This document shows, in pieces, positions 1 to 64,000 of a DNA stretch of 64,000 nucleotides. The translations under genes and the position numbers were made by a program. Position 1 is the stretch's first letter; each line of letters begins with the position of its first letter. The stretch lies in contig NC_021313.1 of the NCBI RefSeq assembly GCF_000403645.1, positions 806,001-870,000 on the forward strand. The letters are read 5' to 3'. Below the pieces are notes generated by a model. It was not told where the DNA came from, made no database searches, and saw only the letters and a list, made by a program, of their open reading frames with translations. Source of the stretch: Salinarchaeum sp. Harcht-Bsk1 (GTDB lineage Archaea > Halobacteriota > Halobacteria > Halobacteriales > Salinarchaeaceae).

Positions 1-1
1 C

Positions 2-400
2 TTCCTCGACGATCGGATCGAGGCGAGCGTCAACACCCTCCCCGGCTTTCGCGTCGTCTACAACGCCTCGAAGATCGCGATCGAGACCGTCGTCGACGAG
101 GACGTCGACCTCAACTCGCCCGCGAAGGTCGAACTGTGGAACGACGCCCGGATGACGGCGTTTCCGACCGGCCGGGAAGCCGACGACGGCCGAACGACCG
201 TGTACGTTCCTGCCTCCCCGGTCATCTTCGTCGGCTGGGTCATCGAACTCGAGGAATCCCGCGTGATCCCCGCCGACGAGTCCGTCGAGGACGCGCTCAT
301 TCGCGTTATCTCCGCGGGGTTCGCCGATCGCTCCGAGCCGCCCAGTGAGGCGAAGGCGCGGTCGCTGGAGGCCAGCGGGGAATCGCGTCACGGGAAGTGA
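2..400 (+). CDS. DUF502-family membrane protein, C-terminal part
   Basis: The frame is open from the window edge to a TGA at 398-400, so only the last 132 residues are present and the start lies upstream. The segment RTTVYVPASPVIFVGWVIEL followed by a VIPADESVEDALIRVISAGF-type stretch matches the C-terminal pattern of DUF502 proteins, which are membrane-anchored and of unknown function. The conserved block ends about 30 residues before the stop and is followed by a short Lys/Glu/Ser-rich tail. The gene converges on the sugar kinase with a 36-nt gap. The family call is from remembered motif similarity. Confidence 0.7.
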   Translation, partial: FLDDRIEASVNTLPGFRVVYNASKIAIETVVDEDVDLNSPAKVELWNDARMTAFPTGREADDGRTTVYVPASPVIFVGWVIELEESRVIPADESVEDALIRVISAGFADRSEPPSEAKARSLEASGESRHGK

Positions 401-436
401 GCAGTACGGGGTCTCGGGCTGCCTGGACGGGACCGT

Positions 437-1414
437 TCAGGACTCGAGGAACACTTCGACGTTGCGCTTCGTCGGGAGCGCTTCCATCGCCCCTCGTTCG
501 GTGGTCGACATGGCAGCCACCGCGTTCGCGAACGCGAGGGCGTCTCCGAGCGACGCCGTCGATGGATCGTCGCGACGGGTCACTCGATCGAGCGCGTCGA
601 TCAGCCCGGCAGAGAACGCGTCGCCCGCGCCGGTGTCGTCGACGGCGTCGATCGCGTACCCCTCGTGGCGCTCCGTCGCTGGCCCCCAGGGGGCGTCCCC
701 CGTGGCCAGCGCGAGCGCACCGACCTCGCCCATCGTCAGGACGACCGTATGCGGGCCGTCCTCCGCCGCCGCGCTGGCGAGCGTCTCCGGGTCGTCGCCC
801 TCGTACCCGAGCGTCTCGAGCTCGTCGGGCGTCGCGATCAAGACGTCCGTCTCCTCGATCGCCCAGCCACAGATCGTCGCGAGTTCGGCGTCGTTGGCCC
901 AGAGTTCGGGGCGGACGTTCGGATCGAACGAGACCGTACAGTCGGCGGCAGTGGCGCGGTCGAGGAGGTCGAGCGTCGCGCTCCGGGCCGGTTCGTCCGC
1001 GAGGGCGACGCCACCGGCGTGAACCAAGGGCGAGGAGTCGAGGGCCTCGTCGGGCACGGTACCGTCCTGGAGCCGAGTGTCGGCGGTGCCGTCGCGGTAG
1101 AAGGAGAATCGAGGGCCCTCGTCGGCGCCGCTGACGAAGGCAAGCGTGGTGGCAGCCTCGTCGTCGCGCTCGACGAACCGCTCGGGGATGCCTTCCTCGG
1201 CGAGACGGTCGGCGAGGAAGTCGCCGAAGGGGTCGGCGCCGACCCGCGTCCAGAACTGTGGCGTCCGGCCCAGGCGTGCGAGTCCGACCGCGACGTTGGC
1301 GGGCGCGCCGCCGGCGCGGCGATCGAAGCGCTCGACGGCCGCGAGTGGCTCGGCGGTCTCGGGCACGAAGTCGATCAGCGTCTCGCCCGCGACGAGCGGC
1401 GGCGTCTCGGTCAT
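437..1414 (-). CDS. PfkB-family sugar kinase, fructokinase-like
   Basis: A 325-residue ribokinase/PfkB-family kinase, the usual family length. The N-terminal VAGETLIDFVPE and GGAPANVAVGLARLG form the first PfkB signature. The C-terminal DDTGAGDAFSAGL carries the anion hole and catalytic Asp. The GETLIDF opening resembles fructokinases, but 2-keto-3-deoxygluconate kinase is a close alternative and the substrate cannot be read from sequence. I chose the ATG at 1414 because it gives MTETPPLVAGETLID directly before the first strand. The frame stays open upstream to about 2299, but that extension has no family similarity and runs through repetitive DNA. No sugar-pathway neighbour is visible. Confidence 0.88.
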   Translation of the reverse strand: MTETPPLVAGETLIDFVPETAEPLAAVERFDRRAGGAPANVAVGLARLGRTPQFWTRVGADPFGDFLADRLAEEGIPERFVERDDEAATTLAFVSGADEGPRFSFYRDGTADTRLQDGTVPDEALDSSPLVHAGGVALADEPARSATLDLLDRATAADCTVSFDPNVRPELWANDAELATICGWAIEETDVLIATPDELETLGYEGDDPETLASAAAEDGPHTVVLTMGEVGALALATGDAPWGPATERHEGYAIDAVDDTGAGDAFSAGLIDALDRVTRRDDPSTASLGDALAFANAVAAMSTTERGAMEALPTKRNVEVFLES

Positions 1415-1596
1415 GGCGCGACCTGTGTCGCGCCCGGGTATGAATCGCACGCCACCGGTAGGCCAGGCGGACCCGCCGGCGCGGTCAGGTAACGACGTCT
1501 TTCCACGGACTGGAGCGGGGTGAGCGGGTGGCAGATGTTTGTAGAATTGTAAACTTATCTTCGAGTAGCACGAACTTCCCTTTCGAAGACGTGAAT

Positions 1597-1604
1597 CTTT
1601 AAGT
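1597..1604 (+). promoter_or_regulatory. TATA-like element of dpsA
   Basis: CTTTAAGT lies 27-34 nt before the dpsA ATG at 1631, the spacing expected for a leaderless or almost leaderless haloarchaeal transcript. No DtxR-type palindrome is visible between 1415 and 1630. Confidence 0.5.
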
Positions 1605-1630
1605 GGGATGCCGGCGTAGTTGGGAACGCA

Positions 1631-2179
1631 ATGAGCACCCAGAAGACCGTCCGTCAGGAAGCAGGCACCGTCGAGGGCAGCGACGCGCTCCGGATGCCCG
1701 CTGACAAGGCCGAGGAGATCGTCGAGGCCCTCCAGACCGACCTCGCCGACACGTACGTCCTCTACCACCAGCTGAAGAAGCACCACTGGATCGTCGAAGG
1801 CGCCGAGTTCCTCGACCTGCACCTGTTCCTCGGAGAGGCTGCGGAGGACGCAGAGGAGGCCGCCGACGTCCTCGCCGAGCGCGTCCAGGCGCTCGGCGGC
1901 GTCCCGCACTCCGGCGGCGCCACCTTCGAGGAACACGCCACGATCGAGCCCGAGGACGAGGACGCCTACGACATCCGCACCTCGCTCGAGCACGACATGG
2001 AGTGCTACGGCGACGTCATCGAGTCCCTCCGCGAGCACATCGCGCTCGCGAACAACCTCGGCGACTACACGACCGAGGAGGAGCTCCGCGAGATCCTCGA
2101 GGAGACCGAGGAACACGCTCACCACATCGAGCACTACCTCGAGGACGACACCCTCGTCTTCGAGGGCGCGATGGAATAG
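1631..2179 (+). CDS. dpsA: DpsA, ferritin-like DNA-protecting iron-storage protein
   Basis: A 182-residue protein matching haloarchaeal DpsA in length and motifs. Dps proteins form dodecamers, oxidise Fe(II) with peroxide and store the ferric core. The intersubunit ferroxidase residues are visible in YHQLKKHHWIVEG and EFLDLHLFLGEAAEDAEEAAD, followed by LAERVQALGGVPHSGGATF as in haloarchaeal Dps. The C-terminal half is a His/Glu-rich helix (EETEEHAHHIEHYLED). The ATG follows a TATA-like patch at leaderless distance. It stands alone, with kinase DNA upstream and the repeat-filled gap downstream. Confidence 0.96.
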   Translation: MSTQKTVRQEAGTVEGSDALRMPADKAEEIVEALQTDLADTYVLYHQLKKHHWIVEGAEFLDLHLFLGEAAEDAEEAADVLAERVQALGGVPHSGGATFEEHATIEPEDEDAYDIRTSLEHDMECYGDVIESLREHIALANNLGDYTTEEELREILEETEEHAHHIEHYLEDDTLVFEGAME

Positions 2180-2299
2180 TCGGCAGCGAGATTTCGGTCG
2201 GCGATTCGTTTTTCGAGTTGGGGTCCCACGAGGAGCGTTCAGCACGCGAGTCGAATACTGGGTAATGGAAGCAAACTTCCGACGGCAACTACACAGCAT

Positions 2300-2485
2300 C
2301 AGCCTCGGAAGCCCCCTCCCGCTCGCCGCACCTAACTCGCTGTGCTCCTCGCTCCCATCGGAAGCCTCGCTTCGCTCTTCTTCCGAGCCCTGCCTCGCTC
2401 CGCTCGGCAGGATTCCGGTCGCTGCGGTGCTAGCTTCGTTACGCGCGGCGAGCGGTCGGCCCCTTCCAGTCCCACCCGGCGGATA
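2300..2485 (-). repeat. Dispersed structured repeat, copy 1
   Basis: Read on the minus strand it starts GGGTGGGACTGGAAGGGGCC and ends GGGGGCTTCC. The ends can pair: GGAAG (2307-2311) with CTTCC (2463-2467), and CCGCTCGCCGC (2319-2329) with GCGGCGAGCGG (2445-2455), an 11-bp perfect stem. Inside are the hairpins CCTGCC/GGCAGG (2389-2394/2406-2411) and CGGAAG/CTTCCG (2359-2364/2380-2385) around GAGCGRAGCGA-type loops. It is similar to the copies at 2620-2775 and 57408-57778. Confidence 0.7.
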
Positions 2486-2619
2486 TTTTGCAGTATCCCG
2501 ATCCCCTGTGGATCATGTCGGCGCGCGCTGGCGCTGGCTGCGAGCCGCTTCCCGGCGAGCAGCCAGCCGCGCGACACCGTGCGAGGGCCGAGCAACGCAG
2601 CGAGCGGAGCGACGCGAGT

Positions 2620-2775
2620 AGCGCAGAAGGCTGGGGAGGAGTGAGGCGTCTGGGTGGGCTTCGAAAGGGGCCGATCGCTCCGGGAAGCCGGACGAAGTAA
2701 GCACTGGAGCGAGCGAAGCGAGTGAAGCGCGCAGCGAGGCCCGCGACTGGAGCGATCGGGGGCTTTCGGAAACGA
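2620..2775 (+). repeat. Dispersed structured repeat, copy 2
   Basis: It contains AGGCTGGGGAGGAGTGAGG (from 2628) and GGGTGGGCTTCGAAAGGGGC, closely matching the copy near 57.6 kb. The arms GAAAGGGGCCGATCGCTCC (2663-2681) and GGAGCGATCGGGGGCTTTC (2749-2767) pair through a 10-bp inner stem and a 5-bp outer stem. Between them lie GAGCGAAGCGAG and CAGCGAGGCCCG. It is inverted relative to copy 1, 135 bp away. Confidence 0.7.
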
Positions 2776-2872
2776 CTGCTTCGCTAGCTTTCGAGCATCG
2801 CTCCAGTAACCAGCATTCGACGCACGAAATTCAGAAGAGACTGGAAGCTGCAGTAAAAAAGAAATCCCGCCG

Positions 2873-3031
2873 CTATCGCTCGATCTCGACGACGAGATCG
2901 GTCCCGATCCAGCCGTCGGGGTTACCCGACTCGGAGAAGACGGTGCGCCCCGGGCGGCTCTGAGCGATACAGATCTCTGCGTCCTGGTCCTCGGCTTCGG
3001 CCGCCGATTCGTTCGCGTCCGCGGATGCCAT
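2873..3031 (-). CDS. Small haloarchaeal protein of unknown function (52 aa)
   Basis: The ATG at 3031 gives MASADANESAAEAED, then EICIAQSRPGRTVFSESGN and PDGWIGTDLVVEIER. I recall a family of haloarchaeal short proteins with the same CIAQSRPGRTVF core, of unknown role. The first 18 residues are acidic and low-complexity, and no membrane segment is present. A perfect DtxR/IdeR-type palindrome sits 13 nt upstream of the start and overlaps the likely TATA position, so metal-dependent repression is the best guess for control. It lies 119 nt downstream of pitA on the same strand. Confidence 0.72.
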   Translation of the reverse strand: MASADANESAAEAEDQDAEICIAQSRPGRTVFSESGNPDGWIGTDLVVEIER

Positions 3032-3043
3032 CGATACCAGATC

Positions 3044-3057
3044 TTAGGCGAGCCTAA
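3044..3057. promoter_or_regulatory. DtxR/IdeR-type metal-regulator box
   Basis: TTAGGCGAGCCTAA is a perfect 6+2+6 palindrome that closely fits the box bound by DtxR-family iron or manganese regulators (TTAGGTTAGCCTAA type). It ends 13 nt upstream of the ATG at 3031 and abuts the AT-rich CTTTTTGCTTTAGG stretch on the minus strand (3054-3067), the likely TATA region. Repression by steric block would fit. A further half-site, GCCTAA, lies at 3078-3083. Confidence 0.65.
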
Positions 3058-3150
3058 AGCAAAAAGGGTTTTGGTCCGCCTAAGATCCGCGTGCTTCCGT
3101 GCGGTTCGGTAGCGCGAGTCAAACAGTAGTCAGCACCGAGGATCCGCGGA

Positions 3151-4959
3151 TCAGGCCAGGAAGACGTGGCGCGGGCGGTCCGCGAGCACGTCGCGGCCCC
3201 ACTCGACGGTGTCCGCGAAGGCGTCGGAGCGGAAGAATTCCATCGCGTCGTCCTTGCTCGCCCACTGCGAGGCGATGAACATGTCGTTGGGATCCTCGCG
3301 GTTGGCGTACAGCGTCGTCTCGCGGTGGCCGTCCATGTCGCCGAGCAGGTCGCCGACGACGTCGAACTGCTCGGTGAAGTCCTCACGGTGCTCTGGCTTG
3401 ACGGTATAGAACATTCCCATCGTGCCGAAGCCCTCGCCCTCGCCGGCTTCCCGGACGATGCCCGGCAAGTCGGAGAGGTAGTCGCTAGCCGTGCCGGCGG
3501 CGTCCTCGGTGTCCCAGAGGGAGACGACGGCTGGCTGGGCGTCGCGCCCGGCATCGTCGCGGCCCTCGTCGGTGGCCTCGTAGACCTCGGTGCCGCGGTG
3601 GGTGTCGTAGCGGTCGAAGCCGTCCGCGAGGTCCTCGACCTCCGCGGCCAGTTCGTCGACGTCGGCCTCGGAGTAACACACGAGCGCGAACACGTCCTCG
3701 CCGTGGGGCGTGCCGGCGTAGATGCCCTGCTCCTCGAGGTCGGCGCGGATGCCCGGATCGGTGGACGCTGCGGTGCCACCGTCGCCCTGCGCGTCGGCGT
3801 CTCCTGCAGCGGCGTCGCTGGCCGCATCCGATTCCTCCTCCCCGTCCGCTACCGCGTCACCGACCGGTCCGACCTGGGTCTCGACGGCGCCGGCAATCTC
3901 CGCGAGGAACCCGCTGGCGGTGTCGGCCGCCGACGAGGTCTCCCAGACGGAGACGACCGCCGCGCCGTCGTCCGTCGGGTGGACCTCGGTGCCGCGGTGG
4001 GTGTCGTAGTGCTCGAAGTTGCCACGGAGTCCGTCCACCTCCTCCTGGACGGCCTCGGCGTCGGCCTCGGACGTGACGAGGACGGCGTGGCCGTCCGCGG
4101 GCGGCTCGACCTCGAGGTCGGCGAGGGCCTCGTCGAGCGCGGATCGACCGGCGTCGCCGTCCTCGGCCGAAGGATCTGTCGTCGGCACGCGCTCCCCGGC
4201 AAGGAAGGGCTCCAGGTCGGCGGGCAGGAACTGTCGGCCGGAGTAGAACGGGCCGAACTCCGCGAACCGCGAACTGGAGGGATCGAAGCGCATCTCGTAG
4301 AGCAGGTCCTTCACGTCCGTCGGGTCGTCGGCGAACAGCGTGATGCCCCACTCGAAGTCGTCGAGACCGACGGAGCCGGAGATGATCTGGCTGACCTTGC
4401 CCGCGTAGGAGCGGCCGATGTCGCCGTGAGCGTCCATGTACTCCGCGCGCTCCTCGAAGGAGAGGTCGTACCAGTTCTGCTCTGGCTCGCGGCGCTTGTC
4501 CATCGGATAGAAACTCACGAACTCCGAGTCGGGAATCTCGGGGTAGAGCCGCGACTCGATGTAGTTCCGGATGCCCGGATCCGCCTCGGCGTCGGGATCG
4601 AAGTAGTCCTCCGCGCCAGTGTAGCCGGAGGCCTCCGTGACGGAGACGTAGGACGCCGTGCGCTCGGTGTAGCCCGCGAGCGCGGTCTGGGCGAACTGTC
4701 GCTCGAGGTAGTCCAGGTCGTCGAGGGTCGGCCGGAGGTGGACGACCATGAGGTCCGCCTCGTGGCCAAGCACGGCGAACACGGCTGAGTCGCCACCGTC
4801 GGCGTCCGCGACGGCGACTGCGTCTTCGAGATACTCGCGGCCCTCGGCGATCGCGCGGTCGCGCTCCCGTTCGGGCGCCTCGCGCCAGGCGTCCCAGTCG
4901 ACCGTCCGTAGGTCGTGGAGCACGTACCAGCCCTCGTCGGTTTCGGGCGGTCGTGGCAT
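3151..4959 (-). CDS. pitA: PitA-like protein: chlorite-dismutase/HemQ domain fused to ABM-type domains
   Basis: 602 residues from the ATG at 4959 (MPRPPETDEGWYVLHDLRTV). Residues 1-255 are a chlorite-dismutase/HemQ-like domain: EYMDAHGDIGRSYAG places the likely proximal heme histidine at H178, followed by QIISGSVGLDDFEWG. Residues about 290-360 and 405-500 are two related modules, each with a YDTHRGTEV core, separated by a disordered acidic linker (370-400). Residues 512-602 resemble an antibiotic-biosynthesis-monooxygenase (ABM) domain. Cld-ABM fusions are known from haloarchaea as PitA; relatives act in heme handling. A divergent PadR gene lies upstream and a 9-bp hairpin sits 29-66 nt before the start. 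An upstream extension to 5082 is open but unlike the family. Confidence 0.85.
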   Translation of the reverse strand: MPRPPETDEGWYVLHDLRTVDWDAWREAPERERDRAIAEGREYLEDAVAVADADGGDSAVFAVLGHEADLMVVHLRPTLDDLDYLERQFAQTALAGYTERTASYVSVTEASGYTGAEDYFDPDAEADPGIRNYIESRLYPEIPDSEFVSFYPMDKRREPEQNWYDLSFEERAEYMDAHGDIGRSYAGKVSQIISGSVGLDDFEWGITLFADDPTDVKDLLYEMRFDPSSSRFAEFGPFYSGRQFLPADLEPFLAGERVPTTDPSAEDGDAGRSALDEALADLEVEPPADGHAVLVTSEADAEAVQEEVDGLRGNFEHYDTHRGTEVHPTDDGAAVVSVWETSSAADTASGFLAEIAGAVETQVGPVGDAVADGEEESDAASDAAAGDADAQGDGGTAASTDPGIRADLEEQGIYAGTPHGEDVFALVCYSEADVDELAAEVEDLADGFDRYDTHRGTEVYEATDEGRDDAGRDAQPAVVSLWDTEDAAGTASDYLSDLPGIVREAGEGEGFGTMGMFYTVKPEHREDFTEQFDVVGDLLGDMDGHRETTLYANREDPNDMFIASQWASKDDAMEFFRSDAFADTVEWGRDVLADRPRHVFLA

Positions 4960-4987
4960 GGGAGGGCCTTCGCGGTCGGGGCCTTTG

Positions 4988-5025
4988 TCCCTTGCGAGTC
5001 GCCGCTCGCTGGCGTCCGCAAGGGA
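4988..5025 (-). promoter_or_regulatory. Inverted repeat upstream of the pitA start
   Basis: TCCCTTGCG (4988-4996) pairs perfectly with CGCAAGGGA (5017-5025), with an inner CGCC/GGCG stem (5000-5003/5011-5014). It begins 29 nt before the pitA ATG. An AT-rich patch at 5081-5104 could be the promoter, which would put the structure inside a leader of roughly 100 nt. It could equally be a protein-binding palindrome. Confidence 0.45.
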
Positions 5026-5238
5026 CCCCACAGTGAGGGGTTCGTGCAATTGCGATCCGCTATCGAGCACCTCCCGACACATTTTTTGCTAAAATTGGAA
5101 ATATTCTCGACGGGCTGGACTCCGCAGGCTCGGGGTCCTGCCTGGACGTTCGGACAGTATGGACCGGCTTCGCTTCCACGAATGTAAGCGGTACAGGAAC
5201 CGAAACCCCTTTTCTCGCGCGCAAACGACGAGTGACAA

Positions 5239-5760
5239 ATGGAGCACAGTGGGCCACCGAAGGGCCTCGTTTCTTACCTCGTGTTGGAGCTACTCGAAGA
5301 GAAGCCGCGCTACGGCTACGAGATTCTAAAAGAAATCGAGGCGATCAGCGGTGGCCACTGGGAGCCCTCCTACGGCTCCGTCTACCCCGTCCTCTACAAG
5401 TTCGAAGAGGAAGGGTGGGCAGAGCGCATCGAGCGCGAAGACGAGCCGGATCGCAAGTACTTCCAGCTCACCGCCGATGGCGAGGACGAACTCGCTGACC
5501 GCCGCGAGGAGAGCGCCGGCAAGGCCCACGACTTCGCGGACACCATCCTCGGGTTCTACCACGTCTACGTCGCGCTCGCCCGCGACGAGCGCCTCGACGT
5601 TCCCTGCAAGCCCGACGCCTGGTGCTTCGACGAGGAGTTCAGCGCCTGGATGATCGAGCAGATGATTCGCCACCACGAGCGGGACTTCGGCGAGTTCGAG
5701 CGTATCGACGCCACCCCCGAGGAGTTCTACGCGGCCCACGGCGTCGAGATGGACGACTGA
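5239..5760 (+). CDS. PadR-family transcriptional regulator
   Basis: 173 residues. The N-terminal winged helix is typical of PadR: GLVSYLVLELLEEKPRYGYEI, then GGHWEPSYGSVYPVLYKFEEEGW and the wing EDEPDRKYFQLTADGEDEL. The C-terminal half is helical and includes a Cys/Trp-containing stretch (DVPCKPDAWCFDEEFSAWMIEQ). Family members respond to small molecules and repress adjacent genes. It is divergent from pitA across 279 bp, so pitA is the first candidate target; that link is inferred from position. A weak AT patch (CCCCTTTTC) lies about 25-30 nt before the ATG. Confidence 0.9.
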   Translation: MEHSGPPKGLVSYLVLELLEEKPRYGYEILKEIEAISGGHWEPSYGSVYPVLYKFEEEGWAERIEREDEPDRKYFQLTADGEDELADRREESAGKAHDFADTILGFYHVYVALARDERLDVPCKPDAWCFDEEFSAWMIEQMIRHHERDFGEFERIDATPEEFYAAHGVEMDD

Positions 5761-5970
5761 GTGTCGAGGGCTGCGGTGGGGACCACCGACGGCGACCGCC
5801 GCCCTGCGATCGACGACCCGCGACCGCCGCCCGCGACTGACGGCCTGTGATCGACGACCAGAAACAGGTGACCCGCCACCGATGACCCGCGAGAGAGGAG
5901 CCGCAACCGCCGACACGCAAGAGGTCACCCGCGACCGACGAGCCACCCGTTCCAGGTGGCCGCCGCTCGC

Positions 5971-7743
5971 CTACAGGAAGTACCGCGGCCCGAAGATCAT
6001 CACGACTAGCCCGAGGCCCATCAGCAGGCCGACGGAGACCGTGATCACCTTCGTCAGCGCGAAGTCCGCCTCGACCGGCAACCGGGAGACGATCGACTCC
6101 GCGCCGGTCCGGAGGATGTGGCCGCCGTCCAGCGGGAAAGCCGGGATGCAGTTGAAGAAGCCGAGGTTGATGTTGATCCACCCGATCCAGAACAGCGCCG
6201 TCGCGAGCAGGAACACGCCGTCGCCGAGGAACGCCAGTGGCCCCTCGACGACGTAGAACGACTGGATCTGGTCGGTGAAGCCGGCGAAGTTGAACGGGAG
6301 GGCGTTGCCACCCGCGAAGCCCGCGATCGGCAGGAAGACGGCGTAGAACGTCTTGCCGACGAAAGAGTCGGTCGGGAGCCCATCGACGGAGCCGTCCCCG
6401 CCGAGGACGGCGAGGTAGTTCCCGGCGGGGTAGTACCGCACCCCGAGGTCGTCCACGGTGAGGCCGTCGATGCCCGGATAGCCACGCACACCGAGGTACG
6501 CCTCGCCGTCGTCTCGGCCCATCTCCACGTCGAAGGTCTGGCGGTCGCCCTCGACGTAGCCGACGACCGTGACGGTCTCGCCGGGCTCCAGCCCGTCGAT
6601 GGCTTCGCCGATGTCCTCCTGATCGACGATCCGTTCCTCGCCCATCGAGACGATGGTCAGGTCGTCGTTTCGGGACGCCCCGGCGTCCGCGAGCGGACCG
6701 TCGGGAACGACGACGACCCGAGCACCGACGGTGATCGCCACGTCGTGGGTCGCAGTGTCGTTCTCGACCGTCAGCGTGGCGCGATCGCCTGCCGCCCGGA
6801 GCTGCTCACGGAAGGCCGGGGTCGTGCTGACGGCGGTGCCGTCGACCGCGACCACCTCGCTGCCCGCGTCGACGCCGCTGTCCTCGAGCGCACCGGTGAC
6901 GATCAAGCGCCGGTCGACGCTGAGGCGCTCGCCGTCGCCGGTCTCGATCGTGATCCGGCGGTCGGACTCGTTGGCGAGGACGGCCTGGAGTTCCTCGTTC
7001 GTCTCGACGGACTGGTTCTCGACCGCGACGATGCGATCCCCGCCACTGATGCCGGCCTCGTCGGCGGGGGAGCCCGAGAGCGCACCGCCGACGCCCGCGC
7101 CGGCGGCGAGCCCGATCGAGCCGATCACCGGCCCGAAGAGGAGCGCGAACGCCAGCACCGTGATCAGGAAGTTGTTGGTGACGCCGGCGGCGAACATCCG
7201 CGAGCGGCCGCCGCGATTGGCCTTCCGCTGGCTCTCCTCGTCCGGTTCGACGAACGCGCCCATCGGAATAATCGACAGCAGCGCCAGCCCCATCGACTCG
7301 ATCTCGATGTCCTCGACCCGACAGAGCAGGCCGTGACCTCCCTCGTGCACGACCAGCCCGACGAGCAAGCCCAGCAGGATCTCGGGGGCGACCTCCAGCG
7401 GTAGAAAGTCGTTGAATCCCGGAATCACGACGACGTTCCGTGGCTCCGTGACCTGGGAGGCGGAGCCGGGGTTCTGGATCGTGAGGATCGCCGAGAGAAT
7501 CACGAAGAGGAAGGACAGGACCATCACGACGAGCGCGATCCCGAGGCCGACGTTGGCCCACGCACGCCAGAACCGCTTGGGCCGCGCGAGCCAGTCGAGG
7601 ACGTCCTTGCCTCGCTGGGTGTGCAGCGTCAGGAGCGGACCACTGACGTGGACCCACTCTGGCAGGACCCCCTGGCGATCGAGCGTCACCGCCAGCAACC
7701 AGTAGGCGAGGATCCCGACGACGATCCACAGCACGAGGTTCAT
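5971..7743 (-). CDS. Site-2-protease-type membrane metalloprotease (M50) with PDZ domains
   Basis: 590 residues. Hydrophobic helices are followed by VVHEGGHGLL, the zinc HExxH motif at residues 133-137, and near residue 545 by NLGFFNCIPAFPLDGGH, which supplies the third zinc ligand Asp. About 300 residues of PDZ-like repeats lie between, including SPADEAGISGGDRIVAVENQ and EDSGVDAGSEVVAVDGTAVS. S2P enzymes cleave membrane-embedded substrates such as anti-sigma-like or regulatory proteins; the substrate here is unknown. The start is 82 nt downstream of lysS on the same strand, so it may be the distal gene of a pyrH-lysS operon. Confidence 0.9.
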   Translation of the reverse strand: MNLVLWIVVGILAYWLLAVTLDRQGVLPEWVHVSGPLLTLHTQRGKDVLDWLARPKRFWRAWANVGLGIALVVMVLSFLFVILSAILTIQNPGSASQVTEPRNVVVIPGFNDFLPLEVAPEILLGLLVGLVVHEGGHGLLCRVEDIEIESMGLALLSIIPMGAFVEPDEESQRKANRGGRSRMFAAGVTNNFLITVLAFALLFGPVIGSIGLAAGAGVGGALSGSPADEAGISGGDRIVAVENQSVETNEELQAVLANESDRRITIETGDGERLSVDRRLIVTGALEDSGVDAGSEVVAVDGTAVSTTPAFREQLRAAGDRATLTVENDTATHDVAITVGARVVVVPDGPLADAGASRNDDLTIVSMGEERIVDQEDIGEAIDGLEPGETVTVVGYVEGDRQTFDVEMGRDDGEAYLGVRGYPGIDGLTVDDLGVRYYPAGNYLAVLGGDGSVDGLPTDSFVGKTFYAVFLPIAGFAGGNALPFNFAGFTDQIQSFYVVEGPLAFLGDGVFLLATALFWIGWININLGFFNCIPAFPLDGGHILRTGAESIVSRLPVEADFALTKVITVSVGLLMGLGLVVMIFGPRYFL

Positions 7744-7825
7744 TGATCACTGGTCGGGGGCGTGCTGTCAAAGGGTTGGCGGAGCCGACCGACGGACGGG
7801 GTCCGGCCGCGCTGGATCGAGACGA

Positions 7826-9679
7826 CTACCCCTCCCGTCGCAGCCGCCGCAGGACGAACGCCTCGTCGAGCTTCGCGAGAAAATTGCCGAGCTGCGGGCC
7901 CTCCTCCTGGTCGAAGAAGAGCCGGTACCCCGTCGCGAAGAACTCGCCGACGTCGAGGTCGTGGCGCTTGGCGGCCTCGTAGACCTCGCCCTGGATCGCG
8001 TCGGGATCGTCGTTCGCGGCGATGAAATCGGCGAGGTCGTCGAGCGCCGCCTCGGTGTCGGCATCGATGTCGATATCGGGCATCGACTCGCGCTTGAGTT
8101 CGTAGTTGTACTCGTTGTCCGTGCTGCGGGCCCACTCCCGGGCGCGTTCGACGCGGTCCAGGGCCTCCTCGACGGCCCACTCCGGAGCGTCGTCTGGGAC
8201 GTGGCCTTCTCGCCGGGCGATCTCCTCGCGGAGTTCCGGATCGTCGGTCATGCCGAGCACGGCGGCGAAGGGATAGGGGATGCGGATCCGTTCCTCGCGC
8301 ACTTCGTCGACGAGGAATGGGTAGACGCGCTCCGCGAACGCCACCTCGGCCTCTGTCGCGTCGAGGGAGTCGGCGGTGGCGCCCTCCGCCGCGGCGAAGT
8401 ACAGCCGCTCGATGCGGTCGAACTCGGCGACCAGCTGGTCGAGGTGCTCGATCGAGAAGTCCCGGGCCTTCGACGGGTCCTTCGCGAAGAAGTATCGGAC
8501 GACCTCCGGCTCGATCAACTCGAGGACCTCCGAGACCAGGACGACGTGACCGCCCGAGGAGGAGAAGGGCTCGCCGTCGAGCGTGAACCACTCGTAGACC
8601 ATGGGGAGCGGCGGCTCGATTTCGAAGACCGTCTCCGCGACGTCGACGCCGCTCGGCCAGGAGCCCTCGGCGTGATCCTTGCCGAACGGTTCGAAGTCGA
8701 CGCCGAGTTCCGCCCACTGGGCGACCCACTCGAAGCGCCAGGGCAGCTTCCCCTCGCGGAGCGTCGCGGTGCCCTCGTGCCCGCAGCCCTCGATCGTGTC
8801 GTCGCCGGCGTCGAGGTCCGTACAGCGGTAGTCGACGGTGCCGATCGGCGTGGCACTGGCATCGTCAGAGTCGGTCTCGGCCGTCGGGTCGTCGGCCCCG
8901 GGGACGGGGCCGCCAGCATCGAGATCGACTGACGTGACCGTCTCGGTGAGCTTCCCGCACTCCTCGCAGATCGGGTTGAACGGGACGTAGTCCTCGTCGA
9001 CCTTGTCCTGGTACTGCGCAAGCGTTTCGCGAGCGAGGTCCTCCCGTTCGAGGACGAGTCGTGTCTGGTCGTCGAGCGCCCCCGATTCGTACAGCTCCGT
9101 GTTCGAGACCACGTCGACCGGCACCTGCAGTTGCTCGGCGATGCCGGCGATCAGCGTCGAGAAGTGGGCGCCGTAGGAGTCACAGCAGCCGAACGGATCG
9201 GGAATGTCGGTGTAGGGTTTGCCGAGGTTCTGTCCGAGTGCGGCGGCGTCGACGTCGCCCAGCCCGACGATCTCGCCGTCGAGGTCCGCGAGTTTGCGGG
9301 GGAGTCCGCGGAGCGGGTCGCGGTCGTCCGTCGTGAAGATCTGGCGCACCTCGAACCCGCGCTCCCGGAGGACCTCGGCGACGAAGTAGGGGAGGACGAT
9401 CTCGTTGGCGTTGCCGAGGTGGGGGATGCCCGACGGCGAGATGCCGCCCTTGATCACGATCGGTTCCTCGGGGTCCCGGGCCTCAATCTGATCCGCTATC
9501 TCGTCCGCCCAGAAGGAGTGGTACCCGGCGTCGGCGTCCTGGGTCTGTTCGGCGTCCTCGCCGCCGGTCGCCTGCAGGGTGTAGGGATCCGCGTCGTCGC
9601 TGGCGGAGAGGTCGTCGTCGCTCCCGGTGGCGGGAGCGCCGGTCGTCGATCGCTCGCCCGCGTCGTCGTCAGTGCTCAT
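7826..9679 (-). CDS. lysS: Lysyl-tRNA synthetase, class I
   Basis: 617 residues. It charges tRNA-Lys using the class I fold that most archaea have instead of the class II enzyme. The HIGH-type signature is PHLGN (residues 86-90, in GGISPSGIPHLGNANEI) and the KMSKS equivalent is FSSSGG. NPICEECGKLTE and a later pair of cysteines look like the zinc site. The first 50 residues are an acidic, Ser/Thr-rich extension not expected in the catalytic core. The ATG overlaps the pyrH stop by 4 nt (9676-9679), indicating cotranscription and translational coupling. Confidence 0.95.
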   Translation of the reverse strand: MSTDDDAGERSTTGAPATGSDDDLSASDDADPYTLQATGGEDAEQTQDADAGYHSFWADEIADQIEARDPEEPIVIKGGISPSGIPHLGNANEIVLPYFVAEVLRERGFEVRQIFTTDDRDPLRGLPRKLADLDGEIVGLGDVDAAALGQNLGKPYTDIPDPFGCCDSYGAHFSTLIAGIAEQLQVPVDVVSNTELYESGALDDQTRLVLEREDLARETLAQYQDKVDEDYVPFNPICEECGKLTETVTSVDLDAGGPVPGADDPTAETDSDDASATPIGTVDYRCTDLDAGDDTIEGCGHEGTATLREGKLPWRFEWVAQWAELGVDFEPFGKDHAEGSWPSGVDVAETVFEIEPPLPMVYEWFTLDGEPFSSSGGHVVLVSEVLELIEPEVVRYFFAKDPSKARDFSIEHLDQLVAEFDRIERLYFAAAEGATADSLDATEAEVAFAERVYPFLVDEVREERIRIPYPFAAVLGMTDDPELREEIARREGHVPDDAPEWAVEEALDRVERAREWARSTDNEYNYELKRESMPDIDIDADTEAALDDLADFIAANDDPDAIQGEVYEAAKRHDLDVGEFFATGYRLFFDQEEGPQLGNFLAKLDEAFVLRRLRREG

Positions 9680-10422
9680 TCGTCCCCGCCGGCGGCGTCG
9701 GTCACCGAGCCAGTGCTCCAGTCGTCGGGGTCGGCGCCGCCGTTTTCCGGCAGCACGTCGGTTCCGTCGTGCTCGCCGGTCTCGACGGCCCGCTGGATCC
9801 GCTCCGGTTCGGTGCCGTCGAGGACGATCGTCCGGAGACCCGAGCGCTGGATCACCTTCGCGGCGAGCAAGTCGACCGGCGCGGCGGCGCCCGCGTTCAT
9901 CTCGATGCCAGCGATGCGCTCGACGAGGTCGGCGGCGGAGATCTCGGGGATGTGCTCGGCGTCGGGATCTTTCTTCGGATCGGCGGTGTAGACGCCCGAG
10001 ACGCTCGTACCGTAGACGAGGAGGTCGGCGTCGACGTACTCCGCGAGTGCGGCGCTGACGGCGTCGGTCGTCTGGGCCGGCGCGACGCCACCCATCACCG
10101 CGACGTCGCCGCGGCGGAGCGCCACGCTGGCCTCGTCGTAGGTCTCCGGCGGCGTCTGGACGGCGGCCTCGCCGATCGCTTCGATCAGGAGCCGCGCGTT
10201 CAGCCGCGTCGCCGCGATCCCGATGTCGTCGAGCTTCATCTCGTTGGCGCCAAGCTCGCGGGCGACCTCGATGTACTCGAGCGCGGTCGATCCGCCGCCG
10301 ACCACGACCGACACCTCGTGGCCGGCGTCGTGCAGCGCTTCGACGACTGCCGCGTGGGCTGCGACGCGCTCGGGATCCCCCGGCGAGAGCACGCTTCCAC
10401 CCACCGAAACGACGACGTTCAT
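9676..10422 (-). CDS. pyrH: UMP kinase (archaeal PyrH)
   Basis: 248 residues from the ATG at 10422 (MNVVVSVGGSVLSPGD). It phosphorylates UMP to UDP with the amino-acid-kinase fold. Motifs: the N-terminal VSVGGSV phosphate loop, HEVSVVVGGGSTALEYI, GVAPAQTTDAVSAALAEYVDADLL, and SVSGVYTADPKKDPDAE. The frame is open to 10464, but the core begins exactly at the chosen Met. A TTAAG patch about 29 nt upstream supports it. The C-terminal 35 residues are an acidic extension. It is the first gene of the pyrH-lysS pair. Confidence 0.93.
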   Translation of the reverse strand: MNVVVSVGGSVLSPGDPERVAAHAAVVEALHDAGHEVSVVVGGGSTALEYIEVARELGANEMKLDDIGIAATRLNARLLIEAIGEAAVQTPPETYDEASVALRRGDVAVMGGVAPAQTTDAVSAALAEYVDADLLVYGTSVSGVYTADPKKDPDAEHIPEISAADLVERIAGIEMNAGAAAPVDLLAAKVIQRSGLRTIVLDGTEPERIQRAVETGEHDGTDVLPENGGADPDDWSTGSVTDAAGGDE

Positions 10423-10448
10423 GTTGGCAACGGCTACCCGGAGCCCGC

Positions 10449-10456
10449 TCTTAAGG
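10449..10456 (-). promoter_or_regulatory. TATA-like element of pyrH
   Basis: On the minus strand CCTTAAGA lies 27-34 nt before the pyrH ATG at 10422, consistent with a leaderless transcript covering pyrH-lysS and possibly the S2P gene. Confidence 0.4.
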
Positions 10457-10508
10457 ATTGTCAAGGCTGGATGGGGTCGAATCGCGGTCGCCAGTGTCGG
10501 ACAGGCGT

Positions 10509-10823
10509 TCAGGACCAGACGAACATGTAGGAGTACGAGAGGAAGAAGTACAGCAGGATGATGACGACGGTCAGCTTCACGTGCAGCGTGAACAGGTCGT
10601 GGCTCTCCTCGTCGTACTCCTCCTCGTAGCGCTCGCGCTGGGCGGGGTCCATCGCTTCGGGGTGCTCGACGCCCACGTGGAGGATCCAGAGCCGCTCGGT
10701 CTGCAGTGGGTACTCACAGTAGGGGCAGCGATAGATCTCCGCGCCGTCGGGCACGTCGAGGTCGGCGTCGTCGGGGACGTGCCCGCCGACCTCGTCGGGG
10801 AGCGGGGTCTCGGCGGTGGCCAT
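10509..10823 (-). CDS. Small zinc-finger/membrane protein, haloarchaeal
   Basis: 104 residues from the ATG at 10823 (MATAETPLPDEVGGHVPDD). A zinc-finger-like segment, YRCPYCEYPLQTERLWILH followed by VGVEHPE, offers CxxC plus two histidines. An acidic helix (RERYEEEYDEE) leads to one C-terminal transmembrane segment, LTVVIILLYFFLSYSYMFVW. The architecture suggests a tail-anchored cytoplasmic zinc finger. No function is known to me. It is transcribed toward pyrH with an 86-nt gap and is divergent from the next gene. Confidence 0.75.
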   Translation of the reverse strand: MATAETPLPDEVGGHVPDDADLDVPDGAEIYRCPYCEYPLQTERLWILHVGVEHPEAMDPAQRERYEEEYDEESHDLFTLHVKLTVVIILLYFFLSYSYMFVWS

Positions 10824-10950
10824 TGCCTGAACGTTACGACCCCGAGCCAAAGTGTCCTGCGTTCGGCCCGAACCCGCTCGTGACGACGGGGACCCGCACG
10901 AATCCCCCGCGGTATGCCAACTCACCACCCGGAACCGGTATCCGGGCCGG

Positions 10951-11958
10951 ATGCCAACAACAGGTGTGGCGAGTCCCCTCCGATTCCGGTACGATCCCGC
11001 AGGCTGGTCCGACAAGCGGGTACGCCGGGAACTGTATGCTTCTCTCGACGACTACGCCGGCGTGACCTGGGTCGAACCCGAGCACGACCTCCACGGCTGG
11101 GAGGCCGCGCGATTCGAACTCGACAACGGCGACCTCGCGCTGTTCGTCTGGCGCGACGGCGAGGCCTACTGGCTCGGCAACACCGAGACGCCGAGCGCGC
11201 TCTGGCGGACGAACAAGCACGGCTGGGAGGAGGTCCCCTTCGAGCTGGCCCGCTGGGCGCGCAAGGAGCTCCTCGTCGATCTCTACGATCGAGCGCCGTG
11301 GCTCGAGAACTACGAGTACCTCACCTGGTTCTTCCTCCCCGTCCTGATGAGCAAGGACGGCACGGAGACCGCGCTGAAGTTCTTCAAAGAGCACGCTGCG
11401 GGGTTCCCGAACGCCTCCCGCGAAGCCGGCCTGGAATTCTACGACGAGTTCCTCAAATCCGGCGTCTTCGAGGACGACCGCGAGACGATGGCCGGGAAGC
11501 TCGGTACCAGCGGCCGGCTGGACCTCACGCGGATGCGCGCCGCGATGGGCGAGTTCACCGTCGGCAAGGTGCTCCACGACGCCGGCTATGTCTTCGAGCC
11601 AGAGATCGAACTCGGCAGCGGCTACGCGCTGGACTACCGCGTCGACGACACCCTCGTGGAGGTCGCCCGGCCGCAGCCGCCTGCCAAGCGCTCGAACGCG
11701 AACACCCCGATCGCGGCGGTCAAGGAGACCGCTCGCTCGAAGGGTCGCGGGCAGCTGGACACCCACGCTGGCGCCCTGCTCGTCGTGGACTGTACCAGCT
11801 TCCCCGACGACGCGTGGCGGTCGCTCCGCGCCGAGCAGCCCAACCTCCCCTACCAACCGACGCTCGTGATCCGCGCGAGGCCGGAGGGTCGGATCGAGGG
11901 CTTCGAGGTCGGGAAGGTCCCAATCGACGTCGCGGACGCGGTCGACCTCCCGAACTGA
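10951..11958 (+). CDS. Haloarchaeal protein of unknown function (DUF5784-like)
   Basis: 335 residues from the ATG at 10951 (MPTTGVASPLRFRYDPAGWS). The RFRYDPAGWSDKRVRREL opening and the body (FTVGKVLHDAGYVFEPEIEL, then a VARPQPPAKRSNANTPIAAV stretch) match, as far as I recall, a haloarchaea-specific family labelled DUF5784. The C-terminal half, with YALDYRVDDTLVEVARP, an ETARSKGRGQL segment and a LLVVDCTSF strand, has the look of a nuclease-like alpha/beta domain, but I cannot identify a catalytic triad with confidence. No membrane segment. Upstream in-frame codons to 10852 lack family similarity. Confidence 0.75.
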   Translation: MPTTGVASPLRFRYDPAGWSDKRVRRELYASLDDYAGVTWVEPEHDLHGWEAARFELDNGDLALFVWRDGEAYWLGNTETPSALWRTNKHGWEEVPFELARWARKELLVDLYDRAPWLENYEYLTWFFLPVLMSKDGTETALKFFKEHAAGFPNASREAGLEFYDEFLKSGVFEDDRETMAGKLGTSGRLDLTRMRAAMGEFTVGKVLHDAGYVFEPEIELGSGYALDYRVDDTLVEVARPQPPAKRSNANTPIAAVKETARSKGRGQLDTHAGALLVVDCTSFPDDAWRSLRAEQPNLPYQPTLVIRARPEGRIEGFEVGKVPIDVADAVDLPN

Positions 11959-12037
11959 GCGACTGTTCGTCTCCAGGTCCCGATTTCCCCGTCAGCGCCG
12001 CACAACGCTTTTGCTCGCCGGCAGGGAACCCGGGTGC

Positions 12038-13396
12038 ATGACCGAGGAGTCGTCCGGCGACGCGGACGAGCGGGACGCCGACGAGGGGCCAGCCGACGAC
12101 GAGGAGCACGCAGACGACGAGTTCCTCGACGAGCGCGGCCTCGCACCCGCCAGGAGCGAGGAGGAACCGGACGTCGAAGCAGCGAAGGCCGAACTCGAGG
12201 CCGTGGGCACCGGGCCGGACGACGAGGATGAGGACCCTGATCGCGACGACGGCGAAGTGTCAGCGCACGATGGCGACGAAGGGTCAGCGCACGACGAGGG
12301 CCGAGAGGTGGAGCACGACGACGGCGTAGGGGCTGAACAAGGCCTGGGCGTAGGGCCAGAGCGCGACGACGGCGAAGCGCTCGGGCGCGACGACGATGTC
12401 GAAGGCGAAGGACCCGACGCCGACGATTCGCCGGCGATCGAGATCGTCGACGAGTCGGACGAGGGAGACGACGACCCGACGCCCGAGTCAGGGACCGACG
12501 CCGAGGCACCCAAAGCAGCCGGGGAGCCAGCAGCCGCCGGGGAGTCGACAGCCGCCGAGGCACCGGACGACGGAGCCGAGGACGAAACGGAGGGCGACGA
12601 CGATCCGAACCCCGAGGATCTGGTTCGCGACCCCGACGAGCCACAGGTTACCAGTTCGCTCGAAGACGAAGTCGATACCGACGAGCGAGCAGCGGACGAC
12701 GATGCGACCGACGACGCCGACGCTGCTGACGAGGAGGCTGCTGCCGAGTCGGCGGCCCCAGCCGGAGCGACGGCGGACGCGGCGCAGGCCGAACCCGACA
12801 CCGAAGCCGCCGAGGAAGAAACGGACGCGTCCGACGACTCGGCAGCAGCCGACGAACCCGACCACCAGCCCGGCGTCCCCTCCGACGTCCAGAAGTACGA
12901 TCGCTTCAAGAAGGTCGACGGCTCGCAGTACGACCGCGTCAACGAGTTCCTCCGCGATCGGACCTACATCACCGCCCGCGAGTGGGCGATCGCCCGGCTG
13001 TGCTCGGACTTCCGCACGGAGACCGGCGTGGAGATGACGAAGATCGGCGAGAACCTGCCCGAACTCGTCCCCTTCATGACCGACACGTACACGCCCCAGG
13101 CCGTGAACCAGGCCCGCTCTTCGTTCGAGGACAAGGTCCGGACCGCCGGGGCGACCTTCCTCTACGGTGCGATGAGCGACTTCTTCACCGCCGAGGAACT
13201 CGACGACGTGATGTACGAGGCCACCGAGGTCGCGAAGTTCCTGCTGGAGGTCGAGGGCGTGGAACTCTCGGTCGAGGACGAACTCGAGGCAGAGGACCGC
13301 ATCTCCGCGGTGATGCGGGAGGTCAGGTCGTCGAGCGCGGAACTCCGGCACGAGCGGTGTCCGGAGTGCGGCGCGGAGCTGTCCGGCGGGGACTGA
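12038..13396 (+). CDS. Haloarchaeal DUF5806-like protein with long acidic N-terminal extension
   Basis: 452 residues. Residues 1 to about 285 are extremely acidic and Ala/Ser/Gly-rich with irregular SAHDGDEGSAHDEG-like repeats, probably disordered. Residues about 286-452 are a conserved domain: VQKYDRFKKVDGSQYDRVNE, FLRDRTYITAREWAIARLC and GENLPELVPFMTDTYTPQA, ending in a CPECGAEL half zinc-finger. I recall the domain as DUF5806, haloarchaeal and of unknown role. CGCTTTTGC at 12006-12014 is a plausible TATA for the ATG at 12038. The acidic extension is far longer than I expect for the family. Confidence 0.78.
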   Translation: MTEESSGDADERDADEGPADDEEHADDEFLDERGLAPARSEEEPDVEAAKAELEAVGTGPDDEDEDPDRDDGEVSAHDGDEGSAHDEGREVEHDDGVGAEQGLGVGPERDDGEALGRDDDVEGEGPDADDSPAIEIVDESDEGDDDPTPESGTDAEAPKAAGEPAAAGESTAAEAPDDGAEDETEGDDDPNPEDLVRDPDEPQVTSSLEDEVDTDERAADDDATDDADAADEEAAAESAAPAGATADAAQAEPDTEAAEEETDASDDSAAADEPDHQPGVPSDVQKYDRFKKVDGSQYDRVNEFLRDRTYITAREWAIARLCSDFRTETGVEMTKIGENLPELVPFMTDTYTPQAVNQARSSFEDKVRTAGATFLYGAMSDFFTAEELDDVMYEATEVAKFLLEVEGVELSVEDELEAEDRISAVMREVRSSSAELRHERCPECGAELSGGD

Positions 13397-13508
13397 GTCG
13401 ACGCGGCCAAGAGGCGAGACGGGGCATTGCCCCAGGCGAGTTTCGTGGCGTTTCTCGGCAGGAAACGGTGCGCCCGGCTATAGGCAACCCACCGTCGAAG
13501 GGAATCGT

Positions 13509-14405
13509 ATGCCCTCCCACGGCAACCGCAGCAGACGGACGGTACTACTCGCAGCAGGCGGAACGCTCGCAAGTGCACTCGCAGGGTGCGCTGACGTCGC
13601 CTCGAAACTCCCCGGAGACGACGGCGACGACAGCACAGAGTCGACACTCCGGGCTCGCATCGAGGACTACTTCGCGGCGGTCGAAGGAGAGAACCCCGAC
13701 GCACTGGCAGAGGTCGTACACCCCTCCAGTCCGATGCACCCGGACTACTGGGACGACAACGACGACTGGGAGTTCCAGGGCTACGCCACCGAGGACGGCG
13801 CGACGAACGTGGACTACGAAATCGACGCGGTTCAGACGGACGCGACGGTGGCGGACGTCCGGACGCTCGAGTACGCCGAGTTCTGGTTCGAGGGCGACGA
13901 ACTCGAGACGATTCTCGACGGCGAGGACGTCGCGATCGTCGAACTGGACTCCGACGTCCTCGAGGCCAACGAGCAGGATCACTGGGTCTTCGCGACCGCC
14001 GACGGCGAATGGCGGCTCTTCTTGGCCAGCACCGAATCGTCGGTCCCGACCGACCCCGAGGACGCCTTCCAAGAGCCGATCCACGACCAGGCGAACGACG
14101 TCGTCGACCGGATCGACTGGGACTACGAGCCGTCGTCCGACGGCGAGGGGCGCGAGCAAAACACCGAGTGGGCTCGCGTCGTGCTCACCGACGACCCGGG
14201 TATCGACGCCGACACGATTCGCGTCGAGTCGACGATCGCCGACGCCGAGGCCGAGTTCTACAGCGAGCAGAACGGCCCAGTGTCATCCACCTGGGCGGGG
14301 AGTTGGGCGTCGATCCCGCTGCATCCCGAGGGCGACCAGATCGTCGTGACCGCGATCGACGACGGCGAGGAGACAGTAGTACACCGCGTGCACTACGAGG
14401 GCTGA
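13509..14405 (+). CDS. Tat-exported lipoprotein of unknown function
   Basis: 298 residues. The N-terminus NRSRRTVLLAAGGTLASALA ends in a lipobox with C27, giving twin-arginine export and lipid anchoring. An acidic spacer (PGDDGDDSTES) leads into a globular domain beginning TLRARIEDYFAAVEGENPDA, which reads like an NTF2/SnoaL-type helix, followed by Asp/Glu-rich beta strands. No catalytic motif is evident. A GCTATAGG element at 13478-13485 precedes the ATG at leaderless distance. It stands alone; neighbours offer no pathway. Confidence 0.8.
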   Translation: MPSHGNRSRRTVLLAAGGTLASALAGCADVASKLPGDDGDDSTESTLRARIEDYFAAVEGENPDALAEVVHPSSPMHPDYWDDNDDWEFQGYATEDGATNVDYEIDAVQTDATVADVRTLEYAEFWFEGDELETILDGEDVAIVELDSDVLEANEQDHWVFATADGEWRLFLASTESSVPTDPEDAFQEPIHDQANDVVDRIDWDYEPSSDGEGREQNTEWARVVLTDDPGIDADTIRVESTIADAEAEFYSEQNGPVSSTWAGSWASIPLHPEGDQIVVTAIDDGEETVVHRVHYEG

Positions 14406-14586
14406 GCAGTCCGCCCACGCCACCCTCCACCACGGCGATCCCGCTGACGCTGCTTCCGACCCTCCGACCCCGGTGCACGCCGTCACCCGTCGTATGGACT
14501 GCCAGGAAGCGTCTCCCACTGCAGCCAGTAAGATGTAGCTATGCGCGCGCGGGACGTTTTTCGAGGATCACGTCGAATCACCTGTC

Positions 14587-15003
14587 ATGACGGAGCATCC
14601 TGACGGGCCACCCGAGGTCCCGGTAGTCGGGGACGGCCTGACGCACGAGCGATCGTTCACCACCGAGGAGGTCCTCGAATACGGTCGACTCACGGGCGAC
14701 GACCAGCCGATCCACACCGAACCCGACGAGGACGGACGGCTCGTCGTCCAGGGGCTGCTCACCGGCTCGCTCGCCACGAAGATCGGTGGCGACCTGAACT
14801 ACGTCGCGCGGACGATGGAGTTCGAGTTCCGGAAACCAGTGTACACCGGCGAGCGGATCACCTGCGAGTGCACGGTCGAGTCCCGGTCGGAGCAGGAAGA
14901 CCGCTACCTGCTGGAGATCGACGTCGAATACCGGAACGACGGCGGCGACGTCGTCGCCGCGGGAGCGACATCGGGAGTCATCTGGAAGCAGAACGCTCAG
15001 TAA
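14587..15003 (+). CDS. MaoC-like hot-dog dehydratase
   Basis: 138 residues with the MaoC/R-hydratase pattern: YGRLTGDDQPIHTEPDEDG, where Asp and His are the hydratase dyad, then RLVVQGLLTGSLATKIGGDL and FEFRKPVYTGERITCECTVE. These enzymes hydrate enoyl-CoA or act in related acyl-CoA steps. CGTTTTTCG (14554-14562) is a likely TATA. It converges with the hydroxyacid oxidase 33 nt downstream. The substrate is not predictable. Confidence 0.85.
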   Translation: MTEHPDGPPEVPVVGDGLTHERSFTTEEVLEYGRLTGDDQPIHTEPDEDGRLVVQGLLTGSLATKIGGDLNYVARTMEFEFRKPVYTGERITCECTVESRSEQEDRYLLEIDVEYRNDGGDVVAAGATSGVIWKQNAQ

Positions 15004-15035
15004 TCCGCGTAGGCGCGCCCGTTGCTTTCAGGACG

Positions 15036-16220
15036 TCAGCGCTCCCGTAGCACGGACCGATCGAGCCCTTCGATCGACGACTGACCGGCAAGACCGAGCG
15101 TCAGATCGAGATCCGCGAGGAAGTTCTGCCCGACGGCCCGGACGCCGTCGGCGCCGTCGAGTGCGAGGCCGTAGACGTACGGCCGGCCGAGCATGACGGC
15201 ATCGGCGCCGAGCGCCAGCGCGACGATGGCGTCCGAGCCCCGCCGGATCCCGCTGTCGAAGAGCACCGACGCGTCCTCGCCAATCCGATCGACGACCTCC
15301 GGGAGCATCTCCAGTGCCGGCACCGCCCGGTCGACCTGCCGACCGCCGTGATTCGAGACGATCACGCCGTCGGCACCGCGGTCGACGGCCTCCGCGGCGT
15401 CGTCGGGATGGAGGATACCCTTCACGACGACCGGGAGGTCCGTCTCGCCCACGAGCAGTTCGAGGTCGTCCCAGGTCAGGGAGGGATCGCCGAAGACGTC
15501 GACGAACTCGCGGATTGCAGCGAGTTCGTTCTCGGCCGGATCGACGTCGAGCCGATCGAGGAAGGCGGGATCGGCGAAGTAGTTCGCGAGCCCCTCGCCG
15601 TCGAGGAAGGGGAGGTAGGCCTCCTCGATATCCCGTTCCCGCCAGCTCAGGAGGGGCGTGTCGAGCGTCACGACCAGCGCCTCGAAGCCGGCGTCCTCGG
15701 CGCGCTCGACCAGGCTCTCCGTGACCGCACGGTCGCTGCTCCAGTAGAGCTGGAACCAGCCGCGGCCGTCCTCGTGGGAGAGCGTCTCGGCGACCTGCTC
15801 CAGCCGGAAGGAGGAGACGGTGCTCAGACACATCGGCAGGTCGAGATCCGCAGCGGCCTCCGCCACGGCGATCTCGGCGTCCTCGTGAACGATCGAGAGC
15901 ACGCCGATCGGCGCGAGCAGGACCGGCGCAGCGAACTCCTGGCCCAGTACCTCGACGGAGAGATCACGGTCCTCGACGTCGCGGAGCATCCGCGGGACGA
16001 TCCGCCACTCGGTGAACGCCTCGCGGTTTGCGTCCATCGTCTCCTCGCCGCCCGCGCCGCCGGCGACGTAGCCCGCTGCGCCGTCGTCGAGTGCGTCGAG
16101 CGCTGTGGCTTCGAGGTCCTCGTAGCGAACGGGGAGGTCGGGCGTGACGTCCGCCAGCCCTTGCATGTAGATATTTCGCTGGCGGGTGGGGCCTGGCGGC
16201 TCCGGATCGTCGTCTGGCAT
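15036..16220 (-). CDS. FMN-dependent alpha-hydroxyacid oxidase/dehydrogenase
   Basis: 394 residues from the ATG at 16220 (MPDDDPEPPGPTRQRNIYMQ). Family landmarks: AGYVAGGAGGEETMDANREA, LLAPIGVLSI, LPVVVKGILHPDDAAEA with the FMN-binding Lys, then GVIVSNHGGRQVDRAVPALE with catalytic His and Arg, and LFDSGIRRGSDAI. The NIYMQGLADVTPDLP opening resembles lactate 2-monooxygenase-type members; lactate, glycolate or mandelate-type substrates are all possible. A longer frame adds MACPAVPPV upstream without support. The family usually oxidises an L-2-hydroxyacid to a 2-oxoacid. Confidence 0.88.
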   Translation of the reverse strand: MPDDDPEPPGPTRQRNIYMQGLADVTPDLPVRYEDLEATALDALDDGAAGYVAGGAGGEETMDANREAFTEWRIVPRMLRDVEDRDLSVEVLGQEFAAPVLLAPIGVLSIVHEDAEIAVAEAAADLDLPMCLSTVSSFRLEQVAETLSHEDGRGWFQLYWSSDRAVTESLVERAEDAGFEALVVTLDTPLLSWRERDIEEAYLPFLDGEGLANYFADPAFLDRLDVDPAENELAAIREFVDVFGDPSLTWDDLELLVGETDLPVVVKGILHPDDAAEAVDRGADGVIVSNHGGRQVDRAVPALEMLPEVVDRIGEDASVLFDSGIRRGSDAIVALALGADAVMLGRPYVYGLALDGADGVRAVGQNFLADLDLTLGLAGQSSIEGLDRSVLRER

Positions 16221-16292
16221 GACCGGAGGTACCGCGGGGCACGCCAAAGAAGTTCCTGCGGATCGACCGCGCGCTGGTCGTGCCGAACGGCC

Positions 16293-17327
16293 TCAGGCCG
16301 CTGCCACCCAGAGCGTAATCGCACTCCCACCGTTGGGCCGGTCGGTGTACTCGACGGAGCCGCCGTAGGCAGTCACGATCCAGCGGACGAGCCAGAGCCC
16401 CAGTCCGTTGCCGTGGTCGAGTGGCGTCAGTTCGAGATCGCCAGTAAGCAGTCGACGCTCGCGCTCTGGCAGACCGGGACCGTCGTCGGCGACCGTGAGC
16501 CCGACGCGATCGGCCGAGGCCGACGCCGAAATGGCGACGCATGGGGTCGGCGCCTCCGAGTGCCGGACGGCGTTGTCGAGCAGTGCGGCGATGGCACGAT
16601 CGAGGTGGCCGCCGGTCAGCGCCGGCGGCGCGTCGGCGACGTCGACGGCGACCGTAGCGCGCTCGGTCAGCGGTACCGCGTCGCGGGCTGCGGCGACGAC
16701 TGGACCGAGCTCCGTCGGTTCCAGGTCCGGATCCGCGTCGAGCACCCGCTCGATGTCCCGCGCCTCGTCGCCGAGCCGTGAGAGCGTGAGCGCGCTGTCC
16801 CGGATCGTCTCCGCAGCGGCTTCGATCGCCGGCGAGTCGGCCGTCTCGAGCAGCTCCTCGGCGTTACCGGCGAGGACGTTCACCTCGTTCCTGAGGTTGT
16901 GCCGCAAGACGCGGTTCAGGACGGCGAGCTGTCGTTCCTGTCGAATCTCGTCGGTGAGATCGGTGTAGATCGCGAGCCCGCGGTCGCCGTCGGCGTACGG
17001 GACGCCGCGGTAGAGGACGGTCTTGACACCGTTTTTCGTCTGCCGATCGACGACGGCGTGGTTGTGTTCGCCGCTGGCGGTTCGTTCGTCGAACTCGTCG
17101 CTCTCGCCGGCGAGCCAGCTGGGGACGATCAAATCGTTGAGCGACTCGCCGATGATCGCCGGCGATTCGTAGCCGAAGAGGTCGACGAAGGCGTCGTTGA
17201 CCTCTCGAATGATCGGCTCGTCGTCGACGAACTCGAAGTCGACGATGGCGTCCTGGACGTGTTCGAAGAGGTGGCGAAACCGTTCTGCGTCGAGGGCGTT
17301 TGCGGCGGTCTCCCGCTGGGCAGTCAT
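16293..17327 (-). CDS. PAS-domain sensor histidine kinase
   Basis: 344 residues from the ATG at 17327 (MTAQRETAANALDAERFRHL). A PAS domain spans about residues 15-130 (LFEHVQDAIVDFEFVDDEPI, FVDLFGYESPAIIGESLNDL). The HisKA-type H-box is LNRVLRHNLRNEVNVLAGNA, and the ATPase has LLDNAVRHSE, VADDGPGLPERER and GNGLGLWLVRWIV. No transmembrane segment, so a cytoplasmic sensor. A GTG at 17360 with a TTTAGG patch 25-30 nt upstream is an alternative start adding 11 residues. No response regulator is adjacent. Confidence 0.9.
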   Translation of the reverse strand: MTAQRETAANALDAERFRHLFEHVQDAIVDFEFVDDEPIIREVNDAFVDLFGYESPAIIGESLNDLIVPSWLAGESDEFDERTASGEHNHAVVDRQTKNGVKTVLYRGVPYADGDRGLAIYTDLTDEIRQERQLAVLNRVLRHNLRNEVNVLAGNAEELLETADSPAIEAAAETIRDSALTLSRLGDEARDIERVLDADPDLEPTELGPVVAAARDAVPLTERATVAVDVADAPPALTGGHLDRAIAALLDNAVRHSEAPTPCVAISASASADRVGLTVADDGPGLPERERRLLTGDLELTPLDHGNGLGLWLVRWIVTAYGGSVEYTDRPNGGSAITLWVAAA

Positions 17328-17622
17328 CGATGTCGCCTCGGCCGCGGCGCCCAATAACACTTACCGAGCAGTAACTTTACTCGCCTAAAGGAGCTTCAAC
17401 ATCCACTAATACATTAGATAGCACGGCATTCGAACGGTTAGCTGTCCCTACAGTCAAATATCGTCCAATTTTGTCGGCGGCGGACGGCGAACGCGCCCTG
17501 GCAACTGTGTCGAACGTGCAGTGCTCGGGGAGTCGGCCCGTAGCGAGGTCGACGGACGCTCGATCACGCTCGCCATAGGGTACGAGGCGATCGAGTGGAC
17601 GGCAGGAAGAAGACTGGAACCG

Positions 17623-18342
17623 TTACAGCACGTCGTCGTAGCTCTCGTGGCCGTGGATCTCGACGCCTTCGTCGGTGACCTCGGCGACGTAGATACCGTT
17701 GCCGGAGCCGGTGTCGCGCTCGGTGGCGCTCTGGATGCCCTGAGCGGCGACGCCGATGGCCTCCTCGTTGGACATGCCGTCCTCGTACTCCTGTTCGAGG
17801 GTGCCGTAAGCGAGTTGCATCCCGCTGCCGGTCACGGTGTAGTCGTCGCCCATGACGCCGCCCGCGGGGTCGATCGTGAAGACGTGGGCGCCCTCCTCGT
17901 CGACGCCCCCGAGGATGGGGTTGATCGCGAAGAACGGACCGCCGCGGATGAAGTTGCCCGCGAGCGTCGAGAGCGCCTGCATGCTCATCGACTCGCCACG
18001 GCGGGCCTCGTAGAGGTTCGCCTCGGCGCGGAGACTGGAGATGAAGGACTGGGCGCCGCCGACGGAGCCGACCATCGTGAGCGCGGCCGTCGGGTGAACC
18101 TGCTCGACCTTCTGGACGTCCTTGTTGGCGACGAAGCGGCCCGCGAGCGAGGCACGCTGGTCGGTCGCGATCACGACGCCGTCCTCGGTCGTGATACCGA
18201 TCGTCGTGGTACCCGTCTTGGCGACGGAGTCGAGGTCCTCCTGACCGGTGTCGGGGAGGGAACCGAGGCGTGGCGCGAAGGGGTCCTCGGGACCGTCGTC
18301 GATTCCGGCGGGCGTCTGCGGGGCGGTCGGTGGCTGTCGCAT
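17623..18342 (-). CDS. psmB: 20S proteasome beta subunit
   Basis: 239 residues from the ATG at 18342 (MRQPPTAPQTPAGIDDG). The catalytic core begins after a 44-residue propeptide: VAKTG followed by TTTIGI, so autocleavage should expose T45 as nucleophile. ATDQRASLAGRFVANKDVQK supplies the conserved Asp and Lys, and GSGNGIYVAEVTDEGVEIHG is typical of the C-terminus. It forms the inner beta rings of the archaeal proteasome. CATAAAAAGG at 18366-18375 is a strong TATA in leaderless position. Longer in-frame extensions cross this promoter and are rejected. Confidence 0.95.
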   Translation of the reverse strand: MRQPPTAPQTPAGIDDGPEDPFAPRLGSLPDTGQEDLDSVAKTGTTTIGITTEDGVVIATDQRASLAGRFVANKDVQKVEQVHPTAALTMVGSVGGAQSFISSLRAEANLYEARRGESMSMQALSTLAGNFIRGGPFFAINPILGGVDEEGAHVFTIDPAGGVMGDDYTVTGSGMQLAYGTLEQEYEDGMSNEEAIGVAAQGIQSATERDTGSGNGIYVAEVTDEGVEIHGHESYDDVL

Positions 18343-18365
18343 TGACCGGTGGTTCTGGCCCCGAG

Positions 18366-18374
18366 CATAAAAAG
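18366..18374 (-). promoter_or_regulatory. TATA element of psmB
   Basis: CTTTTTATG on the minus strand, 24-32 nt before the psmB ATG at 18342; one of the clearest TATA boxes in the window. Confidence 0.6.
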
Positions 18375-18527
18375 GCGTCCGGTCGCGGTGAGCGCGGGCG
18401 GTGTCGAAACGGATCGGATCGACCCAGGCGCCAGTGGCAACGCTGACGTCAGTCGGAATGGACACTCGCCGAACCGAGCGAGGGCTCGAGGGGTAGAGAA
18501 CGACGAAAACGTGCGGTCAGTGCCTGT

Positions 18528-18701
18528 TCAGCGTCCGGTGGCTGCCTCGTACTTGTTGCCGAGGCCCTCGACGACGCGGTGGACGGGGAGCCGCAGGCCG
18601 ACGCGGTTGGCCGCCATCGCGAGCGGGAGCATGACGATGCCCAGCGCGATCGAGAGCTGGTACAGTGCGAACAGGGTTGCGCGGTGTGCGCGGTCGATCA
18701 T
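18528..18701 (-). CDS. Small single-pass membrane protein (57 aa)
   Basis: The ATG at 18701 opens a 58-codon frame: MIDRAHRATLFALYQLSIAL, a hydrophobic run GIVMLPLAMAA, then RVGLRLPVHRVVEGLGNKYE. One transmembrane helix is predicted from the FALYQLSIALGIVMLPLAMA stretch, with basic residues on both sides. Codon use is GC3-rich like the neighbours. A perfect CTTATATACT element at 18731-18740 lies 30-39 nt upstream. I recall similar short proteins next to psmB in other haloarchaea but no function. It precedes psmB by 185 nt on the same strand. Confidence 0.7.
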   Translation of the reverse strand: MIDRAHRATLFALYQLSIALGIVMLPLAMAANRVGLRLPVHRVVEGLGNKYEAATGR

Positions 18702-19050
18702 CGGGTGTGCTTCGTCGATGGTTCCCGGGTAGTATATAAGAATTACTGCTCGCTCGCCGATAGCTCGGACGATCGTGACGAATTACCCCGCTCTCGTCGT
18801 GCGATTCAAGCTGAGTTGTTTTCGTCTCAACCGGATGGGGGTTCGGGGCGCTGTGACGCCGAAGTAAACGCTCCATGAGCCGCTGGCGAGGCATAACTTA
18901 TGGCGATAATGGAGTGATCGTGCGCATCGTTCAACGGGTCGTCTGCGCGCCCTGGCCGACGCCATCGACGGCGGCCAGATCGGGAGCGCCCGGCAGTCGC
19001 GGCGCGTCCGAACCACAAGGTATCACTCCCTTCGGCCCGCAAGCCGCTGT
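18702..19050. other. Gene-free divergent intergenic region
   Basis: 349 bp between the minus-strand small membrane protein and the plus-strand DUF555 gene. It holds the TATATAAG element of the former (18731-18740) and a weak AAGGTATCAC patch (19018-19027) before the latter. An isolated CATAACTTATGG at 18892-18903 resembles a TATA with no gene in register; a short transcript from it cannot be excluded. I find no tRNA or coding frame here. Confidence 0.5.
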
Positions 19051-19422
19051 ATGAGCAACTACCTCGTCGTGATGGAGGCAGCGTGGCTCGTGCGAGACGT
19101 GGAGTCGATCGACGACGCCATCGGGGTCGCCGTGAGCGAGGCGGGCAAACGCCTCAACGACAAGGACATGGACTACGTCGAGGTCGACGTCGGCGCGACC
19201 GGCTGTCCGGCCTGTGGCGAGCCGTTCGACTCGGCCTTTATCGCCGCTGAGACCGCGCTCGTCGGCCTCGTCCTCGAGATGGAGATCTTCAACGCCGACA
19301 GCGAGGAGCACGCCCAGCGCATCGCCAAGAGCGAGGTCGGCGGCGCGCTGCGCGACGTGCCCCTCGACGTGGTCGAGACGATCGAGCGCGAGGGCGACGC
19401 GGACGACGAGGACGAACGCTGA
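19051..19422 (+). CDS. UPF0212/DUF555 family protein
   Basis: 123 residues matching the archaeal DUF555 family: MSNYLVVMEAAWLVRDVES, LNDKDMDYVEVDVG, then a zinc-ribbon half GCPACGEPFDSAFIAAETAL and LEMEIFNADSEEHAQRIAKS. The family is widespread in Euryarchaeota and uncharacterised. The last 15 residues are an acidic tail. It is monocistronic, with 349 bp upstream and 238 bp before ppsA. Confidence 0.92.
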   Translation: MSNYLVVMEAAWLVRDVESIDDAIGVAVSEAGKRLNDKDMDYVEVDVGATGCPACGEPFDSAFIAAETALVGLVLEMEIFNADSEEHAQRIAKSEVGGALRDVPLDVVETIEREGDADDEDER

Positions 19423-19660
19423 CCGCGGCCAGGAGCGCTCGGTATACGGGACCCTTTGACGGGGTGCGGGTAACACGGCGGCTACCGTTCGGCGCACGGC
19501 GCGACGGACCAGCTACGCCGGATATCGCGCGAGCCGCGGTGCCGGCGCGAAGCACGTAGCTACCTGACAGCGGGTGGGGAGACTCACTCACGTCCGAATC
19601 TATTTCGTGCATGAACGTTCACAACATTCTTTGTCGCGCTCGGACTGGGAACGCGTACAG

Positions 19661-22204
19661 ATGGGCCTCAGATGGCTGGACGACGTCCGGGCCGACGACG
19701 GAGCGAGCGTCGGCGGGAAAGGCGCCTCGCTGGGCGAACTGACCGCCGCAGGACTCCCCGTTCCCCCGGGCTTCGTCGTCACGGCCGACACCTACCGATC
19801 GTTCCTCCAGGCAGCAGACCTCGAAGCCGACCTCGACGCGGCAGTGTCGGTAGACGCTGACGACCCGAGCGAACTCGCCGGCGCCGCCGAGCGCGCGCAG
19901 ACGATGATTCGTGACGCGTCCGTACCCGACTCCTTCCGCGAGGAGCTCCTCGGCGCCTACGACGACCTCGGCGCGGGAATGGCGAGCGAGCCATTCGTGG
20001 CGGTCCGCTCTTCGGCGACCGCAGAGGATCAGCCGGACGCGAGTTTCGCCGGTCAGCAGGAGACCTTCCTCAACGTCGACCGCGACGGGCTGCTCGAGGC
20101 GGTTCGGGAGTGCTGGGCGTCGCTGTTCACCCAGCGCGCGATCTACTACCGCCAGCAGCAGGGCTACCCCGCCAGCGACGTCGACATCGCCGTCGTCGTC
20201 CAGTTGATGGTCGACGCCGACGCCAGCGGCGTGATGTTCACCAGTCACCCCTCCACTGGCGACGGGCGGATGATCCTCGAGGCGGCGTGGGGACTCGGCG
20301 AGGCCGTCGTCGCGGGCGAGGTCTCCCCCGACAACTACGTCGTCGACCGGGAGCGCGAGACGGTGAGCGACGTCGCCGTCGCGGACAAGCGCATCCAGTA
20401 CGTCCGCGATCCCGACACCGGCGAGACGATCGAGGAGCCGGTGCCAGACGACCGGCGCGAGCAGCGCGTTCTCGACGAGGAGGCGCTGGATCGGCTCCGC
20501 GAGATCGGCGAGCGCGTGGAGTCCCACTACGGGACCCCACAGGACGTCGAGTGGGCCCTCGTCCAGCACGAGGCGGGCCAGGCGCCCGTCAGCGGCGTCG
20601 ACGCCGGCGCGGGCCTCGACGACGCGACGGTGTACCTGCTGCAGTCTCGCCCGATCACGACGCTCCCCGACGACGCGACCCCGACCGACACCGCCAGCGA
20701 CGTGCGAAGCGAGACCGCGGCCGAGACCGCAAGCAACGCGGCGAGCGCAGGCGGCCCGGACCCGACGACGGCCGTCGGCGACCAGGACGGCGACCCCGAG
20801 CGATCGACCGAGAGCGACGCAGCGAGCGCCGACGGCGGGAGCCAGGCGATGGCGAGCGAGGAGCTACTCGTCACCGGCCTCGGCGCGTCGCCGGGCACCG
20901 CCGCCGGCCCGGCGCGGATCGTCGAGAAGCTCGACGAACTCGACAAGGTCGAGGCCGGCGACGTAATCGTGACGAAGATGACGACCCCGGACATGGTGCC
21001 CGCGATGCAGCGCGCGTCGGGCATCGTCACCGACGAGGGCGGGATGACCAGCCACGCCTCGATCGTCTCCCGCGAACTCGGCGTGCCGGCCGTCGTGGGG
21101 ACGGGGAGCGCGACGAACGAGATCGAAGACGGCCAGGCCATCGCGATCGACGGCGAGACCGGCCGGGTGACGACTGGCGACGAAGCCGAGTTCCAGGCTG
21201 GCGAGGCGGACACACCCGACAGCGGATCGGGAGCGGAGAGTGCCGGACCGAGCGCAACCGCGACCGCGGCCGGAGCGGGCTCGCAGGCCACCGATCGCGT
21301 CCCGCCCGCGACCGCCACGGAGGTCAAGGTCAACGTCTCGATCCCGGAGGCCGCCGAGCGCGCGGCCGCGACTGGCGCCGACGGCGTCGGCCTCCTCCGG
21401 ATGGAGCACGTCGTGCTCTCGACGGGCCAGACGCCGGAGCATATGATCGCTCGGGACGGCGAGGACGCCTTCGTCGACGTCGTGGCCGACGGGATCCAGC
21501 CCGTCGCGGAGGCGTTCTACCCCCGACCGGTCCGCGTCCGGACGCTGGACGCCCCGACCGACGAGTTCCGGACGCTCGAAGGCGGTGCCGACGAACCCGA
21601 GGAGCACAACCCGATGCTCGGCTACCGGGGCATCCGTCGCTCGCTCGATCGGACGGACCCGTTCCGGGCCGAACTGGCTGCCGTCGCGAAGTGCCACGAA
21701 CTCGGCTACGACAACGTCGAGTTGATGCTCCCGCTCGTCACCGACGCCGAGGACGTCCGGGCGGCGAAAGAGCACATGCGAGCGGCCGGACTCGATCCGC
21801 GCCACACGACCTGGGGCGTGATGGTGGAGACGCCAGCGAGCGCGCTCTGCGTCGAGGGAATTTGCGAGGAGGGCGTCGACTTCGTCTCCTTCGGCACGAA
21901 CGACCTCACGCAGTACACGCTCGCCGTCGATCGGAACAACGAGCGGGTGGCCGACCGCTTCGACGAACTCCACCCCGCGGTGCTCGAACTGATCGGCGAC
22001 GTCATCGAGACCTGCCGCGCACACGACGTGCGGACGAGCATCTGCGGGCAGGCTGGCTCCAAGCCGGCGATGGTCCGGCACCTCGTCGACGCCGGCATCA
22101 CCTCCATCTCCGCGAACGTCGACGCGGTCGCGGACGTCCAGCGCGAGGTCGAGCGCGTCGAGCAGCGACTGCTGCTCGAGTCGGTGCGGGAGGAGCAAGC
22201 CTAG
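19661..22204 (+). CDS. ppsA: Phosphoenolpyruvate synthase
   Basis: 847 residues from the ATG at 19661 (MGLRWLDDVRADDGASVGGK). It converts pyruvate and ATP to PEP, AMP and phosphate for gluconeogenesis. The N-terminal ATP-grasp domain has VGGKGASLGELTAAGLPVPP and AVRSSATAEDQPDASFAGQQ. The phosphohistidine domain has the catalytic His in DEGGMTSHASIVSRELGVP. The C-terminal PEP-binding barrel has HNPMLGYRGIRRSLD, GVMVETPASAL, FGTNDLTQYTLAVDR and SICGQAGSKPAM. Two acidic Ala/Ser/Asp-rich inserts, after PITTLPDDA and around TPDSGSGAESAG, lengthen the interdomain linkers. Upstream in-frame Met codons at 19574 and 19610 lack family similarity. Confidence 0.95.
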   Translation: MGLRWLDDVRADDGASVGGKGASLGELTAAGLPVPPGFVVTADTYRSFLQAADLEADLDAAVSVDADDPSELAGAAERAQTMIRDASVPDSFREELLGAYDDLGAGMASEPFVAVRSSATAEDQPDASFAGQQETFLNVDRDGLLEAVRECWASLFTQRAIYYRQQQGYPASDVDIAVVVQLMVDADASGVMFTSHPSTGDGRMILEAAWGLGEAVVAGEVSPDNYVVDRERETVSDVAVADKRIQYVRDPDTGETIEEPVPDDRREQRVLDEEALDRLREIGERVESHYGTPQDVEWALVQHEAGQAPVSGVDAGAGLDDATVYLLQSRPITTLPDDATPTDTASDVRSETAAETASNAASAGGPDPTTAVGDQDGDPERSTESDAASADGGSQAMASEELLVTGLGASPGTAAGPARIVEKLDELDKVEAGDVIVTKMTTPDMVPAMQRASGIVTDEGGMTSHASIVSRELGVPAVVGTGSATNEIEDGQAIAIDGETGRVTTGDEAEFQAGEADTPDSGSGAESAGPSATATAAGAGSQATDRVPPATATEVKVNVSIPEAAERAAATGADGVGLLRMEHVVLSTGQTPEHMIARDGEDAFVDVVADGIQPVAEAFYPRPVRVRTLDAPTDEFRTLEGGADEPEEHNPMLGYRGIRRSLDRTDPFRAELAAVAKCHELGYDNVELMLPLVTDAEDVRAAKEHMRAAGLDPRHTTWGVMVETPASALCVEGICEEGVDFVSFGTNDLTQYTLAVDRNNERVADRFDELHPAVLELIGDVIETCRAHDVRTSICGQAGSKPAMVRHLVDAGITSISANVDAVADVQREVERVEQRLLLESVREEQA

Positions 22205-22248
22205 CTGCAACTCCTCGTCGACTCGGCCCCGGTGGCCCGCCGGTGTCG

Positions 22249-23154
22249 CTACGTCGTCGAGTCGCCCCTCGTCCGTTCGAACGCCTGAATCTGCCCCTCG
22301 CGATCGACGACGATGGTGAGGTGATCCGCGGCCAGTTCGATCGTCACCTCGAACAGATCGGACGACGAACCCTCCAGCTCGGCCGTCGCGTCCTCGAGCG
22401 CGTTCCGTTCGCTGAGCATGGCGTCCTCCGGCCCGAGGCCGTGCTCGTGGTAGAAGGCGACGACGGGCGGAGACTGCGCCACGAAGATCGGCAGTGGCAC
22501 CGTGTACGCGAGCCAGCATCGCTCGCACTCGACGTCGACCCGCGGCCAGTCCGTACCGAGTTCCTCGAACGTGCCGTCGGGATCGACGACGCGAGCGTCG
22601 ATCGTCCCCCAGCACCGGTGGCACAGCCCGTTCCGGGCCAGTTCGACGTTGGCGCCGGTGCGACGGACGGTCACGTCGAGGAGTTCGTCCATCGACCGGT
22701 CCGTCGCGGCGCCGGCTGGCACCGGGTAGGCAAACCACGTGTGTTCGTCGTCGCACTCGATACGGACGGACTCGTCTTCGTAGCGCGCGTAGAGTGGGTC
22801 CTCACACACGGGACACTCGTACTCGGTCTCCGTCGGTTCGACGTCCGCGCTGCTGCCGAACCGGCCCGCGTGGATCGACGAGGCGACGTTGAGGCCCGCG
22901 AAGGTGGGCCGGTAGCCGTCCTCCGTCTTCTTGACGAACGTGTCCTGGAGTTTGTCGAGGTGGTAGTTGAACCGCCCCGCGTCGTCGACGCTCACCGCCC
23001 GGCGGAGTTCGGAGAAGGCGTACGGTTCGGCGGACGCGTCGGGCTGGGACCGCTCCGCGAGCTCGAGCAGGATTCGGAGTCGCGTCTCGTCGCCCAGCAC
23101 CGAGAACACCGCCTCGGAGTCGTCGCTGAGCGAATCGGTATCCTCCTCGGTCAT
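22249..23154 (-). CDS. ArsR-like HTH regulator with zinc-ribbon C-terminal domain
   Basis: 301 residues. The winged helix is at residues about 10-100: SEAVFSVLGDETRLRILLEL, FSELRRAVSVDDAGRFNYHL, then DKLQDTFVKKTEDGYRPTFA. The C-terminal region has paired cysteines suggesting zinc ribbons (YECPVCEDPLYARYEDESV, LCHRCWGTI, VECERCWLAY). Haloarchaeal regulators with this layout commonly neighbour ABC exporters. It is divergent from the ABC-2 operon across 168 bp, where a CGAACGTTCG palindrome (23158-23167) lies 4 nt upstream of its start codon, a possible autoregulatory site. It converges on ppsA. Confidence 0.88.
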   Translation of the reverse strand: MTEEDTDSLSDDSEAVFSVLGDETRLRILLELAERSQPDASAEPYAFSELRRAVSVDDAGRFNYHLDKLQDTFVKKTEDGYRPTFAGLNVASSIHAGRFGSSADVEPTETEYECPVCEDPLYARYEDESVRIECDDEHTWFAYPVPAGAATDRSMDELLDVTVRRTGANVELARNGLCHRCWGTIDARVVDPDGTFEELGTDWPRVDVECERCWLAYTVPLPIFVAQSPPVVAFYHEHGLGPEDAMLSERNALEDATAELEGSSSDLFEVTIELAADHLTIVVDREGQIQAFERTRGDSTT

Positions 23155-23286
23155 ACCCGAACGTTCGTCGCATCGACCGTATCGATTGTGGTCGGTGAGC
23201 GGACGGGACCGGCCCGGTCCGACGGACTCGGCACACCGGCTACCACGCCGTAACTATCAGAATTCGAACTGAACGACCGTTCTGGG

Positions 23287-23296
23287 AACTTTTAGG
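23287..23296 (+). promoter_or_regulatory. TATA-like element of the ABC-2 exporter operon
   Basis: AACTTTTAGG lies 27-36 nt before the ATG at 23323, giving a leaderless start for the ATPase gene and marking the promoter the divergent ArsR-like protein would act on. Confidence 0.45.
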
Positions 23297-23322
23297 GCCG
23301 ATCCTGCCCTGGAACTGTCCAG

Positions 23323-24525
23323 ATGACAGGTGATCACGACTCCAGGGCGCCGGCGCTCCGCGTCGAGGGCCTCGCGAAGACGTTCGGCGAGGGCGAGGGA
23401 GCCGTCCGGGCGGTCGACGGCATCTCGCTGTCGGTCGACCACGGCGAAGTCGTCGGCGTGCTCGGCCCCAACGGCGCCGGCAAGACGACCACGATCAAGT
23501 CGATGCTCGGCCTCGTCCTGCCCGACGACGGGACGGTCGAGGTCTGTGGCATCGACGTCCACGACGAACCTGCCGCGGCGTACCGCCACGTCGACGCGAT
23601 GCTCGAAGGTGCGCGGAACGTCTACTGGCGGCTCACCGTCGAAGAGAACCTTCGCTACTTCGCGGGCCTGGGTGGCGACGATCCCGACGATCTCACCGAC
23701 CGCCACGAGCGGCTGCTCGAGTCGCTCGGGCTCGCTGACGAGGCCGACACCGTCGTCAACGACCTTTCGCGCGGGATGAAACAGAAGGTCTCGCTGGCCT
23801 CGACGCTCGCCCGCGACGTGGACGTCGTCTTCCTCGACGAGCCGACGCTCGGGCTGGACGTGGAGTCCTCGATCGAACTCCGCTCGGAACTCCGGCGACT
23901 CGCCGAGCGCGAGAACGTGACGATCGTGCTCTGTAGCCACGACATGAACGTGATCGAGGCGGTCTGTGACCGCATCGTCATCCTCCAGGACGGGCGCGTG
24001 ATCGCCGACGACCCGATGGCCGACCTGGTGGACGTGCTCCGGGAGAAGCGCTTCAGCGTGGTGACGGACGGTCCGATCGACGAGGACCTGGAACGCGACC
24101 TCGCGGACCGCTTCGGCGCGACGATCCGCGAGTCCGACCCATCGGAACGCGGTGGGGACACCGAGGTGGGCCAGTCCGTGACGATCGACGCCACTGGAAT
24201 CGGTGCCGAGGATGCGGCGGCGCTGCTGGACGCGGTTCGCGACGCGGGCCATTCGCTGCAGGACGTCGAGACGGCGGAGCCGACGCTCGAAGACGTGTTC
24301 CTGCGCGTCACCGGCACCGGTGACGGTGGAGACGGCGATGGCTCGGAACCCGGCGGGAACGCCCACCCCAGCGGCAGCAGGAGCGGCGACGCCAACGGCA
24401 GCGGGAGCGGCGACGCCAACGGCGGCAGGAGCGGTGACGGCAGCGGCGACGAATCAGCGGCCACGAACGACGATCCGGAGCCGGCAGCCGCTGGCACGGG
24501 GGTGATCGCCGATGGCGACCGCTGA
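23323..24525 (+). CDS. ABC-2 type transporter ATP-binding protein
   Basis: 400 residues. Walker A is GPNGAGKTTTIKSMLGLVLP, the signature is VNDLSRGMKQKVSLASTLAR, Walker B is VDVVFLDEPTLGLDVE and the switch His is in VLCSHDMNVIEAVCD. Residues about 240-335 form the C-terminal domain common to drug- and antibiotic-export ATPases. From about residue 340 the tail is a disordered Gly/Ser/Asp/Asn/Arg repeat (GSGSGDANGG-like) followed by an acidic end. Its last codons overlap the permease start by 14 nt, so the pair is translationally coupled. The substrate is unknown. Confidence 0.92.
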   Translation: MTGDHDSRAPALRVEGLAKTFGEGEGAVRAVDGISLSVDHGEVVGVLGPNGAGKTTTIKSMLGLVLPDDGTVEVCGIDVHDEPAAAYRHVDAMLEGARNVYWRLTVEENLRYFAGLGGDDPDDLTDRHERLLESLGLADEADTVVNDLSRGMKQKVSLASTLARDVDVVFLDEPTLGLDVESSIELRSELRRLAERENVTIVLCSHDMNVIEAVCDRIVILQDGRVIADDPMADLVDVLREKRFSVVTDGPIDEDLERDLADRFGATIRESDPSERGGDTEVGQSVTIDATGIGAEDAAALLDAVRDAGHSLQDVETAEPTLEDVFLRVTGTGDGGDGDGSEPGGNAHPSGSRSGDANGSGSGDANGGRSGDGSGDESAATNDDPEPAAAGTGVIADGDR

Positions 24526-25360
24526 GGAGCCCGCCCCGGCGGTCGGCGAGTCCGACGGCGCCGGCGCTCGTTCCGATCGCACTGGCGCCCCGTCGTTGCT
24601 CGCGCTGGTGCGGGTCGTCCTCCACAAGCAGGTCCTCCTGCTCGTGCGCTACCCAGTGAACACGTTCAGCCAGTTCGCGACGATCTTCGCCTTCTTCCTC
24701 GCCATCTTCTACGGGGGCCAGGCCGTCGCGGGCGCGGCGTTGACCGACTCGCTGGACGGCCTCATCGTCGGGTTCTTCCTCTGGACGATGGCGATCGTGG
24801 CGTACTCCGGGCTCTCCTGGAACGTCACGCGCGAGGCCCAGTGGGGGACCCTCGAGCGACTGTTCATGTCGCCACACGGCTTCGGCCGCGTCATGACGGT
24901 CAAGACCGCCGTGAACGTCCTGATGAGCTTCCTCTGGGGCACGCTCATGCTCGCGTTCATGATGGCCGTGTCGGGGCGAGTCGTGACGCTCGATCCGGTG
25001 ACGATCCTGCCGCTCCTCCTGCTCACGCTGGGATCCGTCGTCGGGATCGGGTTCGCCATCGCGGGGCTTGCGTTGCTCTACAAGCGCGTCGAGAACCTCT
25101 TCCAGCTCGTCCAGTTCGTCTTCATCGGCCTGATCGCCGCACCGGTCGAGGGCGTCCCGGCGCTTCGCCTGTTGCCGATGAGCCACGGGAGCTACCTCAC
25201 AGGAGAGGCGATGGCAGAGGGGACTGCGATCTGGGCGATGCCCGCCTGGGAGCTCGGGCTCCTGCTCGTGACCTCGACGGCCTACCTGCTCGCGGGCTAC
25301 GCCTGCTTCCAGTACGCTCAGCGGCGGGCGCGTCGCCAGGGACTGCTCGGGCAGTACTGA
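24512..25360 (+). CDS. ABC-2 type transporter permease
   Basis: 282 residues with about six hydrophobic helices, for example FSQFATIFAFFLAIFYGGQA, GLIVGFFLWTMAIVAYSGL, VLMSFLWGTLMLAFMMAVSG and LLLTLGSVVGIGFAIAGLAL. The segment WNVTREAQWGTLERLFMSPH is the typical ABC-2 cytoplasmic loop. It overlaps the ATPase gene by 14 nt; together they form an exporter, possibly for a lipid, drug or peptide. A 9-bp inverted repeat follows 22 nt after the stop. Confidence 0.9.
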   Translation: MATAEEPAPAVGESDGAGARSDRTGAPSLLALVRVVLHKQVLLLVRYPVNTFSQFATIFAFFLAIFYGGQAVAGAALTDSLDGLIVGFFLWTMAIVAYSGLSWNVTREAQWGTLERLFMSPHGFGRVMTVKTAVNVLMSFLWGTLMLAFMMAVSGRVVTLDPVTILPLLLLTLGSVVGIGFAIAGLALLYKRVENLFQLVQFVFIGLIAAPVEGVPALRLLPMSHGSYLTGEAMAEGTAIWAMPAWELGLLLVTSTAYLLAGYACFQYAQRRARRQGLLGQY

Positions 25361-25382
25361 GCGCCGTCGTGGGGGACCGCTG

Positions 25383-25401
25383 GGGCGTTCACTGAACGCC
25401 C
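25383..25401. repeat. 19-bp inverted repeat after the ABC-2 operon
   Basis: GGGCGTTCA and TGAACGCCC are perfect complements around a single C. As RNA this folds as a 7-bp stem with a 5-nt loop. It begins 22 nt after the permease stop, so a 3'-end hairpin or a protein-binding palindrome is possible. No T-run follows. Confidence 0.4.
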
Positions 25402-25617
25402 GAACAGTTGGCTGCGGCTCCGCGAATCGGCCCCTGGGGCTCGGCCGGTCCGCGTTCCAGCGGTCGACGAATCGGCCGCCTCGGCACCAGCGACACCGAT
25501 CCCGGTCGGCGGGTAGCGCGATCGTTCACTCCTGTAGGTGTCCGTACAACGACGCACCAGTTGTCGCGCTTCGGGAAGCGCAACCCCTAACATCGCCGCT
25601 ACCGTCGTCGGTCCTGT

Positions 25618-26697
25618 ATGCGTGCCGAGCCGCAGTCGTTCGACCGGGTGCTGTCCTCGATGTGCACGGAGCCACATCCGGCAGCGCGCGAGGCCGCCGA
25701 AACCTTCCTCGCGACCAACCCCGGCGATCCGGCGACCTATCCCGCCATCGCCGACCTCGAAGCGGACGTCGTCGACCGGCTCGGCGAGATTACGTCGCTC
25801 GCAGACCCCCACGGCTTCGTCGCCAGCGGGGGCACGGAGGCGAACATCCAGGCGGTCCGGGCCGCTCGCGATCGCTCTGACTCACGGGACCCCAACGTCG
25901 TCGCCCCGGAAACGGTCCACTTCTCGGTCCGGAAGGCCGCCGACGTGCTCGGCGTCGAGTTGCGAACCACGCCCGTCGACGCGGACTACCGGGCGGAACC
26001 AGCCGCCATCGACGCGGCGACCGACGCCGACACCGCGTTGATCGTCGGCGTCGCCGGCTCGACGGAGTACGGCCGGGTCGATCCGATTCCGGCGCTCGGC
26101 GAGGTCGCGACCGACACCGGCGCCATGCTACACGTCGACGCGGCGTGGGGCGGTTTTGTCCTCCCCTTCACCGACTACGAGTGGGACTTCGCGGTCGAAG
26201 CCGTGGACACGCTGACGATCGATCCCCACAAACTCGGGCAGGCCGCGATCCCCGCCGGCGGGCTGCTCGCCCGCGAGAAGGCGACCGTCGACGCACTCGC
26301 CGTCGAGACGCCGTACCTCGAATCGACGACGCAGGCGACGCTGACGGGGACCCGCTCCGGCGCGGGCGTCGCGAGCGCGGCCGCGGCCCTCGACGCGCTC
26401 TGGCCGGAGGGCTACCGCGAGACCTACGAGCGCCAGCAGGCGCTGGCGGAGTGGCTCGCTGGCGAGTTCGAGGACCTTGGCTTCGACGTCGTCGAGCCCT
26501 CCTTGCCGCTGGTCGCAGCGGACCTCGACGCCTCGCTCTTCGATTCGCTTCGCGAGGAGGGCTGGCGCGTCTCGCGAACCCGGGCCGGCGAGCTGCGGAT
26601 CGTCTGCATGCCACACGTCACCCGGGAGATGCTGGAGTCGTTCCTCGCGGACGTGCGTGCACTTCAGCCGCGGGCTGCGCCTGCTGCCGACGACTGA
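25618..26697 (+). CDS. mfnA: MfnA-type L-aspartate/tyrosine decarboxylase
   Basis: 359 residues, PLP-dependent group II decarboxylase. [20 protein letters not shown] binds the cofactor phosphate, [11 protein letters not shown] carries the Asp that pairs with the PLP ring, and [16 protein letters not shown] carries the Schiff-base lysine K205. In haloarchaea this family is thought to make beta-alanine from aspartate for coenzyme A; in methanogens it decarboxylates tyrosine for methanofuran. With no methanofuran in haloarchaea, aspartate is the likelier substrate (inference). It is monocistronic with a 257-bp upstream gap. Confidence 0.9.
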
Positions 26698-26875
26698 GAC
26701 GACCGGTCACGACGCCAGGCAGGCGTTCCAGCGATCCGCCTGGTGCGCGAACGGCCCACCCGTCTTTCTGATTCGTCGATAGGAGCGGAGAAAGCTGCCC
26801 GAACGGAGAATTTCGGCGCGGCGGTGCTGCTTGCGATATCGGGAGTACCGACAGGAAGCGGGTCGCGTGGCCGCC

Positions 26876-27154
26876 TCAGGTCCGGAGGTAGTAGACCTGC
26901 TTGCGCGCGTCGCGGAAGGAGTACCGGGAGCCGATGAGGCCGGCGTCCTCGAGGCGGTTGAGGGCGTAGCGAACGGTGCGGTCCGGCAGCAGGGACTCCT
27001 CCGCGAGCTGCCCCTGGGAGAGCGGGGTGTCGCTCTCGAGTACCTTCGCGACCAGTTTCGCGCTCGGCGGGAGCTCGCGAAGCCTGTCACGATATTCGGT
27101 TTCAGAGAGAGTTTCTGCCTCGTCCGCCCGTTCTTCCGCCGTCGTCGTGCTCAT
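26876..27154 (-). CDS. Small winged-helix transcriptional regulator
   Basis: 92 residues from the ATG at 27154 (MSTTTAEERADEAETLSE). The body is a compact MarR/TrmB-like winged helix: LPPSAKLVAKVLESDTPLSQ, GQLAEESLLPDRTVRYALNR, LEDAGLIGSRYSFRDARKQV, ending YYLRT. No effector domain is present, so it is probably a DNA-binding-only regulator. Close relatives occur widely in haloarchaea. It lies 170 nt beyond the MacB-type permease stop on the same strand; AT-rich DNA at 27177-27240 probably holds its promoter. Confidence 0.85.
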   Translation of the reverse strand: MSTTTAEERADEAETLSETEYRDRLRELPPSAKLVAKVLESDTPLSQGQLAEESLLPDRTVRYALNRLEDAGLIGSRYSFRDARKQVYYLRT

Positions 27155-27323
27155 ACGTCCACTACAGGATTCAGCCAATGGTAAAACTTAGTATACTGGT
27201 GTTCATACAATAAATAGAATATAAGGTGTTTAATTCGCATATGGATTTCTCGGGTGTCTGGCGCTCGCTTCCCGGGACTGGACCGGCCGTTCTTCGAACT
27301 CGACCGCGCGAACGGCGGTACGG

Positions 27324-28574
27324 TCACTCGTAGCGGAGCGCCTCGATCGGATCGATGCGCGCCGCGCTCCAGGCGGGGTAGAGTCCCGCGATCACCCCGA
27401 CGACGATCCCGACGAGAATGGCGACGGCGCCCCACGTCACCGGAAGGACGAACGGGAGGTCCAGCCACTGCGTGACGCCGTAGCCCGCGAGCATGCCGAC
27501 GGCCAACCCAAGGATCGCCCCGAACAGCCCTAGCACGACCGCCTCGACCAGGAACAACTGGAGGACGTCTCGGTTCTGGAAGCCGACAGCTTTCATGATC
27601 CCGATCTCGCGGGTGCGCTCGGTGACGCTGACCAGCATGATGTTGGCGATGCCGACAGCGCCGACGACCAGCGAGATGAGCGCGATGGCGGTGACGAACC
27701 CGGTGAAGCGGTTCAACACGGTCTGGATCTGCCTGACGAACTGCTCGTTCGTCCGAACCACTGTCTCGTAGGAGCCCGGGAGGAGCTGGGCGGCGTCCGA
27801 GTCGCTCTCGAGATAGGTCGACACGCGATCGGAGACGTCGTCGACCCGGTCGTAGTCGACGGCGACGACGGTCAGCCGCGAGTAGACGCGCTGGCGCTCG
27901 CCGGTCGTCGGACTCTCGAGCGTCGTCTGGACGAACGGATCGGTCGGGCCGTACACCTGGGGAAGCGAGACGGACGGTCCGAACGCGGTGTCATCCGGTG
28001 CTTCGAGGATTCCGACCACGGTCGCAGTGACCGTCTCCCCACCGTCGCGCCTGATTTCGATTTCGTCGCCGACCGAGACGTTGGTCCGGAAGACGGTCGC
28101 CGCCTGCTGGTTGAGCACGACCTGGGCTTCGCCGGGTTCGAAGGGACCGCCGGCCGAGAAGTTCTCCTCCCCGGTCTCCTCGAAGTACGCTGGCGTCGTC
28201 GCGGTGAGCGCCGGGAGCCCGACGGTCTGGTTGGCGTAGGTGACGCCGGACAGCGAGACGGTTCCCTGCGGGACCACCGTTTCGACCCCCTGTAAGGCCC
28301 GGATCTCTTCGAGGTCGCGTTCGGTGAAGACGACCTGCCCGCCGTCGAACCCGCCGAAGCCGTCCGCCCCTTCCGGCTGGGTGAAGACGGTCATCGCCGG
28401 AGACCGGCCGGTCGTGAGTTCGCCGACGACGGCCTCCTCGAGGCTGGCACCGAGCACGACGAAGGTGATGACCGCACCGACGCCGATGACGACGCCGAGC
28501 AGCGTCAGCGCCGATCGGAGGCGGTGGCTCCCGATCGACTGCCAGGCCATCCGGAGGCTCTCGAGGACGTCCAT
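27324..28574 (-). CDS. MacB/FtsX-type ABC transporter permease
   Basis: 416 residues from the ATG at 28574; a GTG at 28577 is one codon upstream. The N-terminal helix is in WQSIGSHRLRSALTLLGVVI, followed by a periplasmic-type extracellular domain of about 220 residues and three C-terminal helices: GFVTAIALISLVVGAVGIAN, VVLGLFGAILGLAVGMLAGY and WGAVAILVGIVVGVIAGLYP. This is the MacB/LolC permease layout with MLVSVTERTREIGIMKAVGF. The start overlaps the ATPase stop as TGATG. Export of lipoproteins, peptides or drugs is possible. Confidence 0.9.
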   Translation of the reverse strand: MDVLESLRMAWQSIGSHRLRSALTLLGVVIGVGAVITFVVLGASLEEAVVGELTTGRSPAMTVFTQPEGADGFGGFDGGQVVFTERDLEEIRALQGVETVVPQGTVSLSGVTYANQTVGLPALTATTPAYFEETGEENFSAGGPFEPGEAQVVLNQQAATVFRTNVSVGDEIEIRRDGGETVTATVVGILEAPDDTAFGPSVSLPQVYGPTDPFVQTTLESPTTGERQRVYSRLTVVAVDYDRVDDVSDRVSTYLESDSDAAQLLPGSYETVVRTNEQFVRQIQTVLNRFTGFVTAIALISLVVGAVGIANIMLVSVTERTREIGIMKAVGFQNRDVLQLFLVEAVVLGLFGAILGLAVGMLAGYGVTQWLDLPFVLPVTWGAVAILVGIVVGVIAGLYPAWSAARIDPIEALRYE

Positions 28575-29362
28575 CACTCGCCCTCCCGGTCGCCGTCACG
28601 CCGGCGGTCGTTCGATCCAGCGTCCACCGTCGGCCGTCGCGGCGATTCCACGACCTCGATGCGCTCGAGTTCGCCGTCCAGCAGGTGGAGGATCCTGTCG
28701 GCGTGCTCGCCGATCCGGCGCTCGTGAGTCACCACGAGCAGCGTGTTCCCCGCGGCGTGGAGTTCGCTGAACAGCCGCATGATCGTGTCTCCGGTGGTCG
28801 TGTCGACGTTTCCGGTCGGTTCGTCGGCGAGCAGCAACGTCGGGTCGTTGACGAGCGCCCTGGCGGTCGCGACGCGCTGGCGCTGGCCGCCCGAGAGTTC
28901 GTTCGGCAGGTGATCGAGTCGCTCGCCGAGTCCGACCTGCTCGAGGAGGCTCCGTGCCCGCTCCCGTCGCGCGGTGCGAGAGGCGTCCCTGGCGACCATC
29001 GGGAGGGCGACGTTCTGCAGGGCAGTGAGACGCGGCATCAGGTTGAACGTCTGGAAGACGAAGCCAATCTCCTCGCCCCGGAGTCGCGTCCGCTCGCGAT
29101 CGGAGAGGGCAGTTACGTCCTGGCCGTCGATGACGATCGTCCCCTCCGTCGGCGTGTCGAGACACCCGATCAGGTTCATCAGCGTGCTCTTTCCGGAGCC
29201 GCTCGGCCCCATGACCGCCGTGTAGGAACCACGCGGGAGTTCGAAGGAGACGTCGTGGAGCGCGCGGACCGGCTGTGCGGTCTGGTACGTCTTGCCGACG
29301 CCCCGGAGCGACACCGCCGTATCGGTGCGGTGGGCGGCCCCGCTCTCGGTCGAGCCGCTCAT
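28574..29362 (-). CDS. MacB/LolD-type ABC transporter ATP-binding protein
   Basis: 262 residues from the ATG at 29362 (MSGSTESGAAHRTDTAVSLR). Walker A is MGPSGSGKSTLMNLIGCLDT, the Q-loop is GFVFQTFNLMPRLTALQNVA, the signature is NELSGGQRQRVATARALVND and Walker B is LLLADEPTGNVDT, with a switch His in VVTHERR. All are hallmarks of the LolD/MacB subfamily. The final 30 residues are a polar tail. Its stop overlaps the permease start, so both are cotranslated. Confidence 0.93.
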   Translation of the reverse strand: MSGSTESGAAHRTDTAVSLRGVGKTYQTAQPVRALHDVSFELPRGSYTAVMGPSGSGKSTLMNLIGCLDTPTEGTIVIDGQDVTALSDRERTRLRGEEIGFVFQTFNLMPRLTALQNVALPMVARDASRTARRERARSLLEQVGLGERLDHLPNELSGGQRQRVATARALVNDPTLLLADEPTGNVDTTTGDTIMRLFSELHAAGNTLLVVTHERRIGEHADRILHLLDGELERIEVVESPRRPTVDAGSNDRRRDGDREGE

Positions 29363-29612
29363 GCTCCCCCCTGACGAGCGCCTGGAGACTGGGCCGCGGG
29401 ACCGACAGTCGAGCGAGCCATACGGAGGCATTCGACGAGCGGGCCACTGTTATACGGGCGTTACGAGACGCCGTCGACGCCGACCGCCCCGATAGCGAGA
29501 GGATACCGCCAGAGCGGCGTGGACGACCCTCACGCCCGAACCCGGCCCGAATCGCCGGCAAACCACGCGAGGAGCCGTCGAACACTTCCCGTTCGCACGC
29601 CGAGGACGAGCC

Positions 29613-30020
29613 ATGGCAGCGATTCCACCCGAGTTCCAGGACCTCTTCGAGAAGCAGACCCTCGCCCACGTGGCGACGATGCTCCCGAATGGACTGCCCC
29701 ACGTCACGCCGGTCTGGATCGATTACGATCCGGAGCGCGACCACCTGCTCTTCAACACCGCCCGCGGGCGTCGGAAGGAGCGCAACGTCCGAGCGAACCC
29801 CGCCGTCGGCGTCTCCATGTGCGACCCGGACGATCCCTATCGCTACTGCTCGGCGTGGGGTGAAGTCGTCGAGGTCACGGAGGACGGCGCCGTCGAGCAC
29901 ATCGACGAACTCGCACGGCGGTACATGGACGTCGACGAGTACCCCAACAAGGGCGACGAGGAGGGCGCACGCGTGATCGTCCGGATCGAAGCCGACGAGG
30001 TCGTGACCGGCGGAGAGTGA
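29613..30020 (+). CDS. PPOX-class (FMN/F420-binding) split-barrel protein
   Basis: 135 residues: FQDLFEKQTLAHVATMLPNG followed by LPHVTPVWIDYDPERDHLLF and NTARGRRKERNVRANPAVGV is the pyridoxamine-5'-phosphate-oxidase-like split barrel of the F420/PPOX group. These enzymes reduce varied substrates with F420H2 or FMN; the specific reaction is unknown. The C-terminal RYMDVDEYPNKGDEEGARVI is typical of this subgroup. Confidence 0.88.
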   Translation: MAAIPPEFQDLFEKQTLAHVATMLPNGLPHVTPVWIDYDPERDHLLFNTARGRRKERNVRANPAVGVSMCDPDDPYRYCSAWGEVVEVTEDGAVEHIDELARRYMDVDEYPNKGDEEGARVIVRIEADEVVTGGE

Positions 30021-30140
30021 CTGGAGCGGAGTGATCGACGCGGAGCGAACGCGGAAATGGCCAACGGAGGCTGATCGCCTCGGACGTCGGTGCTCCCAGA
30101 CGAGGCGATCGGCGACCACGTGCGCGACGAGCATTCAGTA

Positions 30141-30149
30141 CTATTTTAT
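30141..30149 (+). promoter_or_regulatory. TATA element of the methyltransferase gene
   Basis: CTATTTTAT lies 28-36 nt before a GTG at 30177. The spacing supports that GTG as a leaderless start over a longer open frame from 30090, which would run through this promoter. Confidence 0.5.
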
Positions 30150-30176
30150 CATCGGAGTGTCGATCCGCACCACAGC

Positions 30177-30884
30177 GTGAAGGGACAGGAGTGGTACCAG
30201 GAGCACGACGTCGCCGAGGCCTACGAAGACAAGCGGTTCTCCGGCGGCGGCCGGCTCATCGACCGACGCGAGAAAGAGGCCGTGCTCGACGCGCTCGGGC
30301 CCGTCGAGGACAAGCGCGTGCTCGAGATCGCGTGTGGCACCGGCCGCTTTACCGTGATGCTCGCCGAGCGTGGCGCGGACGTCGTCGGCCTCGACATCTC
30401 GAACGCCATGCTCGCCCAGGGCCGCGAGAAGGCCCGCGCCGCGGGCGTCCAGGACAGTCTCGACTTCCTGCGCGGCGACGCCGGCCGACTGCCCTTCCCC
30501 GACGATCACTTCGACGCAGTCCTCGCGATGCGCTTCTTCCACCTCGCGGATACGCCGGAGGCCTTCCTCTCGGAGATGGAGCGGGTCACGAAGGATCTCG
30601 TCGTCTTCGACACCTTCCGGCGCTTCTCGACCCGGTCGATCTACAACTGGGCGCTCCCGATGGGGTCGCGCCTCTACTCCCGGTCGGAAGTCGACGGCCT
30701 CCTCGAATCGGCCGACCTCGAACTCCGTCAGGCCTGGCACGACTGGGTGTTCCCCTACGGCTTCTACCGACAGCTCCCCGGTGCGGTCGCCAGACCGTTC
30801 CGGATTCTCGACGGCACGCTCGGGTCGCTCCCCGGCGGGAACGCACTCGCGTCGGTCTCCTACTGGCAGACGTCGGTGGAGTGA
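30177..30884 (+). CDS. SAM-dependent methyltransferase
   Basis: 235 residues from the GTG at 30177, chosen from the TATA spacing and from the family-like opening VKGQEWYQEHDVAEAYEDKR. Class I Rossmann motifs are VLEIACGTGRFTVMLAERGA (SAM-binding Gly motif), VVGLDISNAMLAQGREKAR and LRGDAGRLPFPDDHFDAVLA (motif II/post-I). The C-terminal third (YNWALPMGSRLYSRSEVDGL) is a substrate-side cap. The substrate is unknown; UbiE/small-molecule-type methyltransferases are the nearest look-alikes. Confidence 0.85.
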   Translation: MKGQEWYQEHDVAEAYEDKRFSGGGRLIDRREKEAVLDALGPVEDKRVLEIACGTGRFTVMLAERGADVVGLDISNAMLAQGREKARAAGVQDSLDFLRGDAGRLPFPDDHFDAVLAMRFFHLADTPEAFLSEMERVTKDLVVFDTFRRFSTRSIYNWALPMGSRLYSRSEVDGLLESADLELRQAWHDWVFPYGFYRQLPGAVARPFRILDGTLGSLPGGNALASVSYWQTSVE

Positions 30885-30946
30885 ACGAGCGGGGTTCACT
30901 GTAGCCGCCTTCTCAATTGGTCGACGAAGCAGCGCCGCGGCGCCGA

Positions 30947-31924
30947 CTACTCGTGGCCCGACACCCGGACCGGCTCGTAGGGCTCCTCGAGGTAGGCCTG
31001 GTCGCTCTCGGAGAGGTCGATCTCCAGCGCCTCGACGGCCTGTTCGAGGTGCTCGACGCTCGTGGTGCCCACGATCGGTGCGTCGACGGCGTCCTGGTGG
31101 AGTAACCACGACAGGGCGATCTGAGCCATCGTCACGCCCTTCTCCGCGGCGAGTTCCGCGACGCGCTCGTTGATCTCCTGCCCACCGCCCTCGCGGTAGG
31201 GGTGTTCGTACATGTGCTCCTCCGTCTCGCCCCGCGTGGTGGCGTCGATGTCCTCGTGCGGCCGCGTGAGGTAGCCACGCGCCATCGGACTCCACGGGAT
31301 CACGCCGACGCCCTCCCGTTCACAGAGGGGCAGCATCTCGCGTTCCTCCTCGCGGTAGACGAGGTTGTAGTGGTTCTGCATCGTCGCGAAGCGGTCGAGA
31401 CCGAGCCGGTCGCTGGTGTGCAGGGCGTCGGCGAACTGGTGGGCCCACATCGAGGACGCGCCAGCGTGACGGATCTGGCCGCGGCGGACCGCGTCGTCGA
31501 GCGCGCGGAGCGTCTGCTCCATCGGCGTGTCGTAGTCGTAGCGGTGGATCTGGTAGAGGTCGATGGTGTCCATGCCCAGGCGCTCCAGGGAGTTCGACAG
31601 CTCCTGCTCGATGGCCTTCCGGGAGAGACCGCCGGAGTTCGGATTGTCCTCGTCCATCTGGAAGAAGCCCTTCGTCGCGACGACCTGCTCGTCGCGGTCG
31701 TAGTCGGCGAGGACGTTCCCCAGGACCCGCTCGGACTCGCCCAGCGAGTACATGTTCGCGGTGTCGAAGAAGTTGATCCCCAGATCGATGGCGCGCTCGA
31801 TGATCTCGCGGGACTCCTCCTCGTCGAGAACCCACTCGCGCCAGTCGCTCGTCCCGAAACTCATGCAGCCGAGGCAGATTCGGCTGACCTCCATGCCCGT
31901 CGAACCGAGAGTGGTGTACTCCAT
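30947..31924 (-). CDS. Aldo/keto reductase
   Basis: 325 residues from the ATG at 31924 (MEYTTLGSTGMEVSRICLGC). Catalytic tetrad candidates: Asp and Tyr in GINFFDTANMYSLGESERVL, Lys in VVATKGFFQ, and His in YQIHRYDYDTPM. The NADP site is IPWSPMARGYLTRPH and the late VTMAQIALSWLLHQ with IVGTTSVEHLEQAVEAL. It belongs to the YajO/Tas-like subgroup. The substrate is unknown. A longer frame upstream overlaps the intergenic region and lacks family similarity. Confidence 0.92.
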   Translation of the reverse strand: MEYTTLGSTGMEVSRICLGCMSFGTSDWREWVLDEEESREIIERAIDLGINFFDTANMYSLGESERVLGNVLADYDRDEQVVATKGFFQMDEDNPNSGGLSRKAIEQELSNSLERLGMDTIDLYQIHRYDYDTPMEQTLRALDDAVRRGQIRHAGASSMWAHQFADALHTSDRLGLDRFATMQNHYNLVYREEEREMLPLCEREGVGVIPWSPMARGYLTRPHEDIDATTRGETEEHMYEHPYREGGGQEINERVAELAAEKGVTMAQIALSWLLHQDAVDAPIVGTTSVEHLEQAVEALEIDLSESDQAYLEEPYEPVRVSGHE

Positions 31925-32078
31925 GTGCGGAGCAACCACCCCGTGGACCAAAACGCTCGGGGCATCGGCACGCCGCGCGGCGGGGCCGCCGGAATCCAGC
32001 ACAGCCCGCCGGGGGACGTCCGATCGGATCCGCTTCGTCGAGGGACACGCTCATTGTGCCGCCGGGCGACGCGGCTGT

Positions 32079-33317
32079 ATGGCCGACTATCGCCCCGTCA
32101 CCGACGACCGCCGGGCGAGGTACCACGCGATCATGCAGCAGGCGTTCGACGCCGAGAGCGGCCCGGCGCCGAGTTACGCGGACGGCGACGCCGACGAGGA
32201 CCCGGAGGACTGGCCCCCTGACCTCTCCGATCCCCGGGGCCTCGTCGCCGACGACGAAGTCGTTTCCACCTGCAAGCTGTACTACCTGGACGCGACGGTT
32301 CGCGGCGAGTGGACCGAGATCGGCGGCCTGGGCGGCGTCGCCACGCCACCCGAGCACCGCCGGAAAGGGTACTCCCGCGAGACGCTCCAGGGTGCACTGA
32401 CGGAGTACCGCGAGCAGGGCGTCGACCTCGTCGCACTGTGGCCCTCCACCGTCCGCTTCTACCGCGGCCTCGGCTGGGGCGTCGCGAACCGGACGCAGCG
32501 GGCGCGAGTCCCACCGGCACAGCTCGTGGAGATCGAGGGGCCGGAACCGGCCGGCGGCGACGATGGCCGATTCCGACAGCTCGACGCCGACGACTGGGAA
32601 CGCCTGCGAAGCGTGGAAGTCGAGCGCGCCCAGCGGTTCGGACTCTCGCTCCGACGCACCGAGGAGTGGTGGCGCACACGGACGCTCGCCGCGTGGCCGA
32701 GTGGCCCCGGACCGTACGTCTACGGCGACGAGGTCGACGGCGACCTCCGGGGGTACGTACTCACGCACGTCCGGGAGGGCGAGGACGGGAAGGAGCTGAA
32801 AGTGCAGGATCTCGCCGGCGTCGATCACGCCGCAGAACGAACCCTGCTCGGCTTCCTCGCGAACTACGATTCCCAGGTCGAGACGGTGGTGCTCGACGGT
32901 CCGCTCGCCGGCGACCTGCCGGAACTGGTGCCCGATCCCGGCGAACTGGACGTGACGGAATCGGTCGGGACGATGATCCGGCTAACTGACGTGCAGCGGT
33001 GGCTCGAAGGATACGAGTGGCCCGCCAGCGTGGAGGATCGGTTCGTCCTCGACGTCGCGGATCCGCTCCTCGATCGCAACGCCGACCAGTTCCTCGTGCA
33101 CGTCGCGGACGGCGAGGCGACCGTCGAGTCTGCAGGGGGCGACCTCGCCGGGGACGCGACGCTCGGGATCGGCACGCTCTCGCGGCTAGCGATCGGTGCG
33201 ATCGACGTCGACCGTGCGGAGCGACTCCGGGACCTCCAGGTACACGACGATGCCTCCCGGGAGACCCTCGAAACCGCGTTCCCCGCCGAGCCGGTGTATC
33301 TCCGGGAGTTCTTCTGA
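32079..33317 (+). CDS. Eis-like GNAT N-acetyltransferase
   Basis: 412 residues from the ATG at 32079 (MADYRPVTDDRRARYHAIMQ). The N-terminal GNAT domain has the acetyl-CoA loop GGVATPPEHRRKGYSRETLQ and LWPSTVRFYRGLGWGVANRT. A second degenerate GNAT domain and a C-terminal SCP2-like domain follow (LDRNADQFLVHVADGEATV), ending EPVYLREFF; in Eis proteins the C-terminal carboxylate reaches the active site. The Eis family acetylates amines on aminoglycosides or lysines. The physiological substrate here is unknown. Confidence 0.87.
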   Translation: MADYRPVTDDRRARYHAIMQQAFDAESGPAPSYADGDADEDPEDWPPDLSDPRGLVADDEVVSTCKLYYLDATVRGEWTEIGGLGGVATPPEHRRKGYSRETLQGALTEYREQGVDLVALWPSTVRFYRGLGWGVANRTQRARVPPAQLVEIEGPEPAGGDDGRFRQLDADDWERLRSVEVERAQRFGLSLRRTEEWWRTRTLAAWPSGPGPYVYGDEVDGDLRGYVLTHVREGEDGKELKVQDLAGVDHAAERTLLGFLANYDSQVETVVLDGPLAGDLPELVPDPGELDVTESVGTMIRLTDVQRWLEGYEWPASVEDRFVLDVADPLLDRNADQFLVHVADGEATVESAGGDLAGDATLGIGTLSRLAIGAIDVDRAERLRDLQVHDDASRETLETAFPAEPVYLREFF

Positions 33318-33345
33318 CCGCACCCGGCGCGATCCGTCGGCACCC

Positions 33346-33445
33346 CGTTCGAACGTTCGGCCAGTTGCCTCGTTCGGGGGTTCGACTGGTTGCATCGTTC
33401 GGACGTGCGATCGGTTGCCTCGTTCGACCGTGCGACCTCTCGCCC
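33346..33445 (+). repeat. Four tandem imperfect 25-bp repeats
   Basis: Units begin at 33346, 33371, 33396 and 33421, each opening CGTTCG and, in the first three, closing GTTGCCT or GTTGCAT. Unit 4 diverges in its 3' half. The array occupies the gap between the acetyltransferase stop and the gatB TATA-like patch (GCTTTAGC, 33459-33466). Confidence 0.7.
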
Positions 33446-33489
33446 GCGCAGCGAAGCGCTTTAGCGACGCCACGCCGAATCCGCGGACA

Positions 33490-34995
33490 ATGAGTACGCA
33501 GGCCGCCGCGACGGAGGAACTCGCGGTCGTCATCGGGCTGGAGGTCCACGTCCAGCTCGAGACGGACACGAAGATCTTCTGTGGCTGCTCGACCGAACCG
33601 GCCGACGAGCCCAACACCCGCACCTGCCCCACCTGCCTGGGGCTCCCCGGCGCGCTCCCGGTCCTCAACGAGGGCGCCGTCGAGGCGGCGGTGAAGGTCG
33701 GGAAGGCCATCGACGCGACGATCCCCGAGACCACCCGGTTTCACCGGAAGAACTACTTCTACCCCGACCTGCCGAAGAACTTCCAGATCACGCAGTACGA
33801 CGAGCCGATCTGCCAGGACGGCGAACTGGAGATCAGCCACGAGGGCGAGCGCCGCGTCGTCGGCATCGAGCGCGCCCACCTCGAGGAGGACCCCGGCTCG
33901 CTGCGGCACGTCGGCGGCTCCATCGACACGGCGGAGTACACGCTCGTCGACTACAACCGGGCGGGAACCCCGCTGCTGGAGATCGTCACGGAGCCGGACT
34001 TCCGCGCGCCCCAGGAGGTCCGGGCCTTCCTCGCGAAGCTGACGGAGGTGCTGGAGTACCTCGGCGTGTTCGACGCCGAGCGCGACGGTTCGCTGCGCGT
34101 CGACGCCAACATCTCGATCGTCGACGCCGAGGAGGTCGACGACGAGACGGGCGAGATTTCGATCGAGACGCTCGAGGCCGCCAACCGTACCGAGGTCAAG
34201 AACATCTCCTCGCACAAGGCCGCCGAACAGGCGCTGGCCTACGAGGTCACTCGCCAGAAGAACGCCATCTCGCGGGGCCGGGAGGTCGAACAGGAGACCC
34301 GTCACTGGGACGAGGGCAAGGGCGTCACCGTCTCGATGCGCTCCAAGGAGGCCGAGAAGGACTACCGGTACTTCGAGGAGGCCGATCTCCCGCCGCTGGA
34401 GGTCGCCGACTGGAAGGAAGAGATCGACATCCCGGAGCTCCCCGACGCCCGCCGCGAGCGCTTCCGCGAGGAGTATGGGCTCGGGCAGGAGGCCGCGGAC
34501 AAGCTGACCTCCACGAAGCAGGTCGCGGACTTCTACGAACGGGTCGCCGCCGACTTCGAGCCCGACCTCGCGGCGACGTGGGTCGCCGACGAACTGCTCG
34601 GCGAACTCAACTACCGCGACATGGCAATCACCGACGTGGAGGGCCGTCTCGACGAGTTCCACCGGCTCGTCGAACTCGTCGCTGCCGAGGAGATCACGGC
34701 GAAAAACGCCAGCGAGGTCGTCCTCCGCACGATGCTCGACGAGGGCGACGAGACTGGCGAGGGGCCAGGCCCGGACGCGATCGTCGAGGCCGAAGACCTC
34801 GGCAAGACCGACGAGGGCGAGGTCGAAGCCGCGGTCGAGGCCGCGATCGACGAGAACCCCGACGCCGTGGCGGACTACCACGACGGCGACGACGGCGCGA
34901 TCAACTTCCTCGTCGGGCAAGTCATGCAGGCGACCGGCGGGAGTGCGGATCCCGGGACGGTGAACCAGCTACTGCGCGAGGAACTGGAATCCTGA
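33490..34995 (+). CDS. gatB: Asp-tRNA(Asn)/Glu-tRNA(Gln) amidotransferase subunit B
   Basis: 501 residues from the ATG at 33490 (MSTQAAATEELAVVIGLEVH). Signatures: VHVQLETDTKIFCGCSTEPA and RTCPTCLGLPGALPVLNE (paired Cys zinc site), RKNYFYPDLPKNFQITQYDE, and the YqeY/tail domain ending EELES. GatB binds the mischarged tRNA and phosphorylates the Asp or Glu side chain, which GatA then amidates. gatA and gatC are not adjacent. Tandem repeats flank it on both sides, one set covering its stop codon. GCTTTAGC at 33459-33466 is a plausible TATA. Confidence 0.95.
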   Translation: MSTQAAATEELAVVIGLEVHVQLETDTKIFCGCSTEPADEPNTRTCPTCLGLPGALPVLNEGAVEAAVKVGKAIDATIPETTRFHRKNYFYPDLPKNFQITQYDEPICQDGELEISHEGERRVVGIERAHLEEDPGSLRHVGGSIDTAEYTLVDYNRAGTPLLEIVTEPDFRAPQEVRAFLAKLTEVLEYLGVFDAERDGSLRVDANISIVDAEEVDDETGEISIETLEAANRTEVKNISSHKAAEQALAYEVTRQKNAISRGREVEQETRHWDEGKGVTVSMRSKEAEKDYRYFEEADLPPLEVADWKEEIDIPELPDARRERFREEYGLGQEAADKLTSTKQVADFYERVAADFEPDLAATWVADELLGELNYRDMAITDVEGRLDEFHRLVELVAAEEITAKNASEVVLRTMLDEGDETGEGPGPDAIVEAEDLGKTDEGEVEAAVEAAIDENPDAVADYHDGDDGAINFLVGQVMQATGGSADPGTVNQLLREELES

Positions 34996-35052
34996 GCCGT
35001 GCTGTTGGAGTCCTGAGTCGAGCTATCGGAGTCCTGAGGCGTGCTGTAACCC
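34990..35052 (+). repeat. Three tandem 21-bp repeats over the gatB stop codon
   Basis: Units at 34990-35010, 35011-35031 and 35032-35052 all begin TCCTGAG and share a GTGCTG or GAGCTA middle. Each unit carries TGA in the gatB reading frame, so the terminal Glu-Ser-stop is copied twice more downstream in frame (Ser-stop, Glu-Ser-stop, Glu-Ser-stop). Confidence 0.75.
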
Positions 35053-35126
35053 GACGCCAGCCTGCCCGTACCGAGCAACCTGCGAAGTGGGAACGCTTTT
35101 TCAGCAGGCACCACTCTCGTCCGTAG

Positions 35127-35798
35127 ATGCTCTGGCTCGCGATCGTCGTCGGGCTGTTCGCGGCAGGCCTCTCCCTCGTCCTCCTCGCGTACGCGCCGCG
35201 GCTGGGGTACTCTCTCCGTGAACCGAGCGAGACGGAGGCCGAGCGGATCGAACAGCTACTCGAGGACGTGGGCGCACCGGACGTCGAGACGGCAGTGCGG
35301 ACCACCACCCGAGACGGGGCGATCGAGTGTGATCTCCTCGGCCTGCCGGGCGATCGGACGCTGGTCGTCGCCGACGCCGCGTTCGAGGGGCTCGAGGACG
35401 AATCGCTCCGCGCGCTGGTCGCCGTCGAAGTCGAACGGGCCCGCTCCCGGATCGAGATTCCGCAGGCGCTTGCTTCGGGCGTCGCAGTGGCCGTCGTCGC
35501 GGCCGCCTACGTGACGTCGCTCCCAGTCCTGCCGACGTTTCTCGTCGGATGGGCGATCGTCCTCGGTGGAATCGCGCTGGTTCGCCGCCAGTACTACGCA
35601 GCAGACGACGCTGCGGGCGAACTGGTCGGCCGCACGGTCCTCTGCGACGCGATCGAACGAGCCGCACGGCGTCGCGGGGCCTCGCTGGAGACCGGACGAC
35701 GCTGGCACGCACTCGTCGACGTCGAGCCGTCCGTCGGCGCACGGATCGAGCGGCTGCGGACGACGCCGAACCCGCAGCCGACCGAACCGCCTAATTGA
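35127..35798 (+). CDS. Membrane protein resembling an M48 peptidase without the zinc motif
   Basis: 223 residues. An N-terminal helix MLWLAIVVGLFAAGLSLVLL is followed by a soluble part and two more helices (ALASGVAVAVVAAAYVTSLP, VLPTFLVGWAIVLGGIALV). The order of blocks recalls HtpX/M48 peptidases: LVVADAAFEGLEDESLRALV aligns with the usual strand before HExxH, but the zinc motif position reads AVEVERAR. QYYAADDAAGELVG resembles the third-ligand helix and VEPSVGARIERL the terminal HP...RI..L motif. I infer a catalytically dead relative. A TTTTTC patch lies about 27 nt before the ATG. Confidence 0.65.
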   Translation: MLWLAIVVGLFAAGLSLVLLAYAPRLGYSLREPSETEAERIEQLLEDVGAPDVETAVRTTTRDGAIECDLLGLPGDRTLVVADAAFEGLEDESLRALVAVEVERARSRIEIPQALASGVAVAVVAAAYVTSLPVLPTFLVGWAIVLGGIALVRRQYYAADDAAGELVGRTVLCDAIERAARRRGASLETGRRWHALVDVEPSVGARIERLRTTPNPQPTEPPN

Positions 35799-35820
35799 CG
35801 CCCCGCTGTAGCGATCCCAA

Positions 35821-37557
35821 ATGGCCCCGGGCGCAGTCGACGTCGCGATCCTCGTCGACCTGATCGACGTGTTCATCATCGCGGCGGCGGTCGGGATCTT
35901 CGTCGCGAAAGTCGGCGACTTCCCGTACACGATCGCGCTCCTGCTGGCCGGAATCGCGGCGTCGGTCATCGGCATCGAGGTCGCGATCGAACTCTCCCAC
36001 GACCTGATCCTCCTCGTCTTGCTCCCGCCACTGCTGTTCGAGGGTGCGGCGACGACGGACTTCGAGCGGCTCCGGCGCAACCTCCTGCCGATCCTCTCGC
36101 TGGCGGTGGTCGGGCTGGTCGGCTCGATCGTCCTGCTCGGCGCGGCCGGACAGTACGTCTTCGGCTTCGACCTCCTGCTCGCCCTGCTGTTCGCGGCGAT
36201 GATCCTCCCGACGGACCCCGTCTCCGTGCTCGCGCTGTTCGAGGACCTCGGCGCGCCCGACCGACTGGCCGTCCTGGTCGAGGGCGAGAGCCTGATCAAC
36301 GACGGCGTCGGCGTCGTGCTCTTCTCCGCGTTGCTCGCCCGCGTAAGCGCCGAGGCGGCCGGCGACGCCACCGGACCGGCACTCACGACGCTCGACGGAC
36401 TGGGCGACGTGGGATTGAACGTCCTCGTGGTCAGTGGCGGCGGCCTGCTCGTCGGCCTCGCGGCGGGCTTCGCGACCTACTCCGTCATGCGCGGGCTCGA
36501 CGATCACATGACAGAGATCGTGCTCACGATCGTGCTGGCGTACGGCGCGTTCGTCCTCGCCGAGCACTATTTCCACGTGTCGGGGGTCATCGCGACCGTC
36601 GTCGCCGGGCTGTTCATCGGCAACCGCGGCGCGGAGTACGCGATGAGCCCGCAGACGAAGATCGCGATCTTCACCACCTGGGAGACCGGCGCGTTCATCG
36701 TCAACACGTTCATCTTCCTGATGATCGGCGTGACCGTGCCGATCAGTTCCGTGGTCGAGCACGGGTGGGCGATCTTGCTGGCGATCCCCCTGGTGCTCCT
36801 CGCCCGGGCGGTAATGGTGTATCCGATCATCGCGACGACCAACCGGGCGACGCGACCCAGCGTCCCGCTGGCCTACCAGCACGTCTGGGTCTGGGGCGGG
36901 CTCCACGGCTCGATTCCGATCGCGCTCGTCCTCGGCCTTCCACCTGGGACGCCCGAGCGGGAGATGCTCCGGGCGATGGTGTTCGGCGTCGCGGCGTTCT
37001 CGCTGGTCGTCCAGGGACTGACGATGGGGCCGCTACTCGACTCGCTGGGGGTCGTCACGCGCAGCGACGCGGAGGAGCTCTTCGAGCTACTGATCGGCCG
37101 AGCGCGGGCCGTCGACGCCGCGCTCGAGGCAGCCGAGGACCTCAACGAGCGCGGCGACATCCCCCAGCAAGCGTACGAGGAGTTCACCGCGGAGTACGAG
37201 CGGGAGAAGGCAGCGCTCGCGGGCGCGATTCGGGAACTCCTCGCGGAGACGCCCGAACTGCGCCACGAGCAGATTCTGGCCGGCGAGCGGCGGCTCCTCC
37301 AGCGTGAGAAGAGCGCGCTCATCGACGCGGCTCGCAGCGGCGTCGTCGCCGACGACGTCGGCGAGCGCCTGCTCGAAGAGGTCGACCTCAAACTCGACTA
37401 CGTCCACGACGGCCAGTCGACGGTCGCCAGCGACGAGGAGGCGTTCGAGGAGTTCTGGCGCCAGCGCGCTGACGAGTACGGCCTCGACGTCGATCGCCAG
37501 CACCTGGACGACGCTGGGACGGAGGACACCCCAGGGAGCGAGAGCGCCGGAGAGTAA
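35821..37557 (+). CDS. NhaP-type Na+/H+ antiporter (CPA1)
   Basis: 578 residues. About twelve membrane helices span residues 10-410, with LLPPLLFEGAATTDFERLRR, FAAMILPTDPVSVLALFEDL and VLVEGESLINDGVGVVLFSA, the CPA1 ion-binding TDP and ND regions. The cytoplasmic C-terminal tail (about 165 residues) is helical and acidic. It exchanges Na+ for H+ across the membrane, important for a salt-loving cell. It begins 22 nt after the M48-like gene, so the two could be cotranscribed. Confidence 0.92.
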   Translation: MAPGAVDVAILVDLIDVFIIAAAVGIFVAKVGDFPYTIALLLAGIAASVIGIEVAIELSHDLILLVLLPPLLFEGAATTDFERLRRNLLPILSLAVVGLVGSIVLLGAAGQYVFGFDLLLALLFAAMILPTDPVSVLALFEDLGAPDRLAVLVEGESLINDGVGVVLFSALLARVSAEAAGDATGPALTTLDGLGDVGLNVLVVSGGGLLVGLAAGFATYSVMRGLDDHMTEIVLTIVLAYGAFVLAEHYFHVSGVIATVVAGLFIGNRGAEYAMSPQTKIAIFTTWETGAFIVNTFIFLMIGVTVPISSVVEHGWAILLAIPLVLLARAVMVYPIIATTNRATRPSVPLAYQHVWVWGGLHGSIPIALVLGLPPGTPEREMLRAMVFGVAAFSLVVQGLTMGPLLDSLGVVTRSDAEELFELLIGRARAVDAALEAAEDLNERGDIPQQAYEEFTAEYEREKAALAGAIRELLAETPELRHEQILAGERRLLQREKSALIDAARSGVVADDVGERLLEEVDLKLDYVHDGQSTVASDEEAFEEFWRQRADEYGLDVDRQHLDDAGTEDTPGSESAGE

Positions 37558-37565
37558 CGCCCGAC

Positions 37566-38792
37566 TCACCACGCCGCGTCGAGCACGGCTTCCAGCGACG
37601 GCGCGGTCGGCTCGTAGTCCGCCGGACCGTTCGCGACGAACCGATGATCGGCGACGGCGGCGGCGATCTCCGGGAGATCCTCGCGATCGATGCCCGGGAC
37701 GTCGCGGAGGGCGGTGGTGACGCCGAGGGCGTCGCGCACCGCTACGAGTTCGTCGACGATCGAGGTCTCGGGATCCGCCCCATCTGCCACGCCGAACGCG
37801 TTCGCGACGAGTCCGATCCGGACGGCTGCGGTTTCGAGGAGGTGCTCCAGGAGGTGAGGGGCGCAGATGGCGTGGGCGACGCCCTGCTGCACGTCGCCGC
37901 GCGCGGAGACCGCCTGGCCGGCCGCGTGGATCACCGACATCGTGGTGCAGTCCGTCCGCGAGATGCCGTACTGCGCGAGGAGCAGTCCCTCGACGGCGGC
38001 CGGAACACCGTCGTGGTAGTCCCCGGAGCCAGCCTCCCCGAACGCGAGGAGGCCCTCCCGGAACCGACGGACGCCCCGCGTCGCCGTCGCGTCGGTGATC
38101 GCCGTCGCGTGGCGGGAGTAGAGCGTCTCGATCGCCTTGTCGAAGCCGTTCATCGCGGAGCCGGCCAGGATCGACCGCGGCGTCGTCGCGACGACCTCGG
38201 GATCGTACACGGCCTCGACCGGACCGAGTTGGGTCCCACCGAGCCCGCCAGCGACCTCGGCGTCGACCAGGTCCCCTGCCGCCGGCGAGGCCGAGAGGCC
38301 TGCCCCGATCGTGAAGTCGGCCCCGGCGAAGGTCGTGGGAACGGCGACGATCGGCAGGGGATCGTCCGGGACGGTGAGCGTCTGCCGCTCGGCGAACTCC
38401 GCGCCGAGTGCCTGGGGGTCGTCGTCCCGTGTCCGGACCGTGGCGATCGCCTTCGCGGTGTCGATGCTGCTCCCGCCGCCGACGGCGACGAGCACGTCCG
38501 CGTCGCGCTCGCGAGCGGCAGCGGCCCCCGCGACCGCCGTCGAGAGGCGCTTCTCGGGCGTCGTCTCCGCGAAGACGCCGGCGAGTCGGTCGCCGAGTCC
38601 AGAACTGACCGGGTCCATCACGGCCGCCGTCTCGCCGATCGTGGTGCCGGTGACCACGAGCGCGCGGTCGAAGCCCATCTCGGCGAGGTCGTCGGACAGC
38701 GAGGCCGTGGCGCCCGCACCGTAGCGGATCGCGCCGGGGTCGTAGTCGAGCCGGAACGGGCCCGAGCCCTCCAGGAGCACTGCGTCGGTCAC
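37566..38792 (-). CDS. Iron-type alcohol dehydrogenase / maleylacetate-reductase-like
   Basis: 408 residues from the GTG at 38792 (VTDAVLLEGSGPFRLDYDPG); a GTG two codons upstream is possible. Motifs: LVAVGGGSSIDTAKAIATVR for NAD(P) binding, IVAVPTTFAGADFTIGAG, and metal-binding histidines in SVIHAAGQAVSARGDVQQG and GVAHAICAPHLLEH. The PTTFAGADF form is closer to maleylacetate reductases than to the PTTAGTGSE of ethanol dehydrogenases. The substrate is unassigned. It converges on the NhaP gene with 8 nt between stops. Confidence 0.85.
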   Translation of the reverse strand: MTDAVLLEGSGPFRLDYDPGAIRYGAGATASLSDDLAEMGFDRALVVTGTTIGETAAVMDPVSSGLGDRLAGVFAETTPEKRLSTAVAGAAAARERDADVLVAVGGGSSIDTAKAIATVRTRDDDPQALGAEFAERQTLTVPDDPLPIVAVPTTFAGADFTIGAGLSASPAAGDLVDAEVAGGLGGTQLGPVEAVYDPEVVATTPRSILAGSAMNGFDKAIETLYSRHATAITDATATRGVRRFREGLLAFGEAGSGDYHDGVPAAVEGLLLAQYGISRTDCTTMSVIHAAGQAVSARGDVQQGVAHAICAPHLLEHLLETAAVRIGLVANAFGVADGADPETSIVDELVAVRDALGVTTALRDVPGIDREDLPEIAAAVADHRFVANGPADYEPTAPSLEAVLDAAW

Positions 38793-38884
38793 GTCCACCC
38801 GTTGTGGGCAGGGAGCCAAAAGCGCTCGCTGCAACCGATTCCCGTTGGAGGATCGACTGGATCGGTCTGGCCGATCGCCCGGAC

Positions 38885-40288
38885 CTACTCGTCCACGTCG
38901 CCGTCGGTCTCGCCGTCGACGCCGACGTCGGTCTCCTGGTCCGCGTCGAGGTTGGTCTCCTCGTCCGCGTCGCCGTCGGGCACTCCGTCGACATCGACGT
39001 CGACCCCGCCGTCGGCGACCGTCGCGTCGGCGAGCGCTCGCCGATTGCGGGACTCCTTCGCGGTGTCTGCCGACCGTCGGGCGACCGCCTCGATCGTCCC
39101 CGGAAGCGAGTCCGGATCGGTCCGGAGGGCGCCCTCGACGGGGACGGGTCCCTCGCCGACTGCGACCAGCGGCGTGTCGGTGCCGGTGACACAGCGTCGC
39201 CAGGCCTCCGGGAGGTCCGTGGCGGCGAGGACGACGGCGTCGGCCTCGGCCGCGAGGTCGAGGGCGCGCTCGATCGCCCCGCCGTCGGCTGGGGCGAACG
39301 GCGGAACCGTCACGGGCTCGGCGTCGACGGCCTCGGCGGTCGAGACGGCGCGGTCGCCTGCCGGGACCGGGCCGAGCGAGAGCGACGCGCCCGCCTCCCC
39401 GAGTCGGCCGAGAGCGGAGGCTGCGCGCTCACCGCCGCCGACGACGTGGACGCGCCGGTCGAGTTCGGGGTCGGCCAGCGCACGTACCGTCACGCCGCCG
39501 TCCAGCGGCGAGTGCTCGACCGCGATCCGGGCGTCGAAAGCCGCCTCGAGGATGTCTGCCTCGAGGACGTCCTCGGGCGGTCCGGCGGCGACGATCGCTC
39601 CGCCGGCGAGCACGAGGATGCGATCGCAGAAGCGCGCAGCGAGTTCGAGGTCGTGAATCGCCGCGAGTGCCGCGGCGTCGTCCTCGTCCACGAGGTCCCT
39701 GACCATGGCCATCGTCTCGACCGCGTGGTGCAGGTCCAGACTGGCCGTGGGTTCGTCGAGGAGGAGGACGGGCGCGTCCTGGGCGATCGCACGGGCGAGC
39801 AGCACGCGCTGGCGCTCGCCGCCGCTGACGTCTTCGATCGAGCGGTCGGCGAAGCGGGCGGTATCGGTGCGCTCCATGGCCGCCTCGACCAGCGCGCGAT
39901 CCTCGCGGCTCGGTGGGTCGAACCGCGAGCGGTGTGGGTGGCGGCCCATCTCGACGAGTTCGCGCACGGAGAAGGCGAAGGAGAGGTGCGTGGTCTGGGG
40001 GACGACGGCGATACGGCGGCTCGCGGCGGCCGAGGAGAGCGCCGCGATCGAATCGCCGACGACCCGGATCTCGCCGTCGTCGGGAGCCAGCGCGCCGCTG
40101 ATCGTCCGCAGGAACGTGGTCTTCCCGGCGCCGTTTGGGCCGACCAGGCCGACGAGTTCGCCCCTGGCGACGGTCGCGGAGACGTCCTCGAGGACGGACT
40201 CCGCGCCAAAGGACGCGACGACGTCGTTGGCCTGGATCCCGGGGGGTCCGTCCGACTCGCTCGCCGTGGAAACCTCCTCACCGGTCAC
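38885..40288 (-). CDS. btuD: BtuD-type ABC transporter ATP-binding protein with C-terminal extension
   Basis: 467 residues from the GTG at 40288, which overlaps the permease stop (40285-40288). Walker A is GLVGPNGAGKTTFLRTISGA, the signature is VSGGERQRVLLARAIAQDAP, Walker B is LLLDEPTASLDLHH and the switch His is in AAIHDLELAA: the FepC/BtuD subfamily. After residue about 255 an extra alpha/beta domain (RRVHVVGGGERAASALGRLG, ADAVVLAATDLPEAWRRCV) is followed by an Asp-rich repetitive tail. Similar extensions occur in haloarchaeal BtuD as I recall. It energises uptake with the BtuC permease. Confidence 0.88.
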   Translation of the reverse strand: MTGEEVSTASESDGPPGIQANDVVASFGAESVLEDVSATVARGELVGLVGPNGAGKTTFLRTISGALAPDDGEIRVVGDSIAALSSAAASRRIAVVPQTTHLSFAFSVRELVEMGRHPHRSRFDPPSREDRALVEAAMERTDTARFADRSIEDVSGGERQRVLLARAIAQDAPVLLLDEPTASLDLHHAVETMAMVRDLVDEDDAAALAAIHDLELAARFCDRILVLAGGAIVAAGPPEDVLEADILEAAFDARIAVEHSPLDGGVTVRALADPELDRRVHVVGGGERAASALGRLGEAGASLSLGPVPAGDRAVSTAEAVDAEPVTVPPFAPADGGAIERALDLAAEADAVVLAATDLPEAWRRCVTGTDTPLVAVGEGPVPVEGALRTDPDSLPGTIEAVARRSADTAKESRNRRALADATVADGGVDVDVDGVPDGDADEETNLDADQETDVGVDGETDGDVDE

Positions 40289-41391
40289 AGTCCGTGCACC
40301 TCCCGTTCCCGGAGTAGGTAGAGGAAGAACGGACCGCCGGCGGCAGCGGTCACGATGCCGACCGGCAGTACCTCCGGCGTCGTCCTGGCGAGCGTGTCCG
40401 CGGCGACGAGGAAGGTGCCGCCGGCGAGCGCGCTCGTCGGCAGGAGGACGCGGTGGTCCGGACCGACGAGCAGGCGGAGGACGTGCGGGACGATCAGGCC
40501 GACGAAGCCGATGACGCCGGCGACGGCGACGCCCGCGGCGGTGACGACCGTCGCGAGGCCCAGCAGCAGCCGCTTGGTTCGCTCGACCTCGATCCCGAGG
40601 TGGTGGGCATCCTCCTCGCCGAGCAGCAAGACGTTCATGTCGGGGCTGAACGCCCAGAGTGCAAGCGTGCCGGCGACGACGATGGGCAGCGCGAACTCGA
40701 CGTCGCTCCACTGCGCGGCGTGGAGGTTCCCCATCAGCCAGTAGACGACCTCCTCCATGCTCCGGCCGCTGTTGATCATCAGAAAGGAGATCACCGCGCC
40801 GAGCAGTGCCTGGATCGCCACGCCAGCGAGCAACAGCGTGGCGACCGGCGTCCGGCCGTTCTCGGTCGCGATCCAGTAGACGCCGAAGGCGGTCAACAGG
40901 CCGGTGACGAACGCCATCGGCTGCAGGCCGAGCGGGACGAGCGCGGGCAACGTGATCGCGGCGACCGCACCGACCGCGGCGCCGGTCGAGACGCCGATGA
41001 TCGAGGGATCCGCGAGCGGGTTCCGGAACAGTCCCTGCATGACGGTGCCGGCGGCGGCGAGTCCCACGCCGACCGTGGCCGCGAGCAAGACGCGAGGGAG
41101 GCGCAGATCCACGACGATCGTCTCGTCGGTCCCGGCGACGTCGAACGCGAAGGGCTGCCAGTAGCTAGCGTCCAGCGACGGGACGGGAAGGGCGGCGTCG
41201 ACGAACGGGAGTCCGACCGTCGTCGTCGAGACGCCGACGGCGGTCGGGATCGCGAACTGATTTGCCACCGCGGCGACGACGGCTCCCGGAGCGACGTGGA
41301 CCGTGCCGATCGCGGCGCTGGCCAGCACCGTCGCGACCAGCACCGCGAGCAGCCCGGAGGAGTACGTCGCCGCGCGCCGGTGGGCGTGCAT
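40285..41391 (-). CDS. btuC: BtuC/FecCD-type permease
   Basis: 368 residues from the ATG at 41391 (MHAHRRAATYSSGLLAVLVA). About ten helices. Family marks are LRLPRVLLAATVGVGLAAAG, GLFRNPLADPSIIGVSTGAA, and GVIGFVGLIVPHVLRLLVGP near the C-terminus, the ATPase-contact region. An upstream in-frame extension to 41493 is unlike the family. It imports cobalamin or an Fe-chelate with BtuD and the divergently encoded BtuF. A CTTTAGG patch at 41416-41422 (minus strand) is a possible TATA. Confidence 0.9.
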   Translation of the reverse strand: MHAHRRAATYSSGLLAVLVATVLASAAIGTVHVAPGAVVAAVANQFAIPTAVGVSTTTVGLPFVDAALPVPSLDASYWQPFAFDVAGTDETIVVDLRLPRVLLAATVGVGLAAAGTVMQGLFRNPLADPSIIGVSTGAAVGAVAAITLPALVPLGLQPMAFVTGLLTAFGVYWIATENGRTPVATLLLAGVAIQALLGAVISFLMINSGRSMEEVVYWLMGNLHAAQWSDVEFALPIVVAGTLALWAFSPDMNVLLLGEEDAHHLGIEVERTKRLLLGLATVVTAAGVAVAGVIGFVGLIVPHVLRLLVGPDHRVLLPTSALAGGTFLVAADTLARTTPEVLPVGIVTAAAGGPFFLYLLREREVHGL

Positions 41392-41525
41392 GGGTCGTTC
41401 ATCCGATTTGTGTTTCCTAAAGTCTGGTGGTTCAGTGTATTTCCGGGCAGTAGCGAGCCGCTCGAAGCCATCTGGAACCTGCCAGGCGGCCATGAACGGA
41501 AGTAAAGTTGGCTTGAAGTAGATAC

Positions 41526-41535
41526 ATTTTTATTG
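41526..41535 (+). promoter_or_regulatory. TATA element of btuF
   Basis: TTTTTATTGC-like AT patch ending about 23 nt before the btuF ATG at 41558, giving a leaderless start. With the minus-strand btuC promoter it makes a divergent control region of 166 bp. Confidence 0.5.
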
Positions 41536-41557
41536 CTCCCGTGGCCTCGCTCTGACG

Positions 41558-42616
41558 ATGACGCGCACAAGCAAGGCACTCGTCGCCGCGCTGGTCGTGG
41601 TGGCCGCGCTCGTGGGGGGCGTCGGCCACGTGGCCGCAGCGGACGCGGTCGGCCCGACGACCGCGGAGGCGGCGCTCGCCCAGGAGAACTGCTCGTTCCC
41701 GGTGACGCTCACCGACGCGTCGGGAACAGACGTGACGCTCGATGAATCGCCGGAGGACGTCGTGGTCCTCGGCGCCAGTAGCGCCCAGACCGTCTGGGAA
41801 CTCGGCGAGCAAGACCGCGTCGTCGGGATGCCCGTCGGTCCGAGCACGGCGTATCTCGACGGCTCGCAGGATCGAACGCACGTGCTCGACGGCATCCGGG
41901 TCCAGACGGAGACCGTCGTCGACCTCGATCCCGACGTCGTGATCGCACCGGGCGGTATTATCGCCCCCGAAGACGTCCAGGCGCTGCGCGACGCAGGGCT
42001 CACGGTGTACGTCACGAACGACGGGAACTCGATTCAGGACGTCCGGGATCGCGTCACGAGCACTGGCCGACTGCTCGGTGCCTGCGACGCAGCCGACGAC
42101 ACCGTCTCCTGGATGGACGAACGCCTGGCTGTGGTCAACGAGACCACGCAGGGCGTCGATCGGCCGAGCGTCTTCTACTGGCTCGGTGGCGGCTACACGG
42201 CCGGCTCGGGCACCTTCCAGGGCGAACTCCTCCAGCTCGCTGGCGCCGACAACGCCGCCGCGAACATGGGCATCTCCGGCTGGGCCGCAGCCGAACCCGA
42301 AGCCATCGTCGCCGAGGACCCCGACTACATCCTCGTCTCCGAAGGCACCACGCTACCCGAGGACCATCCGGTCCAGCAGACCACCGCGGTCCAGGAGGGC
42401 AACGTGATCACCGTGAACGGTAACTACTGGAACCAGCCTGCGCCGCGGATCGTCCTCGCCGTCGAGGAGGTCACCCAACAGCTACACAACGAGTCCTACC
42501 AGGAGGCGACGAGCGACTCGGAAGGTAGTTCGGGCGACGCGCTGCCTGGCTTCGGCGTCGGTGCTGCGGCCATCGCGCTGCTCGGTACCGTGCTCGCGCT
42601 CCAGCGCCGGGAGTAG
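41558..42616 (+). CDS. btuF: BtuF-type substrate-binding protein with PGF-CTERM anchor
   Basis: 352 residues. The signal peptide is ALVAALVVVAALVGGVGHVA. The mature TroA-like domain starts FPVTLTDASGTDVTLDESPE and contains VVVLGASSAQTVWELGEQDR and DLDPDVVIAPGGIIAPEDVQ, typical of cobalamin/Fe-siderophore binders. The C-terminus ends with a Ser/Gly linker and LPGFGVGAAAIALLGTVLAL plus QRRE, a PGF-CTERM signal for archaeosortase processing and lipid attachment. It is divergent from btuC and would capture ligand outside the cell. Cobalamin is the usual assignment; the ligand is not proven by sequence. Confidence 0.88.
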   Translation: MTRTSKALVAALVVVAALVGGVGHVAAADAVGPTTAEAALAQENCSFPVTLTDASGTDVTLDESPEDVVVLGASSAQTVWELGEQDRVVGMPVGPSTAYLDGSQDRTHVLDGIRVQTETVVDLDPDVVIAPGGIIAPEDVQALRDAGLTVYVTNDGNSIQDVRDRVTSTGRLLGACDAADDTVSWMDERLAVVNETTQGVDRPSVFYWLGGGYTAGSGTFQGELLQLAGADNAAANMGISGWAAAEPEAIVAEDPDYILVSEGTTLPEDHPVQQTTAVQEGNVITVNGNYWNQPAPRIVLAVEEVTQQLHNESYQEATSDSEGSSGDALPGFGVGAAAIALLGTVLALQRRE

Positions 42617-42662
42617 CTCCGACAGTCGGCCGGCAGGCCACCAGCGACGCGAGGCCACGGCC

Positions 42663-43304
42663 TCACAGGAAATTGCTCCCGACGATCGCGACGAAGAAGA
42701 GGAGGACGACCTCGTTGACGATCCAGGCGTTGTCGTTCATCCACTCACGGACTCGGGGCAGGAACGCCTCCGCCCGCTCGCTGAACGCCAGGACGGTGAG
42801 CGACGGGAGGGCCAGCAACGTGAGCGTGACCGCGAGGAAGCCGAGGGCGTCCGTGAGTGGGGCTTCCTGCGCCGCGAGGAAGGAACCCACGGAGACGGAC
42901 GTGATGACGTCCGTCGGAAAGAACCCGAGCAGGAGGACGCCGAGGCGAAAGGAGAAGCGCGGCGAGGCGGTCGTCAACTTCCCCATCCACTCCGGCGGTT
43001 CGGATTCCTCCCTGTTCAGGTACACCCGAACCATCGCCAGAAGCAGCAACCCGAGGATAACCGCGTCGAGGACGCCGCTCGATCCGGTCTGGTCGCGCAC
43101 GCCTCCACCGAGGAGGTAGGCGGCGGTCACCACGGCCGAAATCGAGAGCGCTGCGCCGGCGACGAAGGCCAGGGAGTTCGCTCGCCACCGATCGGTCGTC
43201 GCGAGGAAGATGGCACTCAGGAACTGGGGACCCGCGACCATCACGATCGCCAGCGGGAGGACCTGGAGGAGGCTCACGGGCGGTTGGAGGTGCAATCGGC
43301 CCAC
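42663..43304 (-). CDS. GAP-family (SfLAP-like) six-helix membrane protein
   Basis: 213 residues with six hydrophobic segments, including VLPLAIVMVAGPQFLSAIFL, GVLDAVILGLLLLAMVRVYL, LGVLLLGFFPTDVITSVSVG and FLAVTLTLLALPSLTVLAFS, ending with a helix WIVNEVVLLFFVAIVGSNFL. The pattern fits the GAP family (Sap, sulfolipid-1-addressing protein-like), LysE-related exporters of unknown cargo in archaea. It converges on btuF with a 46-nt gap. Confidence 0.75.
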   Translation of the reverse strand: MGRLHLQPPVSLLQVLPLAIVMVAGPQFLSAIFLATTDRWRANSLAFVAGAALSISAVVTAAYLLGGGVRDQTGSSGVLDAVILGLLLLAMVRVYLNREESEPPEWMGKLTTASPRFSFRLGVLLLGFFPTDVITSVSVGSFLAAQEAPLTDALGFLAVTLTLLALPSLTVLAFSERAEAFLPRVREWMNDNAWIVNEVVLLFFVAIVGSNFL

Positions 43305-43571
43305 CGCGTCGTAGTAATGCCCGGGTTACCGGATCCGAGGGGTCGGCTACCGTCCACCGATCCGCCGCGTCGTGCTCCCGACAGAGTGCCCGATTCGATC
43401 GGCGCTCGTCGACAGCACGGACTGGTAGGACGGTGCCGAGCGCCGGTGGCGCCGCTGGGTGGGGCGCCCCCGAAGAAAGACCGCCTCCCGCTGCCGACTG
43501 CGGGCGACTGCTGCTTCGTGACAGCCCGCGGCCGGATGGGAGTCATGCCGTCTGTGGGTCGTGCGTTCCGT

Positions 43572-45716
43572 TCAGATCTCCGCGAGGATCGCGTCCAGCA
43601 GCGTGTGGTTCCAGTCCTGGGACAGCTCCCAGAACATCACGCCCTGCATGCCGCGCTCCTTGGCGAAGCTGACCTTCTCGGCGATCGACTGCGCGTCGTC
43701 GTAGCTGATGATCGTCTCCTCGCTCTCGTTGACGATGTAGGGCACCGCGCCGGGGTCGTGGCGGGACTTGTTCCAGCCACTGGCGCCCTCCATGTTCTCC
43801 TCGATGTCGCCGTAGTCGAACGCGCCGGTCGGATCGGCGCCGTCCTCGAGTGCGCTGTGCCAGGTACCTTCCGGCAGTCCGGAGTAGCTGCCGTACATCT
43901 CGGTGCCGTTGAAGCCACGGCCGTAGAACGGCAGGCCGAGGACGAGCTCGTTGTACTCCGCCGGCGGTGCGGGCGGGTACTCCCACTGGCCGGGCCAGTA
44001 GCCGGTCTCGTCGTGCTCGCCACCGTAGAGCTTGTCGACGGCGTACTCGACGTAGTACTGATTCTGGTACTGCGTCCCGTACTCGGTCGTCTCCAGCGGG
44101 TGCTGGGTGCCATAGAGCGGCGCGTTCTGACCGACCTGATCCATCCAGGAGCCCGTGAAGTCGTAGGCCATGATCGAGGTGTAATCACACACCTCGCCGA
44201 TCTCGCCGTGGCGCAGGCCGCCGGCGTTCCAGTCGGAGCCACCGTTCGCGACGGAGAGGTGGTACTGCTTGCCGTCCTCCTGGCCGGCCGCGTCGAGCGC
44301 GTCGCGGATCGCCTGCAACAGGTCGACGTGCGTCTCGTAGTCCTCGTTGGAGCCACACTGACACTTGCCCTGCGAACTGCCGGGGTGCTCCCAGTCGATG
44401 TCGATACCGTCCAGATCGTACTGGCGCAGGATCTCGACGCAGCGGTCCGCGAAAGACTGGCGCTTGCTCGAGCTACCGGCGATCTGACTGAAGCCTTCGG
44501 AGTCCTCCCAGCCACCGATGGAGAGGGTGACCCGCGTGTCCGAGGCGGGCCCGGACTTGAGCTCCTTGAACGTCTGCAGGTTCTCCTCGTCTCGCGTGCT
44601 CATGATCGTCGGCTCGCCCGCCGATGCGTCGACGCCGAGGAACGCGTACTGCACGTCGGTGACCTTGTCCCACGGGATGTCCTCGGGGTAGTAGTCGTAG
44701 GGCGAGGACGCCTTCCAGCCGGGGTAGTAGCCGATGACTTTGAACTCGTCGGAGGGGCCGGTCGTCACGCTGACGTCGGTCGTCGTCGTGCCGGTCGCGC
44801 CGTCGTCGTCGGTGACGGTCAGCGTGACCGAATAGGTCCCCTCGCTCGCGAACGTGTGGTCGACGGTCTGGCCGGTCGCCGTGGTGCCGTCGCCGAACTC
44901 CCACTCGTAGCTGGCGATCGAACCGTCCGAGTCGCCGGAGCCGCTGGCGTCGAACGTCGCCGTCTGGCCGGGTTCTGGCGAGGCCGGATCGTTGGTGAAC
45001 GACGCGGTCGGAGCGGCGTTCGGATCGCCGATCGTCACGTCCTGGGTGGTGCTCGCGGTCTCGCCACCGTCGTCTGTGACGGTCAGCGTGACCGTGACGA
45101 CCTGGGCGGCGTCGTAGGTGTGAGTCGTCGACTCGCCGCTGCCGCTCGTGCCGTCGCCGAACTCCCAGGAGTAGGACGAGATGGTGCCGTCCGGGTCCGA
45201 CGAACCGCTCGCGTCGAAGGTGACGGACTCGCCTGGGGCGGGGTTCGAGGGGCTGACGGTGAACGATGCGGTCGGGGCCTCGTTGGTCGTGCAGGCGCCC
45301 TCGAGCGTCCAGACGGCCTCGCTCTCCGCGGGCTCGGTGCCCTGGGTCCACCACTCGGCGGTCCAGAGCTGGCCGTCGTGAGTGACCTGGTCGCCGCCGT
45401 TGTAGGCGGTCGAGGAGTCCCAGGCGGAGACGCCGGAACAGTCGGTCTCGCTGCCGCCACCGCCACCACTGCCGTCACAGGCGCCCTCGTTCGTCCAGAC
45501 TGACTTGCTGCCGTCTGGTTCCTCGCCCTTCGTCCACCACTCGGCGGTGAACAGGTCGCCGTCGTGAGTGACCTGATCGCCGCCGTTGTAGGCTGTGGTG
45601 GAGTCCCACTCCGAGACGCCGCTACAGTCCGCTGCCGATGCTGTTGCACTCGCGCCGACCGCCAGCGCGGAGAGTGCCGATGCCTTCCGTAGGATGCTGC
45701 GTCGTGATTCGTTCAT
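43572..45716 (-). CDS. Secreted chitinase A (Tat signal, 2 CBM5/12-type, 2 PKD, GH18)
   Basis: 714 residues from the ATG at 45716. The Tat signal SRRSILRKASALSALAVGAS is followed by two ChiC-type chitin-binding modules (YNGGDQVTHDGDLFTAEWWT and a second), joined by a Gly/Ser linker, then two PKD domains (ASFTVSPSNPAPGESVTFDA; ASFTNDPASPEPGQTATFDA). The GH18 domain has VTLSIGGWEDSEGFSQIAG and the catalytic YDLDGIDIDWEHPGSS, with acid/base E443, then VSIMAYDFTGSW-type and MFWELSQDW motifs. It hydrolyses beta-1,4-GlcNAc polymers outside the cell. It is last of three same-strand chitinase genes. A longer frame upstream is rejected because the Tat signal must be N-terminal. Confidence 0.94.
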   Translation of the reverse strand: MNESRRSILRKASALSALAVGASATASAADCSGVSEWDSTTAYNGGDQVTHDGDLFTAEWWTKGEEPDGSKSVWTNEGACDGSGGGGGSETDCSGVSAWDSSTAYNGGDQVTHDGQLWTAEWWTQGTEPAESEAVWTLEGACTTNEAPTASFTVSPSNPAPGESVTFDASGSSDPDGTISSYSWEFGDGTSGSGESTTHTYDAAQVVTVTLTVTDDGGETASTTQDVTIGDPNAAPTASFTNDPASPEPGQTATFDASGSGDSDGSIASYEWEFGDGTTATGQTVDHTFASEGTYSVTLTVTDDDGATGTTTTDVSVTTGPSDEFKVIGYYPGWKASSPYDYYPEDIPWDKVTDVQYAFLGVDASAGEPTIMSTRDEENLQTFKELKSGPASDTRVTLSIGGWEDSEGFSQIAGSSSKRQSFADRCVEILRQYDLDGIDIDWEHPGSSQGKCQCGSNEDYETHVDLLQAIRDALDAAGQEDGKQYHLSVANGGSDWNAGGLRHGEIGEVCDYTSIMAYDFTGSWMDQVGQNAPLYGTQHPLETTEYGTQYQNQYYVEYAVDKLYGGEHDETGYWPGQWEYPPAPPAEYNELVLGLPFYGRGFNGTEMYGSYSGLPEGTWHSALEDGADPTGAFDYGDIEENMEGASGWNKSRHDPGAVPYIVNESEETIISYDDAQSIAEKVSFAKERGMQGVMFWELSQDWNHTLLDAILAEI

Positions 45717-45726
45717 GAGTCGTGTG

Positions 45727-45760
45727 TCGTGTGGTGATTCGCGTCGTGTGCTGGTTCGCG
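45727..45760. repeat. Two tandem 17-bp repeats upstream of chitinase A
   Basis: TCGTGTGGTGATTCGCG (45727-45743) and TCGTGTGCTGGTTCGCG (45744-45760) differ at two positions; a decayed third unit may follow. They lie 11-44 nt before the chitinase A start in the 97-bp gap after chitinase B. Confidence 0.6.
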
Positions 45761-45813
45761 TCGTAGGGAGCGTGCTGGTCCGTGTGCTCTGGAGTAGCTG
45801 CAGACGAGGGTGA

Positions 45814-47391
45814 TCAGTCCTCGTCGTCCTCGAACTGATAGAAGATGTCAGCCTGCGCGTTCGCGCTGGACTTGTACATGGCCCAGAAGGAGAGCAGGCC
45901 CATGTCATGCTGCTCGGCGTAGTCCACGAGCCACTGCCCGTCGCTCTCGGTGAAGTTGCTCTCGCCGACGTTCGGCGTCACGCCGAGCATCTCCCAGCGC
46001 TCGGCCTCGGTCTTGTTCGGGAAGGGGTTCGCGAGCCAGTCGACGGTGCCCTGGGCGGCGCCGGAGATGAAGCTCGTGTAGTCGCCGGAGTAGCCCATCG
46101 TCATGACGTTGACGTAGGACAGGTCGACGCCCTGCGCGACGGCGTCGGCGACCATGTCCTTCGCGGGCGAGTAGTTCCGGTTCTCGATGCCGCCGGAGCC
46201 CGCCGGCACCGTGTAGGAGATCTTCACCTCGGGCCGCTCGTCCTGGAGCATCGCGAGCGCCTCGTTGCGGATCCGGTAGACGCTGCCGTCGCGACCCGCC
46301 TCGTTGGCGTTCTCGTCGTCGATGTCGAGGTGCGTGACGCCGAGCGTGTCGAGGATCTCCGCGTAGGCGTCCTTGAGCACGGTCGCGTCGGTCGCGTCGC
46401 GTGCGACCGTCCGGCCGTCCCAGCCGCCGATGGCGACCCAGACCTCGACGCCGTTGTCCTGCAGGGTCTGGATCTCGCCGGCGAAGTCCGAGAGCGGGCG
46501 CTGGCCACCGGATGTGAGCCAGCCGGGGTTGACGCCGTCGCCGTCGGTCGCGTCGCCGACGAACGACAGCACCACGCGATCGGTGTTCGCGTTCAGCGTC
46601 GCGTTCGGGACGTCGCCCCAGGTGCCCTGGTAGGGCGCGAACACGTCGTCCTCCTTGCTACCGCCACCGCCGCCACCGTCGTCGCCGACGGAGATCGTGA
46701 TCGAGTCGGTGTCGGTCGCGCCGGCGTCGTCCGTGACCGTGAGCGTCGCGGTGTAGTCGCCTTTCGAGCCGTAGCTGTGACTGGCAGTCTGGCCCGTCGC
46801 CGACGCGCCGTTGCCGAATGCCCAGCTGTAGGAGCTGATCGTGCCGTCCTGATCCGAGGAGCCCGAGCCGTCGAACTCGACCGTCGCGCCGACGGCCGGG
46901 TTCGTCGGGGTCGCCGAGGCGACCGCCGTGGGCGAGAAGTTCCCGCAGTTGCCCTCGAGCGTCCAGACGTTCTCGCTCTCGGCGGGCTCGGTCCCGCGCG
47001 TCCACCACTCGGCGGTCCAGAGCTTGCCGTCGTGGACGACCTGGTCGCCGCCAGTGTAGGCCACGTCGGATTCCCAGACGGACACGCCGTCACAGGAGGC
47101 GCCGTCGCCGCCACCGCCGCCACCGCCGCCCCCGCCACCGCCGTCGCCATCGCAGGAGCCCTCTGCGGTCCAGACGGACTTCGAGTCGTCCGGCGTGGAG
47201 CCGCGGGTCCACCACTCCGCGGTGTAGAGGGTCCCGTCGTAGGTCACCTGATCGCCGCCGTTGTAGGCCGTGTCGGGATCCCACGCCGGGACGCCCGAAC
47301 AGTCCGCTGCCGATGCAGTCGCGCTCGCGCCGAGAGCGAGCGCTGACAGTGCCGATGCCTTCCGTAGGATGCTGCGTCGAGTTTCGTTCAT
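45814..47391 (-). CDS. Secreted chitinase-like protein B (Tat signal, 2 CBM5/12-type, 1 PKD, GH18)
   Basis: 525 residues from the ATG at 47391. The Tat signal and both chitin-binding modules are almost identical to those of its neighbours, with a poly-Gly linker between them. One PKD domain (ASATPTNPAVGATVEFDGSG) precedes a short GH18-type barrel. The catalytic strand reads VTHLDIDDENANEAG: the D-x-D-x-E core is kept (D356, D358, E360) but the first Asp of the usual DGxDxDxE is Thr. LTVWVAIGGWDGRT-like and YVNVMTMGYSGDY motifs support GH18. It may be an exo- or divergent-specificity chitinase. It sits between chitinases A and C. Confidence 0.87.
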   Translation of the reverse strand: MNETRRSILRKASALSALALGASATASAADCSGVPAWDPDTAYNGGDQVTYDGTLYTAEWWTRGSTPDDSKSVWTAEGSCDGDGGGGGGGGGGGGDGASCDGVSVWESDVAYTGGDQVVHDGKLWTAEWWTRGTEPAESENVWTLEGNCGNFSPTAVASATPTNPAVGATVEFDGSGSSDQDGTISSYSWAFGNGASATGQTASHSYGSKGDYTATLTVTDDAGATDTDSITISVGDDGGGGGGSKEDDVFAPYQGTWGDVPNATLNANTDRVVLSFVGDATDGDGVNPGWLTSGGQRPLSDFAGEIQTLQDNGVEVWVAIGGWDGRTVARDATDATVLKDAYAEILDTLGVTHLDIDDENANEAGRDGSVYRIRNEALAMLQDERPEVKISYTVPAGSGGIENRNYSPAKDMVADAVAQGVDLSYVNVMTMGYSGDYTSFISGAAQGTVDWLANPFPNKTEAERWEMLGVTPNVGESNFTESDGQWLVDYAEQHDMGLLSFWAMYKSSANAQADIFYQFEDDED

Positions 47392-47541
47392 GGTTGGGAT
47401 CGAATGCCGCGTCGCCGCAATTCCCGCGTCGACTCGCAGGCCGCCTCGCCGCCACGGCCGCGTGGGCTCGAACGCCGCGTCGGCCCTCGACCGGGCCGCG
47501 AGCCGTGCCGCGTGTGCGGCCCACGCGTGGCTGCTCGCTCG

Positions 47542-49761
47542 TTATCCGTTTAGCGCGTTCCAGAGCGCGGTGATGAGCGTGCCTTCCTTCGTATCTGCGC
47601 CGATCGCCCAGAGCATCGTCCCACCGTAGGGCGAATTCGACAGCCAGCTGCCCTTGGCTTCCATCGACTGCGTCGTCGGGTGCGTGATCATCAGCCGGCT
47701 CTCGGCGTTGAAGCTCCAGGAGGAGGCGGCGTCCTCATCGAAGTAGGTCTCCCAGTTGGCGCCGTCGAGGTTGACGGGGTTGGAGCCCGTCCGACCGTCA
47801 CCGACGAGGTCGAAGGCGTCCCAGACGCCACCGAGGCTGGTGCCCTGCTGGCCCGGGCCGGGGTAGGAGCCCTCGCCGCTCGCGTCCTCGTCCTCGCCCT
47901 GGAACGGCTGGTGCAGCCCGTCGTCGACAGACGAGCCGACGCCGCTCTCGGGCTGCTGGACGTCGGTCCAGCTGCGGCCGTAGAACGGCACGGCCATGTT
48001 GAGCTGCTGGGGGTCCCAGCCCTGGTCGACGTAGTACTGGAGCGCCGAGGACGCGTTCCAGGTGTCGGCCTTCGGAAGCGGCGAGTCGGGATCCGCGTCC
48101 AGCGGCGACTGGTGTCCCGTGTAGTCACTCCAGATGCCGCGATAGTCGAAGGTCATGACCGAGACGAAGTCGAGGACGTCCGAGAGCTTCCCGTGCTCGA
48201 GGCCGTCGAGTTTGCCGGGGTCTGCGCTCTGGGCGGCAGTGAGCACGTACGGCTCGTTGCGATCGGGATTGTTCGCCTGCGCCTCGTCGAGCGCGGCGCG
48301 GATCTCCTCGAGGAGGAGGGTGTACTTCTCCTGGTCGCCGGGCTGTGAGATGTTGTCGATGTCACAGACCGGGGAGTCGGCAGTACAGCCGCCACCGCCG
48401 GGATACTCCCAGTCGATGTCGACGCCGTCGATGCCCGTCTTCGTCACGAGGTCCGCACACTCCTGGGCGAACTTCTCGCGCTTGGCCGGGTCCTGGGCGA
48501 CCGGCGAGAAGTACTCGGAGTCGCCCCAGCCCCCGATCGAGAGCAGGAAGGTGACGTCGTCGCGCTCGCGGGCGTAACCGCTGAACGTCTTCCCGCGATC
48601 GGGGCCCTGCCAGTCCTCCTCGGCGTAGAAGACCTGCTGACCGTAGCTGTCGCCGACGAGGTTCAGCGATCCGTCCTTCTCGGGTCGCCCGAACGCGTAC
48701 TGGGCGTGGGTGATCTCGTCGAAAGGAATGTCCGCCGGCAGGTACTCCCGCTCGTACTGGGACCACTGCCGGTAGTAGGCGACCACGCGCTGGTCGCCCG
48801 TGGCGACGCCGACGCCGACGGTCGTCTCGGCAGTCGCAGTCGCGCCGTCGGCGTCCGTCACAGTGAGCGTGACCGTGTACTGTCCCTCGCTGCTGTAGGT
48901 GTGATCGACCGTCGCGCCGCTGCCGGTCGAACCGTCGCCGAAGTCCCACTCGTAGGACGAGATGGAACCGTCGGGATCCGAGGATCCCGATCCGTCGAAG
49001 CTGGCGACTTCGCCGGGGTTCACGAAGTCCGGCGCGTCGATCGACGCCGAGGGCAGGAGGTTCGGGTCGCCGACCGTGATCTCCTGACTCGTCGTCGCCG
49101 ACGTACCGCTGTCGTCCGTGACGGTGAGCTCGACCGTATAGAAGCCAGCGCTCTGGAACGTCTCCGTCACCGTCTGTCCACTCGCGGAGGTGCCGTCGAT
49201 GGTCCACTCGTAGGACGATATCGAGCCGTCAGGATCCGAGGAGTCCGACGCGTCGAAGGTAGCGGACTCGCCGGGTGCCGGGTTCGACGGGCTGACAGCG
49301 AACGATGGCGTCGGCCCCTCGTTACAGGCTCCCTCCAGCGTCCAGACGTTCTCGCTCTCTGCAGGTTCGGTGCCCTGGGTCCACCACTCTGCCGTCCAGA
49401 GCGAGGTCTCGTGGGTCACCTGATCGCCGCCCGTGTACGCCGCGCTGGAATCGTACGCTGGGACGCCGCTACAGTCGGCCTGATCGCCGCCTCCACCACC
49501 GCCACCGCCGCCACCGCCGTCACAGGGGCCCTCGTTGGTCCAGACGGACTTCGATCCGTCCGGCGTGGAGCCCTTCGTCCACCACTCGGCGGTGAACAGG
49601 TCGCCGTCGTAGGTGACCTGGTCGCCGCCGTTGTAGGCGGTGTCGGGATCCCACTCGGAGACGCCGCTACAGTCCGCTGCCGATGCTGTGGCACTCGCCC
49701 CGAGGGCCAGTGCGCCAAGTGCCGATGCTTTGCGTAGGATGCTGCGTCGAGTTTCGTTCAT
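47542..49761 (-). CDS. Secreted chitinase C (Tat signal, 2 CBM5/12-type, 2 PKD, GH18)
   Basis: 739 residues from the ATG at 49761. The Tat signal (TRRSILRKASALGALALGA), two ChiC-type modules around an 11-Gly linker and two PKD domains precede the GH18 domain: VTFLLSIGGWGDSEYFSPVA, catalytic TGIDGVDIDWEYPGGGG with acid/base E452, FVSVMTFDYRGIWSDYTGHQ and the late GGTMLWAIGADT. The insertion FYGRSWTDVQQPESGVGSSV suggests the ChiA-type subfamily with the extra alpha/beta domain. It is the promoter-proximal gene of the cluster; an 11-bp perfect inverted repeat lies 83-113 nt upstream. Confidence 0.94.
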   Translation of the reverse strand: MNETRRSILRKASALGALALGASATASAADCSGVSEWDPDTAYNGGDQVTYDGDLFTAEWWTKGSTPDGSKSVWTNEGPCDGGGGGGGGGGGDQADCSGVPAYDSSAAYTGGDQVTHETSLWTAEWWTQGTEPAESENVWTLEGACNEGPTPSFAVSPSNPAPGESATFDASDSSDPDGSISSYEWTIDGTSASGQTVTETFQSAGFYTVELTVTDDSGTSATTSQEITVGDPNLLPSASIDAPDFVNPGEVASFDGSGSSDPDGSISSYEWDFGDGSTGSGATVDHTYSSEGQYTVTLTVTDADGATATAETTVGVGVATGDQRVVAYYRQWSQYEREYLPADIPFDEITHAQYAFGRPEKDGSLNLVGDSYGQQVFYAEEDWQGPDRGKTFSGYARERDDVTFLLSIGGWGDSEYFSPVAQDPAKREKFAQECADLVTKTGIDGVDIDWEYPGGGGCTADSPVCDIDNISQPGDQEKYTLLLEEIRAALDEAQANNPDRNEPYVLTAAQSADPGKLDGLEHGKLSDVLDFVSVMTFDYRGIWSDYTGHQSPLDADPDSPLPKADTWNASSALQYYVDQGWDPQQLNMAVPFYGRSWTDVQQPESGVGSSVDDGLHQPFQGEDEDASGEGSYPGPGQQGTSLGGVWDAFDLVGDGRTGSNPVNLDGANWETYFDEDAASSWSFNAESRLMITHPTTQSMEAKGSWLSNSPYGGTMLWAIGADTKEGTLITALWNALNG

Positions 49762-49843
49762 AGGTTCGATGATAGTCCGGCGATTACAGCGTGTTTCCAC
49801 CAGTGTGCCGCCGACCCCCTGTCGATCGGCAGCACTCCCCCGC

Positions 49844-49874
49844 TCAGTGACCACCAGCGTGCAGTGGTCACTGA
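49844..49874. promoter_or_regulatory. Perfect 11-bp inverted repeat upstream of the chitinase cluster
   Basis: TCAGTGACCAC (49844-49854) and GTGGTCACTGA (49864-49874) are exact complements separated by 9 bp, centred about 98 bp before the chitinase C ATG. Size and position suit a dimeric regulator's operator; an RNA hairpin is the alternative. Confidence 0.5.
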
Positions 49875-50399
49875 TCGGCCCGCGCGAGACCAGCCACCTC
49901 GTCTGACGCCACCAATCGAACCGCGGTAGCGTGTAGCAGGGATCACGACCAACAGAATTCCGAAAACGAGTTCACCCATATATCCGCTTCGATCATTTCA
50001 CCCCTATAATACGGCATCCAACGTCGTGGATGGCGGTATAGAACACTAATGATACCACAGTGGATCGGATCTTTGTGTGAATAATCCTAATATATCACGA
50101 ACCTCTGATGCAATTTTGAAACTCCGTTCGATTAACCGACCCTGGCCTTTAACTATAATAACTACAACAATTATTTTTACAAATTGTAGGAAATGGGCCA
50201 GTACTATCGGCGACACCTGCCGGGACGTGCAAGGCATTGATACGCAGGTGAAGAACGATCCGGCAGCAACTGACAATATTTTCCGGCAAAAGTGACCCGG
50301 TTTGCTCGGGCGCGCGCTACCATGTGACACGTGAGCTGCGGGGCGCCACCAAGAACGCCCCGAGTTGAGAGCGGCCACGAGGACACCGAGTGTAGCGGG

Positions 50400-50477
50400 G
50401 TCAGGAGCACACTGCGTTCAGAGCGGTCAGGAACACACTGCGTTCAGAACAGTCAGGAGCACCTCGGGAACGGCCAG
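50400..50477 (+). repeat. Tandem 26-bp repeats
   Basis: Units at 50400-50425 and 50426-50451 both read GTCAGGARCACACTGCGTTC plus AGARCR; a third at 50452 keeps only GTCAGGAGCAC before diverging. Scattered AGGAGTTC/GGGAACG words continue to about 50540. Confidence 0.65.
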
Positions 50478-50641
50478 GAGTTCCCGAGAACGGGTCGGGA
50501 GTCTTCGGGAACGCTGAGGACTTCAGGAAACTGGGAGGAACCACGTGGACGGCCAGGCGTTCGTGTGAAACGATCCAGGCAGTGACGAACGGTTGGTTGG
50601 AAGGCAACGGGGGAACGGGCGCTCCCGTCCGCGAGCGATTC

Positions 50642-52126
50642 CTACTCGTCGGGGACGTCCGTCTCGGTAGTCCTCGCGGGGTCAGTTCCCGACCGGGTGT
50701 CACCCGCCGTCCCGCCGCTCGCTGTCGAGTCCGTCGGCACCTCGTCAGCACGGTCGATGACGCCCTCCGTCCAGGTACCCCGGAGGAACCAGACGAGTCC
50801 GAGGGCGAAGGAGGCGATCGCACCGACGGCGTAGGCCCACCACAGCCCCACCGCACCCCAATCGAGCGCGGCGATCTCGACGCCGAGCAGCGGAATCGTG
50901 ATCGCCCAGCCGAAGGCCAGGCCCACTGCCAGCGGAATACGGAAGAGCCACCGCGAGCACAGCGAGAGCGCCATCGCGATCCGGGTCGAGCCGGCGCCGC
51001 GGAACGCACCCTGGAGGACCATCAGCCCGCCGAAGAAGCCCCAGGCGATCGTGACGATCCGGAGGAAGCGAACGCCTTCGTCGACGACGGCCGGATCGTC
51101 GACGAAGATTCGCATCGCCGTCGCCGGCACGAGCCAGACGAGCCCGCCGGCCGCGAACAGCAGCGCCATCGTCGCAGCCGTCGCTCGGTAGGCGACGGAG
51201 GCCGCGCGATCGGGGGACTCCGCCCCGAGGTTCTGGCCGACGCCGGTGGCCGTCGCCTGCCCGACCGCTCCAGACACCGTCCACGTCACGGACATATACC
51301 GGATCCCGATGCCGTAGGCCGCGGTCGCCGCCTCGCCGAAGCGTGCGACGAGGCCCGCCATTGCCACGGCGGCGAAGGAACGCGCCCAGCCGTCGAGCGT
51401 AGAGGGATAGCCGACGTCGACGAGTTTGGCGAGCAGTTCCCGATCGGGGCGGAGGTCTCCGGGGTGGAGTTTGATGCCCCAGTCGCCCCGGAGAAGGATG
51501 TAGACGCCGACCGCGGCGGCCAGTCCGCGAGCGCCGAACGTCGCCCAGGCCGCACCGCGGACGCCCATCGCAGGCAGCGGGCCGACGCCGAGGATCACGA
51601 ACGGATCCACGACCGCGTTCGCGACGGCGGAGATCGCGACGAGCCACATCGCGGTTTTCGTGTCGCCGGCGCCCTGGAGCGCGGCGCGGAAGGCGATGAA
51701 GAGGAAGGTGAGCGGCAGGGAGAGGAAGATCACCTCGATGTAGCGCAGGGCCTCGACGCGGACGTCACCGCGTGCGCCGATCAGGTACATGAGTTCGTGA
51801 CGGCCGAGGTAGCCGGCGATCGCAAGGGCCGAGGCGACGGCGACCGCGAGGAGCATCGTCTGGCCGACGACGGCGTCCGCGCGGCGGTCGTTCCCCGCGC
51901 CGACGTGCTGGGAGACCATCGCGATCGTCGCGGCGGAGAGCCCCATCGCCGTCGAGACGAACAGCCAGGAGAGCGGGAACATCAGGGAGACCGCGGCGAC
52001 GGCCTCCGAGCTGACCCGCCCGACCCAGAACATATCGGCGAGGTTGTAGAGCGTCTGGAGGAGGTTGCCGACGACGAGGGGCCACGCGAGGTAGAAGAGT
52101 CTGGACGTGATCGGCCCCGTCGTCAT
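50642..52126 (-). CDS. MATE-family multidrug/Na+ efflux protein
   Basis: 494 residues from the ATG at 52126 (MTTGPITSRLFYLAWPLVVG). Twelve helices in two six-helix halves. N-lobe marks are LLQTLYNLADMFWVGRVSSE and GLSAATIAMVSQHVGAGNDR; the C-lobe repeat has GYPSTLDGWARSFAAVAMAG and GQATATGVGQNLGAESPDRA. Cation-coupled export of drugs or metabolites. The last 45 residues are a polar, acidic cytoplasmic tail. In-frame upstream codons reach 52237, but the family opening fits the chosen ATG; GTG codons just upstream are possible. Confidence 0.9.
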   Translation of the reverse strand: MTTGPITSRLFYLAWPLVVGNLLQTLYNLADMFWVGRVSSEAVAAVSLMFPLSWLFVSTAMGLSAATIAMVSQHVGAGNDRRADAVVGQTMLLAVAVASALAIAGYLGRHELMYLIGARGDVRVEALRYIEVIFLSLPLTFLFIAFRAALQGAGDTKTAMWLVAISAVANAVVDPFVILGVGPLPAMGVRGAAWATFGARGLAAAVGVYILLRGDWGIKLHPGDLRPDRELLAKLVDVGYPSTLDGWARSFAAVAMAGLVARFGEAATAAYGIGIRYMSVTWTVSGAVGQATATGVGQNLGAESPDRAASVAYRATAATMALLFAAGGLVWLVPATAMRIFVDDPAVVDEGVRFLRIVTIAWGFFGGLMVLQGAFRGAGSTRIAMALSLCSRWLFRIPLAVGLAFGWAITIPLLGVEIAALDWGAVGLWWAYAVGAIASFALGLVWFLRGTWTEGVIDRADEVPTDSTASGGTAGDTRSGTDPARTTETDVPDE

Positions 52127-52444
52127 GTCCACGCGGCTGTCCGCCGACACTGCACACGGCTCCAGCCGCCGCGGTCGTAGACCTTGCGGCATCGGTCGGC
52201 GCGTACCGAACGGCCGTCGGGCTGGCCAGGGACACACGATGTGACCAGGTCATCTGTATCCCGCAACCGCCCGGCCAAGCCACGGTCGTTCGGGCGCTCG
52301 CGCGCGAAAGTGCGCGTGCGTCGGCCGCGGCCGCCCACCCGCTAGCGCGCACCCGCACACTCCCGCCGGCGGGCGCGCACACCCGCGCCTTCTTGCGATT
52401 CCGGAAGCTTTAGGAGCACATTTGCCGTAGGTGGTAGCGACCGA
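52127..52444. other. Divergent intergenic region between MATE and topA
   Basis: 318 bp without a gene. It contains a GC-only hairpin (52295-52320) with a GAAA tetraloop, stretches of alternating CG, a second GC palindrome around CCCGCCGGCGGG (about 52367), and the topA promoter patch GCTTTAGG (52406-52413), 32-39 nt before the topA ATG. Confidence 0.55.
52295..52320 (+). other. GNRA-capped GC hairpin
   Basis: CGCGCGC (52299-52305) pairs with GTGCGCG (52310-52316), one G-U pair, closing a GAAA loop (52306-52309). After a T-T mismatch the stem continues CGC (52295-52297) with GCG (52318-52320). It lies between divergent promoters. Confidence 0.4.
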
Positions 52445-55003
52445 ATGGACCTGATCGTCACCGAGAAGGACAACGCGGCCCGCCGCATCGCGGAGATCCT
52501 GAGCGACGGGAGCGCCGACGTCGATCGCCGGGGTGACGTCGCCGTCTACCGGTGGGGCGACCGCGCCTGCGTCGGCCTCTCCGGGCACGTCGTCGGCGTC
52601 GACTTCCCGCCGGAGTACTCCGACTGGCGCGACGTCGAACCAGTCGAACTGATCGACGCTCCGATCGAGAAGCGCGCGACCCAGGAGGGGATCGTGAGCA
52701 CGCTCAAATCGCTCGCGAAAAAAGCCGATCGCGTCACGATCGCCACTGACTACGACCGCGAGGGCGAGTTGATCGGGAAGGAGGCTTACGAACTGGTGCG
52801 GGACGTCAACGAGGACGTCCCGATCGACCGCGTGCGCTTCTCCTCGATCACGCAAACGGAGGTCCGCACCGCGTTCAACGATCCCGACGAGATCGACTTC
52901 GACCTCGCAGCGGCCGGCGAGGCCCGGCAGGTCATCGACCTGATCTGGGGCGCCGCACTCACCCGGTTCCTCTCGCTGTCATCGCGCCAGCTCGGCGAGG
53001 ACTTCATCTCCGTCGGGCGGGTCCAGACGCCGACCCTCAAGCTCCTCGTGGATCGCGAGCGGGAGATCCGCGCGTTCGACCCCGAGGACTACTGGGAGCT
53101 GTTCGCCGACCTGGAGAAGCGGGAGGACGGAGACACGTCGGCGACGTTCGAGTCGCAGTACTTCTACCTGGACGCCGAGGACACCGAGGCCGAGCGCGTC
53201 TGGGACGAGGAAGCTGCCGAAGCAGTCGAGCAGGTGCTCGCTGCCGACGCCGCGGCCGCGACCGTCGAGGACGTCAACCGTCGCACCCGCACCGACGCCC
53301 CGCCCGCACCCTTCAACACCACCGCGTTCATCCGCGCCGCCGGCGCCGTGGGCTACGGCGCCCAGCGCGCGATGTCGATCGCCGAGGACCTCTACACGGC
53401 CGGGTTCATCACCTACCCGCGGACGGACAACACGGTCTATCCCGACGACCTCGACCCCGAGGAGCTGGTGTCGGCCTACGAGGGCCACCCCACACTCGGC
53501 GAAGACGCCGAAGCGCTGCTCGAGGCGGGCCTGAACGACCCCACGGAGGGCGACGACGAGACGACCGACCACCCGCCGATCCACCCGACCGGCGAGTGGC
53601 CCGACCGGGGCGAACTCTCCGACGACGAGTGGGAGGTCTTCGAACTCGTCGTCCGGCGCTTCTTCGCGACCGTCGCCGACCCCGCACGCTGGGAGCACCT
53701 CCGCGTCACCGCGGCGGTGCCCGCCGGCGACGCTCTCTCCGATCCCGCAGCAGTCCTGCCCGACGGCGGCACCGAGGTCAGCCTGAAGGCCAACGGGAAG
53801 CGCCTGCTCGAAGCGGGCTACCACGACGTCTATCCGTACTTCTCCACCAGCGAGAACTTCGTCCCCGACGTGAGCGAGGGCGAGGTCCTCCCGATCGACG
53901 ACTCGCGGCTCGAGGCCAAGCAGACCCAGCCGCCCCGGCGGTACGGCCAGTCCCGGCTCATCGAGACGATGGAGGACATGGGCATCGGGACGAAGTCCAC
54001 CCGCCACAACACCATCGAGAAGCTCTACGACCGCGGCTACATCGAGGGCGATCCGCCGCGGCCCACCGAACTGGCGATGGCCGTCGTCGAGGCCGCCGAG
54101 GAGTACGCGGATACCGTGGTCAGCGAGGACATGACCGCCCAGCTCGAAGCGGACATGACCGCGATCGCGGAGGGCGAGATCGACCTCGACGAGGTCACCG
54201 AGGAGTCCCGCGAGATGCTCGATACCGTCTTCGAGGAGCTCGTCGAGTCCCGCGAGGAGATCGGCGACCTCCTGCGGGAGTCGCTCAAGGCCGACAAGGC
54301 CCTCGGCGAGTGCCCCGAGTGCGGCGAGGACCTCCTCCTCCGGGAGTCCCGCTACGGCGGCTCCTTCGTCGGCTGCGACGGCTACCCCGACTGCGAGTAC
54401 ACGCTGCCGCTGCCGGACTCCGGCGAGCCCCTCTTGCTCGAAGAACGCTGTGAGACCCACGGCCTCCGCCACGTCAAGATGCTCGCCGGGCGCAACACGT
54501 TCGTCCACGGCTGCCCGCTCTGCCGGAAGGAAGAGGCCGGCGAGGGCGAGATTCTGGGCGACTGTCCCGAGTGCGGAACCGCTCACGGCGGGGAGCTCGC
54601 TATCAAGACCCTGGAGAACGGATCGCGGCTGGTGGGCTGTACGCGCTATCCCGACTGCGACTACTCGCTGCCGTTGCCCCGAAACGGCGAGATCGAGGTG
54701 ACCGACGAGACGTGCGACCAGCACGGGCTCCCGGAGCTACTGGTCAAAGACGACGAGGACGACGACGAGCCCTGGGAGCTCGGCTGCCCGATCTGCAACT
54801 ACCGCGAGTACCAGGCCCGGGAGTCCGAGTCCGGAAGCGACCTCGAAGCGCTGGACGGCGTCGGCGCGGCGACGGCTGAGAAGCTGATGGACGCCGGCGT
54901 CGAGAGCATCGAGGACCTCGTGGACGCCGACGCGGATCGCATCGCCGCGGACGTCGACGGCGTGAGCGCGGATAGATTGCGCGAGTGGAAGGCGAAGGCC
55001 TGA
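52445..55003 (+). CDS. topA: DNA topoisomerase I (type IA)
   Basis: 852 residues. It relaxes negatively supercoiled DNA by transient single-strand cleavage. The N-terminal Toprim domain begins MDLIVTEKDNAARRIAEILS and has IATDYDREGELIGKEAYE. The active-site tyrosine is Y324 in AGFITYPRTDNTVY. The C-terminus carries several four-Cys zinc fingers (CPECGEDLLL and ECGTAHGGELAIK-type blocks). The last 50 residues form a helix-hairpin-helix DNA-binding motif (LEALDGVGAATAEKLMDAGV). The GGGP-synthase-like gene follows 98 nt later. Confidence 0.96.
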   Translation: MDLIVTEKDNAARRIAEILSDGSADVDRRGDVAVYRWGDRACVGLSGHVVGVDFPPEYSDWRDVEPVELIDAPIEKRATQEGIVSTLKSLAKKADRVTIATDYDREGELIGKEAYELVRDVNEDVPIDRVRFSSITQTEVRTAFNDPDEIDFDLAAAGEARQVIDLIWGAALTRFLSLSSRQLGEDFISVGRVQTPTLKLLVDREREIRAFDPEDYWELFADLEKREDGDTSATFESQYFYLDAEDTEAERVWDEEAAEAVEQVLAADAAAATVEDVNRRTRTDAPPAPFNTTAFIRAAGAVGYGAQRAMSIAEDLYTAGFITYPRTDNTVYPDDLDPEELVSAYEGHPTLGEDAEALLEAGLNDPTEGDDETTDHPPIHPTGEWPDRGELSDDEWEVFELVVRRFFATVADPARWEHLRVTAAVPAGDALSDPAAVLPDGGTEVSLKANGKRLLEAGYHDVYPYFSTSENFVPDVSEGEVLPIDDSRLEAKQTQPPRRYGQSRLIETMEDMGIGTKSTRHNTIEKLYDRGYIEGDPPRPTELAMAVVEAAEEYADTVVSEDMTAQLEADMTAIAEGEIDLDEVTEESREMLDTVFEELVESREEIGDLLRESLKADKALGECPECGEDLLLRESRYGGSFVGCDGYPDCEYTLPLPDSGEPLLLEERCETHGLRHVKMLAGRNTFVHGCPLCRKEEAGEGEILGDCPECGTAHGGELAIKTLENGSRLVGCTRYPDCDYSLPLPRNGEIEVTDETCDQHGLPELLVKDDEDDDEPWELGCPICNYREYQARESESGSDLEALDGVGAATAEKLMDAGVESIEDLVDADADRIAADVDGVSADRLREWKAKA

Positions 55004-55101
55004 GCGGGGACCAATAGCACGTATTCCGTCGCCGGAGCGGCCAAATCGGGCCATTCGCCCTTCCGGAGCCTTTTTCCGGGCCGCAAGACCACGCTGGCGT
55101 A

Positions 55102-55800
55102 ATGACCGCGCCGTGGACGGAGTGGGATCACATCCTGAAGATCGATCCCGACAAGGAACTCGTCGATGGCGAGACCTTCGCCGACGTCTGCCAGACCGGT
55201 ACGGACGCCCTGGAGATCGGCGGCACGCTCGACATCACCAGCGAGAAGATGAGCCGCGTGATCGAGGCCTGTGCCGAGTACGACGTGCCGCTCTATCAGG
55301 AGCCGAGCAACCCCGCGGTCGTCGTCGACGACGAGGCCGTGGACGGCTTCCTCGTGCCCGTCGTGTTCAACGCCGGCGACATGGCCTGGATGACCGGCTT
55401 CCACAAGGAGTGGGTCAAGACCGACCACGTCGACTGGGCTCGGACGACGACGGAGGGTTACATCATCCTGAATCCGGATTCCAGCGTCGGCCAGCTCACC
55501 GAGGCGGACTGCGATCTCGACGCCGAGGACGTCGCGGCCTACGCCGAGATCGCAGAGGAGATGTTCGGCCAGGAGATCGTCTACCTCGAGTACTCGGGCA
55601 TGCTCGGCGACCCCGAGAAGGTCCGGGCAGCTGCAGACGTACTCGAGGAGACGACGCTGTTCTACGGCGGCGGCATCCACGACTACGACTCGGCGCACAC
55701 GATGGCCAGCGAGGCCGACGTCGTGATCGTCGGCGACCTCGTCCACGAGGAGGGCGTCGACGCCGTTCAGGAAACGGTGCAGGGCGCGAAGGACGCCTGA
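55102..55800 (+). CDS. Geranylgeranylglyceryl phosphate synthase-like (PcrB/GGGPS family)
   Basis: 232 residues forming a TIM barrel. [20 protein letters not shown] opens the fold, [20 protein letters not shown] follows, [19 protein letters not shown] and [19 protein letters not shown] are typical, and [20 protein letters not shown] plus [11 protein letters not shown] bind phosphate. GGGPS couples glycerol-1-phosphate to geranylgeranyl diphosphate, the first ether bond of archaeal lipids. Many haloarchaea carry more than one homologue, so this copy may or may not be the main enzyme. GCCTTTTTCC about 27-36 nt upstream is a likely TATA. Confidence 0.88.
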
Positions 55801-55827
55801 AACCGGGCGCTGCCTGCACGCGCGACG

Positions 55828-57285
55828 CTACTGATACAGCTCAAGACCGGCGGGACCGCTCCGCGCGACGTGTCTGAGTTCGTCGCCCTCCTCGCCGACG
55901 TGGTGCTCGACCCAGACCGCCATCTCGCGTTCCAGTTCGGCGGCGACCTCCGGGTGCTCATCGATCAGGTTCTCCTGCTCCCAGGGATCCTCGCGCATGT
56001 CGAACAGCGCCCGTTCGGGCAGGTCCCACTCGCCGTCGTCGTAGGTGCGGACGAACTTCCAGCGGTCGGTCCGGACGGCACGCTGGGCAGTGTAGAGGCC
56101 GTGATCGACGACGATCCGGTCGCGCCAGTCGGTCTCGGGGTCCTCGAGGACCGGGCGGAGCGAGGCGCCCTGCCACGCGCCGGAGGCGTCGAGATCGGCG
56201 TAGTCGGCGATCGTCGCAGCGTAGTCGACGTTCGTGACGAGGGCGTCGCGCGATTCGCCGGCAGCGGACGCTGCTGCCGCGTCGGCGTCCGAGGCACCGG
56301 CGGAATCCGCTGGCGGCTTTACGAGCAGCGGGACCCGCTGGGTGCCGTCGTGGGTGCTCCAGTGCTCGCGATACAGGCCGTGCTCGCCGAACTCCTCGCC
56401 GTGGTCGGCGGTGAGGACGATCAGCGAGTCGGCGTACAGGTCGCGGGATCGGAGTTCGTCGAGGAATCGGCCGACCTGTTCGTCGACGTAGCTGATCTCG
56501 GCGTCGTAGTGGGCGATCAGTTCGCCGAGTGCCTCGCGATTTTCGACCTCGTCGTACACGGAGTGCCGGAGCGAGTGTTCGAAGGCCGGGTCCGCCGCGC
56601 TGCGCCAGCGATCCCACTCGCGGTGGGTCTCGATCTGCTCCTGCGTGGGGTAGGGCGGTAGCTCGCCGTCGCGGAACGGCTCGACCGCCTCGTCGCTCCG
56701 GAGGTAGGGCGCGTGGGGATCCCAGTACTGCAGGTAACAGAGGCCGTCGCCGCCGCGGCGGTCGAGGTCGTCGAGCGCGTCGATGGCGAGGTCGGTGACG
56801 GTCGAGCCACGTGGCGTCTGGAAGTTCTCGAGGCGGCTGGGATCGGTCGTCTCGCCCGGACCGCCGGTCGTGGGCTCGCGCGGGTGGTGGAAGTCAGTCC
56901 AGAGCTGGTAGAACCACGGCGAGGGATGGCGCGGGAACGAGGAGACCGCGACCGCGGCCTCGCCGGCGTCGAAGAAGACCTCCGGAAGCGTGCGATACTG
57001 CGGCGCGGCGTCGAAGATGTCGCCATCGTAGTCCGTCCAGGAATCGGGCGAGGAGAGGACCTGCGAGCGCGGCCCGTGCGTCTCGATGCCGTTCGAGACG
57101 CCGTGGCGACCCGAGAGCAGTGCCGCGCGGGAGGGCATGCACGGCGAGTTCGCGACGTAGGCACGGTCGAAGCGAATCGCGTCCTCCGCGAAGTCGTCGA
57201 TGTTCGGAGACGTGGGCTTGTCGTAGCCGTAGATGCCGAGGTGGTCCGGCCGGAGCGAGTCGACGTCGATGACGAAGACGTTCAC
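55828..57285 (-). CDS. Sulfatase / alkaline-phosphatase-superfamily hydrolase
   Basis: 485 residues. MNVFVIDVDSLRPDHLGIYG supplies metal-binding aspartates, and VANSPCMPSRAALLSGRHGV is the sulfatase signature, with C49 in a C-x-P-S-R context, the residue converted to formylglycine in true sulfatases. SLIVLTADHGEEFGEHGLYR gives the second metal site and LFDMREDPWEQENLIDEHPE is typical of the C-terminal subdomain. No signal peptide, so cytoplasmic. The substrate, an organic sulfate ester, is unknown, and no dedicated formylglycine-generating enzyme is in the window. It converges on the GGGPS-like gene. Confidence 0.9.
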   Translation of the reverse strand: MNVFVIDVDSLRPDHLGIYGYDKPTSPNIDDFAEDAIRFDRAYVANSPCMPSRAALLSGRHGVSNGIETHGPRSQVLSSPDSWTDYDGDIFDAAPQYRTLPEVFFDAGEAAVAVSSFPRHPSPWFYQLWTDFHHPREPTTGGPGETTDPSRLENFQTPRGSTVTDLAIDALDDLDRRGGDGLCYLQYWDPHAPYLRSDEAVEPFRDGELPPYPTQEQIETHREWDRWRSAADPAFEHSLRHSVYDEVENREALGELIAHYDAEISYVDEQVGRFLDELRSRDLYADSLIVLTADHGEEFGEHGLYREHWSTHDGTQRVPLLVKPPADSAGASDADAAAASAAGESRDALVTNVDYAATIADYADLDASGAWQGASLRPVLEDPETDWRDRIVVDHGLYTAQRAVRTDRWKFVRTYDDGEWDLPERALFDMREDPWEQENLIDEHPEVAAELEREMAVWVEHHVGEEGDELRHVARSGPAGLELYQ

Positions 57286-57871
57286 GCGCGAGGGGTTGGC
57301 TCGTGGTGTGGTAAAGGTTCGGCGCGAGGAAAATTGCGGGCTGTAACCGCATACGGAAGCCCCTCCCGGAGATCCACCCTCTGGTTAGCTCAGGCCAGCC
57401 GAAACCCCGGTGGGATGCGGTGGCGCGCGTTTCGCAGCTGCCACGCGGCCGCGTAGCGTGCGAGGTCCTCGTGAGCGTAGTGAACGAGGGCTCGGAAGAC
57501 GAGCAAAGCGAGTCTTCCGGTGGACGACCGAGCGTAGTCCTCGTGAGCGAAGCGAACGAGGGCCCGGAAGTCGCAGCCCGCGAGCGAAGCGAGCAGGAAC
57601 GTCTTGCGGCGCGAGGGAGGAGGCTGGGGAGGATTGAGGATGCGGTTGTGGGGTGGGACTTCGAAAGGGGCCGGACGGTCGGTCGTTCCCGGGTGAAGCA
57701 AGCACCGCAACCGAGCGAAGCGAGGTGAGGAGTACAGCGAGCCCCGGAATGTCGAGCGTTCGGGGGCTTTCGGGGCTCCTTGAAACGGAAGCAGGTCAAC
57801 TACCGACAGCAACCACAACGTTCCCTAGACGAATCGACGGGGTTTACAGGCCAGCCTTCGCACCGGACCGT
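57286..57871. other. Gene-free, repeat-filled region upstream of aspS
   Basis: 586 bp without a credible gene. Coding-looking frames are made of translated repeats (ERSE/SEAN-like strings). It contains an array of hairpins with near-identical loops (57467-57561) and a full copy of the dispersed element (to about 57778). A GTTTACA patch (57842-57848) 24-30 nt before the aspS ATG is the likely promoter. Confidence 0.7.
57408..57778 (+). repeat. Dispersed structured repeat, copy 3, with hairpin array
   Basis: Contains AGGCTGGGGAGGATTGAGG (from 57621) and GGGTGGGACTTCGAAAGGGG (from 57652), matching copy 2, and ends CGGGGGCTTTCGG (57761-57773). The outer arms GAAAG (57663-57667) and CTTTC (57767-57771) pair; the inner arms are less complementary. 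Upstream lie hairpins with stems CCTCGT/ACGAGG (57467-57489), CGGAAGAC/GTCTTCCG (57493-57519) and CCTCGT/ACGAGG (57539-57561), each closing an 11-nt loop GAGCGTAGTGA, GAGCAAAGCGA or GAGCGAAGCGA. Confidence 0.7.
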
Positions 57872-59176
57872 ATGGACGACCGAACGTATGCTGCAGAGGC
57901 CGAACCCGGCCAGACCGCCACGATCGCCGGGTGGGTCCACGAGGTCCGGGACCTCGGGGGCATCGCCTTCGTGATCGTGCGAGACGCGACCGGACGCATC
58001 CAGGTGAAGGTCGAGAAGGGCGAGATCGACGAGGACCTCGAGGAACTGGCAACGGAAGTCACCCGCGAGAGCGTCGTCGAAGTCACCGGCCCCGTCGAGG
58101 AGGAGGAGCGCGCGCCGACCGGCGTCGAGATGACCATCGATTCCTTCGAGGTCGTCGCCGAGGCCGAACCCGAACTGCCGCTGGACCCCTCCGGCAAGGT
58201 CGACGCGGAGCTTCCGACGCGACTCGACAACCGGACGCTCGACACTCGAAAGCCCGAAGTGAAGGCGATCTTCGAGATCCGCTCGACGGTCCTCGAAGCG
58301 GTCCGCGAGGAGTTCCGTAACCTCCGCTGTACGGAGATCACGACGCCGAAGATCGTCGCGACCGGGACCGAGGGCGGCACGGAGCTGTTCCCGATCACGT
58401 ACTTCGGCCAGGAGGCGTTCATGAACCAGAGCCCGCAGCTGTTCAAGCAGCTCGCCGCGGGCGGCGGCTTCGAGCGCGTCTTCGAGATCGGCCCGATCTT
58501 CCGCGCCGAGGAGCACAACACGCCGCGGCACCTCAACGAGGCGACGTCGATCGACTTCGAGGGCGCGTTCTGTGATGCCGGCGACGCGATGGACGTCGCG
58601 GAGGCGATCGTCACGGCGGCCTACGAGGCAGTGTCCGAGCAGAACCAGCGCGAGCTCGAGCTGCTCGACCTCGAGGAGGAGTTCGCCCCGCCGGAGGGCG
58701 ACTTCCCCCGACTGACCTACGAGGAGGCCATCGAGCGCGTCAACGCGACCGGCGCCCTCGACGAGCAGCTCGTGTGGGGCGACGACCTCTCGACGGAGGC
58801 CGAGAAGGCCCTCGGCGAGGACGTCGGCCGGCACTACTTCATCACGAACTGGCCCAGCGAGGTCAAGCCCTTCTACATCAAGGACACCGACGAGGACCCC
58901 CAGGAGTCCACCGGCTTCGACCTCATGCACCCCGTCATGGAGCTCGTTTCCGGCGGCCAGCGCGAACACCGCCACGAGCAACTGGTGGAGGGCTTCGAAC
59001 AGCAGGGCCTCGACCCCGCGCAGTTCGAGTACTACACGAAGATGTTCAAGTACGGCATGCCGCCCCACGCTGGCTTCGGCCTCGGCGCCGAGCGCCTGGT
59101 GATGACGATGCTGGACCTGGACAACATCCGCGAGACTGTTCTGTTCCCGCGAGACCGGCAGCGGCTGAGCCCGTAA
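57872..59176 (+). CDS. aspS: Aspartyl-tRNA synthetase, archaeal type
   Basis: 434 residues from the ATG at 57872 ([20 protein letters not shown]). The N-terminal OB-fold anticodon-binding domain has [20 protein letters not shown]. The class II core has [20 protein letters not shown], motif 2 in [20 protein letters not shown], and motif 3 in [20 protein letters not shown]. The short archaeal form lacks the bacterial GAD insert. With gatB in the same genome the enzyme may also charge tRNA-Asn with Asp for later amidation (inference). In-frame upstream codons run through the repeat element and are rejected. Confidence 0.95.
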
Positions 59177-59207
59177 GGGCGAGGACGCAACGTGTCGAGC
59201 GGGAGCT

Positions 59208-59231
59208 CGTCACGAGCGAAGCGAAGTGACG
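59208..59231 (+). repeat. Hairpin with GAGCGAAGCGAA loop after aspS
   Basis: CGTCAC (59208-59213) pairs with GTGACG (59226-59231) around GAGCGAAGCGAA, 32 nt after the aspS stop. It is the same loop word as in the dispersed element but stands alone. The rest of 59177-59471 holds nothing recognisable except the next gene's TATA patch (CTTTATCC, 59440-59447). Confidence 0.55.
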
Positions 59232-59471
59232 GCGTTATCCGTCGAGTGGGAGCTCGATTGTCGCAGCCTGAACAGCGATCGAACCGCGTCTCGCCAGAGC
59301 GGCGACGCTCCCGGACGTCGGGAAGGCCGACGGCGAACGAGGACGGCGTTCAGAAGTGCGTGCCGACGGCCCAGTAGCACCGGGAGGCGCCGTTTCGATG
59401 TCCAGCGATCGCAGCGATTCCGGTGAGCCAGTCCCAGCGACTTTATCCCGCCGGACCGCCGACGAGGGTCT

Positions 59472-60509
59472 ATGCCCGACGCGGCGGATTTCACCTTCAG
59501 CGGAGGCAAGGTCGAGCCAGGCGACACCGCCAACCTCCGCTTTACCGTTAGCGAGACGTACCTCGGCGACCCGGTGCGGATCCCTGTCACGATCGTCAAC
59601 GGCGCCCACCCCGGCCCGACGGTCTCGCTCACGGCCGCGGCCCACGGCGACGAACTCAACGGAATCGAGGTCGTCCGCGAGGTCGCCCACGACTGGAACC
59701 ACGACGACCTCCACGGCACGCTCGTCTGCCTGCCTGTCCTGAACGTCCCGGGATTCCTCGCCCAGCAGCGCTACCTCCCGATCTACGACCGCGACATCAA
59801 CCGGTCCTTCCCCGGCGACGCCGAGTCCACGAGCGCCAAGCGGATCGCCGACTCCATCTTCCGGAACTTCATCGACCCCTGCGACCTCGGGATCGACTTC
59901 CACACCTCGACGCGCGGCCGGACCAACATGCTCCACGTCCGCGCGGACATGGCGGACGAGTCCGTGAGCCGGGTGGCCCGGGGCTTCGCCTCCAACGTCA
60001 TCATCGACTCGGAGGGGCCGAGTGGCTCGCTGCGCCGGGAGGCGAGCGAAGCGGGCGTGCCGACGATCACCGTCGAGATGGGCGAGGCTCACCGCTTCCA
60101 GCGCGGACTCATCGACCGCGCGCTCACCGGCGTCGCGAGCGTCTTCGCCGAGTTCGGTCTCCACCCCGACGCTCCCGTCAAGTGGCCCGGCTGGCGGACC
60201 GTCATCGAGGAGAGCGCCAACAAGACGTGGCTCCGCGCCGACGTCGGCGGCATCGTCGACATGCACGCCAAAGTGGGCGGCCTCGTCCGGGAGGGCGAGT
60301 CGATCTGTACGATCACGAGCCCGTTCAAGATGGAGGACGAGGTCGTCGAAGCGCCGTTCACCGGGTTGCTCGTGGGCGTGCTCGAGAACCCCGTCGTCTA
60401 TCCAGGGAACCCGCTGTGTCACGTCGTGAAGCTGACCGGCGACACGTTACGGGCCCTCCAGAAACAACAGGAGGACGACATCGACGGCGACGGCGACGCG
60501 GCGGTCTGA
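59472..60509 (+). CDS. AstE/AspA-family zinc carboxypeptidase-like deacylase
   Basis: 345 residues. Zinc ligands are in SLTAAAHGDELNGIEVVREV (His and Glu) and LGIDFHTSTRGRTNMLHVRA (His). YDRDINRSFPGD contributes the substrate-binding Arg/Asn, and VPTITVEMGEAHRFQRGLID carries the catalytic Glu. The C-terminal third is a beta domain resembling a lipoyl-type fold (VGGIVDMHAKVGGLVREGES). The family removes acyl groups from N-acyl amino acids such as succinylglutamate or N-acetylaspartate; the substrate here is unknown. It has its own TATA patch and is monocistronic. Confidence 0.88.
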   Translation: MPDAADFTFSGGKVEPGDTANLRFTVSETYLGDPVRIPVTIVNGAHPGPTVSLTAAAHGDELNGIEVVREVAHDWNHDDLHGTLVCLPVLNVPGFLAQQRYLPIYDRDINRSFPGDAESTSAKRIADSIFRNFIDPCDLGIDFHTSTRGRTNMLHVRADMADESVSRVARGFASNVIIDSEGPSGSLRREASEAGVPTITVEMGEAHRFQRGLIDRALTGVASVFAEFGLHPDAPVKWPGWRTVIEESANKTWLRADVGGIVDMHAKVGGLVREGESICTITSPFKMEDEVVEAPFTGLLVGVLENPVVYPGNPLCHVVKLTGDTLRALQKQQEDDIDGDGDAAV

Positions 60510-60603
60510 ACGGAGCCTCGATGGGTGCACGCGACCGTTCATGCTGGCCCGAGCAGTGACCGGAGACCAGCCTTTGAATAGGACCGCCGCCGAACGTCAG
60601 GGC

Positions 60604-60759
60604 ATGCCACCGACCCAGGAAGTCGCCTGCGAGAACGACGACTGCTTCCTCGACATGTTCGAGAACCACTACACCTACGACGTCCCCGAGGACTACGGGA
60701 TCGACGAGCTGGCCTGTCCCGTCTGTCAGGGGACAGACCTCAGGGCGATCGAGCTGTGA
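60604..60759 (+). CDS. 51-residue zinc-ribbon protein
   Basis: From the ATG at 60604: MPPTQEVACENDDCFLDMFE, then NHYTYDVPEDYGIDEL and ACPVCQGTDLRAIEL. The four cysteines (C-x4-C and C-x2-C) form a zinc-ribbon pattern. A closely similar short family is common in haloarchaea, as I recall, with no known role. CCTTTGAATAGG at 60571-60582 is a clear TATA in leaderless position. The stop overlaps the GTG of the next gene (60756-60759), so the two are cotranslated. Confidence 0.85.
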   Translation: MPPTQEVACENDDCFLDMFENHYTYDVPEDYGIDELACPVCQGTDLRAIEL

Positions 60760-61268
60760 TCAGGGAGTTCGGCGAGTCCGTCGGCGAGGCGGTACTCAAG
60801 CGGACCGGCCGGGCCGCCGCGGGCGTCCAGGAGCGGCGACCGCTTCCCGCGGACCTGCTGGAGAGCGACGACGCCTACCTCGCGGTCTTCGACGTGCCGG
60901 GCGCCGCCGCGAGCGACGTGCAGGTCCGGTACAGCGACGGCCGAGTGCTCGTGCGCGTCGACCGATTCCGCTCGTTCCACGACGGCTTCACGATGCAATT
61001 CCCGGGCCGGGGGCTCTCGCTCGACGGCGAGGTCGACCTGCCCGACGACGCCGTCGTCACCGCCGACGAGGCGAGCGCGACGCTGACCGATCGTGGGACC
61101 CTGGAGGTCCGCCTGCCGAAGGTCGCGACCGCAGAGGTCGACGTGGGCCTGGAGGGCGAGGGAGAGATGGTCGCCGACGAGGGTGAAATGGACGAGGAGG
61201 AAACCGAGACGGCCGACGCCGACACGGACGACGGCGGCCAAAACGACGACGCGGACGACGCTGCCTGA
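60756..61268 (+). CDS. Hsp20/alpha-crystallin-family small heat-shock protein
   Basis: 170 residues from the GTG at 60756, overlapping the zinc-ribbon stop as GTGA. The alpha-crystallin fold spans about residues 30-125: LLESDDAYLAVFDVPGAAAS, VRYSDGRVLVRVDRFRS, LPDDAVVTADEASATLTDRG and LEVRLPKV, the strand 9 motif. The terminal 45 residues are almost all acidic. It is a likely ATP-independent holdase. Coupling to the zinc ribbon suggests a functional link. Confidence 0.85.
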   Translation: MIREFGESVGEAVLKRTGRAAAGVQERRPLPADLLESDDAYLAVFDVPGAAASDVQVRYSDGRVLVRVDRFRSFHDGFTMQFPGRGLSLDGEVDLPDDAVVTADEASATLTDRGTLEVRLPKVATAEVDVGLEGEGEMVADEGEMDEEETETADADTDDGGQNDDADDAA

Positions 61269-61330
61269 ATCCCCACGGACACCCTGCTGCGATCGGGAGC
61301 TATTAGCCGCGGTGGGCCGATGGCCCGAGC

Positions 61331-62371
61331 ATGGCCCGTACGGCGCTCCGGAGCGTCAGCGACGCGATCGAGGCGACCCGGTCCTTCCTGCTGCCGTTCT
61401 CGGTCGGACGGTTCGCGAAACTCGTCCTCGTCGCACTGTTCCTGGGGACCCCCGGAACGCCGCTCCCGGCGAGTCCGCAGTTCGCGGATCCGACGTACTG
61501 GCGTTACTCGAGCCCAGGTGACGCCGCGAACGGCGACGTCGACCCCGGGACGATCGGCGGCGTCGCGGTCGCCTCCCCCGACGCGTGGCCAGCGTGGCTG
61601 CTCGCGGCGGTCGGGATCGGACTCTTCCTCGTCGTCGCCTACGGCTTCCTCGGCGTCGTCATGCGGTTCGTCCTCGTCGAGACCCTCGGGTCGGACGAGG
61701 TCCGGATCCGACGGGACGCGGGACGACACCTCCGTGGATCGCTCGGCGTGCTCGCGGTGCGGATCGTCCTCTGGTCGCTCGTGTTCCCGGTGGTCGTACT
61801 CGCCGCGCTCTCGACGGCCGGGGTGGGCCCGCTGGACCTCGGCGGCGTCGGCACCCTCGCGCTGGCGGCCCTCGCCACGGTGGCGCTCGTGCTCGCCTGG
61901 GCGATCGAGGTGCTCACGCTCCAGTTCGTCGTGCCGACGATGATCGCGGCGGATCGGGGGGTGCTCGCCGGCTGGCGACGGTTCTGGCCGACGTTACGCA
62001 GCCAGCCCGTGGAGTACGCGCTCTACGGCGTGGTCCGGGTGGCCCTCGGCGTCGCGGTCGGGATCGCCGCCGGGATCGGCGTGGCGGTGGTGCTCGCACT
62101 CGCAGGGGTCGTGCTCGGGACGATCGGCGCGATTGTCGTGGTCGCCGCCGGAGGGTTCGGTTCGATCGGGCCGGGGTCGCTGGCTGTGCTGGGACTGCTC
62201 GTCGCGATCTTCGCGCTCGTCGGGATCGTCGCCTCGGCCGCCGTCGCGGTTCCCTTCCAGTGTTACCTCTGGATCTACGCGCTGTTCGTGCTCGGGGACA
62301 CGGACCCGGGACTCGACCTCGTGCCGGACCTTCGGGAAGCGACGCGGGGCCAGGGAGCGGCGCTCGGGTGA
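61331..62371 (+). CDS. Polytopic membrane protein of unknown function, haloarchaeal
   Basis: 346 residues with about six to seven helices, such as AWLLAAVGIGLFLVVAYGFL, GSLGVLAVRIVLWSLVFPVV, TLALAALATVALVLAWAIEV and a long Gly/Val/Ala-rich region (ALGVAVGIAAGIGVAVVLAL). The opening RTALRSVSDAIEATRSFLLP and FVVPTMIAADRGVLAGWRRF resemble a haloarchaeal glycerophosphoryl-diester/DUF4013-type membrane family with a conserved WRRFW element. No catalytic motif. CTATTAGCC (61298-61306) is its likely TATA. Confidence 0.78.
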   Translation: MARTALRSVSDAIEATRSFLLPFSVGRFAKLVLVALFLGTPGTPLPASPQFADPTYWRYSSPGDAANGDVDPGTIGGVAVASPDAWPAWLLAAVGIGLFLVVAYGFLGVVMRFVLVETLGSDEVRIRRDAGRHLRGSLGVLAVRIVLWSLVFPVVVLAALSTAGVGPLDLGGVGTLALAALATVALVLAWAIEVLTLQFVVPTMIAADRGVLAGWRRFWPTLRSQPVEYALYGVVRVALGVAVGIAAGIGVAVVLALAGVVLGTIGAIVVVAAGGFGSIGPGSLAVLGLLVAIFALVGIVASAAVAVPFQCYLWIYALFVLGDTDPGLDLVPDLREATRGQGAALG

Positions 62372-62531
62372 CTCAGGTGGATTCGCGGCGGAACCTCGAT
62401 AGCCACGAATCGATTGCGAAACGATAGTGAAACACCGTCCGGCCAATATCGGGAGCCTGGGCCCCCGAGCCGTTCAGTTTCACTTTCACTGTCGGGCGAT
62501 CCCTTAGGTCCCCTCGGACCGAAGTAGAGGT

Positions 62532-62978
62532 ATGAGCCAGTCAACGCTCGCTGACGACGACCTCTTCGGCGAGGCCGCCTCCGAGATGCGCGCCGACGTC
62601 GAGGACTCCCTGGAACAGGCCCGCGGCGCCCTCCCCGCCGCCGACGACGTCTGGGACGTCGACGCGGACAACACGTTGGGCGTGCTCAACGGGTTGAAGA
62701 CCGCCCTCGACGTGGGGGACGCCGTCGACCACCTCCGCGACGCCAAGAAGTGGTACACGATGGGCGAGCGCGCCGACGCCTTCGAGGACGCCGAGGACCT
62801 CGAAGCCGAGATCGAGTCCGTCGAGGAGCTGATCGAGACCGTCGACGCCGCACACGAGGACGTCGGCAACCTGACGTCGACGATCCCCGAACTCCGTGGC
62901 TCGCTGGAGGAAGCGGCTGCGGCGGCGGGCGACGCGACCGACGCCGACGGCGGCGACGAGACGGTCGAGGCCGAGTAA
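62532..62978 (+). CDS. Haloarchaeal coiled-coil protein of unknown function (DUF5790-like)
   Basis: 148 residues: MSQSTLADDDLFGEAASEMR, DVEDSLEQARGALPAADDVW, NTLGVLNGLKTALDVGDAV and DHLRDAKKWYTMGERADAFE. The rest is a Glu/Asp/Ala-rich helix and an acidic tail. I recall this as a haloarchaeal family labelled DUF5790. It is probably entirely helical and soluble, with no catalytic motif. CCTTAGG about 25-31 nt before the ATG is the TATA candidate. Confidence 0.75.
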   Translation: MSQSTLADDDLFGEAASEMRADVEDSLEQARGALPAADDVWDVDADNTLGVLNGLKTALDVGDAVDHLRDAKKWYTMGERADAFEDAEDLEAEIESVEELIETVDAAHEDVGNLTSTIPELRGSLEEAAAAAGDATDADGGDETVEAE

Positions 62979-63084
62979 TCGCTCGGGAACGATCGAGCGA
63001 GCAGCGAGTCGGTCGGAGGAAGAAGTCGTCGGATGGAACCGGTGGCAGCGACACGAGGTCGAGCGCGATGTGCAGCGACGCTGA

Positions 63085-63384
63085 TTACTGTGGCTCGTAC
63101 AGCGAGTACGCGATGACGAGCATGCCAGCGAGTACCAGGAGACTCTCCACGAGCACTCCGACCGCGAGCGTCTGCTCGAGCAACTCCGAGGAGAACCCGG
63201 CCATCAACACGCCGAACGTGATCAGGCCGAACCCGGTCGCGAGCATCCCAAGCGAGCGATCCTGTGTCCGCGCGTAGGCACGGTAGGCGAAGAACGTCAC
63301 GGCGCCGCCGGTCAACAGGAGCAGCGTCTTGACGATCGCGATTGCGAACTGTACCTCCGTTCCGGCGGTTGCGTGTGGGCTCAT
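63085..63384 (-). CDS. Small three-helix membrane protein (DUF7521-like)
   Basis: 99 residues from the ATG at 63384 (MSPHATAGTEVQFAIAIVKT). Three hydrophobic helices: IAIVKTLLLLTGGAVTFFAY, LGMLATGFGLITFGVLMAGF and VGVLVESLLVLAGMLVIAYS. Only a few residues lie outside the membrane. The ATG overlaps the stop of the upstream HTH gene (63381-63384). Such small membrane proteins next to a winged-helix gene recur in haloarchaea, as I recall, with unknown function. Confidence 0.82.
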   Translation of the reverse strand: MSPHATAGTEVQFAIAIVKTLLLLTGGAVTFFAYRAYARTQDRSLGMLATGFGLITFGVLMAGFSSELLEQTLAVGVLVESLLVLAGMLVIAYSLYEPQ

Positions 63385-63758
63385 AGTTCCTTCTGTACCT
63401 CCGACCACATGCGGGCCAGCCGCTCGTCGGCCGACCGCGTCGGTCGCGTGATCTCGACGGTAAACTCCCTGTCCTCGTCGAGACCGACCTCGACGTTCTC
63501 GAACGCGAGTGCGTACCGCGTCGTGTGTCGGCCGTCCGAGCGAATCTCGGTGAGTTCCTCCAGCAGCGACGCCTCCGAGAGCTGGTCGAGCTTGCGGTAG
63601 GTCGTCGACTGGGGGATCCCCGTTTCCTCGGAGAGCTCCGCGGCCGTCATCGGGCTGTCGATCGCGCTGAGGAGCTCCCGGCAGTCCGGATCACTCAGCG
63701 CGTCGAGGAGGGCGGCGAGGTCGGTCGCGTCGGCCTCCTCGAACGGATCCCGAACCAT
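63381..63758 (-). CDS. Winged-helix transcriptional regulator
   Basis: 125 residues from the ATG at 63758 (MVRDPFEEADATDLAALLDA). The HTH has LSDPDCRELLSAIDSPMTAA, then ELSEETGIPQSTTYRKLDQL and SEASLLEELTEIRSDGRHTT for the wing. An AT patch at 63785-63790 supports this ATG as leaderless; a GTG at 63779 would add seven residues. It overlaps the membrane-protein gene by 4 nt, so it may sense or regulate together with that partner. Confidence 0.87.
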   Translation of the reverse strand: MVRDPFEEADATDLAALLDALSDPDCRELLSAIDSPMTAAELSEETGIPQSTTYRKLDQLSEASLLEELTEIRSDGRHTTRYALAFENVEVGLDEDREFTVEITRPTRSADERLARMWSEVQKEL

Positions 63759-63784
63759 CGATCGGATACCGGCAGGCACGCATC

Positions 63785-63790
63785 ATAAAA
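63785..63790 (-). promoter_or_regulatory. TATA element of the HTH/membrane-protein operon
   Basis: TTTTAT on the minus strand, 27-32 nt before the ATG at 63758; it fixes the start choice. Confidence 0.45.
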
Positions 63791-63898
63791 CGTCCGACAC
63801 GGGGCCGACGCTGCCGGGCGCGGCCCGTGCGATAGCGGAGCACACGCAGCCCACGCGCTGGCCATTCGAGGAACCCGTCGGCGACGCCGCCAGACGGC

Positions 63899-64000
63899 CT
63901 ACGTGGGGCGGTCGACCGGGGGCCGTCCGGCCGTCGCCGACTCGGCGAGTTCGCCGCCCTCTCGGAGGACGTCGAGCGCGGCCATCAGGTCGCTCCGCGA
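63899..64000 (-). CDS. C-terminal end of an unidentified protein (partial)
   Basis: The minus strand is open from the window edge to a TAG at 63901-63899, reading SRSDLMAALDVLREGGELAE followed by a short Pro/Arg/Thr tail. GC3 bias fits a real gene, but 33 residues are too few to identify a family. It could also be a chance open frame. Confidence 0.35.
   Translation of the reverse strand, partial: SRSDLMAALDVLREGGELAESATAGRPPVDRPT

Follow-up and report, generated by a model that had tools for sequence, protein, structure and literature searches.

A dispersed haloarchaeal non-coding module with a conserved, strand-specific fold

Integron attC sites carry RYYYAAC/GTTRRRY boxes and occur in cassette arrays. 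Among dispersed repeats, REP sequences and BIMEs are known in bacteria (PMC2817692) and PATEs are known in Haloquadratum (PMC3119063). At the scale of a single hairpin, DNA forms extra-stable mini-hairpins when a stem of at least two G-C pairs is capped by a GNA or GNNA loop, GCGAAGC having a Tm of 78 C (PMC4686876). Here we compare with these systems a group of hairpins from Salinarchaeum sp. Harcht-Bsk1, found in a stretch of 64,000 nucleotides (NC_021313.1, positions 806,001 to 870,000), which we call the window and number from its first letter. In our analysis these hairpins turn out to be only the outer ends of a larger unit, a dispersed module of about 126 nt that is non-coding and is always read on its G/A-rich strand.

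The hairpins and the module that carries them

An earlier note on this DNA had described perfect hairpins whose stems vary around a near-constant 11-nt loop. The three consecutive hairpins at 57467-57489, 57493-57519 and 57539-57561 have exactly the letters given there, and the minus-strand hairpin at 2389-2411 is also present; at 59208-59231 the stem (CGTCAC/GTGACG) was found, but the loop, GAGCGAAGCGAA, has 12 nt rather than the claimed 11. Stems of this kind are above chance. In the stretches of the Harcht-Bsk1 genome analysed, a perfect stem of at least 6 bp flanks 14 of 145 GAGCNNAGYGA words, where re-pairing the flanks among instances gives an expectation of 0.22 (never more than 2 in 1000 shuffles), and in 400 kb of a sister species 6 of 72 words have such a stem (0.18 expected). 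A rate of stems no higher than in shuffled sequence, the outcome that the note itself had named as counting against it, is thus not what we found. Words with one substitution are far scarcer, with stems of at least 5 bp in 2 of 62 (Harcht-Bsk1) and 1 of 40 (sister species). The bare word with up to two mismatches is not enriched in the window relative to dinucleotide shuffles (74 against 63.5), which places the signal in words that match exactly or nearly so, together with their flanks. Across the 3,255,260-bp genome GAGCGNAGCGA occurs 203 times, in clusters. The mirror symmetry that had been seen in GAGCGAAGCGAG is genuine, and arises because the fold is GA-GC-GAA-GC-GA(G).

The unit is not a free-standing hairpin of 6-8 bp, as had been supposed; the hairpins are arms of 126-nt modules and of spacers. 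From reading clusters, the layout of the module is GGGTGGGACTGGAAG-GGG-CCGACCGCTCG(stem)GACGAAGCAAGCACYGCAG(arm)GAGGAGCGCAGCGAG(stem')CGAGCGG(TC or GA)GG-GGG-CTTCCAAG. This comprises, in order, a stem that closes the module, an internal loop with G-tracts, a long stem whose sequence is free, a second internal loop that is conserved and centred on AAGCACYGCA/GAGGAGCGCAGCGAG, and an apical arm. The window contains one whole composite of modules (2303-2771) and one in which the type A module appears to have decayed (57355-57775). The features are as follows, with scores from the covariance model R1:

2303 to 2477, minus strand: complete type A module (97.3 bits, E=8.4e-18), in which the hairpin at 2389-2411 is an inserted extra arm
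2478 to 2652, plus strand: structured spacer separating modules A and B, which are divergent (composite at 808303/808653)
2653 to 2771, plus strand: complete type B module (97.8 bits, E=6.5e-18)
57355 to 57379, minus strand: probable decayed type A module with only GGGTGGATCT and GGGAGGGGCTTCC left, recognised by comparison with intact composites and without an R1 match
57380 to 57650, plus strand: structured spacer with the three consecutive hairpins and a GA hairpin at about 57582-57592
57651 to 57775, plus strand: complete type B module (91.3 bits, E=1.4e-16), with a variable stem, the core AAGCACCGCA and the apical arm CCGAGCGAAGCGAGG
57651 to 57657, plus strand: leader of this type B module, GGGTGGG
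57662 to 57667 with 57767 to 57772, plus strand: its P1
57668 to 57670 and 57764 to 57766, plus strand: its internal-loop G-tracts
59208 to 59231, plus strand: stand-alone hairpin of the same design, CGTCAC-GAGCGAAGCGAA-GTGACG, 32 bp past the aspS stop and not an R1 match
59160 to 59300: second repeat after aspS, found also at L031 11285-11460 and after aspS in L102, L045, L051, L056, L062, L065 and L085

The spacer at 57380-57650 terminates in the conserved leader GAGGCTGGGGAGGATTGAGGATGCGGTT, and the same layout is seen in about 20 composites of the genome. There are about 28 divergent pairs in the genome, with one module on each strand, both facing outward, and with structured spacers of about 120-330 bp that carry further GA hairpins.

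The word of the 59208 hairpin recurs after aspS in S. laminariae, the nearest named relative by its aspS gene (93%), and in Haloarcula japonica, inside another repeat. A second haloarchaeal repeat after aspS (GTCTGAGCCCGTAAGGGCGARGACGC..GTCGAGCGGGAGCTCG) follows the same tandem-GA rule and recurs in several genera.

A fold conserved by covariation

Our first alignment consisted of 37 copies from the Harcht-Bsk1 genome, with the structure drawn by hand. In this alignment 89.6% of cells are paired, double changes number 220 against 70 in shuffles, and covariation is 0.406, against 0.131 when shuffled and at most 0.093 when slid. For the 115 best copies, from about 30 genomes, 92.4% of cells are paired and covariation is 0.577 (0.151 shuffled, at most 0.070 slid), in an alignment that was fitted to R1. 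A model built only from the Harcht-Bsk1 genome pairs 93% of cells in 61 copies from outside Salinarchaeum, none of them seen in model building. The covariation across genera is robust, with the caveat of model fitting for the 115-copy alignment, and it shows that the fold of the module is strand-specific and conserved. The proposal of the note that selection acts on a folded structure over sequence is strongly supported by this covariation across copies, both within the genome and in other genera. Individual positions behave accordingly in the arms, where pairs covary with few exceptions (pair 56-91 is C-G in 21 copies, T-A in 15 and A-T in one). The G.A positions are nearly fixed, and at 22-123 and 23-122 Watson-Crick replacements occur.

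The supposedly unpaired 11-nt loop is itself paired. In the 11-mer G1 A2 G3 C4 G5 N6 A7 G8 C9 G10 A11, positions 3-9 covary as G-C, A-T and C-G, whereas G·A at 1-11 and A·G at 2-10 are constant. What looks like a loop is built from sheared G·A pairs in tandem, followed by two base pairs and then a GNA (or GNNA) turn. In longer arms two Watson-Crick pairs alternate with two G·A pairs, as in GA.CC.GA.GC.GA.AC-GAA-GT.GA.GC.GA.GG.GA. The G·A positions belong to the helix, since the same step of the outer stem may be Watson-Crick (GA/TC) or tandem G·A (GA/GA). At the apical turns, 100 of 130 triloops have the form GNA and 16 of 22 tetraloops the form GNNA, GNRA accounting for only 2 of them; the closing pair is most commonly C-G (143 of 177), and the second pair below the turn is A-T in some copies. 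These turns obey the published GNA/GNNA rule for extra-stable DNA mini-hairpins. Most tetraloops have a pyrimidine at position 3, which favours, but does not prove, a fold of DNA over one of RNA.

At the base of the module, the leader GGGNGGG and the two internal-loop GGG strands are conserved across families, and the neighbouring stems covary. Among the 148 copies whose internal loop has three G per strand, 118 have leaders with two runs of at least 3 G and one has GG/GG, 30 of the 148 leaders being imperfect or unparsed. In eight copies, which come from several genera, each strand of the internal loop has two G, and every one of them has a GG.GG leader. The four G-tracts vary in length jointly, as a three- or two-layer quadruplex would require, with changes in length that are not independent because the two-layer copies look like one subfamily. 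The foot of the module may then be a quadruplex.

Two variants of the module were also observed. In several copies a two-hairpin cassette (TCGTTCGAAAG..CTTTCGTGATCACGAGAG..CTCTCGGACGA), or a near variant, is inserted in the core of the module, always at one and the same point (Harcht-Bsk1 genome at about 1264.2k, 1278.7k, 1465.4k, 1493.3k, 1757.8k and 2267.6k). In copies from the genome G040 the outer stem and G-tracts are kept and the inner domain is quite different (CTTGGTCGTCTC...CTATC...GATATG...GAGCGACCGCG), an apparent domain swap (L308, L312, L316, L318, L320, L322, L324 and L326; also L330:13704-13823).

Distribution and turnover

The model R1 finds 105 copies in the Harcht-Bsk1 genome and has matches in 33 of 59 haloarchaeal genomes and 18 of 30 genera, two distant genera having 81 and 78 copies. 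Within a single genus the copy number varies from 0 to 50 or more (G018 against G040; G051 against G006). R1 has no match in about 100 sampled genomes of the phylum outside the order, and we found no description of the module in the literature. Rfam 15 gave no match for the window at gathering scores or for two copies at E<=5. The module is apparently undescribed and specific to haloarchaea. The copies checked lie between predicted genes, without any rule of orientation. A coding repeat was rejected on this position, and CRISPR, tRNA and known RNAs on the Rfam result. Viral carriage was rejected as well, since virus and phage collections hold no convincing copy: the leader pattern is absent from IMG/VR, phages searched with a composite gave nothing, and one match to the core pattern, in a tailed-phage-like contig, has no match to R1.

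Turnover was assessed by comparing the Harcht-Bsk1 genome with the 400 kb of the sister species. Of nine element sites in collinear stretches, five are shared with the sister and four are absent there, showing that copies are present or absent between two Salinarchaeum species. At the empty sites corresponding to 1492.9k and 1757.2k, 82 and 166 bp connect the flanks in the sister. Copies may equally well have been lost as gained, because the empty sites carry about 80-170 bp of sequence other than the element; target duplications and the exact ends of the element were sought at these sites and could not be defined. Of 24 breakpoints, 15 have an element of either species, compared with 10 of 55 collinear gaps, a contrast that is confounded, and inflated by intragenic gaps, because genes can hold neither breaks nor elements.

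In 7 of 14 plasmid contexts a single module lies about 500 bp upstream of a gene whose product is an RPA-like ssDNA-binding protein with an OB fold. Starting from the RPA-like gene, whose relatives occur in 196 haloarchaeal plasmid records, a detectable upstream module in the same orientation is found at 8 of 19 loci. This location ties the module to ssDNA biology. The RPA-like gene was rejected as the mobiliser: the full-length gene is absent from the Harcht-Bsk1 genome and broken in the sister, and copy number does not track it. The broken copy lies on the sister chromosome (G001:C1:3005660-3006160) and has two stops. The interval of about 400 bp between module and gene on plasmids is very conserved, non-coding and rich in palindromes (L347, L350, L351, L353, L355, L358, L359, and L361 (pNRC100) to L367), and the one copy compared with Rfam (L362) has only weak, sub-threshold matches. 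This stretch may serve in replication or partition, or may be an ncRNA.

Possible roles and comparison with known systems

We favour, with even confidence, the reading that this is a haloarchaeal module whose conserved G/A-strand fold acts as single-stranded DNA, its divergent pairs being non-autonomous, BIME-like units that are sites of rearrangement. When replication, transcription or recombination exposes the strand, it would snap into a very stable hairpin, the base of which may be a G-quadruplex given the high-potassium cytoplasm of haloarchaea, and the folded shape would be recognised by a protein. A divergent pair with its structured spacer would make up the non-autonomous unit, spread and lost via an enzyme in trans, and would serve also as a site of genome rearrangement. 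We infer both the action at the DNA level and the movement by a trans-acting enzyme. The module would work like a BIME, and its identity as one stays a likeness. More speculatively, and with distinctly less confidence, the module may represent a new class of element, either mobile or chromosome-organising, based on a programmed ssDNA fold (helices of Watson-Crick and sheared G.A pairs, mini-hairpin turns and a K+-stabilised quadruplex foot) and handled by a protein perhaps linked to the plasmid RPA-like ssDNA-binding proteins.

The degree of covariation, and an internal loop (AAGCACYGCA/GAGGAGCGCAGCGAG) that resembles protein-binding RNA, would also suit a structured RNA family, in which transcription of the G/A strand, by itself or within UTRs, yields an RNA that acts by binding a protein or on processing or termination, and copies arise by duplication. 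RNA parameters, too, give the sense strand a better fold than the antisense (-63.9 against -54.1), and G.T is seen more often than A.C at paired positions (97 against 43), a mild RNA-like sign for which the tRNA benchmark is too small to judge. GNA turns and sheared tandem G.A pairs occur in RNA also. We nevertheless consider an RNA family unlikely, although to be taken seriously: its about 100 copies have no fixed orientation to genes, AT-rich boxes are scarce upstream (4 of 78 copies against 17 of 90 gene starts), its tetraloops are GNNA with a position-3 pyrimidine rather than GNRA, and Rfam has no match. It is quite improbable that the copies spread passively by recombination or gene conversion and serve, without being mobile, as recombination, nucleoid or replication sites. 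The association with rearrangement breakpoints, the five shared orthologous sites, the lack of a transposase and the single copies upstream of the plasmid ssDNA-binding protein gene would all fit, but a copy number of 0 to 50 or more within a genus is hard to reconcile with a housekeeping site.

An ordinary REP/BIME or PATE-type element moved by an IS200/IS605 (Y1) transposase has precedents in those of bacteria and Haloquadratum, and would likewise be dispersed, extragenic, made of strand-specific palindromic hairpins often in inverted doublets, and gained or lost between species. This origin is mostly refuted and very improbable, as Y1_Tnp (PF01797) is absent from the Harcht-Bsk1 genome, its sister and seven further high-copy genomes (G006, G010, G020, G033, G040, G043 and G057), and the modules are elaborately folded over 126 nt, against palindromes of 20-40 nt; mobilisation by Y1/RAYT was rejected, the gene being absent here and in most high-copy genomes. 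The cruciform with an open conserved loop that the note had proposed, on the strength of a constant word flanked by perfect short stems, is scarcely credible and was rejected in this form, since G.A and G-C pairs form within the word, which covaries, the larger fold holds most copies as its arms, and G.A pairs and G-tracts are confined to one strand, the complement having T.C mismatches, so that the fold stands but as that of a single strand.

Under the single-stranded DNA reading, the module would be a case in which the extra-stable DNA mini-hairpin and tandem sheared G·A pairs are put to use in nature under selection, and it would offer a natural test case for G-quadruplex formation in high salt. 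With about 100 copies it makes up much of the intergenic DNA in some haloarchaea, its covariation is as strong as that of structured RNA families, and it accounts for a sequence word that recurs across haloarchaeal intergenic DNA. It could also be used as a marker for haloarchaeal genome rearrangement.

Integron attC sites share with the module a strand-specific ssDNA fold, a shape conserved over sequence and a variable terminal arm, but their boxes and cassette arrays are not seen in the module. The PATEs of Haloquadratum walsbyi are, like the module, haloarchaeal, non-coding, palindromic and dispersed; they relate to IS605 ends by sequence, whereas the Harcht-Bsk1 genome has no IS200-type gene, and we set the two apart by description. 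With bacterial REP/BIME and RAYT systems the module shares high-copy, extragenic, strand-specific palindromes that are non-autonomous and patchy between relatives, and the inverted doublets with a spacer are like its divergent pairs. REP sequences, however, are palindromes of about 20-40 nt with a GTAG-like head, whereas the module has 126 nt, a GGGNGGG leader and a multi-part fold with variable stems kept by compensation, and RAYT systems have the cognate Y1 gene that most high-copy genomes of the module lack. The turns resemble d(GCGNAGC)-type mini-hairpins (Hirao, Yoshizawa) in having a GNA or GNNA turn on closing G-C pairs; those are a chemical motif, whereas the turns of the module are nested between tandem G.A pairs and repeated in genomes.
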